Below the pieces are notes generated by a model, which was not told where the DNA came from, ran no database searches, and was given only the letters and a program-made list of their open reading frames with translations. 64,000 nt of DNA, from positions 1-64,000 of the forward strand of contig RWJK01001325.1 in NCBI GenBank assembly GCA_004335835.1. The letters run 5' to 3'. The position numbers and the translations under genes were made by a program. This DNA comes from Scenedesmus sp. ARA3. Taxonomy: Eukaryota > Chlorophyta > Chlorophyceae > Sphaeropleales > Scenedesmaceae. Positions 1 to 64,000 of this stretch are shown piece by piece. Position 1 is the stretch's first letter. Each line of letters opens with the position of its first letter.

Positions 1-426
1 GGACACTCCAGACACTGAACCAGCAGTCCAGCACGCTCAACAGTCACAAGGGGTTGCCTAGCCGATCACATCATGTGGTGAAAGGCGATTGCAAGGGCAC
101 CGCAGCACCTCGAGCATTACCAGCACCTTGCCTGCTTCTGCTGTAGCCCTACTGCTGTGACCATGACACAACTCCAGGCGCCAGCTTGGGTACCAGCGAG
201 CGCTCAAAACTAATCTATTGCTGAGCACATCTTCCTGAAGTTGTAGCCGACTGCCTGGGCTTCCACTGCGCGCTGCACGGCTGTCAACTGTGCTGTCTCT
301 TCGGCGACCCGGCGTAGCTGCGTAGGCAGGCAGTATCGGCCTGCAGGACGCCACTCCTCTTATCTAATATAGCTTCCAGCATTAAAAGAAGCTGCACTAG
401 ACGGTCTTCCGACTCGCGGGCCGCAA

Positions 427-488
427 CTGGCGCAGCCGGGCTGGTCCAGAGGGCAAAGCAAGCCAAGCCTTTTTACGCCTTGCTCAGG
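427..488. repeat. Dispersed 62-bp repeat, copy 1
   Basis: This sequence recurs almost unchanged at 30562-30623, immediately right of the assembly gap. The copies differ only near the right end. It may be the edge of a longer multicopy sequence, since the gap hides the other side. The minus strand is open in frame through it, but no protein family was recognised. Confidence 0.7.
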
Positions 489-840
489 GTATGATACTGC
501 ATGATTTAATTGCGCACTTCATCGCGGTATGCTTGACACTGAGGAGTGATGCCAGCGTTGTCACCCGAGCTGCCACCTGCACCTGCCTAGTGTGTTGCAG
601 TACTGCAGTGCACTGCAGTGGGTGCCACGTTCAACATTGGGTTAGACTGGAGGCTCCAGTTCCAACCCAACCACGGCATGGATGAAGGCAGCACCACATT
701 TTGTAGCTGATTTCTGGCTGTGTAGGCCGACCAACACGCTACACCAGGATGACCAACCATCCCATCTCAGTACAATCTGTGCAACAACGTCTGATGCGCC
801 AGGGCCTCACGAGTTGAGGTCTCTGGTGGACAAATATGTG

Positions 841-845
841 TTACA
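841..845 (-). terminator. Candidate poly(A) signal TGTAA of the VWA gene
   Basis: The plus strand reads ttaca, giving the chlorophyte-type TGTAA signal on the minus strand. It lies beyond both the main stop (1426) and the alternative stop in the duplicated terminal segment (1120). Confidence 0.4.
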
Positions 846-994
846 ACACAAGCCCATCCACATTGAGTAAGGCTGTACGGTGCAGACTGCTGCGCACAGC
901 CAAAACAGTAAGACCCAACCCACTGGGCTGGAAGTGCATGCATGCACTTGACACATTGTGTCCCAGGCACAGTCGCCCCCAGCAGGCTACAGGG

Positions 995-1073
995 CCTGTT
1001 CTGCCCGTACTGCCTGTTCCGCCCGTACTGCCTGTGCTGCCAGTACTGCCTGTGCTGCCTGTACTGCGTGTTG
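995..1073. repeat. Minisatellite, 9/18-bp units
   Basis: Imperfect tandem units of the type ctgcccgta / ctgcctgtg repeat about eight times. No coding role was found. Confidence 0.7.
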
Positions 1074-1128
1074 GACAGTGTTGGACGGTACGATATCAGA
1101 CGTCCGTCGCTCTGCAAAATCATTTTGT

Positions 1129-1210
1129 GCTGCGCTTGCTCACATAGTCAGCAGCGCTTGCTGTCATCTTCTTGCGCATGGCGTTGCTCTTGGACCATGG
1201 CACCGCCTCA

Positions 1211-1252
<42 letters not shown>

Positions 1253-1700
1253 TGCGTCGAGTCTGCTCCTACTGTGCTGTTCATTGCCGCCCAAAGACCT
1301 GAATCAGGTGCAGCACCAGGAGCACCAGACACAAAGGCTGGGGCTGCCAGTGGCAGCGCAGCGCCACGAGGCAACTGGTGCAGCAGCTGATATGAAGCCA
1401 ACGCCGGCGCTGATTGTGACACATATCACTTCATGTTGCGCTTGCTCACGTAGTCAGCCGCGCTTGCTGTCATCTTCTTGCGCATGGCATTGCTCTTCAA
1501 CCATGGCACCGCCTCATCCTGCTGCTGCTGCATCACGTCTGCTGCTGCTGCGCTGCCAGGTGCAGCGCCAGGAGCACCAGACAGGAAGGCTGGAGGTGGC
1601 AGGGCAGCATTGCGGCTGCGCGGGGCAGGAGCAGCAGCATATGAAACTGGTGCAGCAGCTGATGTGAAGCCCACACCAGCGCTGCGCTGCTTTGCCATGC
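1129..1700 (-). repeat. Tandem duplication of the VWA gene's terminal coding segment
   Basis: About 280-300 bp at 1434-1700, encoding the C-terminus, are repeated at 1129-1413. Both copies end in nearly the same peptide: KSNAMRKKMTASAADYVSKR plus three residues and a stop. Stops are at 1426 and 1120. The outer copy has an expanded CAG tract (14 Gln codons on the minus strand). A transcript ending at TGTAA 841-845 would contain both copies. Confidence 0.8.
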
Positions 1701-2862
1701 TGTTGCTGCATGCAGCCATGCGCGTGGATGCCATGCGCTGTTCATGCTGCGAGGAGAACTGTGCTGCCCTGATGTGGTTGGCCATGTCTGCCAGTTGGGC
1801 AATGTATGCCTGCGGCAGCAGCAGCAGCAGCAGCAGCGCAGGAAACAGAGCAGATTAGTGAACTGTTTGAAACACTGCCATGTTCTTGAGTGCCTATGTT
1901 TATGGGAGGTGCGCCGCTGTCACAAGTTGAACCTGCGGCATGGATTCTAGCCACCCAACCAGAATGAAAGGTGGGTATCCAGTGTGGTGCAACAACATGA
2001 CCCTGCAAGCTCTAACTTCTTTTTCTTCTGCGGATGCAGCCCCTCAGCTGGCTCAGCTGTAGCCTTGGCACTATTGTATTGCCGGGTTGGCACTACCCGT
2101 TATTGTACTGCCAGGCTAGCACTACAACTGACTAGCACAACGAGAAGTTCGCCTGACTGCCCTGCCCTCACCTGCCGCGACCCTCCCAGCCCCTCTGCTG
2201 CCTCCACCTGTGCCTGCGCCTGCTGCAGCTGCTGCTCTGCTGCTGCAAAGCGGTTGGCCTCCGACTCTGCAGCAGCAGCCTTGAGTGCCTGCGCCACAGC
2301 AACAAACAAATCCACCGCAATAGCAGGGTGTACGTCACCACAAATTGCTGGCCAAACACTGAGCAGGAGCCGTGATGCTGCAGCTGCAAAATTTACAGTC
2401 TGCGCCATGTCTGCCTGTCAATTGGTCCATGCTGCAAAGTTGTTGCACACACGCCATGCAGTCGCTAGCATGCACTGGAGCTGTCTCTGGTACGCTCACA
2501 CACAGTGCGAAGCGCCAACAAACCCTTGTTGCATTTCATTCCTGGTGTCTGCTAACATTCATTGATACCACGATCATGTTTACTGGACATAAATTTGCAA
2601 TAGATCAACAAGAGAATCACAATGTTTTATGGCTCACCTCTGCCACCTGGAAGCGTGCTGCTGTTGCAGCCACCAGGGGGTCCCTCGCCTGGCCAGCAGC
2701 AGGAGCAGCAGCACGCGCCAGCTGCAGCACCTGGCTGCTGCTGCTGACGGCGCCTGTCTCTGGGTGCGTGAAGCTCACTTCAACCGCAGTGTTGCATGGG
2801 CACAACATTTGCGTCATCATCATCACCACCATCATCACCACCAGCAGCAGCAATTGCTCAAC

Positions 2863-2901
<39 letters not shown>

Positions 2902-4902
2902 GGAAGGACAACGGTCCCAGGCAGCTGCCAGCAACAGATGAGCCTCACCTGGACCAATGCCTGCTGCCCCTCCCCTGCTGCTGCTGCCAGGTCCAGCTGC
3001 AGCAGCACCTCCCTGGTCTCCTCAGCAAACAGGTCTGCAAACTTGACAGTGTGTGCCTGCACAGCAGCAGCGGCGGCAGCAGGACAGCCAGCGCACATGT
3101 CACTCACCCGTGTTGCCCAGCCACCGATGCAATTGAACATGACCATCTGCCGGAGCAGCTCTGATGTGCTTATAGTAAGCAGGGCAGCTGTCATGGCACT
3201 ATGAGTGTCACATGTCACACACATATTAGTGCTCTTACTAATAAATATGCAAAGCTCAAACCCAACGCACCCCTGTAGCGCCAGCTGGCGTGTCCTGGCT
3301 GCCTCCATGCTGCAGCTGTACAATGCTGCAGCTGGCAGCACTGCTGCTGCTGCTGCCATCAGCTGCCAGGGGAGTGATGGTGACCCGAACACTGCTCGCA
3401 ACCACTGACAGCAGCCCACCCAGCGCATCGCCAAAAGCCTCTGGGATCTGGCTGTCGTCCTGTGCAAGTGCAGGAAAGATGACATGAGTAAGTACTCCCA
3501 TAACATTCAAAGGTGACGTACCCCATGAGGCCACCACTGACAGCAGCCCACCCAGCGCATCGCCAAACGCCTCTGGAATCTGGCTGTCATCCTGTGCAAG
3601 TGCAAAAAAGGCAACATGTATTGGGGGTGTAACACGTGTTAGTAACATACAAAGGAGTTGGTCCCCATGTAACCAGCTTTGACAGCAGCCCACCCAGGGC
3701 GTCTCCAAATGCCTTTTGAATCTGACTGTCGTCCTGTGCAATTGCAGGAAAGGCAACATGTATGTGAGATGCAACATGTGTTAGCAACATACCAAGGTGT
3801 TGGTCCCCATGTAACCAGCATTGACAGCAGCCCACCGAGGGCGTCTCCAAATGCCTTTCGGATCTGACTGTTATCCTGTGCAAGTGCAGGCAAAGTAACA
3901 TGTGTTTGATCTGTGACACATGTTAGTAACATACGAAGCTGACGGTCCCCATGTGGCCAGCACTGACAGCAGTCCACGCAATGCATCATCAAACGCCTCT
4001 GGGATCTGGCTGTCATCCTGTGCATGTTTAAACTGACAACAAGTAACATGGACAGACATTACCTATGTTATGGCCTGACTATGCAGTGGCCTGCAACAAG
4101 GATCTACCAAGCAACCATTCCTGTGAACATTCTGCTGCAGTCTTGGTTGTCTGGAATGCACCTGCTGCTCACCTGGATGAAGCAGTAGATGCCGTGGCCT
4201 GCCTCTGCAGTGGCCGGCATCAAGGATCAACCCCGCGCAACTAGTGCGATGAAATGCAGCTCGTGGCTCACCTGATTGAAGCATTAGATGCCATGGCGTG
4301 CCTCTGCAATGGCCCACAACAAGGATCTACTACTCAACCATTCCTGCAACCATTCACAACTAAACTGCCTGGATTGCCCTCGTCACTCACCTGGATGAAG
4401 TAGTAGATGCCATGGCCTGCCTCTGCAATGGCCTGCAGCAGCCGAGCATCATGGTCTGCACCAAAGCCAAAGGTGTGCACACTGACCGGTTGCTCAGCAG
4501 CAGCCAGGCCGGTCAGCTGCGCACGCATGGCTGACACGATGGAGGGCGCGTCACTGGGCCTGCAGTGACGTCAGCAGCAGCAGCAGCAGCAGCAGCAGCA
4601 AGCAGCAGCAGCAGCGGGTCAGCACTGGAGATTGTCAGACCCTGCAAGGCAACATCGCTTGTGTACAGCAGTTTCTTCAGCGGGAACAATTCCAGTGCTG
4701 TACAGCCAGTGTGCAGGTGCTGTGCCTGACGCAACGCACAGTGCTGTCCAGTTTCCATAGCAGCCGCCAGTTTTCGCACCATGTAGGGCAACTTGAAGGC
4801 TACCCCTGCTGCACTTTGCATCCACCACTCACCCCACGTTGGGCAGCCCGTCTGTGCACAGGAACACACTGCGGACCCTGCGCTTGACACCCTCAGCAGC
4901 CC

Positions 4903-4941
<39 letters not shown>

Positions 4942-5576
4942 CTGTGCTGTGCTCCTTGAGCCCCAGGCTGAGGCCATCCAGCAGGGCAGTGCAGCCGTCA
5001 GCCGTCACGCCTGCGTTGACTGCCTTGGCCAGGGTCTTGGCTGCAGGCGTCATGGCCAGCAGCGGCAGGTCGCGCTTGGCCTGCAGGAAGGGAAAGGCAG
5101 CACGGCAATGTGCATGCAGTTGATGGAATTAAGCGCATAAAATTGGACTGAGCCGTGGACTGCTTTGGCGAGGGTTTTGGCTGCAGGCGTCATGGCAAGC
5201 AGCCGCAGGTCACGCTTGGCCTGCAGGCAGGCAGCACGGCAGCTACATTACATAGCAGCCCGACTGCACACATGCTGTGTTCAAGTGTACAGGCTCCAAG
5301 CTTCCAAGCTGGCGTCCCGTGCATGGGCAAACTGTAAGACCTCCTTTGCCAAACAATCGGCAGGCATCATGGTGCAGTAGCCCTATCTCACCAAATCGCT
5401 GTATGTGACCAGGCCCCATGCATCCTGACTGCCCAGCTGCTCAGCCAGAAAGTCCACTGTGTCCTTCACCAGTGCCATCTTGCTGCCGCCCATGCTGCCA
5501 GACTTGTCCACAACTGCCACCAGCGCCACATTGGCAGGCTTGGCTACCTCGGAGGTGGCTTGCAGGGAGATGACCA

Positions 5577-5611
<35 letters not shown>

Positions 5612-6625
5612 GCACAGGATGATATGGCTGCTACAAATAGCGTACAGCACATGTGACACTCAACACTGTTGCACTACAGCCTGGGTTTGGATGGTATGCC
5701 TAACTAGGGCACATGGAGTCGAACCACATCTGCTGGCAGCTGCGCTGCATGCATGCAGCAGCAACATTGAGCACACATACTTGGTAAGACAGTGCAGGCT
5801 TACCTTAAGACTTGTAGGGCCAGCCGCAACTTCCTTGTACTCTGGCACCAGCTTGAACTTAACTGCCTCATCCTGAGGTTTGGCTGCACCACTTCCTCCA
5901 GCAGCAGCGGCAGCAGCAGCCCTGTTGGCATCTGTGCCTTCCGCTGGAGCCAGAGTGGATGTGTCAGCAGATGTGACATGGACAAAGTCCTCATCTGGGG
6001 CTGAGGTGGCATCTGTGTTTTCAGGCTGCTTGTCCTTGTTGTCAACCTCCATGGCAGCAGGTGCTGCACCAAACACGGCCTTGTACTGTGGCGCTGCCTT
6101 GCGCTCCTCAAGCAGTAGGGAGCGCAGCTCCACACTGTTCAGCGCAGCCAGCTGCATGCAGGCAGAAATGTAGTATGTGCGGCCCTTCAGGGTTTACGAT
6201 GATATAGTGAAGAATAGCGCATGCCTAGCTGCCGCACAAACAACGTTGATGTGTTAACACATCATCTGGCTGCGGATGGAAGAGGGGAGAGACAATTAGA
6301 GTGGTTGTTCAGCTGGAGCTGGCAGCTGCTGGCCAGCACAGCACGTCCCATGGATTCGCTGCTGTTGCAAGGTGCTCACCTCCTCAGCGAGCTCTGCCAC
6401 ACCAGGAGCAGCATCGCTGGACTGCTGGTATGGTTGATGTGCCTGCAGCGAACACAACGAAGGCTGAAGTTGTCGAGCGTGCATCCCGAGGCATGGTTGC
6501 GAGCAGCAGCACTGCATGCACATGCGGAGCGCTTGCAAACTCGGACCCGTCTGATGATTATAATTTGTAGCTGTTCACACCTTTGAACGCGCATACTTTG
6601 TCAGGAACTGCATGAACTGAGACAT
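1426..6625 (-). CDS. VWA-domain protein (667 aa, 11 exons)
   Basis: Exons: 6581-6625, 6380-6442, 5804-6151, 5392-5577, 4833-5080, 4391-4559, 3271-3459, 2949-3056, 2638-2784, 2172-2288, 1426-1809. All phases agree. A complete MIDAS motif, DKSGSMGG (residues about 176-183), opens a von Willebrand factor A domain. It continues through FLCTDGLPNV and VHTFGFGADHD to about residue 353. Downstream segments (GDALGGLLSVV, VKFADLFAEE, VSFTHPETGA) match the beta-rich and helical tail that follows VWA in plant and algal proteins of this class. No RING finger, signal peptide or membrane segment is seen, so it is probably a soluble metal-dependent adhesion or scaffold protein. Its partner is unknown. The exon-9 acceptor lacks AG (see findings). 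Introns carry several exon-edge arrays. A 39-nt extra exon near 3140-3180 is possible but was left out. Confidence 0.8.
3405..4030 (-). repeat. Five-copy, about 142-bp acceptor-edge array
   Basis: Exon edges (a cacag or cgcag-type acceptor followed by GAYRACAGYCAGAT) occur at 4017, 3875, 3733, 3591 and 3459, spaced 142, 142, 142 and 132 bp. Each unit carries an intron 3' end, an AG and about 55-60 nt of the exon encoding GDALGGLLSVV or a variant. Only the 3459 copy continues into the full exon; the others run into intron-like sequence. Confidence 0.9.
4060..4440 (-). repeat. Donor-edge array in the VWA gene
   Basis: The end of exon 4391-4559 (encoding AGHGIYYFIQ and then gtgagt) is copied downstream. 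Junction edges lie at 4391 (used), 4272 and 4173, with a decayed copy near 4065. Each copy keeps about 40-50 nt of exon and the first two keep a gtgag donor. Confidence 0.8.
5020..5230 (-). repeat. Acceptor-edge duplication in the VWA gene
   Basis: The acceptor and first about 60 nt of exon 4833-5080 (AKRDLPLLAMTPAAKTLAKA) are repeated upstream, with edges at 5080 and 5220 (140 bp). The upstream copy soon loses the reading frame. Confidence 0.8.
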
Positions 6626-7365
6626 GGCTGTAGGCCTGCCACAGCTGTGTGCGTTGTCGAGTCTGGCGAACTGTAGTGCGAGGCGCTCTGAGATAAAGCT
6701 GATGGCATCAAACAGATACAGCATCTGAGGGCATTGAGCACTGACTTATGGCCGGCTTCTGTCAGTGACAAGAAGGTTGTCAGATGGAAGGTTCAATGCC
6801 TGTAGGCAGCTAGTCAGGAAGGTTGCCTAGGGTTGCAGTATGCGTATCACCAGCCTCCTTGAGCCACGTATGCGGAACTTCAACAGCGAATGTGTTGCCG
6901 TCATGACGGCAGCTGATCAGCTGCAGGACGGTTTCGTAGCATCGCCTGTACAGCATGTGCAGATGCATCATATGATCCGTGCTTACTACGATGCAACCAC
7001 CTCTGTAGTTCCATGTCACGTGTTCGGTGTAAAAACATTGCATGCGTTCTTAGTTGTTGCCAGAACTGCCTGCTCAGCACTGTACCGGGAGCTGGGCATA
7101 ACACCAGCAACAAACCCTACTTCTCAAAAACACAGCAGACACTTGATGAATGCAGTTGAACTTCAATAAAACTGATTGTAGTTCAGTTTGTTGCCAGAGG
7201 AGCAGTGCTGCGACACACGTACTGTGTAGCTGCTACACTGTAGCACGCCTGTGGCCTTCGTCACCATTGCGTGCACTTTTGCAGCAGCAAATGACAATTT
7301 AGTTTGCTTGAAATTCTAATCACCTGATACTGACGCTCACAATAATCAGACAAGCCTCACTCGCG
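6626..7365. promoter_or_regulatory. Divergent intergenic region, VWA gene / SAM gene
   Basis: These 740 bp separate two head-to-head start codons (6625 minus, 7366 plus) and should hold both promoters and 5' UTRs. No TATA box or known algal element was identified with confidence. An open frame at 6840-7169 has no splice signals or recognisable homology. Confidence 0.4.
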
Positions 7366-10300
7366 ATGGAGTCTGATGTATCAGAGGTCCGCAGTTGACT
7401 GTTGCTTTCATGCTCATGAAGCGCTTTCGGCAAAGCATTAAACACTGGTATCTTTTTACAGGCCTCCATTGCCTATGATGAGCAGTTCGAGGATGAAGAT
7501 GTGAATGGGGTGAGTACTTGATGCTGCTGTGCTGCTGAGCAGTGTGCTCTACACAGCGGGGCTCAGCAATGTCATCTGCAAATCCACTCACGAGCTGGCT
7601 GTATGACATGCCACTACCGCGTTGAAACTGACACCGCAGGACATCACTGCAGCTGCCCCAACAGCTAGCCCTTTCCCTGCAGCGCCGTTGTCAGGGAGGT
7701 CCGCAGCTGCTGCTCTTCTGACAGACACAGAGCTGGATGAGTACCTTGATGACGAGGAGCCAAGGACAGCAGCCAATAACTACAGTAGCAAGGGTACAGA
7801 AGCAGCTGTGCAGGCACAGCCTGCTCTGTTGCAGCCAGCTGCTGCTGCTGCTGCAGGAAGCCCTGCAACCACTGCCACAGAAGCAGCAAGCCGCGATCAG
7901 TCACTGCAGGAAAACAACAGCAGAAGACACAGTTTGAGCAGACAAGCCAGCCGCAACAGCAACAGAGCACCATCTCAGCCGCTCAGCAGGCAGCTCAGCA
8001 GCAGCGGGGGCAAGCAGAACTTGCAGCCGCACAGCAGGCGCACAAGCAGAAACAGCAGTGGCCACAGCCGTAACAGCAGCAGCCATGCACCTGCTGCAGC
8101 ACAAACAGTAATACCGCCGGCAGCTGTGGCACGAAATCAGCCTGAGGGATGCTTGCAGGAAAGTGCAAGTGCTGGTTATGAGGTTCGTTTTGAGCAGCAA
8201 GACAGCCTTGATGAAGCAGTGGCAGAACTCGACAGCAGCTACGCACCCGCAGCAGCAAGCACACCAAAGCAAGCACCAGCAGCGACAGCAACAGCAGCAG
8301 CAGCTACCTCAGCAGCGAGTGCACCCTGGCTATCTTCAACGCAGCCTGCTGCTGGGTGGCAGCAAGCAGCTGTGCCTGCTCCAGCAGCAGGTGCTGGATG
8401 GTGGGACCATGAACAGCAGCAGCAGCAGCAGCATGCACAGCTGGTTCGTGCTGCAAGCCAAGGCAGGCAACCTTCGTCAGCTGCTGCATCAGCAGCTGCA
8501 GCATTCAGCCTCAACAGTGCCGCAGCTGCAGCATCAGCTGCTGCAGGCGCTGCTGCTTACGAAGCTGTGCATGCGGTGCCACACAAGCCTGGCAGGCGGC
8601 AGCGCCCAGCTTCAGCTTCTGCCGGCAGGCGCAGCAGCAGGCATGACCAGCAGCAGCAGGAGCAGCTGACAACAAGGAGCAGCTGGCGTAACGAGATGCA
8701 AAAGCAGCAGCAACCTCCTGCAATCCTTCCTATCGAGCAGTGGGCAGGTGCGGCGCATGGTAGATACATTGAGCCTGCTGATGAACAGGGTTGCTTTGAA
8801 TTGACAAGCACAGCCAGCTACTGCAGCTTTGCATATGTATTAGCAGAAATGTGCCTTTTAGCATGGCTCCTGGGCTTTGGCAGAACCAACACAACTCAGC
8901 AGCTATGTTGTGCACAATGTCGCTGGCACCCATGCAGCACCATGCTACTGTGTCAACCTGGTGCTATTTTGCGTGCTGACAACCGTCTGTGGTGTGTATG
9001 TGCTGCGCAGTGTCTGACGTGTGTGACTGGGTGGAGGGCATCGGGCTGGCGCAGTACCGCAAGAAGTTCATGCACCACTGCATCGGCGGCCGGCTGCTGC
9101 TGCGCCTCACTGACGAGCTGCTGAAGAAGGAGCTGGGCATTGGGCCACTGGTGAGATGCGTGTGCAAAATGCATCAAATCAAGGATTTGTAGTCAGTCGC
9201 CTTGCTGCAGCACTTGCAGGAGATCTTGCTGCTAGGGCAGCAAAGCAATGTAGCTGCAGGACAGCCTACATGGTGTGATGTGTTTGTTTGGCTGGAGAGT
9301 AGCACGGCATTCAAACTCGGTTGTTGACACAGCAAACTTGGATTCGTCGGCCTGCTGCAGGGGCACAGAGCACTGCTGCTTGAGGCTATTGAAGCAGTCA
9401 GCACAGCAGATCTGGCAGCAGCGGCTGCTGCAGCAGCTGCAGGCACACCTGCTGCCGAGTTTGCGCCTGCTGGCACATCACCAGGCGCTGCAGCTGCCTT
9501 GCTGGTGGCTGGGTATGTTGCTGCAAGCGCAGCAGGCAGCCAACGGTCACCAAGCAGACGGGGCAGGAGTGCAGGTCGTGCAGCAGCCAGCCGCAGCAGC
9601 AATACATACAACCAGCGCCAAGCTGGCGTTGCACCACATGGGCTTGCCTCTGCAGGCAGCGGCAGCTACAGCTCGACGCAGCTGGGGGTTGCAGCAGGCG
9701 GCTGGGAGCCCACTGCTGCTGATCGTGGGGCGGGCTCTCCAGGTGGCTCGCCTGTTGCTGCAGCCAGGGGCAGGCCCAGCAGCGCACCAGCTAGGGGAAG
9801 GCAGGGCCGGTCATCAAGCCCACATGTGAGATGCAGTTTCCACATGCGTTTGATGTGTGACAGCAGCCTGTGCACATGCCGTATAAATGGCTGTGTGAGG
9901 GCGCTGGTCCACTTTGGCCAACTAGCAGTTGGGGAGGCTTCTGAGCCTGCATTGTTGACCATACTGCACTAGCCTTGCTCTGCTGGCCCTGCAATGACAA
10001 CAGAAACCTAGCGCCTGTGTGGTGTGGTTACACATGGGCTGAGTGCTTGATGCTGCGCTTGGCACCTTGCAGGCCACCAGCCCTGGCGCGCTGGGGCCAG
10101 CAGCAGGGCGCATCAGCGTGTATGAGCAGCGCGCAAAGCTGCTGTTTGAGCTGGGCAGGGCGCAGGCCCGTGCAGCAGCACAGAGCAGCTCGGCAGCGCA
10201 GGTGAGGCGGCTCGGCGGCTGCCACTGCAGCTGGATATGCTGAGCCTTGCAAGTATGTGACCCTAGCAGCATCGGTGATGCGCGCGTTGTGCTGAGACAA

Positions 10301-13300
10301 GCGCTGCACTTGCATCCTGTTGCTGCTGAGTGCTAAGCTGTCCCTGCTGCTGCTGCTGCTGCCGCTGCAGGTCGGTGATGTGGCGCGTCTTGCTGCTGAA
10401 GAGGTGGCACGGCTGCAGGGTCAGCTGGCAGACCTGGACAGGAAGAACAGGCTGCAGGTGGGGCTTGTGTTGCAGGTTGCGTAGCAGAAGGATTATCGGC
10501 AAAGGAATGTGTGACTTCGTATAAGATCCAGAGCAAGACTGCGAGGCGTTGGAATATCGCAGTGAAGTGCAACAGCTATAGCATTTTGAACCAACCCCAA
10601 CCACAAAGCTTGCGTATATCCCTGAACATGGGTATGACGGCAGCAGCTGATGCAAGGCACCGACTCATTTTTGCGTGTGTTTCCTGCAGGTGGAGTATGG
10701 CGCTTGCAGTGTGGACAGCCGTGGCCACATCCCCTGGCAGCATGTGGGCGCTGGCACGCATGCCGGTGGGTGCCATGTGATCTTTGGCTGAGGTTGACGC
10801 ACTGCTTCTTGTGGGCAACCACACAGCGTGTCGCAGCTGTGCCCCGTTGACAGACAGTGTGTGGCAGCGTGCTGTCACCTTCCTGGTTCACGCTCAACTC
10901 AACTGTGAAGTGCGGCTCTCTTACACACATTTAGCTGCTTCAGCTCTGATGTGTGATCTGAGCATGGGTGCCATCTGTGCTGCTTCTGTGGCCACGCCAC
11001 CTGCTCCCTGAGAGCCACGCGCGGCCCGGCCGCCCAGGGCCTGGGGCCCGCCCAACACCAACCTTCCTGTTTCCATAGCCTCCTAAATCAACCACTGCTG
11101 GGCATGAATTGCTGCTGTTGTTGCGGGGGCCACCCGCACCCTGAGAGCCACGCGCGGCCCTGGGACCCGCCCGACACCAATCCCTCTACTGTTAGCCTCC
11201 TGATTAATTCACTGCTGGGCATGAATCGTTGCTGTTTTGCGCAGGCCACCCGCACCCTGAGAGCCACGCGCGGCCCTGGGACCCGCCCGACACCAATTCC
11301 CTCTACTGATAGCCTCCTGATTCAATCACTGCTGGGCATGAACCGTTGCTGTTTTGCGCAGGCCACCCGCACCCTGAGAGCCACGCGCGGCCCTGGGACC
11401 CGCCCGACACCGACCTCACCTTCAGCCCCAAGATCAGCGCCAGAAGCCAGCAGCTCATGGCGGAGCAGCGCGGCCAGGGCGGCAGCGGGGGATTCCTGGC
11501 GCGCCTGGACAATGACCTGAAGCGCCGCCAGGTCAAGATCAAGGTGCGGCGGCAGATGGGTGTCTTGTGCTGTTTGCACGCTGCCCAATGGGTGGCCATG
11601 GTGCATGATCTGCCGCTGAGTACAGTGGTAGATGTCGCAAAGAAGCAGCCCTCACTGTTGACTGACGCCTGTGCATGGTGTGTGGTTTGTTTGCAGGAGC
11701 TGGAGCGGCGCTACAATGCGTTTGGGCCCGGCGCTGTCAGCGCTGCAGATGCCGCCGCTGCTGCCAAGGCTGCTGCTGCTGACGTGTCGCTGGTGCTGGG
11801 CTTCCTCAGCCAGCGCGGCTGGGCAGACCTCAGCGTGCCTACTGGCAGCAGCAGCGGCGGCGGAGGTGGGATGGATGCTGCGGCACAGCAGGAGCTGGAT
11901 GAGCAACTGGATGAGGTGAGGCCGCAGCTGCGCCCATACTGAACTGCTGCTGGTTTGTCTTTGGTTTCCCACTGGAAGTTTAGCACATATGGTCATGCGC
12001 TGCTTTGGTAGGATACATGCGAATGTGGTGCCCTGCATGCGCATGTTAGCAAGTTGCTGCCTGGCCTGCTGATACAGCTGGTGCCTTAAATCATGTAGTG
12101 TGTCATGGCAGCTGTCGTGACATGTGATGTAACGTCATTTGTGCTGCTGCCAGGTGGTTGAGTCGCACTTCAGGGAGCTCAGCTTGGGGGAGGCGCAGCT
12201 GCGCGGCATCCTGGCGGCGCGCGGGCACAAGAAGGTGGCTGCGCTGGCGGCTGTCGTGCGCACGCAGCAGTTCATGGACAGGTGCGGGCTGCAAGTAGAC
12301 GCTGGGCCAAAACTAGGTGGAAGTGCTTCAGCATCAACTGAGTGTGATTGAGATTTGCGGTTTGACTAGCTTTTCCGTCAGCGAAGTACGCTCTGCTGGA
12401 TGATCCTTGGCGCACAATGTATGAACTTCCCACAGATTTATATTCAAAAAACTGCTGCGTGTGCAACTGACTGCAGGTACAAGGCAGACCTGAGCACGCG
12501 CGACAGCCGGCTGTCAGAGCTGCAGGAGAAGTGGTTCAAGCAGCAGCTGCAAGGCGCCCCGGCATCCAGCGGCCCCACCGGCCGCGCGCCTGCGACCCCG
12601 CTGACGGCTGAGCAGCGCGACATGCAGCAAGCGCTGCAGTGGTTCAGGCAGCTGGGCTGGGAGGTGGCGGAGCCGGAAGGTGAGCACCCTTGGATAGGCT
12701 GCAGTGCTATGCTACGCCGGTGTTGGTGCTATCGCGAGTGAGCTGCTAGTGCTGTTCCTTGGGCTACCACATTTATATGACAAAAGACACAGCCACGAAC
12801 AACAGAGGCAATCGCAACACTCTGGCATCTGGCAGAGCATTATTAGACCATACATGCACAGTGCTCAGCGTGTGGCAGTTGGTCTACCCTCTGGCTGAGA
12901 TGTGGGAGTGCTGTTAGAGCACAAGTGCATGATGTAGTCAGGTGACCAAGTTGTAAGCGCTGGCAAATGAAAATTCCAAATGAGATATCATATGGTTTAC
13001 GATGATGCTGTTGCAGATGACTGTGAGGATCAGCTGTCAGCGCTGATCAAGCGCGCACGTGCATATAAGGCAGAAGTGGAAAAGCTGCATGACAAAGCTG
13101 CAGCAGCTGCAGCCACAGGGGCGCAGCAGGCAGCTACTGCTGTTGGCGAGCCGCAGATCAACTGGCAGGGCATTCCCTGGAGGTGAGCGAGGAGCGCTGT
13201 GCTGGCTGCAGCTTGGGGTGCACATCTGCCTTCTGTTGCCGCGATTGCCAAACCCAGACAGTAGCCTCAGACCGCGCTGTATGCCAGGTCAAATAGCAGC

Positions 13301-15147
13301 TGAGTAGCTAAGAGGGATGAAGCGGTCTTGGCAACAGGGCGCTGGGCTGGCTGTAACTTGGGGTGCAGTTCTGCTGTTGTGTTGCAAACCTGGACAGTGG
13401 GCCTGGATAACATGGTACGTTGGTTCAAACAAGAGCTGGGCAGGGATGAAGCGGTCCCGGCAATCCACACGCCGCCTGTCAGCGGCATGAGCACTGCTGT
13501 ACAATGCTGCTGTTGCTGTTCAAAGACCGCATGAGTGTGTTCTCTGCAGAGATGACGGCCTCAACGACCTCGTCCAGAAAGTGCTGGATGCGCAGAGAGC
13601 TGCAGCAGACAGCGCTGCGTCAAAGGCGGCAGCAGCCAGCAAGCCTTCCGCAGTTGATGCCGCGCTCAAGGCAGCAGGCAAGGCAGGCAGCGTTGCAGGC
13701 AGTATGAACAGCTCTGCAGCTGAGGGAGGTGGCGGTGGGCGAGCAAAGAAGAACCCGCTGGACCATGCTGTGCAGCTGCTGGCTGGCATGAGGTGCGCTA
13801 CTGCTTTGAAAGAATGCTCACAGCACTTGTTAGGCTTCCTCTGGTATGATCAGAGTCATAGTGTACATCAGCAGCAGCAGCAGGGCTTCTTCCAGTGCGG
13901 AGTTCTCAGCAAACAACGTAAACACTTTGGATGAAGTTGCATACAGGCATGCTTGTTGGCAAACCGGCCTGCCTAACTCATCTGGTGCAGCCAGCATGTA
14001 CAAGCATGCACTGTTGCCTTTGCATTGCGTAACACGCTGCTGCTCTGTCTGCGCCCTGCTGGTGCTGCTGCAGGTGGGCTGGGCTGGACCAGCTGGATGC
14101 AGCCGCAGGCGCTGCCAAGAAGCTGGCAGTGTACAGGTGAAGAGGCTGGCATAGTTGTTTCAAGTGCTTTAATGTACTTGTGTGCTGTGCGTTGTGGGCT
14201 GGCTGCTGGCCTGTCATGCAGTTCAACCGCTGCGGCTGCTGTGGTTTTTGAACTTGAGTCTCACATAACTAGTGCTATCACCAGTGCCACTGATAACATT
14301 ACATTACATTACATGATCAGAGGTCACACCTGACAGCAGGTTCTGCTGGGCAGCTGATGGCCTCATGCAGTGCATATCAGGGCCAGCGCTCACAGCATTT
14401 TGTGTGCAATGTGCTGCAGGGCGCTGCGCACGCAGCAGTTCCTGGAGTTCACCGCAAATGACTTGGCGGCGCGCGAGGCCAAGCAGCGCGCGCTGTGGGC
14501 GGAGTTTGAGGCCAGCAGGCGTGGCAAGGTGGTCAGCAAGGCGGAGCTGGACGAGTTCTATGCCCGGCTGCAGGTGCTGCTCCGCTTGATGCATTGCTGC
14601 GGTCAACTGCAGCCGTCAGAGGCAGAGTGTCAGGATACTGACACATGGAAACTTCGATAGGCAGTCTTCAAATCTGCGGGCTGAGCAGTGAAATGAGGGT
14701 TCTATGTTTCACATACAATATGTATGGACCCCTACGGTCTGGACTGGAGTGACCCTCTCCGGTGCTGGGTGGAATGTAAATGTCAACTTGAAGAACAATC
14801 GGCTAAATTGTTGCTTGCCAGGTTGAATTGAGCAAAACCACATGCTGCCGTCTTCTGTGTGTGCTGCAGGCTGATGGTGAGCGCCGCAAGGCTGAGCTAG
14901 CCAAGGCCAAGGCAGGAAATGAGCATGCAAAAATGAAGTGGATTTTCGCCAGCCATAATCAGATTCTGCTGTCTGCTGTGTGCATTAATTGCTGCTGCAG
15001 GCTGATGGTGAGCGCCGCAAGGCTGAGCTGGCCAAGGCCAAGGCAAACAAGGAGGAGAGGGCTGCACGCGCACTGGCGCTGGTCAGCGTGGGGGCGGGGC
15101 GCTCAACGCGCAGCAGCGCGCGCAGCAGGCCAGCCAGCGCCAAGTAG
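7366..15147 (+). CDS. SAM-domain coiled-coil protein (about 1192 aa, 17 exons)
   Basis: Exons: 7366-7386, 7462-7509, 7640-8747, 9011-9150, 9361-9825, 10073-10201, 10371-10457, 10690-10765, 11362-11543, 11697-11915, 12154-12281, 12477-12679, 13017-13182, 13550-13792, 14074-14136, 14420-14573, 15001-15147. Phases agree throughout and the total is divisible by three. Residues 1-390 are low-complexity (Ala, Gln, Ser). A sterile alpha motif domain spans about 393-455 (VCDWVEGIGLAQYRKKF through the GHRALLLEAIEAV helix). After it come charged coiled-coil segments and a TFSPKIS..S / FLARLDNDLKRRQ motif of a type I associate with algal flagellar and cytoskeletal proteins; that role is inferred. The C-terminus is basic (Arg/Ser/Ala). 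The first exon is the weakest call, because its donor would be gtccgc or an earlier gtatca. Confidence 0.75.
10995..11420 (+). repeat. Acceptor-edge array, about 117-bp period
   Basis: Copies of the acceptor and start of exon 11362-11543 (gccacccgcaccctgagagc) begin at 11129, 11245 and 11362, with a diverged copy near 10995. Spacings are about 134, 116 and 117 bp. The 11245 copy keeps an intact gcgcag acceptor; in the 11129 copy the AG reads gg. Only the last copy continues into the full exon. Confidence 0.9.
14860..15050 (+). repeat. Acceptor-edge duplication before the last SAM-gene exon
   Basis: The segment gctgatggtgagcgccgcaa and what follows, with its ctgcag acceptor, occurs at 14870 and again at 15001 (131 bp apart). 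The second copy continues to the stop codon. The first decays after about 45 nt but stays open in frame. Confidence 0.85.
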
Positions 15148-15976
15148 CAGGCTGCAACGCCCTGGTGCATTGGCACTAGTAGGTCATACATTGTGGCAGT
15201 CACTGCCAGGACACCTGGAGTCTCTTGGGTGGAGCTTTGTGAGAGGTGCTGCCCCCAGCCGCCAGCCTGGTGCTGCAGGTGCAGCCTGCAGGCTGTTGCG
15301 GCAGAGGGCAGCATTGCTAGCCAGTGCTGTCAAGGGAGTAATGTGGGCAGCCAAGTGCCAACCCGATTGTTTGGAGTGGTCTGTCTTGTGTCTTGGCCAA
15401 GGGGGTGGGGCTGTGCGCAAGTATGCGTGCAAATGGTGGTGGTCGGCTGGTGGCCTGCGTCTGCCGGGTGGCTGAGCGGCACCTGCAGTAGCTTGTTCCA
15501 TGCATTACTGCATGCCACACATCATGTGACTCGTGCGACTCCTCTGCGCAACTCAGAAGGCTTGAAGTTGCAGCTTTGCGCAGCTGCATGCCAACATATA
15601 CGATCTGGTAGTCTGATGCAGTCTTTCGTGTCCAAGGGTAATGCCGGAGCTTGAGCAGGGTTGCTTTGTATGCTGCCTTCTCATATGCAACTTCACGTGC
15701 TTCCTGGCTGTGTCTGACGGCATGCAAGGCCTGGATCATGATTTGCATTGCCTGGTCAACATTCAAAAACGGGGTGCGTGCCAATACCAGTGTGCACCTA
15801 CCATGGCACAAAGTTGCAAAAGAGGGCCAGGGGGGGCGGATACAGTCACCTGCCCTGTAGGCTAGAGGCCTGCTCCACTTGGATAACTTGCAACGCCACA
15901 GTACCTCATTGCCGCGGTAATTATCAACAACTTACGGACCTGCTGCACAGCCCCTGGGAAGCAAACACCACACAAA

Positions 15977-16077
15977 TCGCTCAGGCCCGCATGCTGATGG
16001 CTGGTCGAATGCTCTGAAGCCGTCGGCTTCTTTGCAGCAGAGCATTCGACCAGCCATCAGCATGAGGGCCTGAGTGA
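15977..16077. repeat. Long perfect-type hairpin (inverted repeat)
   Basis: Arms 15981-16016 and 16038-16073 (36 nt each) are complementary with a single mismatch. Pairing extends a few bases outward on both sides. The 21-nt loop contains a second short palindrome (aagccgtcggctt). It could be a small-RNA precursor, a fold-back transposon remnant or a 3' end structure. Confidence 0.85.
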
Positions 16078-16176
16078 TGAACACATGCGCCGGTGTGTGA
16101 TGGCATGTCATAGCAGTCATTATCGTCTGGCATGCTGTTCAGACGCGCATTCCACCACCACAACGCAGTGGTCATG

Positions 16177-16181
16177 TTACA
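16177..16181 (-). terminator. Candidate poly(A) signal TGTAA of the lipase gene
   Basis: TGTAA on the minus strand, 342 nt beyond the lipase stop codon. Confidence 0.45.
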
Positions 16182-16522
16182 AGACGACACAAACCGGCGC
16201 ATTCGTTCATCCTGCAATCTGTTGATCCGCAGCGCCCTGCTGGTAGCAGATGGCCAACAGCAGTCGGCCAACCCTGACTAGCTAGGCGCTGCAGCTCAAA
16301 AGATTGCTGTGTGGACGCTTGCGGCAGTTTGTGCAGGCGTGCATGAAGCATGACCAAGTAGTCATAGCAGACGCTCTTTCTGTCAAACACGCAACCCCCA
16401 AAACACCCTGCTCTCTGAGCAGATTATCAATCCGCTGCTGCCGCTGTTGCATCCACCACAGCAACCTGCCAGCACAGCCATGTGCTGCACGCTCACGCTG
16501 CTGCTGCTGCTGCTGCTGCTGC

Positions 16523-18037
16523 TCAGGCCAGCTGCTTCTTAGGCTCCTTCTGCTGCTGCTGCTGCTCCTCCTGCTGCTGCCGCTGCTGCTGCCGCTTGGT
16601 GATCTGCTGCAGCACGTCTGTCAGCCCCGCCTTGTAGGCTGCGGGGAAGTGGTCGGTCATGCAGCTGGTGCGCAGCACGATGCGCTTGAAGCGCTGGTCT
16701 GCGGGGTACAGAGAATTGCATAGGCACATATGTATCAGTTGGATGGCAAGTGGGCAGGCAGGTTGCAGCACGATGCGCTGGTCCGCGGGGTGCACAGAAC
16801 TGCATAGGCACACGTCAGACTGACATATGTATCACATAATTGGCAAGCGAGCAGGCAAGTTGCAGCCTGATGTGCTGGAAACCCTGATGCACAGGCCGCA
16901 CACACAGCCTCATACTGAGCAAGGCACAGCCATGCAGCAGCATGCCTTTGCTCACCTCCTTTGCCGTCAACCAGCTCAAAGTGCTGCTGCTCTTCCTCCA
17001 CAGACTCATCCACAGGCCGCACATACAGCCTCATACGAAGCAGCACACAGCCATGCAGCAGCATGTCTCCTCACCTCCTTTGCCGTCAACCAGCTCAAAG
17101 TGCTGCTGCTCTTCCTCCACAGACTCATCCACAGGCCGCACATACAGCAGCCGGCCAGGTGCATACAGCACCACATCCACAAACTGCCCCGCCGCTGCTG
17201 CTGCTGCCACCTCTGCTGCCTCTCCTGAGTCATCAAATGACTCCAATGCGCCTGCAGGCTCGTCTGCTGCATTGATGGGAGGTGCCATGACAGCACCTGC
17301 TGCTGCTGCCGCTGCTGCTGTTGTTGTGCTGCTGCTTCTGGCGACTGCAGCTGCCAGTGCAGGTGCTGCACTGCCTTCAGTGGTGCCTGCTGGTGAAACA
17401 ACGTCCACTGCCGCAGCTGCCGCTGCTGTTTTGATGGACTCTCCTGCCGCAGGAGCTGCAGCAGCAGTGCTTGTCTCAGCTGCTGCTGCTGCTGCTACTG
17501 CTGCCGCCGCAGTGCTGCTGCTGCTGATTGATGTGCCTTTCAGAGCTTCAGCCACACGCTCCGCTACCTCGCGCACCTGCATCATCAGCAGCACGCAGCA
17601 CATACGCAGCTGCATCAGGCGATGCCTCACACTTCACACAGCAGTGCTATTTAATGTGGCTAAGGAGCCCAGACCTTATTTGAAGCCTCAGCCTCTGCAC
17701 TGTGAGCGCTAGCCGTAGATGGCCAGCATAAACACGGCACCCTGTGCTCAAGAACAAAGTCATGACGAAACAATGCCTGCCCACCGGACCATGCACCATC
17801 AGCTTCACCTGTTCATGATTACCGTATAGTCAAGTCACTGCGCACCTTTGGATTCTGCAGCACTGCCCTGGCCCCTCCAGCTGCAGCACTGCCCTGCCCC
17901 TCAGCCCCAGCAGCAGCAGCAGCAGCTTGACCATTAAATGAATAACTGTGAAATTGTTTCTACTGCTCACCTTTGGATGCTGCAGCACTGCATTGGCCCC
18001 TGCCCCAGCAGCGCTGCCCTGCCCCTCAGCCCCAGCC

Positions 18038-18070
<33 letters not shown>

Positions 18071-19018
18071 AGCGCGCCTTCAATCTGCCTGGCGAGCGCA
18101 TCACTTGCTGCTGCTGCTTTCGCCTGCAACGTGCTGCTTGCTGCAGCCGCTTTGGCCTGCACAACAGCCAGCTGACTTGCTGCTGCCTCTGCTGCTTCAC
18201 CTCCAGAGGCCTGCATTGCGCGTGCTGCTGTCGCTGCTGTTGCTGCTGCTGTTGCGGCTGTGGCTGCTGCTGCCTGGGTGATGGCGAGCTGGCGAAGCTT
18301 CTCGACAACTGCTGCTGTGCCCTCCAGGGCGCTGCGGTACACCTGCAGGTGTGGCACAGCAGAAGCCACAAGTCACGTGATGCACGCTGTTGCACACAGC
18401 AGGAAAGTGTGAAGAACAGCACGAAGCAAATGCCAGTCATAAGGCCAGGGGACAAACAGAAGTCACTTGGAAGCATTGACGTGTTTTTTTGCTTTTACCA
18501 AGCACCTCCTTATCTGTTGAGCAGCATGTCATTCCTATCTCCTATATCTGTTACATAACATGTTGCACAACAAATATCCTGCCCCACCTCGTGCTCCAGC
18601 AGGTCCTCGTGCAGCAGCCCCTTGTAGTCAATGGCCAGCAGCTCGCGCTGCAGCGCCTCCACCTGCAGCAGCAGCAGCAGCAGCAGCAGCGGCAGCAGCA
18701 GCAGCGGCAGCAGCAGCGGCAGCAGAAGAAGCAGCAGCAGCAGCAGGGACACGGGTTAACAGTGTCCTTGTCAGTGTCGCGGCGCACGCCTAGTTATGCT
18801 GCATTGCACCCCAGTGCAGCTGCTGCTTGCTGAGCCCGCACTACTGTGTGATTTTACCTCATCCACAGACCATTCTTTATGTATTAACATGTAAAATAAC
18901 ATGCAACCAACCAGCATGGCAGCCTTGTACCCACCTGGCCTGTGCTGAAGCGTGGCACCAGGTCGTATCGCATCACCACAGTGGTCACATACGGCGACAC
19001 AGCAGACGCCAGCTCACT

Positions 19019-19065
<47 letters not shown>

Positions 19066-20163
19066 GCGGCAGCTCCAAGTCAGCTGCTGACCTGACCACA
19101 ATTGTCTCAAACACACAGCAGACACGCCAAACCCAAGCTGTCAAGTTGCGTATGCCATTGATACGTTACTTTGGGGCCAGCGCTGCCGCTGCTGCTGTGT
19201 GCAAGCGCTTGGCACGCTCAATTGGAACAGACTGCAGTTCAAAATGTATGCAGCCGCACCTGCTGAGGCAAGCTGCTGTTGCAATGGCGATGCATGTGAC
19301 CTTGGTGTCGCCCAGCTGCTGCGTGAAGGCCTCCTCTGTGTTGAGCCGCAGCGCCAACAGCGAGCCCACACCCGCACCCTGCACACATTTGTTTCCTTAG
19401 AACTTCATGGTTGAATTTAGAAGATCGAGCATGTCAGGGGCGCTCAAAATCAGATGAGATGTTCCACACAGCACAGCACAGCACAGCACAGCACAGCACA
19501 GCACAGCACAGCACAGCACAGCACAGCACAACACAGCGCAGCACAGCACAGCACAGCACAGCACTGGCTTTTGCAGAGCAGGTGTTTCAATGCCAGCCGG
19601 GCCGCCTCACCATGGAGTGCCCTATGATCTCCAAGTTGTAGCCGGGGTGCTGCTGCAGGTAGCCCAGCACCCTGCAGCATGTGCAGAAAGGAGTGGCAGG
19701 CGGGCAGACAGAAGTTACTAAACCACACATTAGGCTTCAGGCTAGTTTCAGTTCAGTGAAAATCACAAAAGCTACAAGTCGTTTTTGCAGAGCAGGCTGT
19801 CTTTAGCACAAAACGCAAGCAACAGTGCCGTGTGCTACACATGCCTATTCTACTCATGGACCCATCACAACTGCTTTGTTGTCAACCACTATTTATAAAA
19901 TGACACTGTTTAAATCCAACCTCTCACCTGTCCCAGTGGTTGTCCAGCAGCCAGCCTGCAGCCCGCCACATGCCCCAATGCGCAGCACCCCCAGGGATGG
20001 GTGTTGCCACTCCACACAGGTCTGTCAGCAGATCATGGATGTCATGCGTGCCCCGGATCACCCACATCAGGGTTTTGGCCTCATGGTTTACTGCGATGTA
20101 AAACCCTGGCTGCAGCTTGTGGACTTGCGTGTAGAAGAACAGGATGTCTGACTCCTGGATGAC

Positions 20164-20203
<40 letters not shown>

Positions 20204-21730
20204 CAGCGTTATGTTGTGTTGTGCAATTGCTGCTGCCAGCTACAGCAGGCTGCTCCGGACTGCAGTCAACAAAGCAGCAGCAGCCCTTCAGCATAATGTA
20301 CCGCGTGTCTTGCCCTCTAATAGCACACCTGCTGCTTCCACCGCCATTGCTGGCACTGATGAATGTGTTGCAAGTGCTTGTTGACCTGCGCGGAGCTCTA
20401 CCTCTGCAGCGCTCCCATCATGCATGCGTTGCTGGCGCTGTGGTTGCTATCTGTTGGTTGGGTGTAATTTTGCTTACTCACTGTTTCAGTTCCGTGTATG
20501 TCACTGGGCTCACCTGCACCACCTGCTCCTGCTGCACCAGCACTGGGTAGCGGTCAGGGTAGATGGAGTCGCTGATGTCAACATACCTGTGGCAGCAGCA
20601 GCAGCAGCAGCAAGACACGATGGGGCCGAGATCACAGCAGCAGCCACACCAGCTGATAATTGATTGCTTGCAGGAGTGCCAGCAAGGGAAGCACATGGTG
20701 TGATCTGGTGGGTTACACCAGAGTCTGCCCTAACTTTGTCGTAACACTGTTATAACACTGTTACAACAGTCCAGGCTTACCGTATGAGCTGCTCCACCAG
20801 CTGCCTGTCAGCCACGTGGGTGCCGTCAATGTTGTCAGCCAGGCGGATCATCTGCAGCAGCAACAGCAGCAGCACTGACATTTTGTTACATCAGTGCCAC
20901 TGCTGCTTCACGTTCGTGATAAGTTTGGCACACCAGTGGCATGCAGCTGCTGCCTGAATATGCAAACCTTCAAAGCAAAAGGGTATCAACAAATGTAACG
21001 TACCTGGTGCCGCCGTGCGAGGTAATACATGCCCACGATGACGTGCCCCGGGTGTGTCACTAGTGACCCCAGGTGCTCCCGCGCCATGTGAGTCATGATT
21101 CCTGCAACTTCCTGCAAGGTGGCCGCTGCTGTTGCTTCTACTACAGCTTCTGCAGTGGTGGCTGCTGCAGCAGCAGCAGCAGCTGCTGCTTCTGCTGCTT
21201 CTGATGCCTCAGCAGCTGAGCGAGAGGTGCATGGCGGTGCGGCAATTGGGATCCAGGCGGCATGGAAAGCAGAGACGTGGTGTCAGAAGGTTGCAGCTGC
21301 ACTTGGCGACTGAACATTTCAATTATTGTCACTGATTGCTATTGCTGCTGCACTGGTGCAACGGAGGTATTTGAGGGACAAGCACGTGTATCAACAGCAA
21401 GCAGCCTGCTAGTTTTCTGCTGCAGCCTTGTGCATCACACCGACAACAGCAACGATCTACTAGTTATCCATCACGTGTACAGCCCCTAGCCTGCTTCGTT
21501 GTCGGCCCTTGGGCCTTGTAGGCTAATGATGCTGACAGTTACTGTGATGCAGCACAGCAGTGACCCCTACCTGCTGCTGTTGCCCTGCCTGGCAACTTCG
21601 GCAGCTTAGGCAGCTTTATCTTTTTCATCATGTCTACGATTGCTGCCACGGAGTGCTTGCTGCTGTCCGGGGGCCCTGCATCTTGGAAATCGCTTTCGCT
21701 AATGGCGTACGTATCACCCACTGCGTCCAT
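16523..21730 (-). CDS. Class-3 lipase (DAG lipase-like), 709 aa, 12 exons
   Basis: Exons: 21571-21730, 21004-21215, 20781-20851, 20514-20586, 19928-20154, 19611-19671, 19260-19378, 18935-19016, 18588-18662, 17971-18342, 17075-17576, 16523-16698. Phases agree at all junctions. The fold is the fungal-lipase/class-3 alpha/beta hydrolase. AVNHEAKTLMWVIRGTHD marks the beta-strand and RGT oxyanion region. GHSMGAG is the nucleophile elbow (Ser about 267), split by an intron. RYDLVPRFS supplies the acid (Asp about 326), and a DH near residues 667-668 the likely His. The family cleaves acyl esters of di- or triacylglycerol. Two Ala-rich insertions (about 361-484 and 500-610) separate core and C-terminal parts. 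No membrane segment is evident. Introns hold CTG tracts at acceptors, an AGCAC microsatellite and exon-edge duplications. Confidence 0.88.
16680..17150 (-). repeat. Intron built from copies of both flanking exon edges
   Basis: The 376-bp intron 16699-17074 holds a copy of the exon-11 end (VDESVEEEQQHFELVDGKGG plus donor) with edge at 16956, versus the used edge at 17075. It also holds part of a further copy near 16890-16940, and a copy of the exon-12 acceptor (edge 16782 versus 16698). Little unique intron sequence remains. Confidence 0.85.
17846..18040 (-). repeat. Donor-edge duplication in the lipase gene
   Basis: The last about 80 nt of exon 17971-18342 plus its donor are copied at 17846-17930 (donor gtgcgc instead of gtgagc), 125 bp away. 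The copy is in frame and encodes a variant of the same Ala/Gly-rich end (AVLQNPK versus AVLQHPK). It has no clear acceptor of its own. Confidence 0.75.
19469..19564. repeat. (AGCAC)n pentanucleotide microsatellite
   Basis: About 19 nearly perfect pentamers fill most of the lipase intron between exons 19611-19671 and 19260-19378. These are the two exons that encode the halves of the GHSMGAG nucleophile motif. Confidence 0.95.
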
Positions 21731-22244
21731 TGCCGCCAGCGACGCAACTCGGGATGGTGAAAACGTTTTGGCGGTGACAGTATAGCAGCAGCGTGCCTAT
21801 ATGTGGCCACGTGAGATCTCAGGACGTTGGCTCCCAGCTGGTGCAAGCTACGACAGCAAAACAAGTTGCTCGATGGGAACCTGAACGTTTAGTTTGGCAT
21901 ATCAGCCGACGTAGAGGTGCATAAGCTTGCCCACGATGGGCAGGCACCTGAAGCCCATGGGTGACATCTGACACCTGATCGGTAACACGAATAGTGAACT
22001 GTGTTTCAGTTGTTGATTATTCATGAAGAACATTCACGACTCTTTATGAGAGGGATGGCTGCCCGCCTGCTCTCCAGTCACTGGAAAATTGCGAGCCCGC
22101 GCATAGTGCCTGCAGTGCGCGTAAAACTGTGAATCTTCAGTTCAAACAGAAATTATTGTATTTGAGTTTTTTGTTTGGTTTGCGTTCTTCATTTCGCTAA
22201 GCCCCTGAAGCCTTGCAATCAGCAACGACGCGGCAGACCAGAGA
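21731..22244. promoter_or_regulatory. Divergent promoter region, lipase / patatin-like gene
   Basis: These 514 bp separate the lipase start (21730, minus) and the patatin-like start (22245, plus). The central part is AT-richer than its surroundings (about 22140-22200). No defined element was recognised. Confidence 0.5.
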
Positions 22245-24025
22245 ATGCCAATGGATCCCACTGCAGCCGTTGCAGCCTACGCCGCTGGCTCTTTAGGATA
22301 CAGTATTAATGCCCAAGGCTTTCTGCTCTTCTACGTTCTGGGAGCTGTGAAGGTGAGATCCCACCAGCACTGCTGTGCTGCAGCCTGGCCTGGCAGGCAC
22401 TGGATGCATTGTTGGGTGCACAAAAAGCCCTCCAATGTCGCTGATGCAATGACTACAGCACCACTTTTGATATTGATTAATCATGTGCATAGCATGTATT
22501 ATTTATGGCAGCTGGTTGCACAAGTGCCATGGATACAGTGATTGGTGCACACCACGCATGCCAGTTGTGCCGCACACCTGCATGATGCCTGCTGCTGCTG
22601 CTGCTGCCAGGTGCTCGGGGACCTGGGACTCATAGGCCCAGAGGCAGTAACAGCATCACGAGGCACAGCATCACTGGTGTCAGCAGCAGTGTGCAGCAGG
22701 ACGCCGTATGATCACATCCTTGCAGCGCTGCAGCAGTACTGGGGCGCATCCAATGATGCAGCGCTGTCACTGAGCAGCAGGCAAGCACTGCTGCGGCAGG
22801 TGAGGCTCTCAATAATGATTTGTTTATAACATTGCACTGCTGTTATCGTTGTTATCGTACAAAGTTACATACCAGTGAAGCTGGACCCGCAGGGGTTACC
22901 TGGCAGCAGGCAATCTGCGCAGTTATCACCCTCTGGATGACACAACTTCAACTTTCAGCCAGAGTCTGCCATCATGTATGTATGATACCGCAGAAGATAT
23001 GGAGGCAACGTAAGGCAATCATGACGGCAGCAAGGAAATGTACAGGCGCAAGACCAGCACAGCCAAACCCGAACCCCGCAAAGAGACGAAAGCACGGCAC
23101 CGGCGAGCCAGACCACCGCAAAAAGCCACGATTTAGATGAGCGCACGACAGCGATACACCCCGCTTGTGCCCTAGGGCGCAAGTGGACAGGTAGAGGGTG
23201 TGGAGTCCAGGGGCGCCGCCCCTGGCCACACACGCCCTCTTAGCCTTAACTTACCCAGGAGCTGCAGAGCTGCCTGGGTAGTCACTCACTCACTCACTAT
23301 GATACCATGGACAAGAGCGCTTTCTGGAGGTATGCATAGAGTCTGCGACAAGTTTCTGCATGCACACTGCTCACTCGCAGGCGGCCGACCAGATGCTAGC
23401 AGCAGATGCACACACCTTGTGCTCTTCACGAGCCTTCATCCAAACCAGAAGCCTTGCTGGCGAAGGTCGACCCAAACTGCCAGCAGCACCTAGTGGCAGC
23501 AGCAGCAGCAGCAGCAGCAAGATGGTATACACACAGCCACCTGGTGCGTTCCATGCAGTAACAGCTGCTGGTGCCCCTGCCGGCAGTTCATTGCTGACTG
23601 ATGTATTTGGCAGCAGAGCGGCTCTGCTCGATGCGATAGTGGATAGCAGCTTTTCAGTACAATATCCTGCACAAGGTGACACAAGCAGTGCTGCTGCTGC
23701 TGCTGCCGCGCACAGCAGCAGCGTTGGGCCTGCAGCAGCAGGAGCAGCGGCACTGCAGCTGCCGCAGGCGTTGGGTGCTGCTGCAGGTGTTGCAGTGCCC
23801 TGCCCAGCCAATGTGCGGCACTGTGTGAAGATCAGTGCTGTGCCACCTCAGCAAGGCCAGTCACACAGTAGTAGCAGCAGCAGGATCACAGAAACAGCTG
23901 AGGCAGCAGCATATGCAGATGTTATAGTTGCGTCACCGCCGGGCAGCAGCAGCAGCATCACTGCTGGGGCAAGCAGCAGCCCTGGAAGCAGGGGACGTGA
24001 AACAGCAGGTGCAGAGGAAGCTGGG

Positions 24026-24069
<44 letters not shown>

Positions 24070-24367
24070 GCATCAGTTCTCGCGCGCCTCGGCCGACATC
24101 TACCCAGGCCTGTCTCAGCGCATGCTGATGCCCCATGCCAAGTGGCTGTCATACATGCTGCTGCCGCCGAGCATAAAGACGCTGAGCTACATGCATTACC
24201 TTGGACGTGTGGATGCATATGTGTGGGCTAACAGCACAGGGCTTGTGAAGGCTGCAGTGGCTGAGCAGCAGCAGCAGCTGACGGGGCTGCTGCTGCAGGA
24301 CATATCGTCTCTGGATAGAGTGGATGCACTCTTTCAGAAGTTTGTGCAGTGGCAGAGTCGTCAATGA
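22245..24367 (+). CDS. Patatin-like protein, apparently catalytically degenerate (427 aa)
   Basis: Exons: 22245-22352, 22611-22799, 23381-24367, all phase 0. The start is MPMDPTAAV. The N-terminus, QGFLLFYVLGAVKVLGDLGL, matches the beginning of patatin/PNPLA domains (GFLFFYHLG type). FGSRAALLDAIVDSSFSVQY matches the FDSREDLIDALLASSFIP strand-helix later in the family. The hallmark GxSxG reads ASRGTASLV and the glycine-rich oxyanion loop before QGFLLFY reads SIN-A. Hydrolase activity is therefore doubtful unless other residues substitute. Ser/Ala insertions occupy about residues 220-320. ADIYPGLSQR near the C-terminus takes the place of the usual Asp-Gly motif region. It pairs head to head with a lipase gene, which may imply shared control. 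Confidence 0.6.
22985..23300 (+). mobile_element. Possible retroelement 3' fragment in an intron
   Basis: Intron 22800-23380 contains a purine-rich open frame ending in a very basic tail (AKRRKHGTGEPDHRKKPRFR and a stop at about 23138). Two GC-rich hairpins follow (ccaggggc..gcccctgg near 23210; cccaggagct..agctgcctggg near 23250), and then a (TCAC)n tail. This layout resembles the 3' end of a non-LTR element, but no reverse-transcriptase sequence is present. Confidence 0.3.
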
Positions 24368-24511
24368 CACGGCAGCCACTGGCGGCAGGTTACCAACACA
24401 TGACATGTGGTGACTTTTGCTTGCAGCTGTATTGCGCAAGTGGTATGGCATGATGGGCTTGCATTGCAAGCAGTACTGCACAAACTGTTTGCACGAGCAC
24501 TCAAAGTCACA

Positions 24512-24516
24512 TGTAA
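24512..24516 (+). terminator. Candidate poly(A) signal TGTAA of the patatin-like gene
   Basis: TGTAA lies 145 nt after the stop at 24367. Confidence 0.5.
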
Positions 24517-25340
24517 GCACCCTCTCACTACGCATGTGCATATGCTGCTTACATTAGCGGGACTTTGTTAAGGTGAAAAATTGTCGCAGTATCATAAGCC
24601 GGTGGTGTACGCTCAGGTGTATCTAAAGCTCGAGCCTGATGATGCGTACGACGATGAACAGGGCCCAAAGCTTGGTTCGTTGCCCCATAAGCCATTAAAA
24701 ATATTTACAAAGTGTACAACGCTTACCTTGAAGCAGCAGATCATGACTTGATGACCCGAGATGCGAGGAGGGAACCAACAAAAGCTGCTCCCGCCAAAAT
24801 ACATGAGCTGAAAGGACGCCTACAAACGGCTTTGTGACACGCTAAAGATGAATTAGTGCACACAGCTCATAGCAGCAGCGTGATGACGCTGCATGACAGG
24901 CCCTGCTGTCAGCAGCAATGTTGTGCCTCGCTTTGCACTGCTCTTGGGCAGCTGGCAGGTGCATGCGCAGCTCCAAGCTTCCAGCAACAATGTGTCCTTT
25001 ATGTCGGACTGGTGTGAACGATGTTGTCACGACTCGCCGATGTCCTGCAGATCAACACAGTACGAGAGTTGGATGTGAAAAAACCACAAGGAGGCGGCAG
25101 TTACCAGCAGAACACTGCGCCGCCACCTTCATCCTTGCGACATCAGCTACAGCTGTCTCAGCACTTTTATGTGAGTAGCAGCATGCACTGATAATACATT
25201 ACATTACATTACATGCTCCACTCAACTAGGAGTGGGAACCCCAGTCAGGAGCCAACGAGAGGCTCATAGGGGATAAACAATTCCAGTAGGCAAACAGCAT
25301 TGCAATACAGTCCTATGGTCTGTACAATCCAGTCAGCCGC

Positions 25341-25345
25341 TTACA
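25341..25345 (-). terminator. Candidate poly(A) signal TGTAA of the GRIP-domain gene
   Basis: TGTAA on the minus strand, 277 nt beyond the stop codon at 25622. Confidence 0.45.
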
Positions 25346-25621
25346 GGTTCATCCTAGCTAGTTGAACCGCCACAGGTCGACCTTATCTCACTTTCAAACA
25401 GTACCAGGAAACATGTGCACAGATATGCAACTATTTGCGCGTCAACCAGGCCTTGGAAGGCAGCCAGGGGACAGCAGGCTGGTGCACAACCCCCAACACG
25501 TACGCCGCAATGCCACACTGCTGCAGCTCACCATTAGCTTCGTTGAACAAACCGCAACATCTGCCATTTTCCATACGTCAAGCTCGCACCCACATTCACA
25601 AGCACACATCCCCGCCACCAC

Positions 25622-28600
25622 CTAACGCCGCACCCCTCCACCCCCAACCGCAGGCCCGCCCCCGACCGCGCCCAGCACCAAGCTACTAATACTGCCCGAG
25701 CTCTTGCTCGTCGCGTGCTGCTTGATGCGCCGCATCTCCTGGGGACTAAAATGCAGCAGCCGGCCAAGCACCCCAAACATTGCCCCATTCGTGGGAAGCT
25801 CCCCAGACTCAAACCCAGACACAATCACGCTGCGCAGATACAGCGCGTCGCGATCCGTTATCTGGCTCATGCTTTCGAGCCTCGCCACTTCCTCGCGCAA
25901 GATCCTCTCCTGGCGCTCCGCCTCTTCCCAAGCCGCCTTCCACTCTTTTACCTGACCATCTAATTCCTGCAAGCGGTGCCTTGCAGCCTCAGGCGCTAAG
26001 CCCTTGAGGCTGAGGCTGATGTCACGGCCAGGCGAGCCGCCACCGGCAGCAGCTGCAGCACTGCTGCTGCTGCTGTCGCCGGGTGCAGCGCCGCCGCCGG
26101 ATGTGCCGCCAGGCGTGCCAGTGCCGTCGATGCTCAGGCGCAGCGTGCTCAGCGGCAGCGGCTCTGCTGCTGCTGCTGACGGCTCGACCGGCATGAAGGA
26201 CGCGCCTGCTGCAGCTTCAGGGGTTGCAGCAGCAGCAGCAGCGGGCGGCTCCTGCAGGCCTGCAGTGCCTGTGCTGCTGCGGCGGCCGACTGCTGCTGCC
26301 AGCAAACCCGACGACAGTGGTGACACGCCCTGCACCATACTGGCGCTACGAGAGTGGCTAGGTGTACCGTTAGGCGAGCGACCTGCAGCAGCTGCATGGA
26401 GGCTGCTGCTGAGTGTGCGTGGCGAGCTGCCGCTGCCGCCCCTGCCACTCCCCAGCAGCATGCCCGTGAACTTCCCGCTGAAAGCAGGGCTGGTCAAACC
26501 TCCACCTTGCCCAGTTTGACCGCCGCTTTGACTGCTGGTTTGACCGCGCTCTGCCGCTGCTGCTGCTGTTGCTGCTGTTGCGGCACTCCAAGCGCCCGAC
26601 AGGGTTGATGGCAGCGGTGCGGGTGGATGCGAGGGAGACGCTGCAGCGGATGAGAACGCTGACCCCCAGCCCGCACCTGAGGACAGCGTCCGCTGATGCT
26701 GCGGCTGCAGCGGCTGCTGCTGCTGCTGCTGGCCTGCAGAAGATCTGGAACCAGATCCTGAGAGCAGGCTGCTGCTAGACAGGCCGCTGCCGGCAGCGGC
26801 TGCTGCTGCTGCCGCTGCTGCTGCTGCGCCGGCGTGGCCGAGGCTTCGCAGCTGCTGCCGCAGCGCTTCCAGCTCATTATCTTTCTGCTCCAGGATGTCA
26901 TATGCACGCTCCCGCAGTGCCGTCATCTCCTCCTGCAAGGCAGTGTGCGCCATGGCGGCAATCCGCATGAGCAGATGCACAGCAAAGCGGCTGCTGCAGC
27001 AACCCATTGCTGCTGTCGTGCACAGTGCACGACACCACTGTGTCGCGCAGCCACTGCTAACAACGCCGCCACGGAAAATGAGGTCGTCCAAGTGATTTCA
27101 TTACGGTACAAAAAGGTCACAGCAATTAAAGCTCACAGTGCTGCATGTAGGCAGCATGCACGCGTGTTGCTGCAGGAGATCACGCAAGCCCAACGAAGCC
27201 CTGCCCGCCTCCACACACCAACAAACGCCTCCTCACACCTCCCTCACACGCATGACGCACTACAAGCATTTATTGAACCACACCCAGCTCACCTGCAGAG
27301 CTTCATACTGCTCCTGCAAGCGCGCAACCGCCTGCTGCGCATCAGCCCTCGCCTGCTGCAGCTGCTGCTGCAGCCCAGCCACCTCAGCAGCATGCTGCTG
27401 CCGCGCGGCAGCAGCAGCAGCAGCCGCATCCTCCTTTGCTGCTGCCAGCGCCGACTCAGCGCCTCCAAGCTCCTCTGCGAGGGTGTCTGCGCGGGTGGCG
27501 GCTGCGGCTGCTGCTGCCTCTGCTGCTGCGGCGCGCGCGCGCGAGCTGTCTGCTGCTGCGGTGAGGGCGGCGAGCTCTGACTGATTTTGCGCCTCCATCA
27601 CCTCCATGTCATCAGCCTGCAGCGGCAGCAGCAGGCGGGGATGTGCGTTACATTAGCGATTACTGAAGGTGTGCAAATTGTGCATGTGGCGATGACACCA
27701 CTGATTTTGGGCCTCCATCACCTTCATGTCATCGGCCTGCAGCAGCAGAGAGGTAAGCAGGCAGATACTTTGTATTTGAACTAGCGGTGCTGTTCAGGTT
27801 GTGCATGTAGTGTCGGCGCCAGCAATCGCGTCTATTACCTCCATTTATCGGCCTGCAGGGGCAGCCGCAAGCATGCAGATGCTATTCACTACCAATAATG
27901 GGGAACTTGTGCATGTATTTTTGCCACTCATTTTCGGGCTTCCATAACCGCCATGCCATCGGCCTGCAAGTGAACAAAAGCGTCACCCAAAACGTCACCC
28001 TTGCCAGGCACTCACTGCCTTCTGCGCCGCCTCCTCGCGCACAGCCGCCTCCGCCGCCGCCACCACCAGCAGCACGGCCCGCGGCCAGCGCTCCCGCGGC
28101 TGCTGCCCAAGGCCTTCCAGCGCCGACTGCGCTGCGCTGCGCGCGCCGTCTGCTGCTGAGCGCGCCTCGTCGAGCGCTGCGGAGAGCGCCTCGCACTCAG
28201 CTGACACTGCCAGTGCGCGCTGCTCCAGGCGGGCGACCTGCAGAGAGAACACAGAGGCAGCAGCAGCAGCAGTGTGTTGATGAGGTGTAGTGCCTCGCAC
28301 TCGGCTGACACTGGCAGCGCGCGCTGCTCCAGGCGAGCAGCCTGCAGACAGCAGCAATGACATTGTCACCCTGCCACACACGCTGCAGCACCATTTACGA
28401 GCTGCGCCAGCACCACCATCCATCTAGCCCTCCGTGCGCGCCAGCCGCTTGATAGCTGATCATGCTCAGCCACCACCACAAGCACCATGTATATTACTGT
28501 AACAAAGCAATCAATAACAACATGTAGGCTTGGCAGCACACTGTAGTGCATGCCAGCCCACCTGGCCCTCGGTGCGCTCCAGCCGCTCCCGCAGCTTGTC

Positions 28601-30316
28601 GTTCTCAGCCTAATCACCACAACCACCAATCAACTTTGTCAAAGCAAACATTCAACAACAACAATATAGGCTTAATATCACACTTGATGGCATGCCAGCC
28701 CACCTGGCCCTCGGTGCGCTCCAGCCGCTCCCGCAGCTTGTCATTCTCTGACGTCAGCTGCGCGGCGCGCGCATCAGCACCAGCCAGCGCCGCTAGCTGA
28801 CCCGCAGCCGCCTCGTGCCGCGCCTGCAGCGCTGCCAGCGCCTCGACTGCTGCCGCGTTGCTGCTGCTGCTGGAGCGCAGTGTGTCCAGCTGCGCTTGCA
28901 GCCTCGATGCCTCAGCCTGTGGGACATGGCGACAGGAGAATTGCACGCGCCGTATGCTTGTAGAGTCTGTTGTTGTGGCTATCATATGGGTGCCTGCTTG
29001 GTGCAGGTTCACATGGTGCTGTGCGACTGCATACTCTTGGTTTGCAGGAGAGGCTTCACCCCCAGTCAGCCTGCCTGTAAAACAGACAGCAGAATAGCAC
29101 CCACCTGGCTTACGTCATGCTGCCCCTGGCGTTCTTGAGCTGCCTGCCCAGATACCGACCCAGCAACTACGGTTGGCAACGCCGGCCCTGGTCCGAACCA
29201 GCACACAAAAAGACAGAAGCCGTTGCACGCACCTGGCTCGCGTCGCGCTGGCCCTTTGCCTCAGCCAGCTGCTGGCTCATCTCCGACAGCTCGCCGCCCG
29301 CGCCCGCCATCTGCCGCTCAGCCTCAGCTAATGCTCTGGGCAGCCCCGCTGGCTCACTGGCCGCTGACTCAGCCCCCAAAGACATGAGGCAACAACCCAC
29401 CTGGCTAACGTTGCCCTGCCCCTCCGCTCTGCCTCACCAATATGCTCCTTTTCCCAAGAACCAACAAAAATGCAGCAACAAAACAGCACGCACCTGGCTG
29501 GCATCGCGCTGGCCCTTTGCTTCCGCCAGCTGCCGGCTCATCTCCGACAGCTCGCCGCCCGCGCCCGCCATCTGCCGCTCAGCCTCAGCCAATGCTCTTC
29601 TCAGCCCTGCTGCCTCACTGGCTGCTGACTCAGCGCCTGCTGCGCTGCTGCGGCTGGCGTTGAGCTCCGCCAGGGCGATGTCCAGCTGGCGGTGCGTCTC
29701 GGCTTCTGAGAGCTGCAGCGTGGTGAGGCGCTCCTGCTGCTCTGATACCTTGAGCTGTGGCACAGAAAGGCAAGGGAGCACATGAAAGGCAAGCACAGCA
29801 ATGTGATTATGGGTATAGGGACGGAAACTAACAAGCAGTAACAGCACGGACGCGCTGATTTGGAGGAGACAGCTGCAGCGTGGTGAGGCGCTCCTGCTGC
29901 TCCGACACCTTGAGCTGCACGCACGCAGAGCAAGACAGATGATAGTACAGTGCGTGGGTGCAGCAGCATGATGGTAGGCAACACGATCACAGCAGTGCAA
30001 GTCTCTGCCTCGGGAAGCTGCAGCGTGGTGAGGTACTGCTGCTGCTCCCACACCTTGAGCTGTGGCCTGCAGCACTTGAAAGGCAAGCACAGCAATGCAA
30101 CTATGAGCATAACAGAGACGCTCCTGCTGCTCCGAACCCTTGAGGTGTGGGCAGAGACAGAGGCACAGAATGCAGCAAAGTACATGAAAGGTCGTTGCAG
30201 CAGACCGATCTTTGCAGGAGACGCTATCACAACAGCGCGGTGATGCGTGGTGCTGCGATCGCACAGGCGCCTAGAGTACATCACAAAGCCGCACCTGCAG
30301 CTCCTCCAGCTCCTCT
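25622..30316 (-). CDS. GRIP-domain golgin-like coiled-coil protein (5' end lost in gap)
   Basis: Exons: 30295-30316 (running into the gap), 29494-29754, 28704-28916, 28016-28237, 27293-27616, 25622-26932. Every junction is phase 0. The visible 784 residues are mostly long coiled coil (SEQQERLTTLQLSEAETHRQ; LQQARADAQQAVARLQEQYE). A Ser/Gly/Ala-rich linker follows, then a C-terminal GRIP-like module (DALYLRSVIVSGFESGELP, then FGVLGRLLHFSPQEMRRIK). GRIP domains bind Arl1 and place golgins on the trans-Golgi network. The conserved aromatic residue is present as Tyr in ALYLRSV. Start codon and N-terminus are missing: the gap cuts the gene, and nothing right of the gap continues it. Introns are dominated by exon-edge repeats. 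Confidence 0.75.
27590..27970 (-). repeat. Four-copy acceptor-edge array in the golgin-like gene
   Basis: Edges (ctgcag then GCYGATGACATG) lie at 27616 (used), 27736, 27852 and 27963, spaced 120, 116 and 111 bp. The used copy encodes ADDMEVMEAQNQ, the next ADDMKVMEAQNQ. The outer two have substitutions and stops. Confidence 0.9.
28180..28345 (-). repeat. Acceptor-edge duplication in the golgin-like gene
   Basis: The start of exon 28016-28237 (VARLEQRALAVSAECEAL) is repeated upstream as AARLEQRALPVSAECEAL. Edges are at 28237 and 28341 (104 bp). Confidence 0.85.
28415..28750 (-). repeat. Three-copy donor-edge array in the golgin-like gene
   Basis: The end of exon 28704-28916 (LRERLERTEGQ plus gtgggc donor) is copied downstream with edges at 28704, 28562 and 28424, spaced 142 and 138 bp. 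The 28562 copy is almost identical; the 28424 copy is decayed. Confidence 0.88.
29101..30150 (-). repeat. Nested acceptor- and donor-edge copies around exon 29494-29754
   Basis: Upstream of the exon, acceptor-edge copies (LKVSEQQERLTTLQL region) sit at edges 29914, 30059 and 30144, against the used edge 29754. Downstream, donor-edge copies (KGQRDASQ region) sit at edges 29401, 29233 and 29105, against 29494. The 29233 copy keeps about 160 nt of open exon sequence with a gtgcgt donor. Confidence 0.85.
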
Positions 30317-30561
30317 NNNNNNNNNNNNNNNNNNNNNNNNNNNNNNNNNNNNNNNNNNNNNNNNNNNNNNNNNNNNNNNNNNNNNNNNNNNNNNNNNNNN
30401 NNNNNNNNNNNNNNNNNNNNNNNNNNNNNNNNNNNNNNNNNNNNNNNNNNNNNNNNNNNNNNNNNNNNNNNNNNNNNNNNNNNNNNNNNNNNNNNNNNNN
30501 NNNNNNNNNNNNNNNNNNNNNNNNNNNNNNNNNNNNNNNNNNNNNNNNNNNNNNNNNNNNN
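30317..30561. other. Assembly gap (245 N)
   Basis: Run of N. The true gap length is unknown. It removes the 5' part of the golgin-like gene, and its right edge is a dispersed repeat. Confidence 1.
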
Positions 30562-30623
30562 CTGGCGCAGCCGGGCTGGTCCAGAGGGCAAAGCAAGCCA
30601 AGCCTTTTTACGTCCTGCTCAGG
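30562..30623. repeat. Dispersed 62-bp repeat, copy 2
   Basis: Near-identical to 427-488 and abutting the gap. A run of nine G follows it (about 30624-30633), a likely problem for assembly. Confidence 0.75.
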
Positions 30624-30698
30624 AGGGGGGGGGGTTCGAAGTGTGGCCGTGTGAAGCGGCGATTATATTGTGTAGTTCTGGACGTTTGGCCGTCACCT

Positions 30699-30770
30699 GC
30701 GCCATTAGTGTAGTGGTTAACATATTCGCCTTCCAAGCGAAAGAGACGGGTTCGATTCCCGTATGGCGCA
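30699..30770 (+). tRNA. trnG-UCC: tRNA-Gly (anticodon UCC)
   Basis: A full cloverleaf can be drawn. The acceptor stem pairs gcgccat with atggcgc. The anticodon stem ttcgc/gcgaa encloses loop cttccaa with anticodon TCC. The T arm acggg-ttcgatt-cccgt contains the B box ggttcgattcc, and the A box is tagtgtagtgg. The discriminator is A, CCA is not encoded, there is no intron, and a TTTT terminator follows at about 30775. These traits fit a nuclear Pol III gene. Confidence 0.95.
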
Positions 30771-31633
30771 AGCGATTTTGCTCATGATTCCTGTACATCT
30801 GCCTTTTTCTGCGTCAGGGCTGGCTACACGATCAACAAATGACCTCTTCTCGTCCATGTGCTGTATGCCTGCATCAGCTGTACAGTACTACTGTGGGTGG
30901 AGGCAGAAGGAATGCCTGCAATCAGCCTGAGGGTCAACCTGATGGACGCACTGACATTCAGAGCACTGACAGGTCTAGCGGGCTAGCTCCTGGTCCAGTG
31001 TCTCCAACTGTTAACATGGAGGTAGCAGAGTTTTTCAGCCACTGTGTTTCACCTGGCCCCAGCATGCAGTGACCGCCGCTCTCATACTATGGTAGTATGG
31101 CAACGTTGCTGTGGCTCACTAAGCCGCTGAGTAACATAGTATGTCTTTGACCTCGCCACACTCTTGCTTCTGTCAAAGGTAATGCTTTGAGTGTGTGGTT
31201 TGGTTTGAGGCTGCATGTACTGTTGAGAGCATGCTGTCACTGCGGCTGGCTGTGGAGAAGCACCAGCCACGTGCAGCAGCTGGGCGCATGCGCAGGCTTG
31301 CCCGCGTCTGACAGAGTCTCATGCTTGGCGCTAGCCCGGCTAGCATCAGGGGCCCTGATGGCGCCTGCGCATCGGTAAGCAGGCTCTTCTGAAGTCATGT
31401 CAAACTGCACAGTGGCTGCTGCACCATGGACTTCATTTGAGACAGGTATATATACCGTCCATTGTCACCTGTTACCTGAGTGTGACAATGCTGTCACTCA
31501 GTGGTGGGTGACATGTACAAGGGTACCTGTTTCTCAAGCGCTCAAGGACCAGCACCGTTCCTGACACCCGGTTTTCAAAAGTCTTCAGTTGTAAAGTAAA
31601 TCTGCTGTCTGCTCTGCTGGTGTAATAGCTGCA
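30771..31633. other. Intergenic region before the RbgA-like GTPase gene
   Basis: No supported gene. An open frame at 30839-31072 has no homology or splice support. The stretch presumably includes the promoter and 5' UTR of the GTPase gene. A tatatata run lies at about 31447-31455. Confidence 0.4.
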
Positions 31634-32072
31634 ATGCAGCAAGCCAGGCAGCTGCATCCTCTGCACACGACACAACATCAACTCTTACCAGCACACGCTA
31701 GGCACATTCACCGCTCACTTGTGAGATTAAATGCAACACGGGGAAGCAATGGCAGCCGTCAGAGTGGCGCAGAGGCATCACGGGCGATGCAGCAGGCAAC
31801 CCTACAGGACCAGGAGGCAGTAGGCCGTGCTCAGGTAGCAGACGCATCGTTTCAAGTCCACACGGTACAATGGTATCCTGGTCACATAGCGAAAGCGGAA
31901 CGCCAGCTGAAGGAGCAGCTGAAGATGGTGGACGTGGTGCTGGAAGTCCGAGACGCCAGAATCCCGCACTCCACATGTCATCCACAGGTGCGACCCAGCT
32001 GCTGCCAAAGAGCTTTTAGATGCCGATACGAAGGCGTGTGAATGGCAGCAGCAGCGGTAGCACTATCCCATG

Positions 32073-32104
<32 letters not shown>

Positions 32105-34037
32105 TTGTTGGCTGCGCACAGCTGTAGAAATGTCATGCCTGTTCCTGAGCTCTTGTACAGTGCACCATGCCCTAACCTGTCAGCCTAAGGCAGCCTAGGC
32201 CCGCCTACCTGAAGATGCTACCGGCACCAGCGATACACAAAATGATGCACAAGGGCGACAGGGATTGGCCATGCATCAAAAAGGCCTTCACTTTACACTG
32301 CTGCCCTTCACCTGCATCTCTGCTTTACACTGCTGCTTTGAAACTGGTGGGTGCTGCACCTCGCCTCGCTGCAGGTGCCATTGTGGATTGGCTCCAAGCC
32401 GCGGCTGGTGGTGATGAACAGGCAGGACATGATCGCACGCGCAGACAGGGCAGCGTGGGACAAGCACTTGACGGCAGAGGCAGCAGCAGCGCAGGCAGCA
32501 GCAGACGCCAAAGCAGCCGCAAAACGCAAAGCAGCAGCAGCGCGCGCTGCCGCAGCCGCAGATAGCGAGCAGCAGCATGCAGCGCAAGTGCAGCAGCAAG
32601 AGGAGGAGCAGCAGCAGCAGCAAGCCCAGCATGAGCCAGAGGATGCTGGGCCGCCGCCGCTGCCGCAGCAGGTGTTCTGGACTGACGGCAAGACGGGCTC
32701 AGGCGTGCACTCGCTGCGCCGCGCAGCGCTCAAGCTGAGCGACCACATCAACGCCAAGCGCGCGAAGCGCGGCCTGGCGCCCCGCCCGGTGCGCGCGGTC
32801 GTGATCGGCTTCCCCAACATTGGCAAGTCCGCACTCATCAACCGGCTGCTGGGGCGGCGCGTGGTAGAGAGCGCGGCGCGGCCCGGCGTGACGCGCGTGC
32901 TGAGGTGCGCTGACATGGCAGCGTGCTGCTGGAGGTGCCCTTGCGCTGCTGCCTTCTGTGCTGTGAGGCTGGCTGGCTGGCTGGCTCGCTGGCTGGCTGT
33001 AGAGCTGCACTCTGCATGAGCAGCAGCAGTCAAGGGCTCACTGCATGCCACGGCCAACGTTTGACCTGTGTGCCCCTGTTGTTGCTGCCTGCATTGCTGC
33101 AGGTGGGTGCGGCTGGGCGGCGAGCTGGACCTGCTGGACGCGCCCGGCATCATCCCTGCAGCCTTCAACGACCAGGCTGCAGCACAGGCGCTGGCCATCT
33201 GCAACGACATCGGCGAGGCTTCGTATGTGGACAGCCTCATCGCGGCAGCCATGATAATACGCATCAAAACGCTGCCGCGCAACAGGTGCGTGCAGAGGGC
33301 AGGGCATGCAGCGGGGGTGCGGGCGTGTGTGGCACATGTTTGCTGGCATTGTGTGCGCAGCTGCAGCCTACTGCTGACGCGTGTGTCACTGGGTAGCGTC
33401 TGCCGTGCGTGGCTGTGGGTCATCTGCAGCTGCGACAAGGCGCACGACAGTGAATACTGCACAGCACGGGCTGGGATTGGGCATGCAGGTGGGGCTTTGG
33501 GCTGCGGCGTGTAAGCCTGCTAGAAACTGCTGACGCGTGTGTCACTGGGTAGCGTCTGCCGTGCGTGGCTGTGGGTCATCTGCAGCTGCGACAAGGCGCA
33601 CGACAGTGAATACTGCACAGCACGGGCTGGGATTGGGCATGCAGGTGGGGCTTTGGGCTGCGGCGTGTAAGCCTGCTAGAAATCATGTTCGTGCCTGCAG
33701 TCTGCTGTTGGTGCTGTGTCACTGGGCATGTGACGTGGTGCGTAACAGCGTATCTTGCAGCTGTGGCAACTGTGCGGTTGCCGCCAGCTGAACTTCACAT
33801 TGAAACAACAATTGACGCCCTTGTATTCCCCCTTCCCTGCGCAGGCCCATCCTGGCTGCGCTGCAGCGGCGCTACCGCGCCGACCCGCTGTCCATGAGCG
33901 CGGAGGACTTTGTGCTGCACGTGGCGGGCGAGGTGTTTGGCGGCGACGCGGAGAAGGCGGGCGTGCGGCTGCTGGGCGACTACCGCAACGGCGCGCTGGG
34001 CGAGTTTGCGCTGGAGCTGCCCGGCATGCAGCACTAG
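31634..34037 (+). CDS. RbgA/YlqF-type circularly permuted GTPase, probably organellar (419 aa)
   Basis: Exons: 31634-31987, 32375-32904, 33103-33285, 33845-34037. The family helps assemble the large ribosomal subunit in bacteria, chloroplasts and mitochondria. G motifs run in permuted order: DAR motif EVRDARIP (about 104-111), G4 as NRQD (133-136), G1 GFPNIGKS (263-270), a PGVTR switch and G3 DAPG (307-310). [13 protein letters not shown] precedes the DAR motif, as in RbgA. The first about 75 residues are rich in Arg, Ser, His and Ala and poor in acids, suggesting an organelle transit peptide. An in-frame TAA upstream supports this start. An Ala/Gln-rich coiled insertion of roughly 75 residues separates G4 from G1. 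G4 has Arg where Lys is usual. The third intron contains a perfect 156-bp tandem repeat. Confidence 0.92.
33371..33682 (+). repeat. Two-copy 156-bp tandem repeat, apparently identical
   Basis: 33371-33526 and 33527-33682 appear identical base for base. They lie inside intron 3 of the GTPase gene and include no exon sequence. The identity implies a very recent duplication or an assembly artefact. Confidence 0.9.
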
Positions 34038-35091
34038 CTGGGTTCGGTGTAAGGCTGGTGGACTCAATACGCTACGTTAGCGGTGCCTTGCCGTGGTGGT
34101 TTCTGTATAGCAGTGGCATAAGACGGGTGGGGGGAGCATTGAATGACTGTGCTGCTGTGGAAGCAGCCACTGTACATTAGAGAATGTGCGCAATGTTTGG
34201 GGCTTAGTGCTACATGGAAGTTACCACACGAGATGTGGGTGTTGGTGGCCAACTGCAGGCTTGGCTGCAGGCTCGCCACCCCGCCATGGCTGCCGCGGCG
34301 GTTGCTGTCGCCACCCGCACCCTCAGCTGCGCGGATGCCGTGTACACAGCACATGTCCAGCACAATGTTGTGTTGCTCTGGCCAGAGGCACTGCCTGAAT
34401 AGTATTCAGTCCTGGGCTGTCACATGTTGAGGGCGCTGTGGTGTTAATAATATTGCTGCATCAGCGCAGGTGTGTGGCACTCCTGCCAGAAGTTCAATGC
34501 CTAGGTCAGTGGCGTCAACACATGCATGTGTTCATGTACACGTCAGCTGATGAGTAATGATGATGATGAGTAACATGATGAGTAACATGATGATGATGAT
34601 GATGATGATGATGCATGTGTTCATGTACACGTCAGCTCTTGTACTTATATGCTTGAGGCATATGCTTGTAGCGGCTGCAGATTTACACGCGTACAGGATT
34701 TTTACCGTCCAATCTGCCTGGTTGCAGTGCCACTGCCGGGCATTCCAGCATCTGTGGCACCCACATGCATGTGAGAGCACTACACAACGCCGTAGCCCAA
34801 GGAAGCCTGCAAGGTCGTGCAGTCTCTGATTGCGGCCGCGGTACCGCGGACGGGTGGCCGGTAGTCCAGCTTGGCGAGGATGGCGCAGGGCACTGAGTGC
34901 CATCCCACAGCCAGCCGCCAAGGCCACATGATGCGTTCAACGCAGCGCTTGCGGCTTCTTCAGCATGCCGCAACATTTATTGTAACCAGATGGCACCTCG
35001 CACCCAACCTCAGGTTTACACGTGTTCCGTCAGCAGCCCAGCCAGCAAAGCATGCGGCTCACACTGCTGCACAACTAGCCGCTCTAACATC
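34038..35091. other. Convergent intergenic region with an (ATG)n tract
   Basis: It lies between the GTPase stop (34037) and the MYB stop (35092). A gatgatgatg / gagtaacatgat tract (about 34550-34612) is bracketed by direct repeats of catgtgttcatgtacacgtc (about 34525 and 34615). TGTAA occurs 11 nt after the GTPase stop (34048) and again at about 34980. Confidence 0.5.
35016..35020 (-). terminator. Candidate poly(A) signal TGTAA of the MYB gene
   Basis: TGTAA on the minus strand, 72 nt beyond the stop at 35092. Confidence 0.45.
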
Positions 35092-38000
35092 TCAGCCTGG
35101 CAGCACAGCAGCCGCAGTGGCCTGCCCACCCACCAGGCCCAGCTGCTGCCCGTGCTGTTGCACCCGGTTTGCCATACCAATCATGTCCCACAGGTTCAGC
35201 TGTAACGCTGCCGCCTGCGGCTGCAGCAGCTGCTGCTGCTGCAGAGCTTGAAGTATGGGCAGCTGCAGGTAAACCTGGAATTGCGACTGCTGCCGCTGCT
35301 GTGCTTGCGTGCCGGCTTGAGCCGCTGCCACTCCCGGCCTCATCCCTGAGGCCGCCGCTGGTGCAGAAGCAGGCGCTGCTGCTGCTGCTGCTGCAGGTGG
35401 CGGTGCAAGCTGCTGGTGCTGCTGCACCGCCCTGGTCCAGGCAGGAGGCATGAGCGCTGCTGCTCCCGCAGGGCGCTGCTGGGCTGCCTGCTTGGCCTGC
35501 ACAGCAGCATGTCAAGGTGTTGGCTTGGTTGGTTACATGATGATGAACAAATTGCAGTTAATGCTTAGTTGTGGTTGCTGGCAGTGTTGACCCTACTCAA
35601 CTTGTTCACGCCCTTGCTGCGGCAGCATGTCAAGTGGTGGGGCCAGCCGCGCCACACAGTGGCACTGCATGCACATAGCAGCATAGTCATGTGTGTGCAC
35701 GCAACCTGAGCGGGCAGGCCAAACACTCCGCATCAGCGTACACATGCTTGAGCGGAGGCGTGCTGTAGCCACGCACAGCACAATTCCTACCTGCTGGCTG
35801 CGCAGCCACTGCAGCGCCTGCTCCTGTGGTGTGGCAGCACCAGCAGCGCCCGTGCTGCCGCTGGCAGCTGCTGCAGCACTAGGCACAGGCGCACCGCCAG
35901 CCACTGATGCGGCAGCACTGCCCTCCAGTGCTGGGTGCACAGCCGGCTGAGGCACTGCGCAGGATGCTGCCAATGCCGCTGCCGCAACAGCAGCTGCAGT
36001 GTTGCTTGTGCTGCTGCCAGCACCACCAGCAGCAAGACTGTTCAAAGCTGCAATGATGCTTGCTGCGTTGACAGCTGTCCGGTTGTCTCCGTCGATGCCC
36101 GCAGGCGCCGCAGCCAGCCCTGCTGAGCCCAGCAGGGCAGCCACTTGCGAAGCCGCCGCTGCTGCTGCAGTGGATGCCGCAGCAGGTCCGATGCCAGCGC
36201 CAGCCTTGGCAGCAGCGCAGCCCACGCCAGAGGCAGCGTCAGGTGCAGGCTGCTGCTGCTCCACCTCTGGGCTGCAGCTGCCCCTCACGCTGCTCCTGCA
36301 AGCTGCAGCTGCTGGCTGCGCTGCAGCCTCCCAGGTGGCGCGGGCAGCTGAGGGCATGCTGCCGGCCCTGGCTGCGGCTGCAGCGTGTGCTGCTGTCGGC
36401 TGGTGCTCTGCTGGAGCTGGGGAGGCCGTGCACCACGGTGCTCCTGCCACTGGCAGGGCCTTCAGCTCCGCCTCCAGGTTTGCCTGCAGCAGCAGCAGCA
36501 GCAGGAGCAGGAGCAGCAGCAGCAGCAGCGCCACCACACCTCAGCACATGCAGCAGCACTGGACAAGAGAGCGTCACAAGCACATATGCATGTAGACAGG
36601 CATTGCATGCCATGCTGGCATAGTTGACACAGACTACAACGGCAGGGCATGACAGCACAGACCAGCCTGCCGTCATCTGCCACTTTGATAACAGTTGAGG
36701 TGACAGCTATCGAGCAAGACGGCCAGCTGTTGCTGGCCACACACCGCGTGCTGCTTCATGGCGTCCAGGCTGGTGGGGCTGGGGCTGGCAGCAGCCAGCG
36801 CCCCACTGCAGCCGCCACTGCTGCGCGCGGAGCACACCAGTGACACAGCGCCTGCAGAGGCTCCCGTGTACAGTCCGCCTGCTGCTGCTGCTGCTACACC
36901 AAACTCCGTCAGGGCTATGTGGCTGCTGCTGCAGCTCTTGCTGCTGGTGGTGCTGCTGCCGCGCCGCCAGCCACTGTGGTTATGGCCAGCTGCCTTACTG
37001 TCCTGACCCACAGGGCCCTGCAGGCCCACCTGCAGCTGCCGCACAGGCTGCTGCAGCGCTGACGTGCCTGAACCAACTGCTGCTGCAGCAGCATCGGCAG
37101 GCTGGATTGGCTGCACCACCCCTGCAGTGACATCATGTGTGCTGCCCTGCACAGCTGGCGCTTGCTGCGCCTGCATCCACTGCCACAGCTGCTGCTGCTG
37201 CTGCAGCCACCCTTGAGCGCCCACGTGGTGCTGCTCAGCAGGTGCGGAGCTGCCGCCTGCAGCGTGCCCAGATGCTGCCGCTGCAGCGCCTGCGTCGCGC
37301 TGGAATGATGTCAGCAGTGCTGCAGCCTCCTCGGCATCGTCACTGGCTTCACCATCACCGCAGCCCTTACCACAGTCATAGCCCATTTCATGCTGCTGCT
37401 GCTGCTCATAGTCATAGCTCATGTCATGCTGCTGCTGCTCCTCGTCCTGGTCCTCCTCATCATCGTCATCATAGTCATCTTCGCCTTCCCAGGCCTGCGC
37501 GACAGCAGCAGCAGCAGCAGCAGTAGTCAGCACACACCAGCACAACAGGCGGCAGCGGTGTCTGTCTGGTGTGCTCTAGTCATCAATCATGGCACCCCAG
37601 ACTAAGCAGCCACACACCGACACAATGTCGTCATCAGGTCCGCCGCTACCAGTTGAGCACGTGATCAGCGCTGGTGTACTGCTGCATGCTCTCCTGCCCG
37701 CCACTGGTGCCGCGTGACCAGCTCAGTGCTCACCCACTGTCCGCGTGAATACATCAATGCTGCACATGCAGCTTGCAGGCTCACTGAAGCTGCGCAGTTG
37801 CTCTACTGCAACCTTTTCACTGTGCAGTGCCGAAACCACCATTCCTTGCACCGCACAGTTCCACTCACCGGGCGCTGCTTCTTGTGCCGCGCGTGCACAG
37901 GGCTGCTGGCGCCGCTGCCGGCGCTGCCCGCACGCTTGCGCTGGCGGCCCAGCGGCAGCGGCCGTAAGTTGCCGGGTAAGCTGCCGCCTCCGCCACCACC

Positions 38001-39568
38001 ACCGCGTGCCAGTATGTTGAATCGGCTCCTGCACTGGTGCGGGATGCGGACCTTGAGGCACTTGGCGATGCGCGACCAGTTGGAGCCGTGCGACGCGTAC
38101 AGCGCCAGCAGCTGGGCGTCCTCCTCAGCCGTCCAAAAGCCCTGCATTGTGTGTGGGTGGGTGGGTGTGATCGAGGGAGGGCCCACAGTGGGCCAGAGCA
38201 GCAGAAGTGAGTGACGATAGAGACCAGCTGTGTGTGCCGCTGATGCTGCTATCAGCTGCCCTCAATGTCCAAGGCGTGTGGTGACGCATGCGGCCATGTT
38301 GGTGTGCTGGTTGTGCAGCAGCAGCAGCAGCAGCAGCGCCGCTCACCCTGTTAATGGCTGGGTCCAGGTGGCGCGTCCAGCGGGCAAGGCACTGCTGGTC
38401 TGTGCGGCCCTGCATGTGGCGCGCAATCTCAGCCCTGCACACCACGGTGCAGCAGCAGTGGCGGTTGGAACCTGAGTACACCAGCAGGCGGCTGGATGGG
38501 CCAAAGAGATTGTAGCCGATGATTGGTTGCAGAAGCGCTGTTCAACTCCAGCATGCAATCAAGCCGCTGCATGTGTCAGCAAGGACACTCAAGGTGATGC
38601 GCTGGATCTGAAGCTGAAACTGAGAGCATGGAGCAAACGCTTTAACATGCAGCCCTGCCGCAGCACCATCTAGGTAAGGGCGGTGCAGCCATCACTAAGT
38701 GCTGGCAGCCGGCATAACCCCCTCACAGCATGCCGCCGCCAACAGCACGCGCCTGCCCTGCCCTGCACACACCTGCCCTGGTGTGTGCCAGCCCCCCACG
38801 CACCCCTGCCCACGTGCACCCATGTTTCCGCCATCCGCTCACCATCGCCCCACGCCGCAGCTGTCCACCAGCTGGCCCAGCAGCTCGTCTTCCTGTGGCG
38901 TCCACTTGCCCTTGCTGATGGAGGGGTTCTGCAGCAGCAGCAGCAGCAGCACCAGCAGCAGCAGCAGGGCAGGGCAGGAAAAGCAGCAGGCAGGCGATGT
39001 TCTTACTGCTGTCCAGTGGATGACTTTGTGACAATGACAGCAGCAGGGATGCATAGTGGAGCGCGAGCTGCCCCACTGCAGCTGTGTTACAACAGCCAGC
39101 TCCTGGCGCGGCGACAACCGCGCAGCACAGCACACGGCGTCAACAGTGGCAGTGCTGCCTGAGGCAGTGCTGCCTGAGGCAGTGCTGCCTGAGGCAGTGC
39201 TGTGAGCGCTGTGCTGCATGCGCGTCACTCACGGTGTGCCGCCAGCGCTGTGCGCACTGCTGCCCCGTGCGGCCTGGGATGTGGCGCGCCACCTCAGCCC
39301 ACTTGTTGCCCAGCTGGCCCTGCAGCAGCAGACAGGCACACCAGCAACAGTCAGCCCAATGACCACAAGAGAGTGCAGACACAATGAGTGTGCAGGCAGA
39401 CGTTTAAAACCCCTTTTTACGCACTCGTTACATGTGTGTTCACGGCAATGTCTTCTGCGCCGCGTCTGGTCAGCAGCACATCAGGCCGCCGCGGCCACGC
39501 CGCCCCACCTGCCAGTGCGCCAGCAGCCGGTCCTCCTCAGGCTCCCAGCGCTGGCCGCCACCTCCACC
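35092..39568 (-). CDS. Three-repeat MYB-domain protein (at least 813 aa)
   Basis: Exons: 39509-39568, 39233-39319, 38843-38928, 38347-38434, 37869-38141, 36745-37494, 35791-36483, 35092-35496; phases agree. Repeat 1 is RWEPEEDRLLAHW to GRTGQQCAQRW. Repeat 2 is KWTPQEDELLGQLV to GRTDQQCLARW. Repeat 3 is FWTAEEDAQLLALYASHGSN to IPHQCRSRF, with Phe replacing the third Trp. Such repeats bind DNA; the arrangement resembles R1R2R3 MYB or SNAP190-type proteins. Basic KKQRP and KRAG segments that could be nuclear signals follow. Next come an acidic patch (DDYDDDDEEDQDEE) and long Ala/Gln-rich tails. The 5' end is unresolved. One option is a 6-nt start exon ATG AGG at 39895-39900 with a strong gtgagt donor, joined in frame to 39568. 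Confidence 0.8.
39147..39203. repeat. 15-bp tandem repeat next to a MYB-exon donor
   Basis: Four copies of gaggcagtgctgcct, each near-palindromic (aggcagtgctgcct). They start about 30 bp past the donor of exon 39233-39319 and could form hairpins in the pre-mRNA. Confidence 0.85.
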
Positions 39569-39900
39569 CTGGCGCAGGCCACCAGCAGCATGGCAGCAGC
39601 AGCAGCAGTGCACAGCAGTGCAGCAAGCGCATGTCGGTTGAAGTTTGAACAGCCGTGTGAACGTGCAGTGCCAGAGAGAAGGGTCAGCAGCGAGCACAAC
39701 TGCTGCCGGTAATGGGGGGCTATCAAAGTCCTGTGTTCATGATAGGCATGATGCAGCAATTTTCCTGCAGCAGCTGTGCCTGCAGCCGTGCTTGAGCAAG
39801 GCTGCGTCCTGAACTGACGCTGGTTGGCATGTCGCTGTGGTTGACTTCAATGTTGTGCAGCGGTTGGGAGGTCAAATGGCAAAACATAACTCACCCTCAT

Positions 39901-41101
39901 GTCAAGAGGCGCCTGTGAAGGATAGGACACCAAGCCAGCACGCGGTTGGGCTATAATGCAGCTGTTGCCAGGAGCGGTCAGCAGCAGGGCAGTGGCGTCC
40001 AGGTGCCTGAGTGTGCTGTTGGTGCTGGGAACCTCTTCCTGACGGTTGAACGGTGCGCCTCAGGGGTGTGGTTAGGTTCAGTGAAGCTTCGACAGAGTGT
40101 CAAGTGGTTGCTGCGATTGCCGTGCGTTCCACGAGGCTGGCCACATCAACACAACAAGCTCCTGCTGCACTGGTGGTTGGAGCCCTTCGATCGCCGTTTG
40201 CTGCTGGTGCTGCTCTCAGTACTAGTACGAGATCATTGATACTTTGTTCTTTCTTGTTGCAGGTGGGCTGCGAGGCTGAGATTGTTGACTGTTGCGCCTC
40301 CCGCAACACGAGGTGCAGGGTTCGTGCGTTGTTCAACAAATCTAAGAAAAGCTACTTGCAGTATCCGCTTGTTGGCTCTTCGCAGGCTGGGATGTCGCTG
40401 ATAGGCGGTGGTTCGTGGCGTTTCTGGGAATGTTCATTGACTGGTCTCAGGGGTGACAACGGCTCCTTTTTAGCACAGCCAGAGCTTGCAGAGCGCAGGC
40501 GATAATTAGTTTCAATGTCAAAATCGAAATGTTATTAGCGAAGCGTACAACCTAACGCTCATGATGACGTGCCGGTGCTCGGTGTACTTCTCCCTGTACT
40601 GGACGCAATGCCCAGTGGGCATGTGCCATGACGTGGGAGCAGCAGGATGTTGCAGCACCAGCAGGTGCACTGCAAGTTGATAGTAACCTATTATTTCTGC
40701 CCATTGCTAATCATCATGGGAAAGAATGGCCAAACCAGTGAGTCATGCTTGCTGTGGATCATCTGCAGCTGAGCCTCAGCTGGCGGCTGGCGGCCATGGT
40801 CATGTACAGCTGATGACCAGGCTGGATGTCAGAGCTCCAGTCAACCACTCTACAATATATAGCGCAGCAACAGCTGCTTCATCCGCGCTGTCAACATTGC
40901 TGGTTACATAAGTGACGTTGCAGGCAACCAAGCCACAGACTGTGGCGGCCGCATGCTGCTCTGCAAGGCAGCTGGCCATTTTTCAAAAGCAAGTTGCAGG
41001 TTGGCCCCTGCTAGAGCCTGCTTCCCAAGCGAGACTGCCCAGTACCCGCAACACCCACATGCCGCACATGCTGCCCCTGCTGCTTCAGCGCCACCAGGCC
41101 C
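39901..41101. other. Intergenic region between the MYB and NOC4 genes
   Basis: It should hold the MYB promoter and 5' UTR and the NOC4 3' UTR. Open frames at 39946-40239, 40053-40505 and 40726-40911 have no recognisable domain. A good acceptor (cttgttgcag at 40251-40260) exists on the plus strand, but no gene could be built on it. Confidence 0.4.
40904..40908 (-). terminator. Candidate poly(A) signal TGTAA of NOC4
   Basis: TGTAA on the minus strand, 194 nt beyond the stop codon. Confidence 0.45.
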
Positions 41102-44100
41102 TCATTGCTGCGCAGGCTCCTCTGCCCCCAGGATCAGGTCCCAGCCCTGCAGCTCCTCCCCCAGCAGCGCCGCATCCCACAGCCCCTGCGGAGGCGCAGC
41201 GTAGAAGGCTGTCGCCACTCCCTTGCGCAGCTTGCGGCCCAGCTCCTGGCCCATCAGCGACACGTAGCTGGCGGGCAGCAGCGGCACCAGGTCCAGCTCG
41301 CTGCTGCGCACACGGTTGGCCAGGTCCTTGTCCAGCACACTGCACATGGACGCCACCTGCACATGGCAGCGCACAGCAGCAGCGCAACAGGCCACGTGGA
41401 TTCAGTGTGACAACCAGGGAGCTGGTTACAGAGCAGCATCCCAGGGTGAAGCAGGTCCTTGGTGGCATCATCAGGCACGCTACCAAGCTAGACTTGACTG
41501 TGGGCATCGCCGTTGCTGCTGTTGGGCTGCTTGCTGCTTGAACATAGACCTAGAGCAGCACAGCATGCAGCCCTCAGCTGCATGCAGGCAGAGTAACACC
41601 TGACTGTTTACAGCCAGAACCCGTGTGTGCGCACCTGCGGGCAGTAGTGGTTGCGCAGCGCTGCCAGCTCCCACAGGCTGCTCTCCACCGCCCTGCTCTT
41701 CGCGGGATCAGGCTGCGCCTCATCATACACGTCCCGCCCAGCAGCTGCTGCTGCCTCATCGCTGTCTTCATCGCCTCCGCCAGCAGCCGCCGCAGCCGGC
41801 TTGTGCAGCAGCACCATGCAGCTGGGGTGGCGGCGGATGATGTTGTGGATGAAGCCTACCGCCAGCATGGCGCCGGCAGGGGGGGCGCGCAGCGCCAGGC
41901 GGCCAAACTTCTTGGCAAAGGCTGCCGCTGTGTAGGCGGGCACCATGCTTGATGACAGGAAGATGTCCGCCAGCTGGAAGAACTGCACCCTGCAGGCCGG
42001 GCAGGGGTGGCGCAGCATGCAGCGTAGGCGAGGCGGGGTGAGGAGCAGCAGGTCAGCTGTACAGGGCTGGTGCGCCGTCGATAACAGCTGGCAACCATGT
42101 TTGTGACCAGGCACACCGCACTAGCTGAATTGCTGTCTCCAGCCTCTCCTGCTGTGGTGCACCTGATGTTGCTTTCGCTGCTGGAAGTGCCAAGCGCCGC
42201 CCAGCACTCCACACGACACCACCTGTCAGGCCACTAAAGCAGCACCCCAGCCCAGCATACACAACAAAACAGCCGCGCCAGCCGCGCACCTCTGCTTGTG
42301 CATGAAGGCGGCCGGCGTGAGCAGGCCGTACAGGCGCGCGTAGAAGGCCGGGTACTCCAGCCCGTGGCGCGTGACCAGCCTGAAGATGCCGTTGAGCGCC
42401 AGCATGCCCTCCAGCCCGCCACGGTCCAGGCTGTGGCTCAGGAAGTCGCTCAGCAGCAGCGGGTTCACCAGCGCAGGCAGCACCTCGCTGTGCAGCTTCA
42501 GCAGCACCTGACGCCGGCACAGGCAGACAGGCAGGCAGGCAGGCGGGCAGGCAGGCAGGCACGCAGGCAGGGTGAAATAGGGCGCATGTCATTGCCGTTC
42601 CTGCCGCGTCACCAGCTGGAGGGCGCATGGGTTCTGACATGTTTGAGGGCAACTGCAGCACATGGGTGGTTGGCTGTAGTCCGCTGATGTCCAGCATGTA
42701 GGACGAAGCTGCACAGACGGTGCATGCCAGTACTGCTTTGTGCTGCAACAGCGCTGGCTGCAGCATCACCGGCCTGGCTGCCTGGCTGCTGCTGCACACC
42801 TTGCGGTAGATGTCATGCGGCAGGTCAGTGCGCAGGAAGGCCAGCCAGGCGTCGCCGTAGCAGCGCTGCTGCAGCTTCAGATTGGCCCAGGCAGCAGCGG
42901 CAGCAGCAGGCGCAGCAGCCGCGGCGCCAGGCTCCTCCTGCTGCTGCTGCTTGCGCTTGCGGCGCGCCTTGGCAGAGGCGTTGCTGTCTCCTGCTGCCTG
43001 CACCAGCCCAGCCTGTACCGCAGCGCAAGGTGTAAGCAGCAGCAGACAGCGTGTCAGCACACGACACTACCACAGCAGGCACGGCCTGCATGCTGCTTGC
43101 GGTTGGGTGCAGCTGTTACGATCCAAACTTTGCTTCTTCAGTTTGGCAGCAACAGCCAGCGGCTGACTACACGCTCTGAGTGGCCTGCGGGCAAGCGTGT
43201 GCTGCTGCATAGGCCAGCAGCAGGTGGCAGTATTGCTGCATGCAATGCACCTCCGCACCTCTGCAGCGCCACACCAGGATTGCAGGTCTGCAAGTGGCGA
43301 CTGCTGCTGTTGCTGCTGGTCCTTCTGCTGCGGCTGCTTGGGCGGCACGATCGGCGCGATGTGGCTCAGCACATCAAACATGGTGCGGCTGACATCTGCA
43401 CTGCCCCTGCTGCTGCCACCGCCCACTGATGCCTCCTCATCTTCTGCGTCACTGTCACCACCTGCTGCTGCTGCTGCTGATGTTTCGCCGCGCACTGCGT
43501 GCTGCTGTGCCAGGCGTGTGATGGCTGCCAGCGTGTAGAAGCGCACATCCAGGCAGTGCAGGTACTTGGTGAACAGCAGGGAGTACACCTGCAGCAGCGG
43601 CGGCAGCAAGTTCATTGCAGCTCGATACACCAGTGCCACATGCAGGGCTGTGCACGTCCCTCGTGAAAACAACAGCAGATGCACTGCCACAATCATGCGG
43701 CATTGCTGCGTGTGCCTGCTGCCGATGTTCTTCCTGCAATACAACGTGCTGCGGCTGCATCCCGCCCTCCCTGCTGCTGTGCCGCCGCCTCAACCACACC
43801 CCCAGCACCGACAGCAGCATGCGCCGCACTGCCCTGCTGGGGCTGCCGGCCACATGCTCACCTCTGGCTGCACGCCACTCCCGGTCAGCATGCAGCTGAT
43901 GACCCGGCCAAACAGGCGGTTGCTGAAGGCAGCGGGGCCTGCCTCATGCCGCACGCACTCCATTAACGCAGCCAGTGCTGAGACCTGCAGCGAGGGCGAT
44001 GCCGATGCACTGCCCAGCAGCTGCAGCAGCGCGTGGATGTACGCAGCATACTGCCGCGACAGCCAGGCAGCATACAACTCCTCCGGCGTCTGCTGCTGCT

Positions 44101-44836
44101 GCTGCTGCTCTGGTTGGCTGCTGCTGGCTGCCGCTGCTGCTGCTGCTGGGTTTGTCTGCAGCAGATCAGCATCAGCAGTCGCAGTCAGGCCGCCTAGCTC
44201 TGCATATGTGTTCGACGCCCAGGTAGCAGACACTGAAGCGGCATATAGTCCAGATTACATGCAGCCACATTGATGTTGTGTTGCAGCCTGGCCAGCTGCG
44301 CTGGGCTCAGCCGCTCACCTTGTGGCGCTTCGCTGCACTGCTGCTGCTGCTGTGGCTCTGTAGTTGGCCCTCGTCATGCTGCTCAACAAAAAACAACTTC
44401 AGGGCTTGCATTGCCCCTCGTGCAAGCGGCTGCACAGCAGTCAAAGCAGCGCAGGCACAGACAGTTGCAAGGACGGGGGTGTGCAGAAGGTGCCAGTCAA
44501 GGGCTTGCCCTTGAGGCTGCTCAAGGACAGGCTTGGCTAGCACTCCCAGTGCAGGCAGTTAGCACGAGTTGCTTTAATGTAGAAGTACATGGTGTGCCTT
44601 TATGTCAACTCAAGCAGCGTCATCAGGGTGCGCATATGTTGCGCTGCACTAGCACAGCAGCCACCAGGCGGCGCGTCAGCTGTACTGCTCACCTCTTGCA
44701 GCGGCTCCTGCAGGCACTGCAGCAGCACAACTGCATTGTTTGCGTGACGCATAGGGTCATGCTGCAGCTGCTCGCCGAACAGCTTAGCCTGCTTAGCAGT
44801 GAGCGCTGCTGGTGCTGCTGCTGCTGCTGTTGTCAT
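41102..44836 (-). CDS. NOC4: Nucleolar complex protein 4 homologue (639 aa, 8 exons)
   Basis: Exons: 44693-44836, 44319-44429, 43862-44155, 43259-43588, 42800-43012, 42290-42507, 41635-41989, 41102-41356; phases agree. NOC4 with NOP14 promotes maturation and nuclear export of the small ribosomal subunit. The CBF/Mak21-type domain is clear: AWLAFLRTDLPHDIYRKV, then LHSEVLPALVNPLLLSDFLS, GMLALNGIFRLVTRHGLEYP, FYARLYGLLTPAAF, VGFIHNIIRRHPSC and DPAKSRAVESSLWELAALR. The last exon carries LPASYVSLMGQELGRKLRK. The N-terminus (LTAKQAKLFGEQL, NNAVVLLQCLQE) and helical repeats are also typical. Insertions (Gln run near residue 100; Asp/Glu/Ser tract near 240; Lys/Arg-rich stretch near 320) lengthen it modestly. 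Length is close to that of other NOC4 proteins (about 520-640). Confidence 0.92.
42519..42571. repeat. (GGCA)n tetranucleotide microsatellite
   Basis: About twelve GGCA/GGCG units in the NOC4 intron between exons 42800-43012 and 42290-42507, just upstream of the acceptor. Confidence 0.9.
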
Positions 44837-45256
44837 GACCCCCCAAGTGACTCGCAGGTTGAGATAAGTTGTTTAACCTACAAGTATGTTTGAATTAACT
44901 GCTTGCGCTACAGAAGCGTAGTGGAAAAGCCACAGCTGTCGGCCTGACGGGAGATGTCACCGCGCGCCTTTCCAGCAATTGCAGCAAGTCAGCTCAAAAC
45001 ACCACCTGAAGATCAAAGAACAGTGACGGAGGGGCTATCTGGCAGGATGGAACCCTTCATTCGCAACACAGCTGACAACAAAACCTAGTGTCGCGATTTC
45101 AGTGTGAACGCATCCTCAGGTTGCGACGAAAGTTTTGATACCTTGTGTTTACGTTTCTGTGACGTATTTGTTCTAGTGCGCTGCTCAAGTGACTTGTGAG
45201 TGGTGCAGTCCGTGCGAGGCGAACTCGGTGCTGTAGCTGTCTCAGGACCGTGTAAG
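44837..45256. promoter_or_regulatory. Divergent promoter region, NOC4 / BTB gene
   Basis: These 420 bp separate start codons at 44836 (minus) and 45257 (plus), so both promoters must lie here. The middle is AT-richer than the genes. No specific motif was identified. Confidence 0.5.
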
Positions 45257-47049
45257 ATGGAAGAAAACTACGATCCTGCTCAGTGGTATTCTAAAGGTGA
45301 AGCATTGTCTGCATCAGCTCTCCTCACCGCATCTTCTCAGCAGGAACTGGTCAGAGCCAAAGTCCTGTTTCCGGGGGCAAATACTTGATGTGCTGCACAT
45401 GCTGCAAGGTTTCACATTCAACGGCCAGTAACACGAAGCCCTGAAGCAGTGTAGCAATGAGCATGTGTGGTGACAGCAACAGACACCTGCGCCCAATGCA
45501 CGCCCCATGCTGTAGTACTACAGGACGACCAGCAGCACACCAGCAGTGCAATAGTTGCTGCATTCCATTTGATGCTGTATTCGTTGCACTCCACAGTGCC
45601 GGGCAGCAGCAGCACTCCCCGCGTCACCATACTGTGAGCGCTGACTCTCAGCCTGATGCTCGCCCGTCATCTTGCTCTCACTTTCCTTGCGCTGCACACA
45701 TGTGTCAAAGGCTGCGTGCCGGATGCTGTGCTGGTGCTGCGTGACGGCAAGGGCAACACGCTCTGTCGGCTGCGTGCAGTGAAAGCCATCCTGTCAGCCT
45801 GGTCGCCTGTGCTGAGGGGAGCCCTGGAGCTCACATGCTCACAGGAACAGCAGCAGCAGCAGCGGGATGGCCACAGCAGCAGCATATCCAGCGCCACTGC
45901 CGGCATGCATTCGACACTGATACACAGTGGCAGCAGCGGCTGCTTGGCCAGCTACGGCCACCAGGCTGCAGCAGCAGGCAGCAGCGGCACTGGCCTCAGC
46001 TGCGGCAGCAGCAGCGCGTATGTGACTGGCACTGGCACCAGCAGCATGGGGGATGGCGGCGGTGACTTTGGTGCAGGTGCTGCTGGCGGCGGCACTGCTG
46101 CTGCCGGCTGCTGTGCTGGCGTGCTGCATGCAGGCATGGCTGAGCTGCCTGTGCTGGTGAGGTGCCTTATATGTTGACTGCATCCACAAGCGCTCAGCTG
46201 CTGCAGCACTGCCAGCAGCATATTCATTGCCACAGTGCTGGGCTGGGACATGCAGTTGCGGCCAGCTAGTTGTCGTAAGGTGGTGACAGCCTGCAACACA
46301 GAAATGCCGGATGAACAGCAGAGAGCTTACTCGTGGTCGCACGTGGGGCGCCCTGCTGTAGTGCATGCAGTGCAGTGGCCCCCACACCAGGGAGCTGGTG
46401 AGCTGCACCACAAAACTCAGGGCAGTCCAGCATGTGTCACAGGGCTGTTACATCACAGTCCAGCCATTGCAAACAGCATGAGCAGCTTGTTTATGGATGC
46501 AGTCAACATCAAAGCACTGTATTTGCAGCTACTAACATGGGCTGCCACCTCTCCACCTCCATCCCCCCTCCCACTACACTCACACACGCACCGCCACCAC
46601 CTCACACTACCACACATGCCCCCCNTGCCAGGTGGAGCACCACAAGGAGGTGGAGGCGTGGAAGGTGGCGCTGTGCCTGATGCACCCGCTGGACCCCACC
46701 TGCGGCCGCTCCCCCTCCAGCCTGGTCACCACATGCACCATACGGCCCCTGGTGGCGCTGGCTGACAAGTACAACCTGGCGGTGAGCGTGTGGGCGGCAG
46801 CAGCACGGCAGCGTGACGCGGGAAACAGCCGCGCATTGAGCTCGCCTGAGAGCAGCTTATGGTTGTCACGCATCTGCTTGCCCCCTCGCTAGGCTCTGCC
46901 CTCCCGCCTGCAGGATGTGCTTTGAACCAGGCTGCCGCGCACTGTGGCCATACTGCGCATGCGGACATCCGGTGTGACCAGCCCTGCCTTACCCTTTTCA
47001 CACCATGGGCCTGACCGGCTGCCATCTGCTGGCATGCTGTTGCTGCCTG

Positions 47050-47088
<39 letters not shown>

Positions 47089-48125
47089 GCCAGGGCCTGC
47101 TGCCGTACGCCAAAGACATGCTGCTGGACCCGCGCAGCAGCTACGGCGTGCCGGGCATCCACGACTGCTACAAGCTGGACGCGCTGGAGTGGATCGGCAT
47201 CGCTGAGGGCGTGCCGGGCTTTGAGGCGGTGGTGGTGCGCTGCATCAGCCAGATCGTGGCCAGCGTGACCAGCGCGCGGGGGCGCAGCCAGCGCGTGGCT
47301 GGCGCGGCTGACCAGCCCAGGTGCGCGGCAGCCAGCAGCGCAGGCAGCACGCCGTGCATTGCCTGCCTGGGCCGGCTGATGGCGCAAGCGAGCCCTACGC
47401 AGATGCACTGCTGTTGGTGTTGTCTTGATTGGTGTGGGAGCGTGTCACAGCAGGTGCCCACGTCGGGGCACAGCATACGCAGTGGTGGAGTCCACGGTTG
47501 TTGCCTAGCAGCATCGCTGGGCGCGCTGTGCCCTGCGCACCTCTTCATTTGTCACCGCTGCTGCGTTCAGCTGCAGCTAACGCCTAGGTAACACGGCTGC
47601 GGCCATCACCTGTGGCGCTGCTGTGCGCTGCTGCTGCCAGGTACCGCGCGCACGAGGCGCTGATGAGCGCCATGTGTGGGCTGCGCCCCGAGACGTGTGC
47701 CAAGCTGGCGGCCAGCCTGGCCAGCTGCCTGGCGGTGGCCTGCGAGAACATGGCCAACCAGGACAGGTGCGGCGGCGACAGCTTGTCAATTTTTGGACTT
47801 GCACTCTTGCTTTGGCGACCCCACCGGCGCCTGCACGGCCGCCGGTAGACGTGCTCGCAGGAATGTTTTTTTTAAAACCCGCCTGATGTTCTGTTTTGTC
47901 TGGTATGTGCTGCACACCATCTGCGTGTGTAGTTGCGCTGTGGCGGCGATGGTGTGCCGTTCCATCACAGCTCTGTGCACTGTTGTTGCGCTGTCTGCAG
48001 AGCAGCTGCCCCTGCACTGCCCGTCACAGCTGCGTGTGTGCCCGTGCTGCAGGTACTCCATCAAGCCAGTGGGCGAGCACACACCCTGGGGCTGGGAGTA
48101 CCAGTACGAGCCGCTGAGGAAGTGA
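45257..48125 (+). CDS. BTB/POZ-domain protein (353 aa, 6 exons)
   Basis: Exons: 45257-45296, 45711-46156, 46632-46781, 47094-47320, 47641-47766, 48053-48125; phases agree. The BTB fold is split by a Ser/Gly/Ala insertion of about 85 residues. Its first half reads PDAVLVLRDGKGNT, then AVKAILSAWSPVLRGAL; the second half reads VEAWKVALCLMHPLDP, then PLVALADKYNLAGLLPYAKD. BTB proteins dimerise and often bridge substrates to Cullin-3 ubiquitin ligases. The rest (about 215-353) is a BACK-like helical region with a short tail HTPWGWEYQYEPLRK; no kelch, MATH or zinc finger follows. Adaptor function is inferred from the fold only. An isolated N at 46625 lies just before the third exon's acceptor. Confidence 0.78.
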
Positions 48126-49837
48126 GGCACATGCGCATGAGGTGAGGCACATGCGCATGAGGTGCAGAGCTGAGGCCTGAATCCGAGCGGGCGGGAGCCC
48201 CTGCAGTGTGGCGTCACTGTGCGCACACACGCTGCACGCGTCACGCATGCAGCTGCCTGCGCCGGGAGCAGTGACGCCAGTGGTAACGCCTGTGACCGCT
48301 CTGGACTTGCCATGACAGCAGGCAATGCAAGGCGCTGGCTGGAAGGTGCTGCTGGCTGGAGGGTGCAGGGGCTGCTGAGCTGCCCAGCATCTGGTTGTGC
48401 TGGGGCTGGCCATTCCCGCACCAGCACACATGGTTGGCACACACCAGCAACCAGCTGTGGGCATGCAGGCTGCCGAGTTGCGGGCTCAAGGGCTGACTTG
48501 CGTGCATGTGCGGTGATGGTGCCACCTCGCGCTGCAGTGGCACTTGTACACGCCAGAGCCCGTGCACACTTCCCTTGGTGTTACCTTGGTTGTATTACTG
48601 CCCCTGCTGTACTATATGGCGGCCCCCTGCATTTGAGAGAGTTAAACAGGCTAGACATGCTGTTGAAACAGAGTTTGCATTGTACATGTAAGCAGTTGAC
48701 CGCCGCGAGCGTCGAAATGCCGTGTTAGTGCTGCTACTTGATGTCGAGCAAGTGGTGGGGTCACACTGATGAACTGTGGAGCACGGAGTCCTGTTGGTGT
48801 GCAGCCCCTGGCTGATGCCGCATCGCCTGCTCTTGCATCCCTGCCATGCTTGTGCCACCCTGTCTGTTTGGGGTGCTGCATCTTCAACATGTAGGCTGGC
48901 TGGCTGCCAGTATGGTGTGGTGCTGCTCATGGTGCTGGGGAGCTCACCGCTGCCATGCGAGCTGTGGTTGGTTGGATCCTATGCTGTACCATGCACATTC
49001 ACTGTTGAGAAGCCTCTCAGATGTCGTCAGTTGCACACCTCGTCAGTTGCACACACCAGCGTCCTTTGGATCCTGGCTTTGTCTAGAATTCGTCATTTTA
49101 CAGCTGCTTCTCCAGTCCAGTTCAACAAGTTGTTCCTGTCCTCTGGCTCTTGATGTTTGGCCTGCTGGGCTTGCTTCTGGGAAGCACTGCAGCTCTTTCC
49201 TGGTGCACTGCACCTTTCCTGGTGCACTGCACCACTTCTAAGAAGTCATGTCTGCCTGTTCGTCTGCTCCAGTGGGGCGCAGAGCTGATGGAGTTTTCGC
49301 TATGGCTGAATGGTGAAGTGTTGATGATCAATGCCACCTGAGTACGCTTGCGCTGCGGCACGGTGCTGTACAAGGGTTCAGCTGTCCAACATAATTATAT
49401 GACGTATGCATCAACACTTTGCAAGCGTTATGCTGCGACACGGCAGCTGCGTGGTAACTGTCATATTCTACACCAGGCACTGTCTGGTGGCAGGTTGCCA
49501 CCGCGATCACGTCATGCACGACAATGGCAGCTGTCAGAAACTTGCTGTCAGTTCTGGCAGGGTCAAGAAAGAGGAGTGCAACAATTGCACAATCATTTGT
49601 GACATAGGATCGGTTCGGGAGACAGAACTAGCCGGACTTAGCTTGCAGTCAGGGACCTTGCACTTGCACTTGCCAATCACTGTGTTTGGCAAACGTGTTG
49701 CCAAGACGTCGGACTTTAAGGTCGTAAGGATCAACGTCACAACCTCAGTCGAAGATCAAAACCACTCGAGCCATAGCTACTGAATCTGGCGTTTTGCAGA
49801 GCTGGGCTGCTGTTCTTTCTTGCCCCGCGTAACCGAA
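48126..49837. other. Intergenic region
   Basis: A 20-bp unit (gaggcacatgcgcatgaggt) is repeated twice at 48124-48163, just after the BTB stop. tttcctggtgcactgcacc is repeated at about 49196-49232. Open frames at 49150-49341 and 49406-49783 (Cys-rich) could not be tied to splice signals or a family. Confidence 0.4.
48687..48691 (+). terminator. Candidate poly(A) signal TGTAA of the BTB gene
   Basis: First TGTAA after the BTB stop, 562 nt downstream; a long 3' UTR would be required. Confidence 0.3.
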
Positions 49838-50585
49838 ATGGCGGGCTCGACGCGGGGAGCTGTACTAGCTGCAGGCGTGCTTGTAATGTATTTCCTACTC
49901 GCTATAAGCGTTTGTGAAGCGGCTGATAGCTCTGGTAGGCACAAAAACGCGAGCTACAGAGCCTGGGGGAACAGATCTGTTGGTGCTGCAGCACCAGCTG
50001 CGACCTTGTGAAGCGCTGCGGTGCAGAGGGAAATTTGTTTCAAATTGTTCATGTCAAGAAATCGCTACTGGCTTATGTGTGTCTGCAGGGGCGCAGATGC
50101 TGAGCCGCAGGATGCTGCAGCTGAGGGGCGGCAACCTTCACAGCTACGTTGTGCGAAGCGCAGCAGCAACGTATGAGGTCAGTCTAGGCATGAGTTCAAC
50201 ATTGACGGGGCTATCTATTCTGCATTTTCTGTTTGCTGCTGCTGAGTCAGCTTGCAACAGCTACTGCAAATGCTCACACACACTTGACCACAACATGCCA
50301 CGCTCTACAGTGCGTGGCTAAGTTGCAATCCACTTTCAAGTGCCAGCAGAGTAGCGCATGTGCTCAACCTGAAGTCACTACACGTAGAAGGTTATCACTT
50401 GGCAAGGAATGCTGCTGCTGATGCTGCAGGCCATCGATGAAGCTGCTCGCCATGGCGCATCCATTCCAGCAGTGCAGCGTGCAGCAATGGTCGGCTCCAG
50501 CACCAGCTGGGCGCTGGGCCAGGGAGACCCCAGCACCTTTGACATGGTGGAGTGGCAGTCCAGGCGTGGTGGGCACAAGCTGTGA
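49838..50585 (+). CDS. Small predicted secreted protein, family unknown (129 aa)
   Basis: Exons: 49838-49982, 50089-50177, 50430-50585; phases 1 then 0. The N-terminus is a classic signal peptide: a short basic start (MAGSTRGA), a hydrophobic core (LVMYFLLAISV) and a likely cleavage after CEA near residue 28. The mature part is hydrophilic, with NAS and NRS glycosylation sequons, an Arg-rich RRMLQLRGG stretch and a Trp-containing C-terminus (MVEWQSRRGG). It has no transmembrane segment. I do not recognise it. It might be a wall or extracellular peptide. The second donor is gtcagt, weaker than the local norm, so the last exon is less sure. Confidence 0.5.
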
Positions 50586-52288
50586 GCTGCCCTTTGGGAG
50601 TGCTCAAGGCGCTGACCCAGCATCCAGTTACACATCGAGGTGCCAGCTGCACAACGTTGCGGCAACGGCTGTTTGCAGCAGCTACAAACGCAGCCCTGGC
50701 AGTGGTGGCGTAGCAGACACCAGGCAAACAGCACTGTGTGATGAATGGCACTGCTGCGCAGTGCAGGCAAAGCTGCTGCACGGCAGCGTGGCACACCATA
50801 TCTTTGTTTTTGTTTTGAGAGAGGATAGTTACATGTGGGTCCTGGCACCATCTTGGATGGTATGAGACACTGATTTCACTTCATCCTGTGAGCGTCGTCG
50901 CTGGCTGTGCCAGGCCCTCACGCCTCGCGCAGCCACCAGTGCAGCGGTTGGAAGACAGCAGCTCACTAGCCCAGCTTGTGCCTGCAGTAGGACTGGCCGC
51001 AGCATGCCACATCTTAGGGTTTGTGCTTTCTATAAGACATGCGCCGAGGCGTTGGACATGCATGCTGCATCTCCATGCCAGCTGGCGCACAGACGGAATG
51101 CTTGAGCCGCACTGACAATACTGCTGTGCACGGGCCCTTGCAGTCCACTGGTGTGTCTTTGCTGTCTGGCGCTGTTGCTGTACACACATGAGGCAAGCAG
51201 CATGCTTCTGATGCCATGTATTTATCAATCAATGTGCCAGCAATGGTATCGATGTGCCAGCGATGAAAACCCTGACCTGGTGCTCGTAAATTTCACTCAC
51301 ATCTGGCATCATAATCAATTTGAGGGTTGTGCATCTATAAAGATGTGATGCATTGCACCCTCCCAAAGCCGCACAGCAGGTGGCTGCTGCTGCAACGACC
51401 ACATATTACAGCACATTGGGCATTGTGCTTCAGCAGGAGCTGCTATGGTTCCTGACCATTTTATCACAAAAGTGGAAATGGTGCACTTTGGTGCAATTGT
51501 TGACACTGCTGTTGCATGATGCTGCAGTCAGCCAGCAGAGCGACACAGGCAGACTGCCTTGCGCCCATTATGCTGGACGTGGGGATGCCACATCAATACG
51601 ATTTGCCAGGTCCGCACACAATAACCGACACTCCCTTTTCACATTTGCGCATATCCTTGTTGTTTAACATCCACTTGCATTGAGACTGGGCGCACGTAAT
51701 GCTGCGTGCCTTGTTGTTGTTAACCATGTTGTTGGCAACATGGACTGCACCAGGCATGCTCAGCATGCTCAGGCTGAACTACAAGCTGCATGCAGCCACC
51801 GCAGTATGACAGTACCGTACTACATGATGGGTAACATGATGATGATGATGTACTACATGACAGTGATTACATTGCCATTTGCCGCCAACTTCAACGCCTG
51901 CACTGCAAGCTGGCAGCAGTGGCTCTGCAAATAAGCCGCTTGCTGTGCATATGCACCGCTTGCCAGGCAGTGTTGCTCAGTGTGCAATGGCTGTGTGCCA
52001 CACTGTACACATGTGCTATGGCTACTCACGGCCTGTGTGATGGTTCAGTTGTCTGTGTTGGCACTGATGCTAGCCGGGAAAAGGCGTCATCATATGATTT
52101 ACGTATTGTAACCGTAGGCACCAGCATCAACATCAGTGACATCAGGACCAGCAAAGCTGTCAGTGACAGTGTTGTTGGACCGTTGTTGACCTTGGGTGAC
52201 CTGGCGGTGAGAGCCATCAGTGCATACATGCGGCCCATGAGCACCACGTTGCTGCAGCAGTGACTTACATGCATCCAATGGTAACACA
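50586..52288. other. Intergenic region
   Basis: No gene could be supported. A gtaacatgatgatgatgatg tract (about 51829-51850) resembles the one near 34570. An open frame at 51919-52263 ends 25 bp before the F-box gene start and may be part of its 5' region or noncoding. Confidence 0.4.
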
Positions 52289-55200
52289 ATGAAGCTCAAA
52301 GACGCCAGCAAGGCGATCAATGCCAAGCAGCAGCAGCACAAAGGATCGAACATCAAAGCACAGGAGGTTGCAGCATCCAGCAATGATGTGGCAAACAAGC
52401 AAGACACAAATATCAAAGCTAAAACTGGCAGACTGCAACAGGAGCAGCCGCAACGGGGGAGCCAGCAGCTGGGACAGGAGCAGCAGCTCGGCACCATCGG
52501 CATGCAGCCCGATCCTCTTTTGTTGGTAGCACTACACGTAAGTGTGGGTGCTGGGCCCGTCTGGTGCTTCGGACTTTGTTGTGCAGCCTGCTTACGGGTG
52601 ACTGAACGGGGGCATGGAGGCGCGTGCCTGCTAAGTTTGACATGATCGATTTAATTAAGGGCATATATGGCCATTAGCATGTGGAAACATGTGTACTCAG
52701 GTGACAGTGGCACTCCTGCCTGATTTCTGTCTGTGGCCTGGCCTCATTGCCGCCCTTGTTGCAGGCTTCCCGGCCTCGACTGCTCAGTATCGACGATCTA
52801 CTGGCATGCCGATGCGTCTGCAAGCAGTGGAGGCAGCGTTTAGGCACAGCTTTCTGCCACAGCATCAGGGTACCACACAGCCTGTGGACTGAGGCCTCCA
52901 CACCTCGCCTAGCAGCCTGCATCAGTGAAGCTGTGGCTGCATACCCGCATGCCAGTGACCTGGTGCTGGATGCCGGCGGGTGCAGGCCAGGCCTGACGCC
53001 AGAGCTGTGGCAACCGCTGCTGCAGGCAATCAATCCATGGCTGACACAGCAGCCTGCGCCTCGCAGCAGCAGCAACAGCAGGATATGCAGCAGCCCAGCA
53101 GGGCCTGGAGCAAGCTGTGCGAAGAACAGTCGCAGCAATGCCAGGGGTGGGGCCCAGCACAGCAGCAACGGCGCTGCGCGGAGCAATGGTGCCGCCAAGT
53201 GCGTGCACCTGCACCTGCAGGCGCCGCCGTCGCCTCAGCGTCTGCTGGCGCTGACGCAGCTGCAGCAGCTGAGCCACCTACGGCTGCAGCACACCAGCCA
53301 GAGCCTGTACAGCCGGCACCTTGCTGCGCTGTCGTGCCTGGGCCAGCTGGAGAGCCTGGTGCTGCTGCTGAGCCACCCGCGGCTGGACCTGCGCAGCCTG
53401 GCACACCAGCGCGCTCGGCGGGTGCCGCTCAAGATGGACTGCCTGAGCAGCATGCAGCAGCTGACAGAGCTGCAGCTGAGCAGCCAGGGGCCTGCAGGTG
53501 AGCGCCGGCTGCTGCGAGCGCCTGGATGCGCTGACACGTGCATTACAGTTGTTGCTGGCTGGCTAGATGGAGAAGGACGTGCATGCGTCGACACATATGC
53601 ATGTCTCTGTGCTTGCTGCCTGTCGCCTCTAGCATGTCCTGCAGCCGATTTTGTGAAAAGTGCACAGCACATTGAAAAAGCGCCTGCCGTGTTCAACTGA
53701 TTTGATAGGTGTGCGGTTTTTTGCTGTTTTTGTGCTGGTGCCGAGCTAGCACAGTGCCTGTGTTGCAACCTATGTTGCTGACGCCTGGCTTCTCTCTCTT
53801 TATGCTGCCGCGTGGCTCCTCATTGCAGGCGAGCTGCTGCCCGACACAGTTGCAGCCTTCAGCAGTCCTGCGAGCCTGGCAGCACTGTCCAACCTGCGCT
53901 GCCTGGGCATAAGCGAAGCAGCCTTGCCTGGTCCCACACCTGCCAGTGGATGGCTGGCGCCGCTGACCGCGCTGCAGCAGCTGCAGCTGGTGCAGCTGGA
54001 TGAGCCAGGCAAGGCGCAGCGCAGGGCAGGCAGGAGCACAGCAGGCACCAGCACGTGCGGCGCAGGAGGAGCTGCATCAGGCTCACCTGGCAGCGCAGGC
54101 AGCTTGGCCAACGGCCTGCTGTGTGCTGGAGGGTTTGGGGCGCTGGCTGCAGCTGCTGCAGCTGCAGGCCGCAGTGGTGGCAGCGCAGCTGAGCAGCTGC
54201 AGGTGTTGCAACAGCAGCAGCAGCAGCTGCAGGCCCTGCTGCCTGGGCTGCAAGGGCAGCTGGCTGCTCAGCAGCAGCAGCAGCACAGCGCTGGCTTTGG
54301 CAAGCGTACCAGCACTGGCAGCGGCGGGGCCCCCGCAGTGCCCAGTGGTGGCGGGGCAGGGCAGGGCCCGGTGCGCACCAGCAGCACAGGCAGCAGCACT
54401 GACGCTGACTCAGCCGTGTTGCCAGCAGGCGGTGCCAGCAGTGACACTGCAGCTGAGCTGCCGCCGCTGCCACCCCTGGACCTCAGTGGCGTGCTGCCGA
54501 ACTTGAGCAGCCTGCATGTGTCCAACCTGGCAGGGGAGCGCCTGGTTGGCCTGCGCATCCCCAGCCACCTCACGCGGCTGTCCCTGCACCTAGCCAGCCC
54601 CTGCCCAGGCGCAGTGACTGGCGAGCAGCTGGCGTCAGTGGTCCTGCAAGCAGCGGCCAGCCTGGTGTCGCTGGAGCTGGGGCTGGGGCTGCGCTTCAGC
54701 CTGTCTGGCGGCGTCATGCGCAGCCTGAAGCGCGGGCTGAAGAGCCTGCGGGACCTGAGCCTGGTGGAGGGCACGCAGGACCACCTGGAGGGCCTGGGCT
54801 GCTGGTGCAACCTGCGGCGCCTGGAGCTGGTGGAAGGCCGCTGCAGTGTGCCGCTGCGGGGCCTGTACGAGCTCAGCATGCGCGCCGCCATGGGGCGCAC
54901 GCCAGGCGTGCTGCGCTACTGCGGGCATGTGCGGCATGTGGAGGAGCTGGCTGGCAGGCTGGGCGGCGCGCTGCAGGAGCTGCGCCTGGACAGCCTGGCA
55001 GGGATCGGCGGGCTGGGCCGCACGCCGCTGCTTGCGGACAGCAGCGGTGATGGCAGCGACTCCATGGAGCAGCAGCAGCTGCCGCCCCTGCCGCAGCAGC
55101 AGGATGAGCCGACGCACTCGTCACCCCTGGCGCAGCTGGTGTCGCTGACACGGCTGGAGGTCCACGGCGAGCGGCTCGGGCTGCTTGACAGCAGGTCTGG

Positions 55201-55705
55201 TGCTGCCATCGGTAGCCTGCAGCAGTTGGTGGTGCTGGAGATTGTCGGTCAGGAAGCCTGGCTTGCGCCTGAGCTGGGCGTAAAAGAGCAGCTGGGCTGG
55301 CTGCGGGGGCTGTCACAGTTGAGGCAGCTGCGACTTGCCGGCGTGATGCTAGGGCGCAGCAAACTTGCAGGAATCGGCAGCAACAGCAGCAGTGCAGACA
55401 GCAGTAGAGGCTTGCAGGACAGGGGTGCTGCAGCCGGCAAGAGCAGCAGCAGCAAGGCGGGCAGCGGCAGTCTGGTGCCTGCTGTCAAGGGGCTTGGCAA
55501 CGGGCTTGCAAGTGCGGGCAGTGGCAGCAACTCTGGCGTCAGCAAGGCGGCAGTGGCAAATGCTGCTGCGCCTGTTGCTGCTGTTGGCGTTGTGTTGGAC
55601 CCTGCAGCAGCAGCCGCACGAGACCTGCTGGTGTCCGTGTCCTTGGAGGAGCTGCGGCGTTGGCTGAGCCAGATGCTGCCTTACTGCAGAGTATGGCTGG
55701 ACTGA
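52289..55705 (+). CDS. F-box / leucine-rich-repeat-like protein (952 aa, 3 exons)
   Basis: Exons: 52289-52537, 52765-53497, 53829-55705; phases agree. The first about 70 residues are Lys/Gln-rich. An F-box follows, split by intron 1: PDPLLLVALHASRPRLLS, then DLLACRCVCKQWRQRLG (about 74-115). F-box proteins dock onto Skp1 in SCF ubiquitin ligases. The rest holds scattered leucine-rich segments that look like irregular LRRs (LTQLQQLSHLRLQHTS, LSCLGQLESLVLLLSHPRLD, LSNLRCLGISEAAL, LTALQQLQLVQLD, LSSLHVSNLAGE), broken by Ala/Ser/Gln insertions. Substrate binding by these LRRs is inferred. The frame is open upstream of 52289 without another ATG close by, so the start is probable rather than certain. 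Confidence 0.78.
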
Positions 55706-56676
55706 GCGGCACCTTTCCTGTTGCGTGGTTGCCAGGCGCTGCTGTATTCGCTGGTATCCGCGATATGCTGCTCATCCGCGATTTTTTTGTACAGTTGCTG
55801 GCTACCATATACGGCAAGACAGTGCTGTGTTCGGTGGTCTGTGCACGGCAGCAGGGGATGTGCTATGACATGCAGGACTTGAGAGCATGGCAAGCACCTC
55901 AGTGCTGGATGACGTGTTTTGTGTAGTTTGTATGCGTTGACACTGTGTTGTGTAGCAGGCTTCATGTTGATTTCCTTTTGTCAGCAGTGTTGGAGTGTGG
56001 GTTCTGAAACTACGCCAGAGGAAGGCCAGCTACCTGAAGGCCAGCGTTAGGCATCTGCTTTGCAGCAAATTCAATGGTTCAGCCACCGTTGGTGATAGTA
56101 ATGTGTAAGGCTGCAACATTTCATTCTGCAATTCTTTATACTGCGTTATGTATGTTTTGGGATGCAGGTCGGGCCTCCGAGCTCGAAAAGTAGCAGAGAA
56201 GGTGTTCTGTGCTGCTGTGTCAGAAACGAGACCGAATCGCGCGATCCGAATAGAATCAATATTACTTACAGTGTTTAAGTTGATGTTGATGCACGGTTTG
56301 TCGTATGTACAGAGCCCTGCTACAGTCAGAACACCAGTGTATCTGTCACTGCGTTAAGCCCGCGTCATGCCCCCTGGCCTGGTCATCGTGTAAGCATTTA
56401 CGCCGTTTGACGAGCTGCTGGTATACTGTGGATGCTGGCTGTAGCACAGGACCGTTGCAAACCCTAGCATGCCTGCTTGCCCTAGACGTTCGATGGCGAC
56501 TGCTTTGCAGCTGGAAGCAGCCATCTCGTCCTGAATTTTGAGTCACCAAGTCACAGCTAGAATGTTACTGGCGCCGTGCGCGTGTGATTCTATAGTACTG
56601 GTGTAAAGTGGTAGTGCCGGGTACTGCTGCTTTTCTTTCAGCGCCGACCAGCAAGCGTCCGCGCTAGCTCGCAAAT
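55706..56676. other. Intergenic region, F-box gene / GT2-GH9 gene
   Basis: It holds the F-box 3' UTR (TGTAA at 56104-56108) and, presumably, the promoter of the glycosyltransferase gene. No open frame with support was seen. Confidence 0.45.
56104..56108 (+). terminator. Candidate poly(A) signal TGTAA of the F-box gene
   Basis: TGTAA lies 399 nt after the stop at 55705. Confidence 0.4.
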
Positions 56677-59600
56677 ATGGTACAGGACATGGACTCTGGT
56701 CCCACTTTGCGGCCCATCGCCACTCGGCCGCGTATGCCATCTTCCACAGGAGATGCAGTACCTGCTGCTCTGCCAACATCACCAGCAGCAGACAGGACCC
56801 CAAAAGTTGGACACCTCAACCTTGATGACAGCCCAGCAGGCACAACAGCAGCAGCAGGCTCCAGCTCCAGCTCCTCTACACCATGGGGCCGGCTCTTCAC
56901 CAGCACAAGCCACATGATGGGCTTCTCCCCTAGGCTCAGCGTTGTTGCTAGCAACAGCAGTGAGGGCAGCAGGTGAATGCCGTGCTCCTGCAAGACACGG
57001 CTGCCGTGTCATGCCTTGCAGGCATCTGCTACCGTATGGCATGCTGCAGTACAGCACGTGAAGCAGAGGTACTTCAGCGGCTGCTTACCTGCGTGGAGCC
57101 TGCAGGCCAACTGCATTACCTTACAAATGTTGCTTCCACAGATAATCCCCAAATTGACGCCCTGCACCCATTAACGACACGCACTAGCTTGCAGTGTGCA
57201 TAGTAAGCTACGTTATTCGCTCAACGCTTTCTGCCCCGCCGCCGCACACTGCAACAGCAACATCAGCACTCCAGTCAGGCGCAAGAAGCACCACCACCAA
57301 GAAGCGCAACGTGGCAGCATCCTTGCGTATCCTGCAGGCTCAGCTGCTGCACGCGCGCGTGGTACATCAGCGGCAGGATTGGGGCCTGCAGGGGAGATGC
57401 TGGGCAAGCAGGGCCTGGCCCTGAAGCAGCCACTGGTGAGCTGCGCTGTACCTCTTGCAGGACTGCAGTTAGGACCTGCTCTTCATAGTGGCTATGCCAA
57501 CTGCTATGGCAGCCTGCTTGGTCAGGCTGACACACAGAGCAGTGTTCAACAAGTTTCCTGCACCATCCACCAACACAAACATAATGTGTTCATTCATCAG
57601 CAAATTGGCGTTGCTGGTGAGCAACTGTGCTGCTGTTGAATGCCATGCTGCTGTTTGCAGGAAACCAGCCAGGAAGAGTATGCAGATACAGGTGTCAAGG
57701 CGCGCATCCCCCGCGATGAGCGCCCTGTGACAAAGCACTGGAACCCAGTGGGCCTGGTCATCTGCCTGTTCTACATCGCTGCGGCCATCTACTACTTTGT
57801 GATACGTGCCACGCGCACACTGGACATGGGCTATCCAGGGTGAGTGGCTTTCAAGCAGCAGCAACTGAGGCACCTGGTTGCAGGACGCCATGTCGTGGAA
57901 TTGTCAGCACAGGCAATGGTTTCCTGCAAGCAGCGGCAGGGCCCTACTATAGCAAATTGGTACGAAACCATGGTAAGGCATCCAGAGTGCGCCACCTGGG
58001 CAGAACAGGGCTGACAATGCATTCGCCATGCAAAGTCAGTCCTGCAAGAAGGCTCTTCTTCTCCTGCAAGCATTGAACGAGTTGAACACAGATGTGGGCA
58101 AGCAAGTCACACAAGTCATTACTGCATGCACAGCTGCCCTATTCAGATGCATGCTGTGTACTCACCTTGAGCTGCTCGATGTGCCGATGTTGCCTGCTGC
58201 AGCTATGGTGGGTTGGTGCTGGCGATAGAGGTCATTTCTTCCACAGCAACATTCGGCTATGCAGTACTGCTCATCAAGCACACTCGCTCAAAGCGAACCA
58301 AGGGCCTGCCCATCAGCAAGAAGGGCGCATTGCCGCCAAACTTGGAGCAGTTACAGTTTCATGTGCGCGTGCTGATCCCTTGCTACAAGGAAGCAACGGA
58401 TCTTGTGAAGGAGACTGTGCTGGGTGCGCTGAAGGCGCCGCTACCCAAAGACACACTCCGCACGGTGTATCTTTGCGATGATGGCAAGGATCCCTCAAAA
58501 GAAGCAATGGTGCGTGAGCTGAACAAGGAGTGGGGCTGCCTGGAGTATGTCAGTGGCCGCACGCGCGATCCAAAAGGTGCGTTGTTCTACGGGGTTGATG
58601 TGTTGGGAAAGGCAGCGGCAGCTGCATGCACTTGCTTCAGTGGTCCAGGCTCCTCCCTTTGCAGCACTGGCTGTGGTGGGTTGCTATGACAGCAGCAGGA
58701 GCAGCGGCAAGGGTAGGGGTGTCATCATGAGCTGCATAGTTTGACCTGCAGCAGCCAGGATATGGCGATGGCAGTTGCTGCAGTAGCTCTACTGTCCTGT
58801 GACCGCAAAGTCTTTGTGTGCTGCCATGTTGCTTTTTTGACATAGGCGAAACCAACGGCAAGTCCAACAACCTGAACCACTGCCTGACGAAGTTTATCTA
58901 CAAGGACTACTACCCCTGCAATCCGCAGGGACCTAAGATCCCCAAAACTGAGGTGGGTGTGCAGGTGTCTGCATCCTTCATAGCATGCTTCAACTTCTGC
59001 TGATGTGTGAAGAACAGCACTGCTGTTTGAATCCATGCTTGTGCACCCCGTGATACGTTGGCACTGTCAAAGACCGGCTGCAATAACCATATCCTAACTG
59101 TGTTGTTCCTACTGCATACAAATGCAGGTGATGGTCGTGTTTGACGCTGACATGGTGGCCCGGCCCAACTTCTTCACCAAAATCCTGGAAGTCATGCAGG
59201 ACGATGACTGCGCACTGTGCCTCACCCCCCAGGGCTTCAACAACGTAGATGCCCAGTGCGACATCTTCAACAATCTCAATTTATCGTTTTGGGAGTACAT
59301 GTTGCCAGGTGAGCAGGCATACCCAATCTGTGACTCAGCCGCAAGTGGGTTTTGAAATTGTCAGCACCATCAATTTCAAACAGAAGTTCTGCACATCCAG
59401 ATATCTGCAGCACTAACCAGCTGGTGCTTGCTTCTGCAACAAGTCCTTTGCTGTGCTGCCTGGTCATTTCCACCTGAAGGTGGTTGTATGTGCGTCCTGG
59501 CACCATGTCAGACACAAATCCTCACCTGGTATGCCTGGTGCTGCAAATCTTGGCCTTGCAGGAACGGACGCATTGGGCTACATTGCGTGTACTGGAACCA

Positions 59601-62600
59601 ACTTCTGCCTGCGGTGCTACCCTCTCGCTGATTGCGGTTGGTTCCCGACCTTCACCATCACTGAGGTAAGAAGAATGATGGGTTTAAGCACCAGGTGCCC
59701 AATGTTCCGAACACTCTGTGTCAGGCTGGTGTCTGTTGTTGCAGCTTATTGGTAATGGTCACCCAACACTGTTGCATCGCTCCAGCAATTTATCACATAT
59801 CAGCTGCTTGTGCACCTGATCATACTGGCAGGACTACTGCCTGGGCATGCTCATGAAGGCCAAGGGCTACAAGGCAGGCTACCTGAACGAGTACCTGGCA
59901 GTTGGCGAGGCCCCAGAGGAAGTGCGCAACGTGTTCAGGCAGCGCTCACGCTGGTGCAAGGGCCAGATGCAAGTAAGTGTATCCGGCAGCGCAGTACAGA
60001 GTGATGAATGTTGTCCCACACACTGTGATGCATGGTAGGCAACCAGCTGCGGCTGTCAGAACGTTCGTTGCCATGCTTCATGTTTGCACCAGGTGAGAGT
60101 AAGCCCTCGCAGTGCATGAGACCCTGGGGAATTGCACTGCCATTGTTGTAAGGCCTGCATCTGCAGGGATGTGCCTTTCATGAGCTTCAAACGGCTTTGT
60201 GTGCTGCCAGCAAGATTGTCACTGCAGTAACTATTATGTTATGTTTTGACCCACTGCAGGTTTTATTTTCCAAGCACTGTCCGCTGTTTAACACGGGCCT
60301 CACGCTGGGCATGCGCCTGCTGTACACCTCAGTCACCTGGAATTACATCACCAACAGCCTGGCGGTGCCTTGCTCAGTGCTGGTGCCCTTCATCGCCCTG
60401 TTCTTTGGCATCTACCCTTTGGTGCTCAACCGCGATTTTGCGCTCGCCAGCACTCTGTACTACGCGGCATCAACAATGGTCACCATGGTGCGGAGCGTTT
60501 GTTCAGCGCTGCAGATGCATGCTTTCCCCTTGCATCATGTTCCTTCTTCAACCACCTTGTTCGTGTGGTGTCCACTGTGCTTTCACTGTGACAGCTGCCT
60601 GCCCCTGATGCACACTCTTGTCACAACATACACCGTGTAAGGATAAAGACAGCTGCCAGGTAGCGCACATGATGTCTGACCACCTGGCGCTGACCATGTA
60701 CATTGTTTACAGTTTGCTGCTCTGCCCTGCCGCCTGGTCTGTTCCTGCAGTACTGCACCGACCGCAAGCACCTCAAGCCGCTCTGGTTCTGCATCGTTTC
60801 CTGCCACCTGTTATGGTTCACCTTCACCAAAGCAGTGTTCAATGTGCTGTTCAAGAAGATGGTGGGCAGGGTAGTGGTGTTCAAGTCCACCAAGAAGAAG
60901 GGCGAGGACGATGGCAGGGGTGATGGCAAGCGACGCTGGTTTGCGCCACCTCGGAACATTGGAGACATGGAAGGCACACTGGATGCCTGGGTGCTGCTGC
61001 TGAGCTTCAGCATCTCTGCGCTGACTGCAATCATGGGTGTGTTTCAAATCATCGACCAGCCATACACAGCACAGGGGCAGTTCCGCTTCTTCCTGGCACT
61101 CTCCATCTTCTGGGCCCTCTACAACATGATCCCGCCTGCGCTGTTCATCTTCTACTGCTACAACAAGGGGCGGCTGTTTGAGGACTTCTGCTCCTTCTGT
61201 ATCACAGCCTCATTCCTGCTGGGCATCGGAGGCACAGTGTGTACATGGCTGGTACCAGGTAGGCACAGCAGGAAGTGTGGGGATGCTGTGGCTAACCTGC
61301 ATGTTGCTAAGACCTTTCTTCTGGTGCGCGTCTTACAATGCTCTTGCAACATTGTGCACCTGCAGATGACTACAACATGGGCCAAGTGCTCAGTGTGTCC
61401 CTGCAGTTCTTTGAGGCACAGGTGAGCTGCTGGCAGGTGCATGCCTACGCTTCCCAGCAGGCGGCTGCATCAACTCCCGTCAACATCGCAGCACACAAAC
61501 AGCCGCATGCATGCAGCCATCAGAACGGTGATGCAAGACCGACAGTCCGGGATACAGCTGGGATGATCAACCAATTTAGCAGTCACACAGCCTGTGCTTG
61601 GACTTCGTCCTGATCTGGCTTTGTTTGTGCCTGCAGCGGTCTGGCAAGTTGCCCAGAATTTCAAACACCCCTTGGCGCGGTGATTCTGGCCTGTGGGATT
61701 CTGTGCTGCTGCCCAATGGCAAAAACTACTCTCTGATTGGTGGATGGTATGACGATGGTGAGTTGCACAGCAGCAGGCACTATGCCTGTGTCTGCGTCAT
61801 GGGCGACTGTCATTGGCAAGTGGTACGTTGTTTATCGCTGGGCAACAGAAGGCGCTATCTGGTTTAGAAGCAGCCTCAGAGAACTACTGCACAGCCTCTC
61901 AGTCAACAATGCTGGCCATGGAAAGCTTGTAAAAGCCGCCATTCTGCACTCCTCTGTGACAACATTGACCAACGCCAATCCGTATATGCGCCATGCTGCA
62001 CCGCAGGGGGCATGCTCAAGCTGAGCTACAGCACTGCCTTCACAGTATCCATGCTGAGCTGGGCATACTACGAGTTCAAGGGTGGTTACAAGGCTGCCAG
62101 CAGCGTGGACTTTGGTGCCAACACCATCCGCTGGGGTGCAGACTACCTCATGAAGGCGGCAGCGCTCAACGTCACCAGCGGCGGCGTTGCAGTGCCGCCC
62201 ATCTTTGTCGCACAGGTGGGTCACATCAACCTTTCCATGTGTCACTGTGAACCGCGCCACAGTAAGCAAACATGCTCGTTTCTATGTTGTGCAGCATGCA
62301 TCAACTGCTCAGTCATGACCCCGTGCAGGCACTCTTTGATGCCCATCCTGCTCTGCTGCTGCTTCTCCTGCAAACCTGTGTGCTGCTGCTTAGGTGGGCG
62401 ACATGACCAAGGACACCGCCTACTGGGGCTCACCAGAGCGCTGCATGCTTGCACGCCCTGCCACCTACCTCTCCTCCGCGCGCCCCGGCACGGATGTGAT
62501 GGCCATGTCTGCGGCTGCACTGGCTGCAGCAGCCGTGGCGATCCAGGATGAGTCGATGGAGGTGGCTGACATGTACCTGGCTGAGGCCATGGGCATCTAC

Positions 62601-63681
62601 AAGCTGGCATTGCAGTGGCCAAAAGGATACTACGCCAATTATGTGGAGAGCGGCAAGCGCTACCCATCAGTGTCTATGTATGATGACCTGGCGTACGCTG
62701 CAGCCTGGCTGTACACAGCGACAGGTCAGCAGTCCTACTTGGACAGCGCAGTCAAGTTTTACAGCCAGCACACATCAGCAGAGCGTCACGTAAGCGCCAA
62801 CCTATACATGTTCAACTACGAGAACGTGGTTCCAGCACTGGACCTGCTGTTATACAAGGCCACCGGAGACCAAGCGTACAAGCAGAATGTGCAGGGCTTT
62901 GTGAAGGAGTGGATGAACACACACTCAGCATCAGGTGATGTGTACTACACACCGCGCGGCCTGGCGAAGGCAGAGCCTGAAGGGCTGCTGCAGCACACTG
63001 CGAACGCAGCGTTCTACACGCTGCTGGCTGCCAAGGACGTGCTGGACAAGAAGAAGTTCATGCTCTATGCGTGCTGGGCGCGCGGCCAGATTGGCTACAT
63101 GGTGGGAGATGCTGGGCGCTCTTATGTGACAGGTGAGCACTGGATGGCACGGGTCGTGGTGGCGTGCGCAACGTGATTGGTCCAGTCAGGTTTGACAGCA
63201 TGTAACAACAGCATCTGTTGCGCCATCAATGTTGTGCATGCTTTTCGTCGCGATGGCCGCCTTCTTGTGCGCTGTGCTGATGCATCTGCTGCAATGTGCG
63301 CCGCGCTCTGCAGGTTATGGAGCCAGCCAGGCGCACAAGACCCCGCACAAGGCCGCCTCCTGCCCGCCTGCTGACGTGGCCGACTGCACCTGGGAGTCCG
63401 CCTACTACACCACAGACCCCAACTACCACACGCTGCGTGGCGGCCTGGTGGGCGGGCCCGATGACAGCGACATGTGGTCTGACGACCGTGACATGGGCAA
63501 TGCAGCCAACACAGTTGGCTTGCTGAACAGTGCTGGCTTCTCTGCAGCAGTGGCGGGGCTGGTGCAGTTTGATATCAACATGGCCAAGTGCATGCAGGGC
63601 AATGGCTTGATCCAAACCCTGATGCTGAAGTCCACGGGGCTGCCGCCTGCATCTGGTCAGCGCTGGTGGCAGGGCATGTGA
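56677..63681 (+). CDS. GT2 cellulose-synthase-like protein fused to a GH9 domain (1255 aa, 15 exons)
   Basis: Exons: 56677-56972, 57279-57435, 57661-57839, 58203-58576, 58846-58952, 59128-59308, 59562-59665, 59832-59972, 60260-60487, 60751-61258, 61366-61421, 61637-61757, 62007-62215, 62394-63132, 63314-63681; every phase agrees. Two membrane segments (about 172-235) lead into a processive GT2 domain with LCDDGKD (about 300), FDADM (377-379), FTITED (467) and QRSRW (503-507). This full BcsA/CESA-type set implies synthesis of a beta-linked glucan or mannan from a sugar nucleotide. About six further membrane segments follow (515-758). From about 759 a GH9 domain runs to the end: DYNMGQVLSVSLQFFEAQ, WRGDSGLWDS, WGSPERCML, TPHKAASCP, GGLVGGPDDSD. 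GH9 enzymes cut beta-1,4-glucans, but YDDGGGMLKL and NTVGLLNSAGF lack the expected base Asp and acid Glu. Confidence 0.88.
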
Positions 63682-64000
63682 GCACAATCGGACGGGTCTG
63701 TTGATTTAGCGGGTGTGGGTGCAGTCAGCAGTGCAGCTGTGTGAGCTGGGAATGCTTCAGTTCCAGTGGGCTGTATGCACAGCGTGCACAGCACGTTGGC
63801 TGCATTAAGTGAGTGCATTGCTGGCCTGCATTGCAACAACTTGACTACCATTCTTTGATTGTTGGACTCTAGGGGGAGGTCTGCTGCACCCCTGTCGTGG
63901 CTGCGGCATTGGTGGTTCTTGACACAGTTCTGGTTTCATAATATTGGTATGAGGGATGCTATCGAGCTTCATCCATGTGCATTCAATGCGTGCGTTAGAG
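63682..64000. other. 3' flank of the GT2-GH9 gene
   Basis: No TGTAA occurs before the window ends, so the 3' UTR probably extends beyond it. Nothing else was recognised. Confidence 0.5.

What the first reader, a model, noticed from the sequence alone, without database searches (positions are those of the whole stretch)
56677..63681. Single gene fusing a cellulose-synthase-like GT2 to a GH9 endoglucanase domain
The GT2 half has the full D, DAD, TED, QRSRW set and membrane segments. Exon 61366-61421 continues it in frame (phase 1 junction 61258/61366) into a complete GH9 domain. All 15 exons keep phase, and no stop or start codon context separates the halves. In plants, GH9 (KORRIGAN) and CESA are separate proteins that work together. 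Tunicate CESA carries a C-terminal GH6-like domain, so a GT2-GH9 polypeptide would be an independent version of a synthase with a built-in cellulase module. I know of no described GT2-GH9 fusion in green algae, but I could not search.
Basis: partly seen in the sequence, partly recalled or inferred. Interest (0 to 1): 0.92.

Follow-up and report, generated by a model that had tools for sequence, protein, structure and literature searches.

The report
Cellulose synthase carrying a disarmed cellulase
A green-alga gene joins a cellulose-synthase-like enzyme to a cellulase domain that keeps its shape but has lost the residues needed to cut cellulose, much as tunicates did with a cellulase of another family, which suggests that such domains may help to make cellulose rather than break it down.

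Summary
The fusion is real. The 15 exons at 56677-63681 (+) give one 1255-aa protein without a stop: a BcsA-like GT2 synthase followed by a GH9 domain whose fold is intact in a modelled relative. Named entries from ten green-algal genera have both domains. A paralogue in this genome reads the last membrane helix into GH9 in one exon.

Against termite GH9 (1ks8), the catalytic base Asp57 is Gly819 and the catalytic acid Glu412 is Thr1200. In this genome 0 of 6 fused GH9s keep the Glu, against 8 of 8 scored free-standing ones; across the hits, 14 of 55 scorable fused domains keep it, against 210 of 214 free ones. GT2 motifs are kept in most fused rows, and GH9 dN/dS is 0.18-0.19. The GH9 probably faces outward where the glucan emerges.

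Tunicate CesA carries a GH6 domain that also lacks its catalytic Asp (PMC7464555, PMC10334666), so this looks convergent. What the domain does, guiding the chain or scaffolding, is inferred, not shown.

The parts
56677..63681 (+). whole coding region, 15 exons, 1255 aa: GT2 synthase fused to a GH9 pseudo-cellulase
   Evidence: exons 56677-56972, 57279-57435, 57661-57839, 58203-58576, 58846-58952, 59128-59308, 59562-59665, 59832-59972, 60260-60487, 60751-61258, 61366-61421, 61637-61757, 62007-62215, 62394-63132, 63314-63681; no internal stop
56677..57435 (+). exons 1-2: low-complexity N-terminal region (residues 1-151), the least certain part of the model
   Evidence: 53 of 142 aligned residues of 1-150 identical to P0001
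58363..59960 (+). GT2 catalytic domain (residues 265-509) with CYKE, CDDG, DAD, TED, QRSRW; interrupted by introns
   Evidence: PF13641; motifs read; best solved relatives BcsA
60751..61258 (+). exon 10: interface helix, FKSTKK motif and membrane helices TM5-TM7; TM7 about 61186-61251
   Evidence: AlphaFold2 helices in the T. obliquus relative P0005
61259..61365 (+). 107-nt intron at the GT2/GH9 boundary
   Evidence: the same boundary lies within one open frame in paralogue C1043
61383..63495 (+). GH9 domain (residues 765-1194), catalytic site lost; interrupted by introns
62009..62011 (+). codon 819 (Gly) at the place of the GH9 catalytic base Asp57 of 1ks8 (DAGD reads DDGG here)
63511..63513 (+). 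codon 1200 (Thr) at the place of the GH9 catalytic acid Glu412 of 1ks8 (NEVA reads NTVG here; no acidic residue in MGNAANTVGLLNSAGF)

Best explanation
The gene encodes a membrane beta-glucan synthase of the bacterial (BcsA) type, most likely making cellulose or a related beta-1,4-glucan. Its C-terminal GH9 domain was probably joined to it as a cellulase in an ancestor of several green-algal groups and has since lost its catalytic acid and base. Shown: the fused reading frame, the GT2 motifs, the GH9 fold in a close relative, the lost catalytic residues, and low dN/dS in the domain. Supported but not proven: two membrane helices before and five after the catalytic GT2 domain, so that GH9 sits outside, straight after the last helix. 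Inferred (about 0.45): the inactive GH9 binds or steers the chain as it leaves the channel. The next most likely role (about 0.3) is a scaffold that arranges synthases. Separate GH9 genes with intact residues in the same genome could do any cutting.
Against: No activity or binding was measured. The cleft has also lost residues that normally hold sugar (W301, H124, R305; that role is recalled), which weakens the chain-binding reading in favour of a scaffold; W301 is kept in only 0.58 of the intact fused rows too. Y206 (0.83) and W253 (W 24 or Y 17 of 45 scorable rows) are mostly kept. Topology: on the query alone a 19-residue hydropathy scan finds only four strong helices after GT2, which would put GH9 inside; the fifth (TM4) appears only in the family average (1.26) and in the model. 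14 of 55 scorable fused GH9s keep all three catalytic residues, so the fusion as such does not imply inactivity; in the Bryopsis entries with intact GH9 it is the GT2 that lacks QxxRW (P0125, P0126, P0128). The 48 'not intact' rows include 7 without a residue at Glu412, at least one of which (P0072) is probably intact. The structure is of P0005, not of the window protein. Synonymous divergence is high (uncorrected 0.51-0.62), so dN/dS is rough. Rows are related, so p-values overstate.
Confidence: 0.65

Rival explanations
1. The inactive GH9 domain is mainly a protein-protein scaffold (oligomer or linear terminal complex contact) and does not touch the glucan.
For: Several sugar-contacting cleft residues (role recalled) are lost with the catalytic ones (W301, H124, R305), while structural columns are conserved and the fold of P0005 is intact.
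Against: Cleft aromatics Y206 and W253 are largely kept. Its place directly after the last membrane helix suits contact with the emerging chain.
Confidence: 0.3
2. Built-in active cellulase: the GH9 domain cuts or edits the nascent chain, like KORRIGAN or BcsZ but in one protein.
For: Good GH9 fold; Asp54 is kept as Asp816. Fused rows such as P0020, P0026, P0121 and P0122 keep all three GH9 residues and were not flagged as lacking the TED or QxxRW of GT2, so this may hold for those relatives.
Against: In the window gene base and acid are Gly and Thr, with no acidic residue near Glu412. Free GH9s in the same genome keep the Glu in 8 of 8 scored loci.
Confidence: 0.04
3. The GH9 half is a decaying remnant without function.
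For: The Glu is replaced by many different residues (R 17, T 6, W 5, S 3, A 3, Q 3, V 2, I 1, H 1 of 41).
Against: dN/dS 0.18-0.19, open frame over five exons, fold and structural columns kept.
Confidence: 0.04
4. Two neighbouring genes misjoined.
For: No RNA from this locus was available.
Against: The 107-nt intron leaves little room for a terminator, promoter and start; the join is uninterrupted in paralogue C1043 and present in full-length relatives.
Confidence: 0.01

Closest known systems
Tunicate cellulose synthase CesA (GT2 + C-terminal GH6); PMC7464555 and PMC10334666, passages seen
   Same: BcsA-like GT2 with a C-terminal cellulase-family domain whose catalytic residue is lost, while a separate gene of the same GH family with the residue kept (GH6-1) sits elsewhere in the genome.
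   Different: GH6 and GH9 are unrelated folds (recalled); here the inactive domain is GH9, in green algae, and some relatives keep the GH9 residues.
KORRIGAN / plant GH9 class A
   Same: Membrane-associated GH9 tied to cellulose synthesis (KOR1 role stated in PMC13181414, passage seen).
   Different: Separate protein with its own anchor, catalytic residues intact (recalled). Here the GH9 is part of the synthase and inactive.
Bacterial BcsA with BcsZ (GH8)
   Same: GT2 core of the same fold; a hydrolase gene sits in the synthase locus (PMC9693552, passages seen).
   Different: Separate polypeptides; GH8, not GH9; no PilZ domain was listed here.
GT2-GH9 proteins with GH9 residues kept (P0020, P0026, P0121, P0122, P0068, P0230, Bryopsis P0125)
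   Same: Same architecture; GH9 compatible with one clade (AU p 0.555).
   Different: They keep the two Asp and the Glu and so may be active; the Bryopsis entries have a degenerate GT2.

Membership tests
GT2 processive beta-glucan synthase (BcsA/CESA superfamily) | D, DxD, TED and QxxRW motifs in a membrane-embedded GT2 | tested here: met
BcsA orthologue (TIGR03030 equivalog) | score over the curated cut-off (699.1 bits) | tested here: not met
   relatives P0001 117.4, P0005 120.5, P0026 122.4, P0125 71.9 bits; the window protein itself was not scanned with NCBIfam
BcsA orthologue (TIGR03030 equivalog) | C-terminal PilZ domain (recalled) | tested here: not met
   no PilZ at E 0.001 in the Pfam scan; GH9 stands there instead
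Plant CESA | zinc finger and full PF03552 cellulose synthase domain (recalled) | tested here: not met
   PF03552 only at positions 415-527 of 722 (30 bits), no zinc finger listed
GH9 (fold) | GH9 domain, PF00759 | tested here: met
GH9 (active enzyme) | catalytic base Asp57 of 1ks8 | tested here: not met
   Gly819
GH9 (active enzyme) | catalytic acid Glu412 of 1ks8 | tested here: not met
   Thr1200
GH9 (active enzyme) | Asp54 of 1ks8 | tested here: met
   Asp816
KORRIGAN | free-standing type II membrane GH9 (recalled) | tested here: not met
   GH9 is continuous with GT2
Tunicate-type CesA | C-terminal domain of family GH6 | tested here: not met
   the domain is GH9
Tunicate-type CesA | works like it: synthase plus catalytically mutated cellulase fold | tested here: met
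   residue losses against PMC7464555 passages; function itself untested in both
Cellulose synthase (product) | product is beta-1,4-glucan | not testable with these tools
   no biochemistry; mannan or mixed-linkage glucan not excluded

The most novel reading that the evidence does not exclude
Green algae and tunicates independently fused a BcsA-type cellulose synthase to a cellulase (GH9 and GH6) and then disarmed it, while keeping separate intact copies. A non-cutting cellulase fold at the mouth of the synthase would then be a repeated solution for handling the nascent glucan chain, and KORRIGAN-like partners may owe part of their role to holding rather than cutting.
Probability: 0.45. Interest if true: 0.88.

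Novelty: new variant of a known kind. Interest (0 to 1): 0.75.

Why it matters
Why cellulose synthesis needs cellulases is an old open question. Here a cellulase fold is tied to the synthase and its cutting residues are gone, in a family where other members still have them. That makes the question testable: compare active-looking and inactive versions of one protein architecture. It also corrects automatic names ('cellulase') given to algal synthases, which matters for predicting wall digestion and biomass traits in Scenedesmus and Chlorella relatives.

Tried and rejected
Rejected: (1) two separate genes (107-nt intron). (2) Active built-in cellulase in this gene. (3) Decayed remnant. (4) Fusion peculiar to one genome. 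(5) Several independent fusions: the GH9 tree does not reject one clade for the fused rows (AU p 0.555), but the GT2 tree mixes fused and GT2-only rows and needs at least 9 changes over its starred branches. Later loss of GH9, split gene models or domain swaps remain open; one origin is not shown.

Led nowhere: PF13641 alone in the own genome found only two loci and not the window's, because introns cut the domain; the 582-aa protein query found the rest. Splice drafts were wrong. No tool gave model coordinates, so the place of the GH9 cleft relative to the channel exit was not measured. Nine paper searches for the fusion showed no description of a GT2-GH9 protein in green algae. The library holds open-licence papers only; I opened ten papers and saw passages of each, no whole text; the other listed papers were seen as listings. 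In one search the list is a second look at Foldseek's own hits, so absent families are not excluded.

Rows dropped and limits: searches scored 7993 and 7989 candidates and listed 120 of 254 and 120 of 271 hits; one search listed 83 of 83. Of 309 rows (307 listed database proteins, the window protein, 1ks8), 70 counted as fused (window protein included), 215 as GH9 only (1ks8 included), 24 as GT2-only or under thresholds. 15 of 70 fused and 1 of 215 free had no residue aligned at Glu412. In the tree 17 fused rows were left out by name (long branches, fragments or near-copies: P0009, P0012, P0028, P0029, P0031, P0038-P0041, P0045, P0047, P0050, P0063, P0066, P0072, P0126, P0136), fused rows under 330 aa too; 22 of 215 free rows and 9 of 13 own-genome pieces were used. 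Many free rows are near-copies. The GT2 motif count used 61 of the 63 fused rows, not those added.

Full report
WHAT WAS CHECKED. With exon 2 starting at 57279 and the exon 9 donor after 60487, the exons give 3768 nt and 1255 aa without an internal stop, all 14 introns GT..AG. Earlier drafts failed. Pfam finds GT2 (PF13641, 265-509, E 4.3e-18; PF13632) and GH9 (PF00759, 765-1194, E 5.3e-87). The join ..CTWLVP|DDYN.. is identical in P0001, P0002, P0005 and P0008, the four relatives aligned.

THE JOIN IS REAL. Relatives such as P0001 cover residues 150-1255 at up to 79% identity (120 of 254 hits listed, 7993 candidates scored). P0001 bears the label GHUV01000347.1.p1, 'ORF type:complete len:1266', which has the form of a transcript assembly (my reading of the label). 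It groups with paralogue C199, not with the window gene, so it shows the architecture in a relative, not this locus. In paralogue C1043 one open frame reads from TM6 through TM7 into GH9. In C199 exons 11-13 are a single exon.

WHERE IT COMES FROM. The window lies on a contig of an unnamed 87-Mb assembly of 1567 contigs. Most C1043 exon pieces match the Tetradesmus obliquus protein P0005 at 92-100%, others at 62-89%, and the two are 0.008 apart in the GH9 tree. The organism is therefore probably T. obliquus or a close relative (inferred).

THE CELLULASE HALF IS DISARMED. Against 1ks8 (D54, D57, E412; numbering checked, catalytic role recalled) the window protein has Asp816, Gly819 and Thr1200. 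In the alignment DAGD faces DDGG and NEVA faces NTVG; with another gap placement Asn1199 would face the Glu, but no acidic residue lies in MGNAANTVGLLNSAGF either way. In one search, 12 of 63 fused rows keep D/D/E against 139 of 143 free rows. With the relatives added, 14 of 70 fused rows have Glu412, 41 another residue and 15 no aligned residue; of 215 free rows 210 have Glu, 4 another and 1 none. None of the 41 has Asp there. Four of the 41 still have both Asp residues (P0013, P0014, P0015, P0131), which fits loss of the Glu before the Asp, though order is not proven.

SAME-GENOME CONTROL. The genome search found six loci with GT2 and GH9 matches in order on one strand: C963 (window), C199, C1043, C1037, C836, C1407 (such counts are lower bounds). 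Only C963 was fully spliced and only C1043 shows the join in one frame; for C199, C1037, C836 and C1407 the join is inferred from adjacency (gaps about 0.25, 1.1, 2.9 and 0.4 kb). All six lack Glu412 (T, A, T, S, R, A). Of ten free GH9 loci fetched, eight could be scored and all eight have the Glu: C602 (two), C369, C1383, C1010, C712, C1347, C579. Fisher p 3e-4, with relatedness ignored. Own-genome sequences other than C963 are unspliced exon pieces.

TOPOLOGY. BcsA and CESA put the GT2 and the FxVTxK loop in the cytosol (recalled). Helices before GT2: 2. After it: a long TM3, a weak TM4, an interface helix, then TM5-TM7 straight into GH9. On the window protein alone hydropathy misses TM4, and that count would leave GH9 inside. 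Family-averaged hydropathy shows TM4 at 1.26 and the interface helix at 0.87, and K+R density alternates as expected for five helices (0.043 out, 0.159 in, 0.046 out, 0.184 and 0.137 in, 0.070 out, 0.131 in). Sequons are in excess in GH9 and short in GT2. I put outward GH9 at about 0.85.

HISTORY. In the GH9 tree (81 rows, quick search) the fused rows are compatible with one clade (AU p 0.555) and the Glu needs two changes: one at the clade of 34 rows that holds the window gene (named members belong to Chlorophyceae and Trebouxiophyceae, recalled), one at P0131/P0139. Clades that keep the Glu are P0020/P0026/P0121-P0126/P0128/P0130/P0132, which include Bryopsis, and P0068/P0230/P0231 with Botryococcus P0232, whose GH9 reads DAGD and SEVG (printout; its GT2 part is only a 99-residue match). 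The GT2 tree mixes GT2-only rows among fused ones. C1262 in this genome is GT2 without any GH9 match on its contig.

A RECIPROCAL CASE. Six of 61 fused rows lack QxxRW: P0063, P0066, P0125, P0126, P0128, P0131; three are gapped there. P0125, P0126 and P0128 (two named Bryopsis) keep all GH9 residues. So in some relatives the cellulase half looks alive and the synthase half does not, the reverse of the window gene. This does not bear on the window gene's own motifs but warns against one function for all fusions.

MECHANISM. Most likely the GT2 extrudes a beta-glucan and the outward, non-cutting GH9 meets it. Guiding or holding the chain (0.45) and scaffolding (0.3) are inferences; loss of several sugar contacts favours the second, retained Y206 and W253 the first. 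An active editing role is excluded for this gene as far as sequence can tell, but remains open for the rows that keep both sets of motifs (P0020, P0026, P0121, P0122, P0068).

WHAT IS KNOWN. Tunicate CesA is GT2 plus GH6, the GH6 lacking the catalytic Asp, with a separate GH6-1 gene that mostly keeps it (PMC7464555 passages; PMC10334666 passages). The same pattern, in another hydrolase family and in algae, is what is found here. PMC13181414 (passages) shows a contrast: catalytically mutated plant mannanases do not rescue glucomannan synthesis. PMC5977491 (passages) states that GH9 sequences are absent or partial in Chlamydomonas reinhardtii and Volvox. PMC9915684, PMC11096116, PMC3797821, PMC7570368 and PMC3499364 mention no GT2-GH9 protein in the passages seen. 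Nine searches found no description of GT2-GH9 in green algae in the held open-licence library. The fusion itself is visible in public databases under names such as 'cellulase'.

VERDICT. Observation confirmed; interpretation partly supported; new variant of a known kind (synthase with a C-terminal, catalytically mutated cellulase fold).

Noticed in passing
L016:8832-9405 with L017:2472-2705 (C1037), L018:2275-2827 (C836), L015:4-594 (C1043): Paralogous synthase genes carry repeated exon-like pieces (SRWAKG.. four times, LD[VM]YLLVPMLWALYNAL four times, QV[LF]FSKECPLLDTGL-like three times). Local exon duplication seems common in this gene family.
   Followed up: partly
window 3501-4024, 11075-11411, 16890-17148, 33370-33682: Tandem arrays of 117-156 bp units with 2 to 3.7 copies, similar in size to the repeated exon pieces of the paralogues.
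   Followed up: no
window 30698-30771 (+): tRNA-Gly (TCC) gene.
   Followed up: no
window 25625-27097 (-): Open frame of 491 aa with a GRIP domain near its end (26 bits, cut-off 24.4), a possible Golgi golgin. Nine other long frames scanned in the same call gave no Pfam family.
   Followed up: no
C1262:35032-41868 (in L029): A GT2-only paralogue with no GH9 match on its contig, so the genome has both fused and unfused synthases.
   Followed up: partly
P0125, P0126, P0128 (one search hits, P0125 and P0128 named Bryopsis): GH9 residues all kept but QxxRW of GT2 lost: the reverse of the window gene, a live-looking cellulase on a dead-looking synthase.
   Followed up: partly
P0016, P0067, P0070, P0137 (free GH9 hits: Styela, unnamed, Mactra, Ciona savignyi): Four free-standing GH9 sequences also lack Glu412; two bear tunicate names and one a mollusc name, suggesting separate animal pseudo-GH9s.
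   Followed up: no
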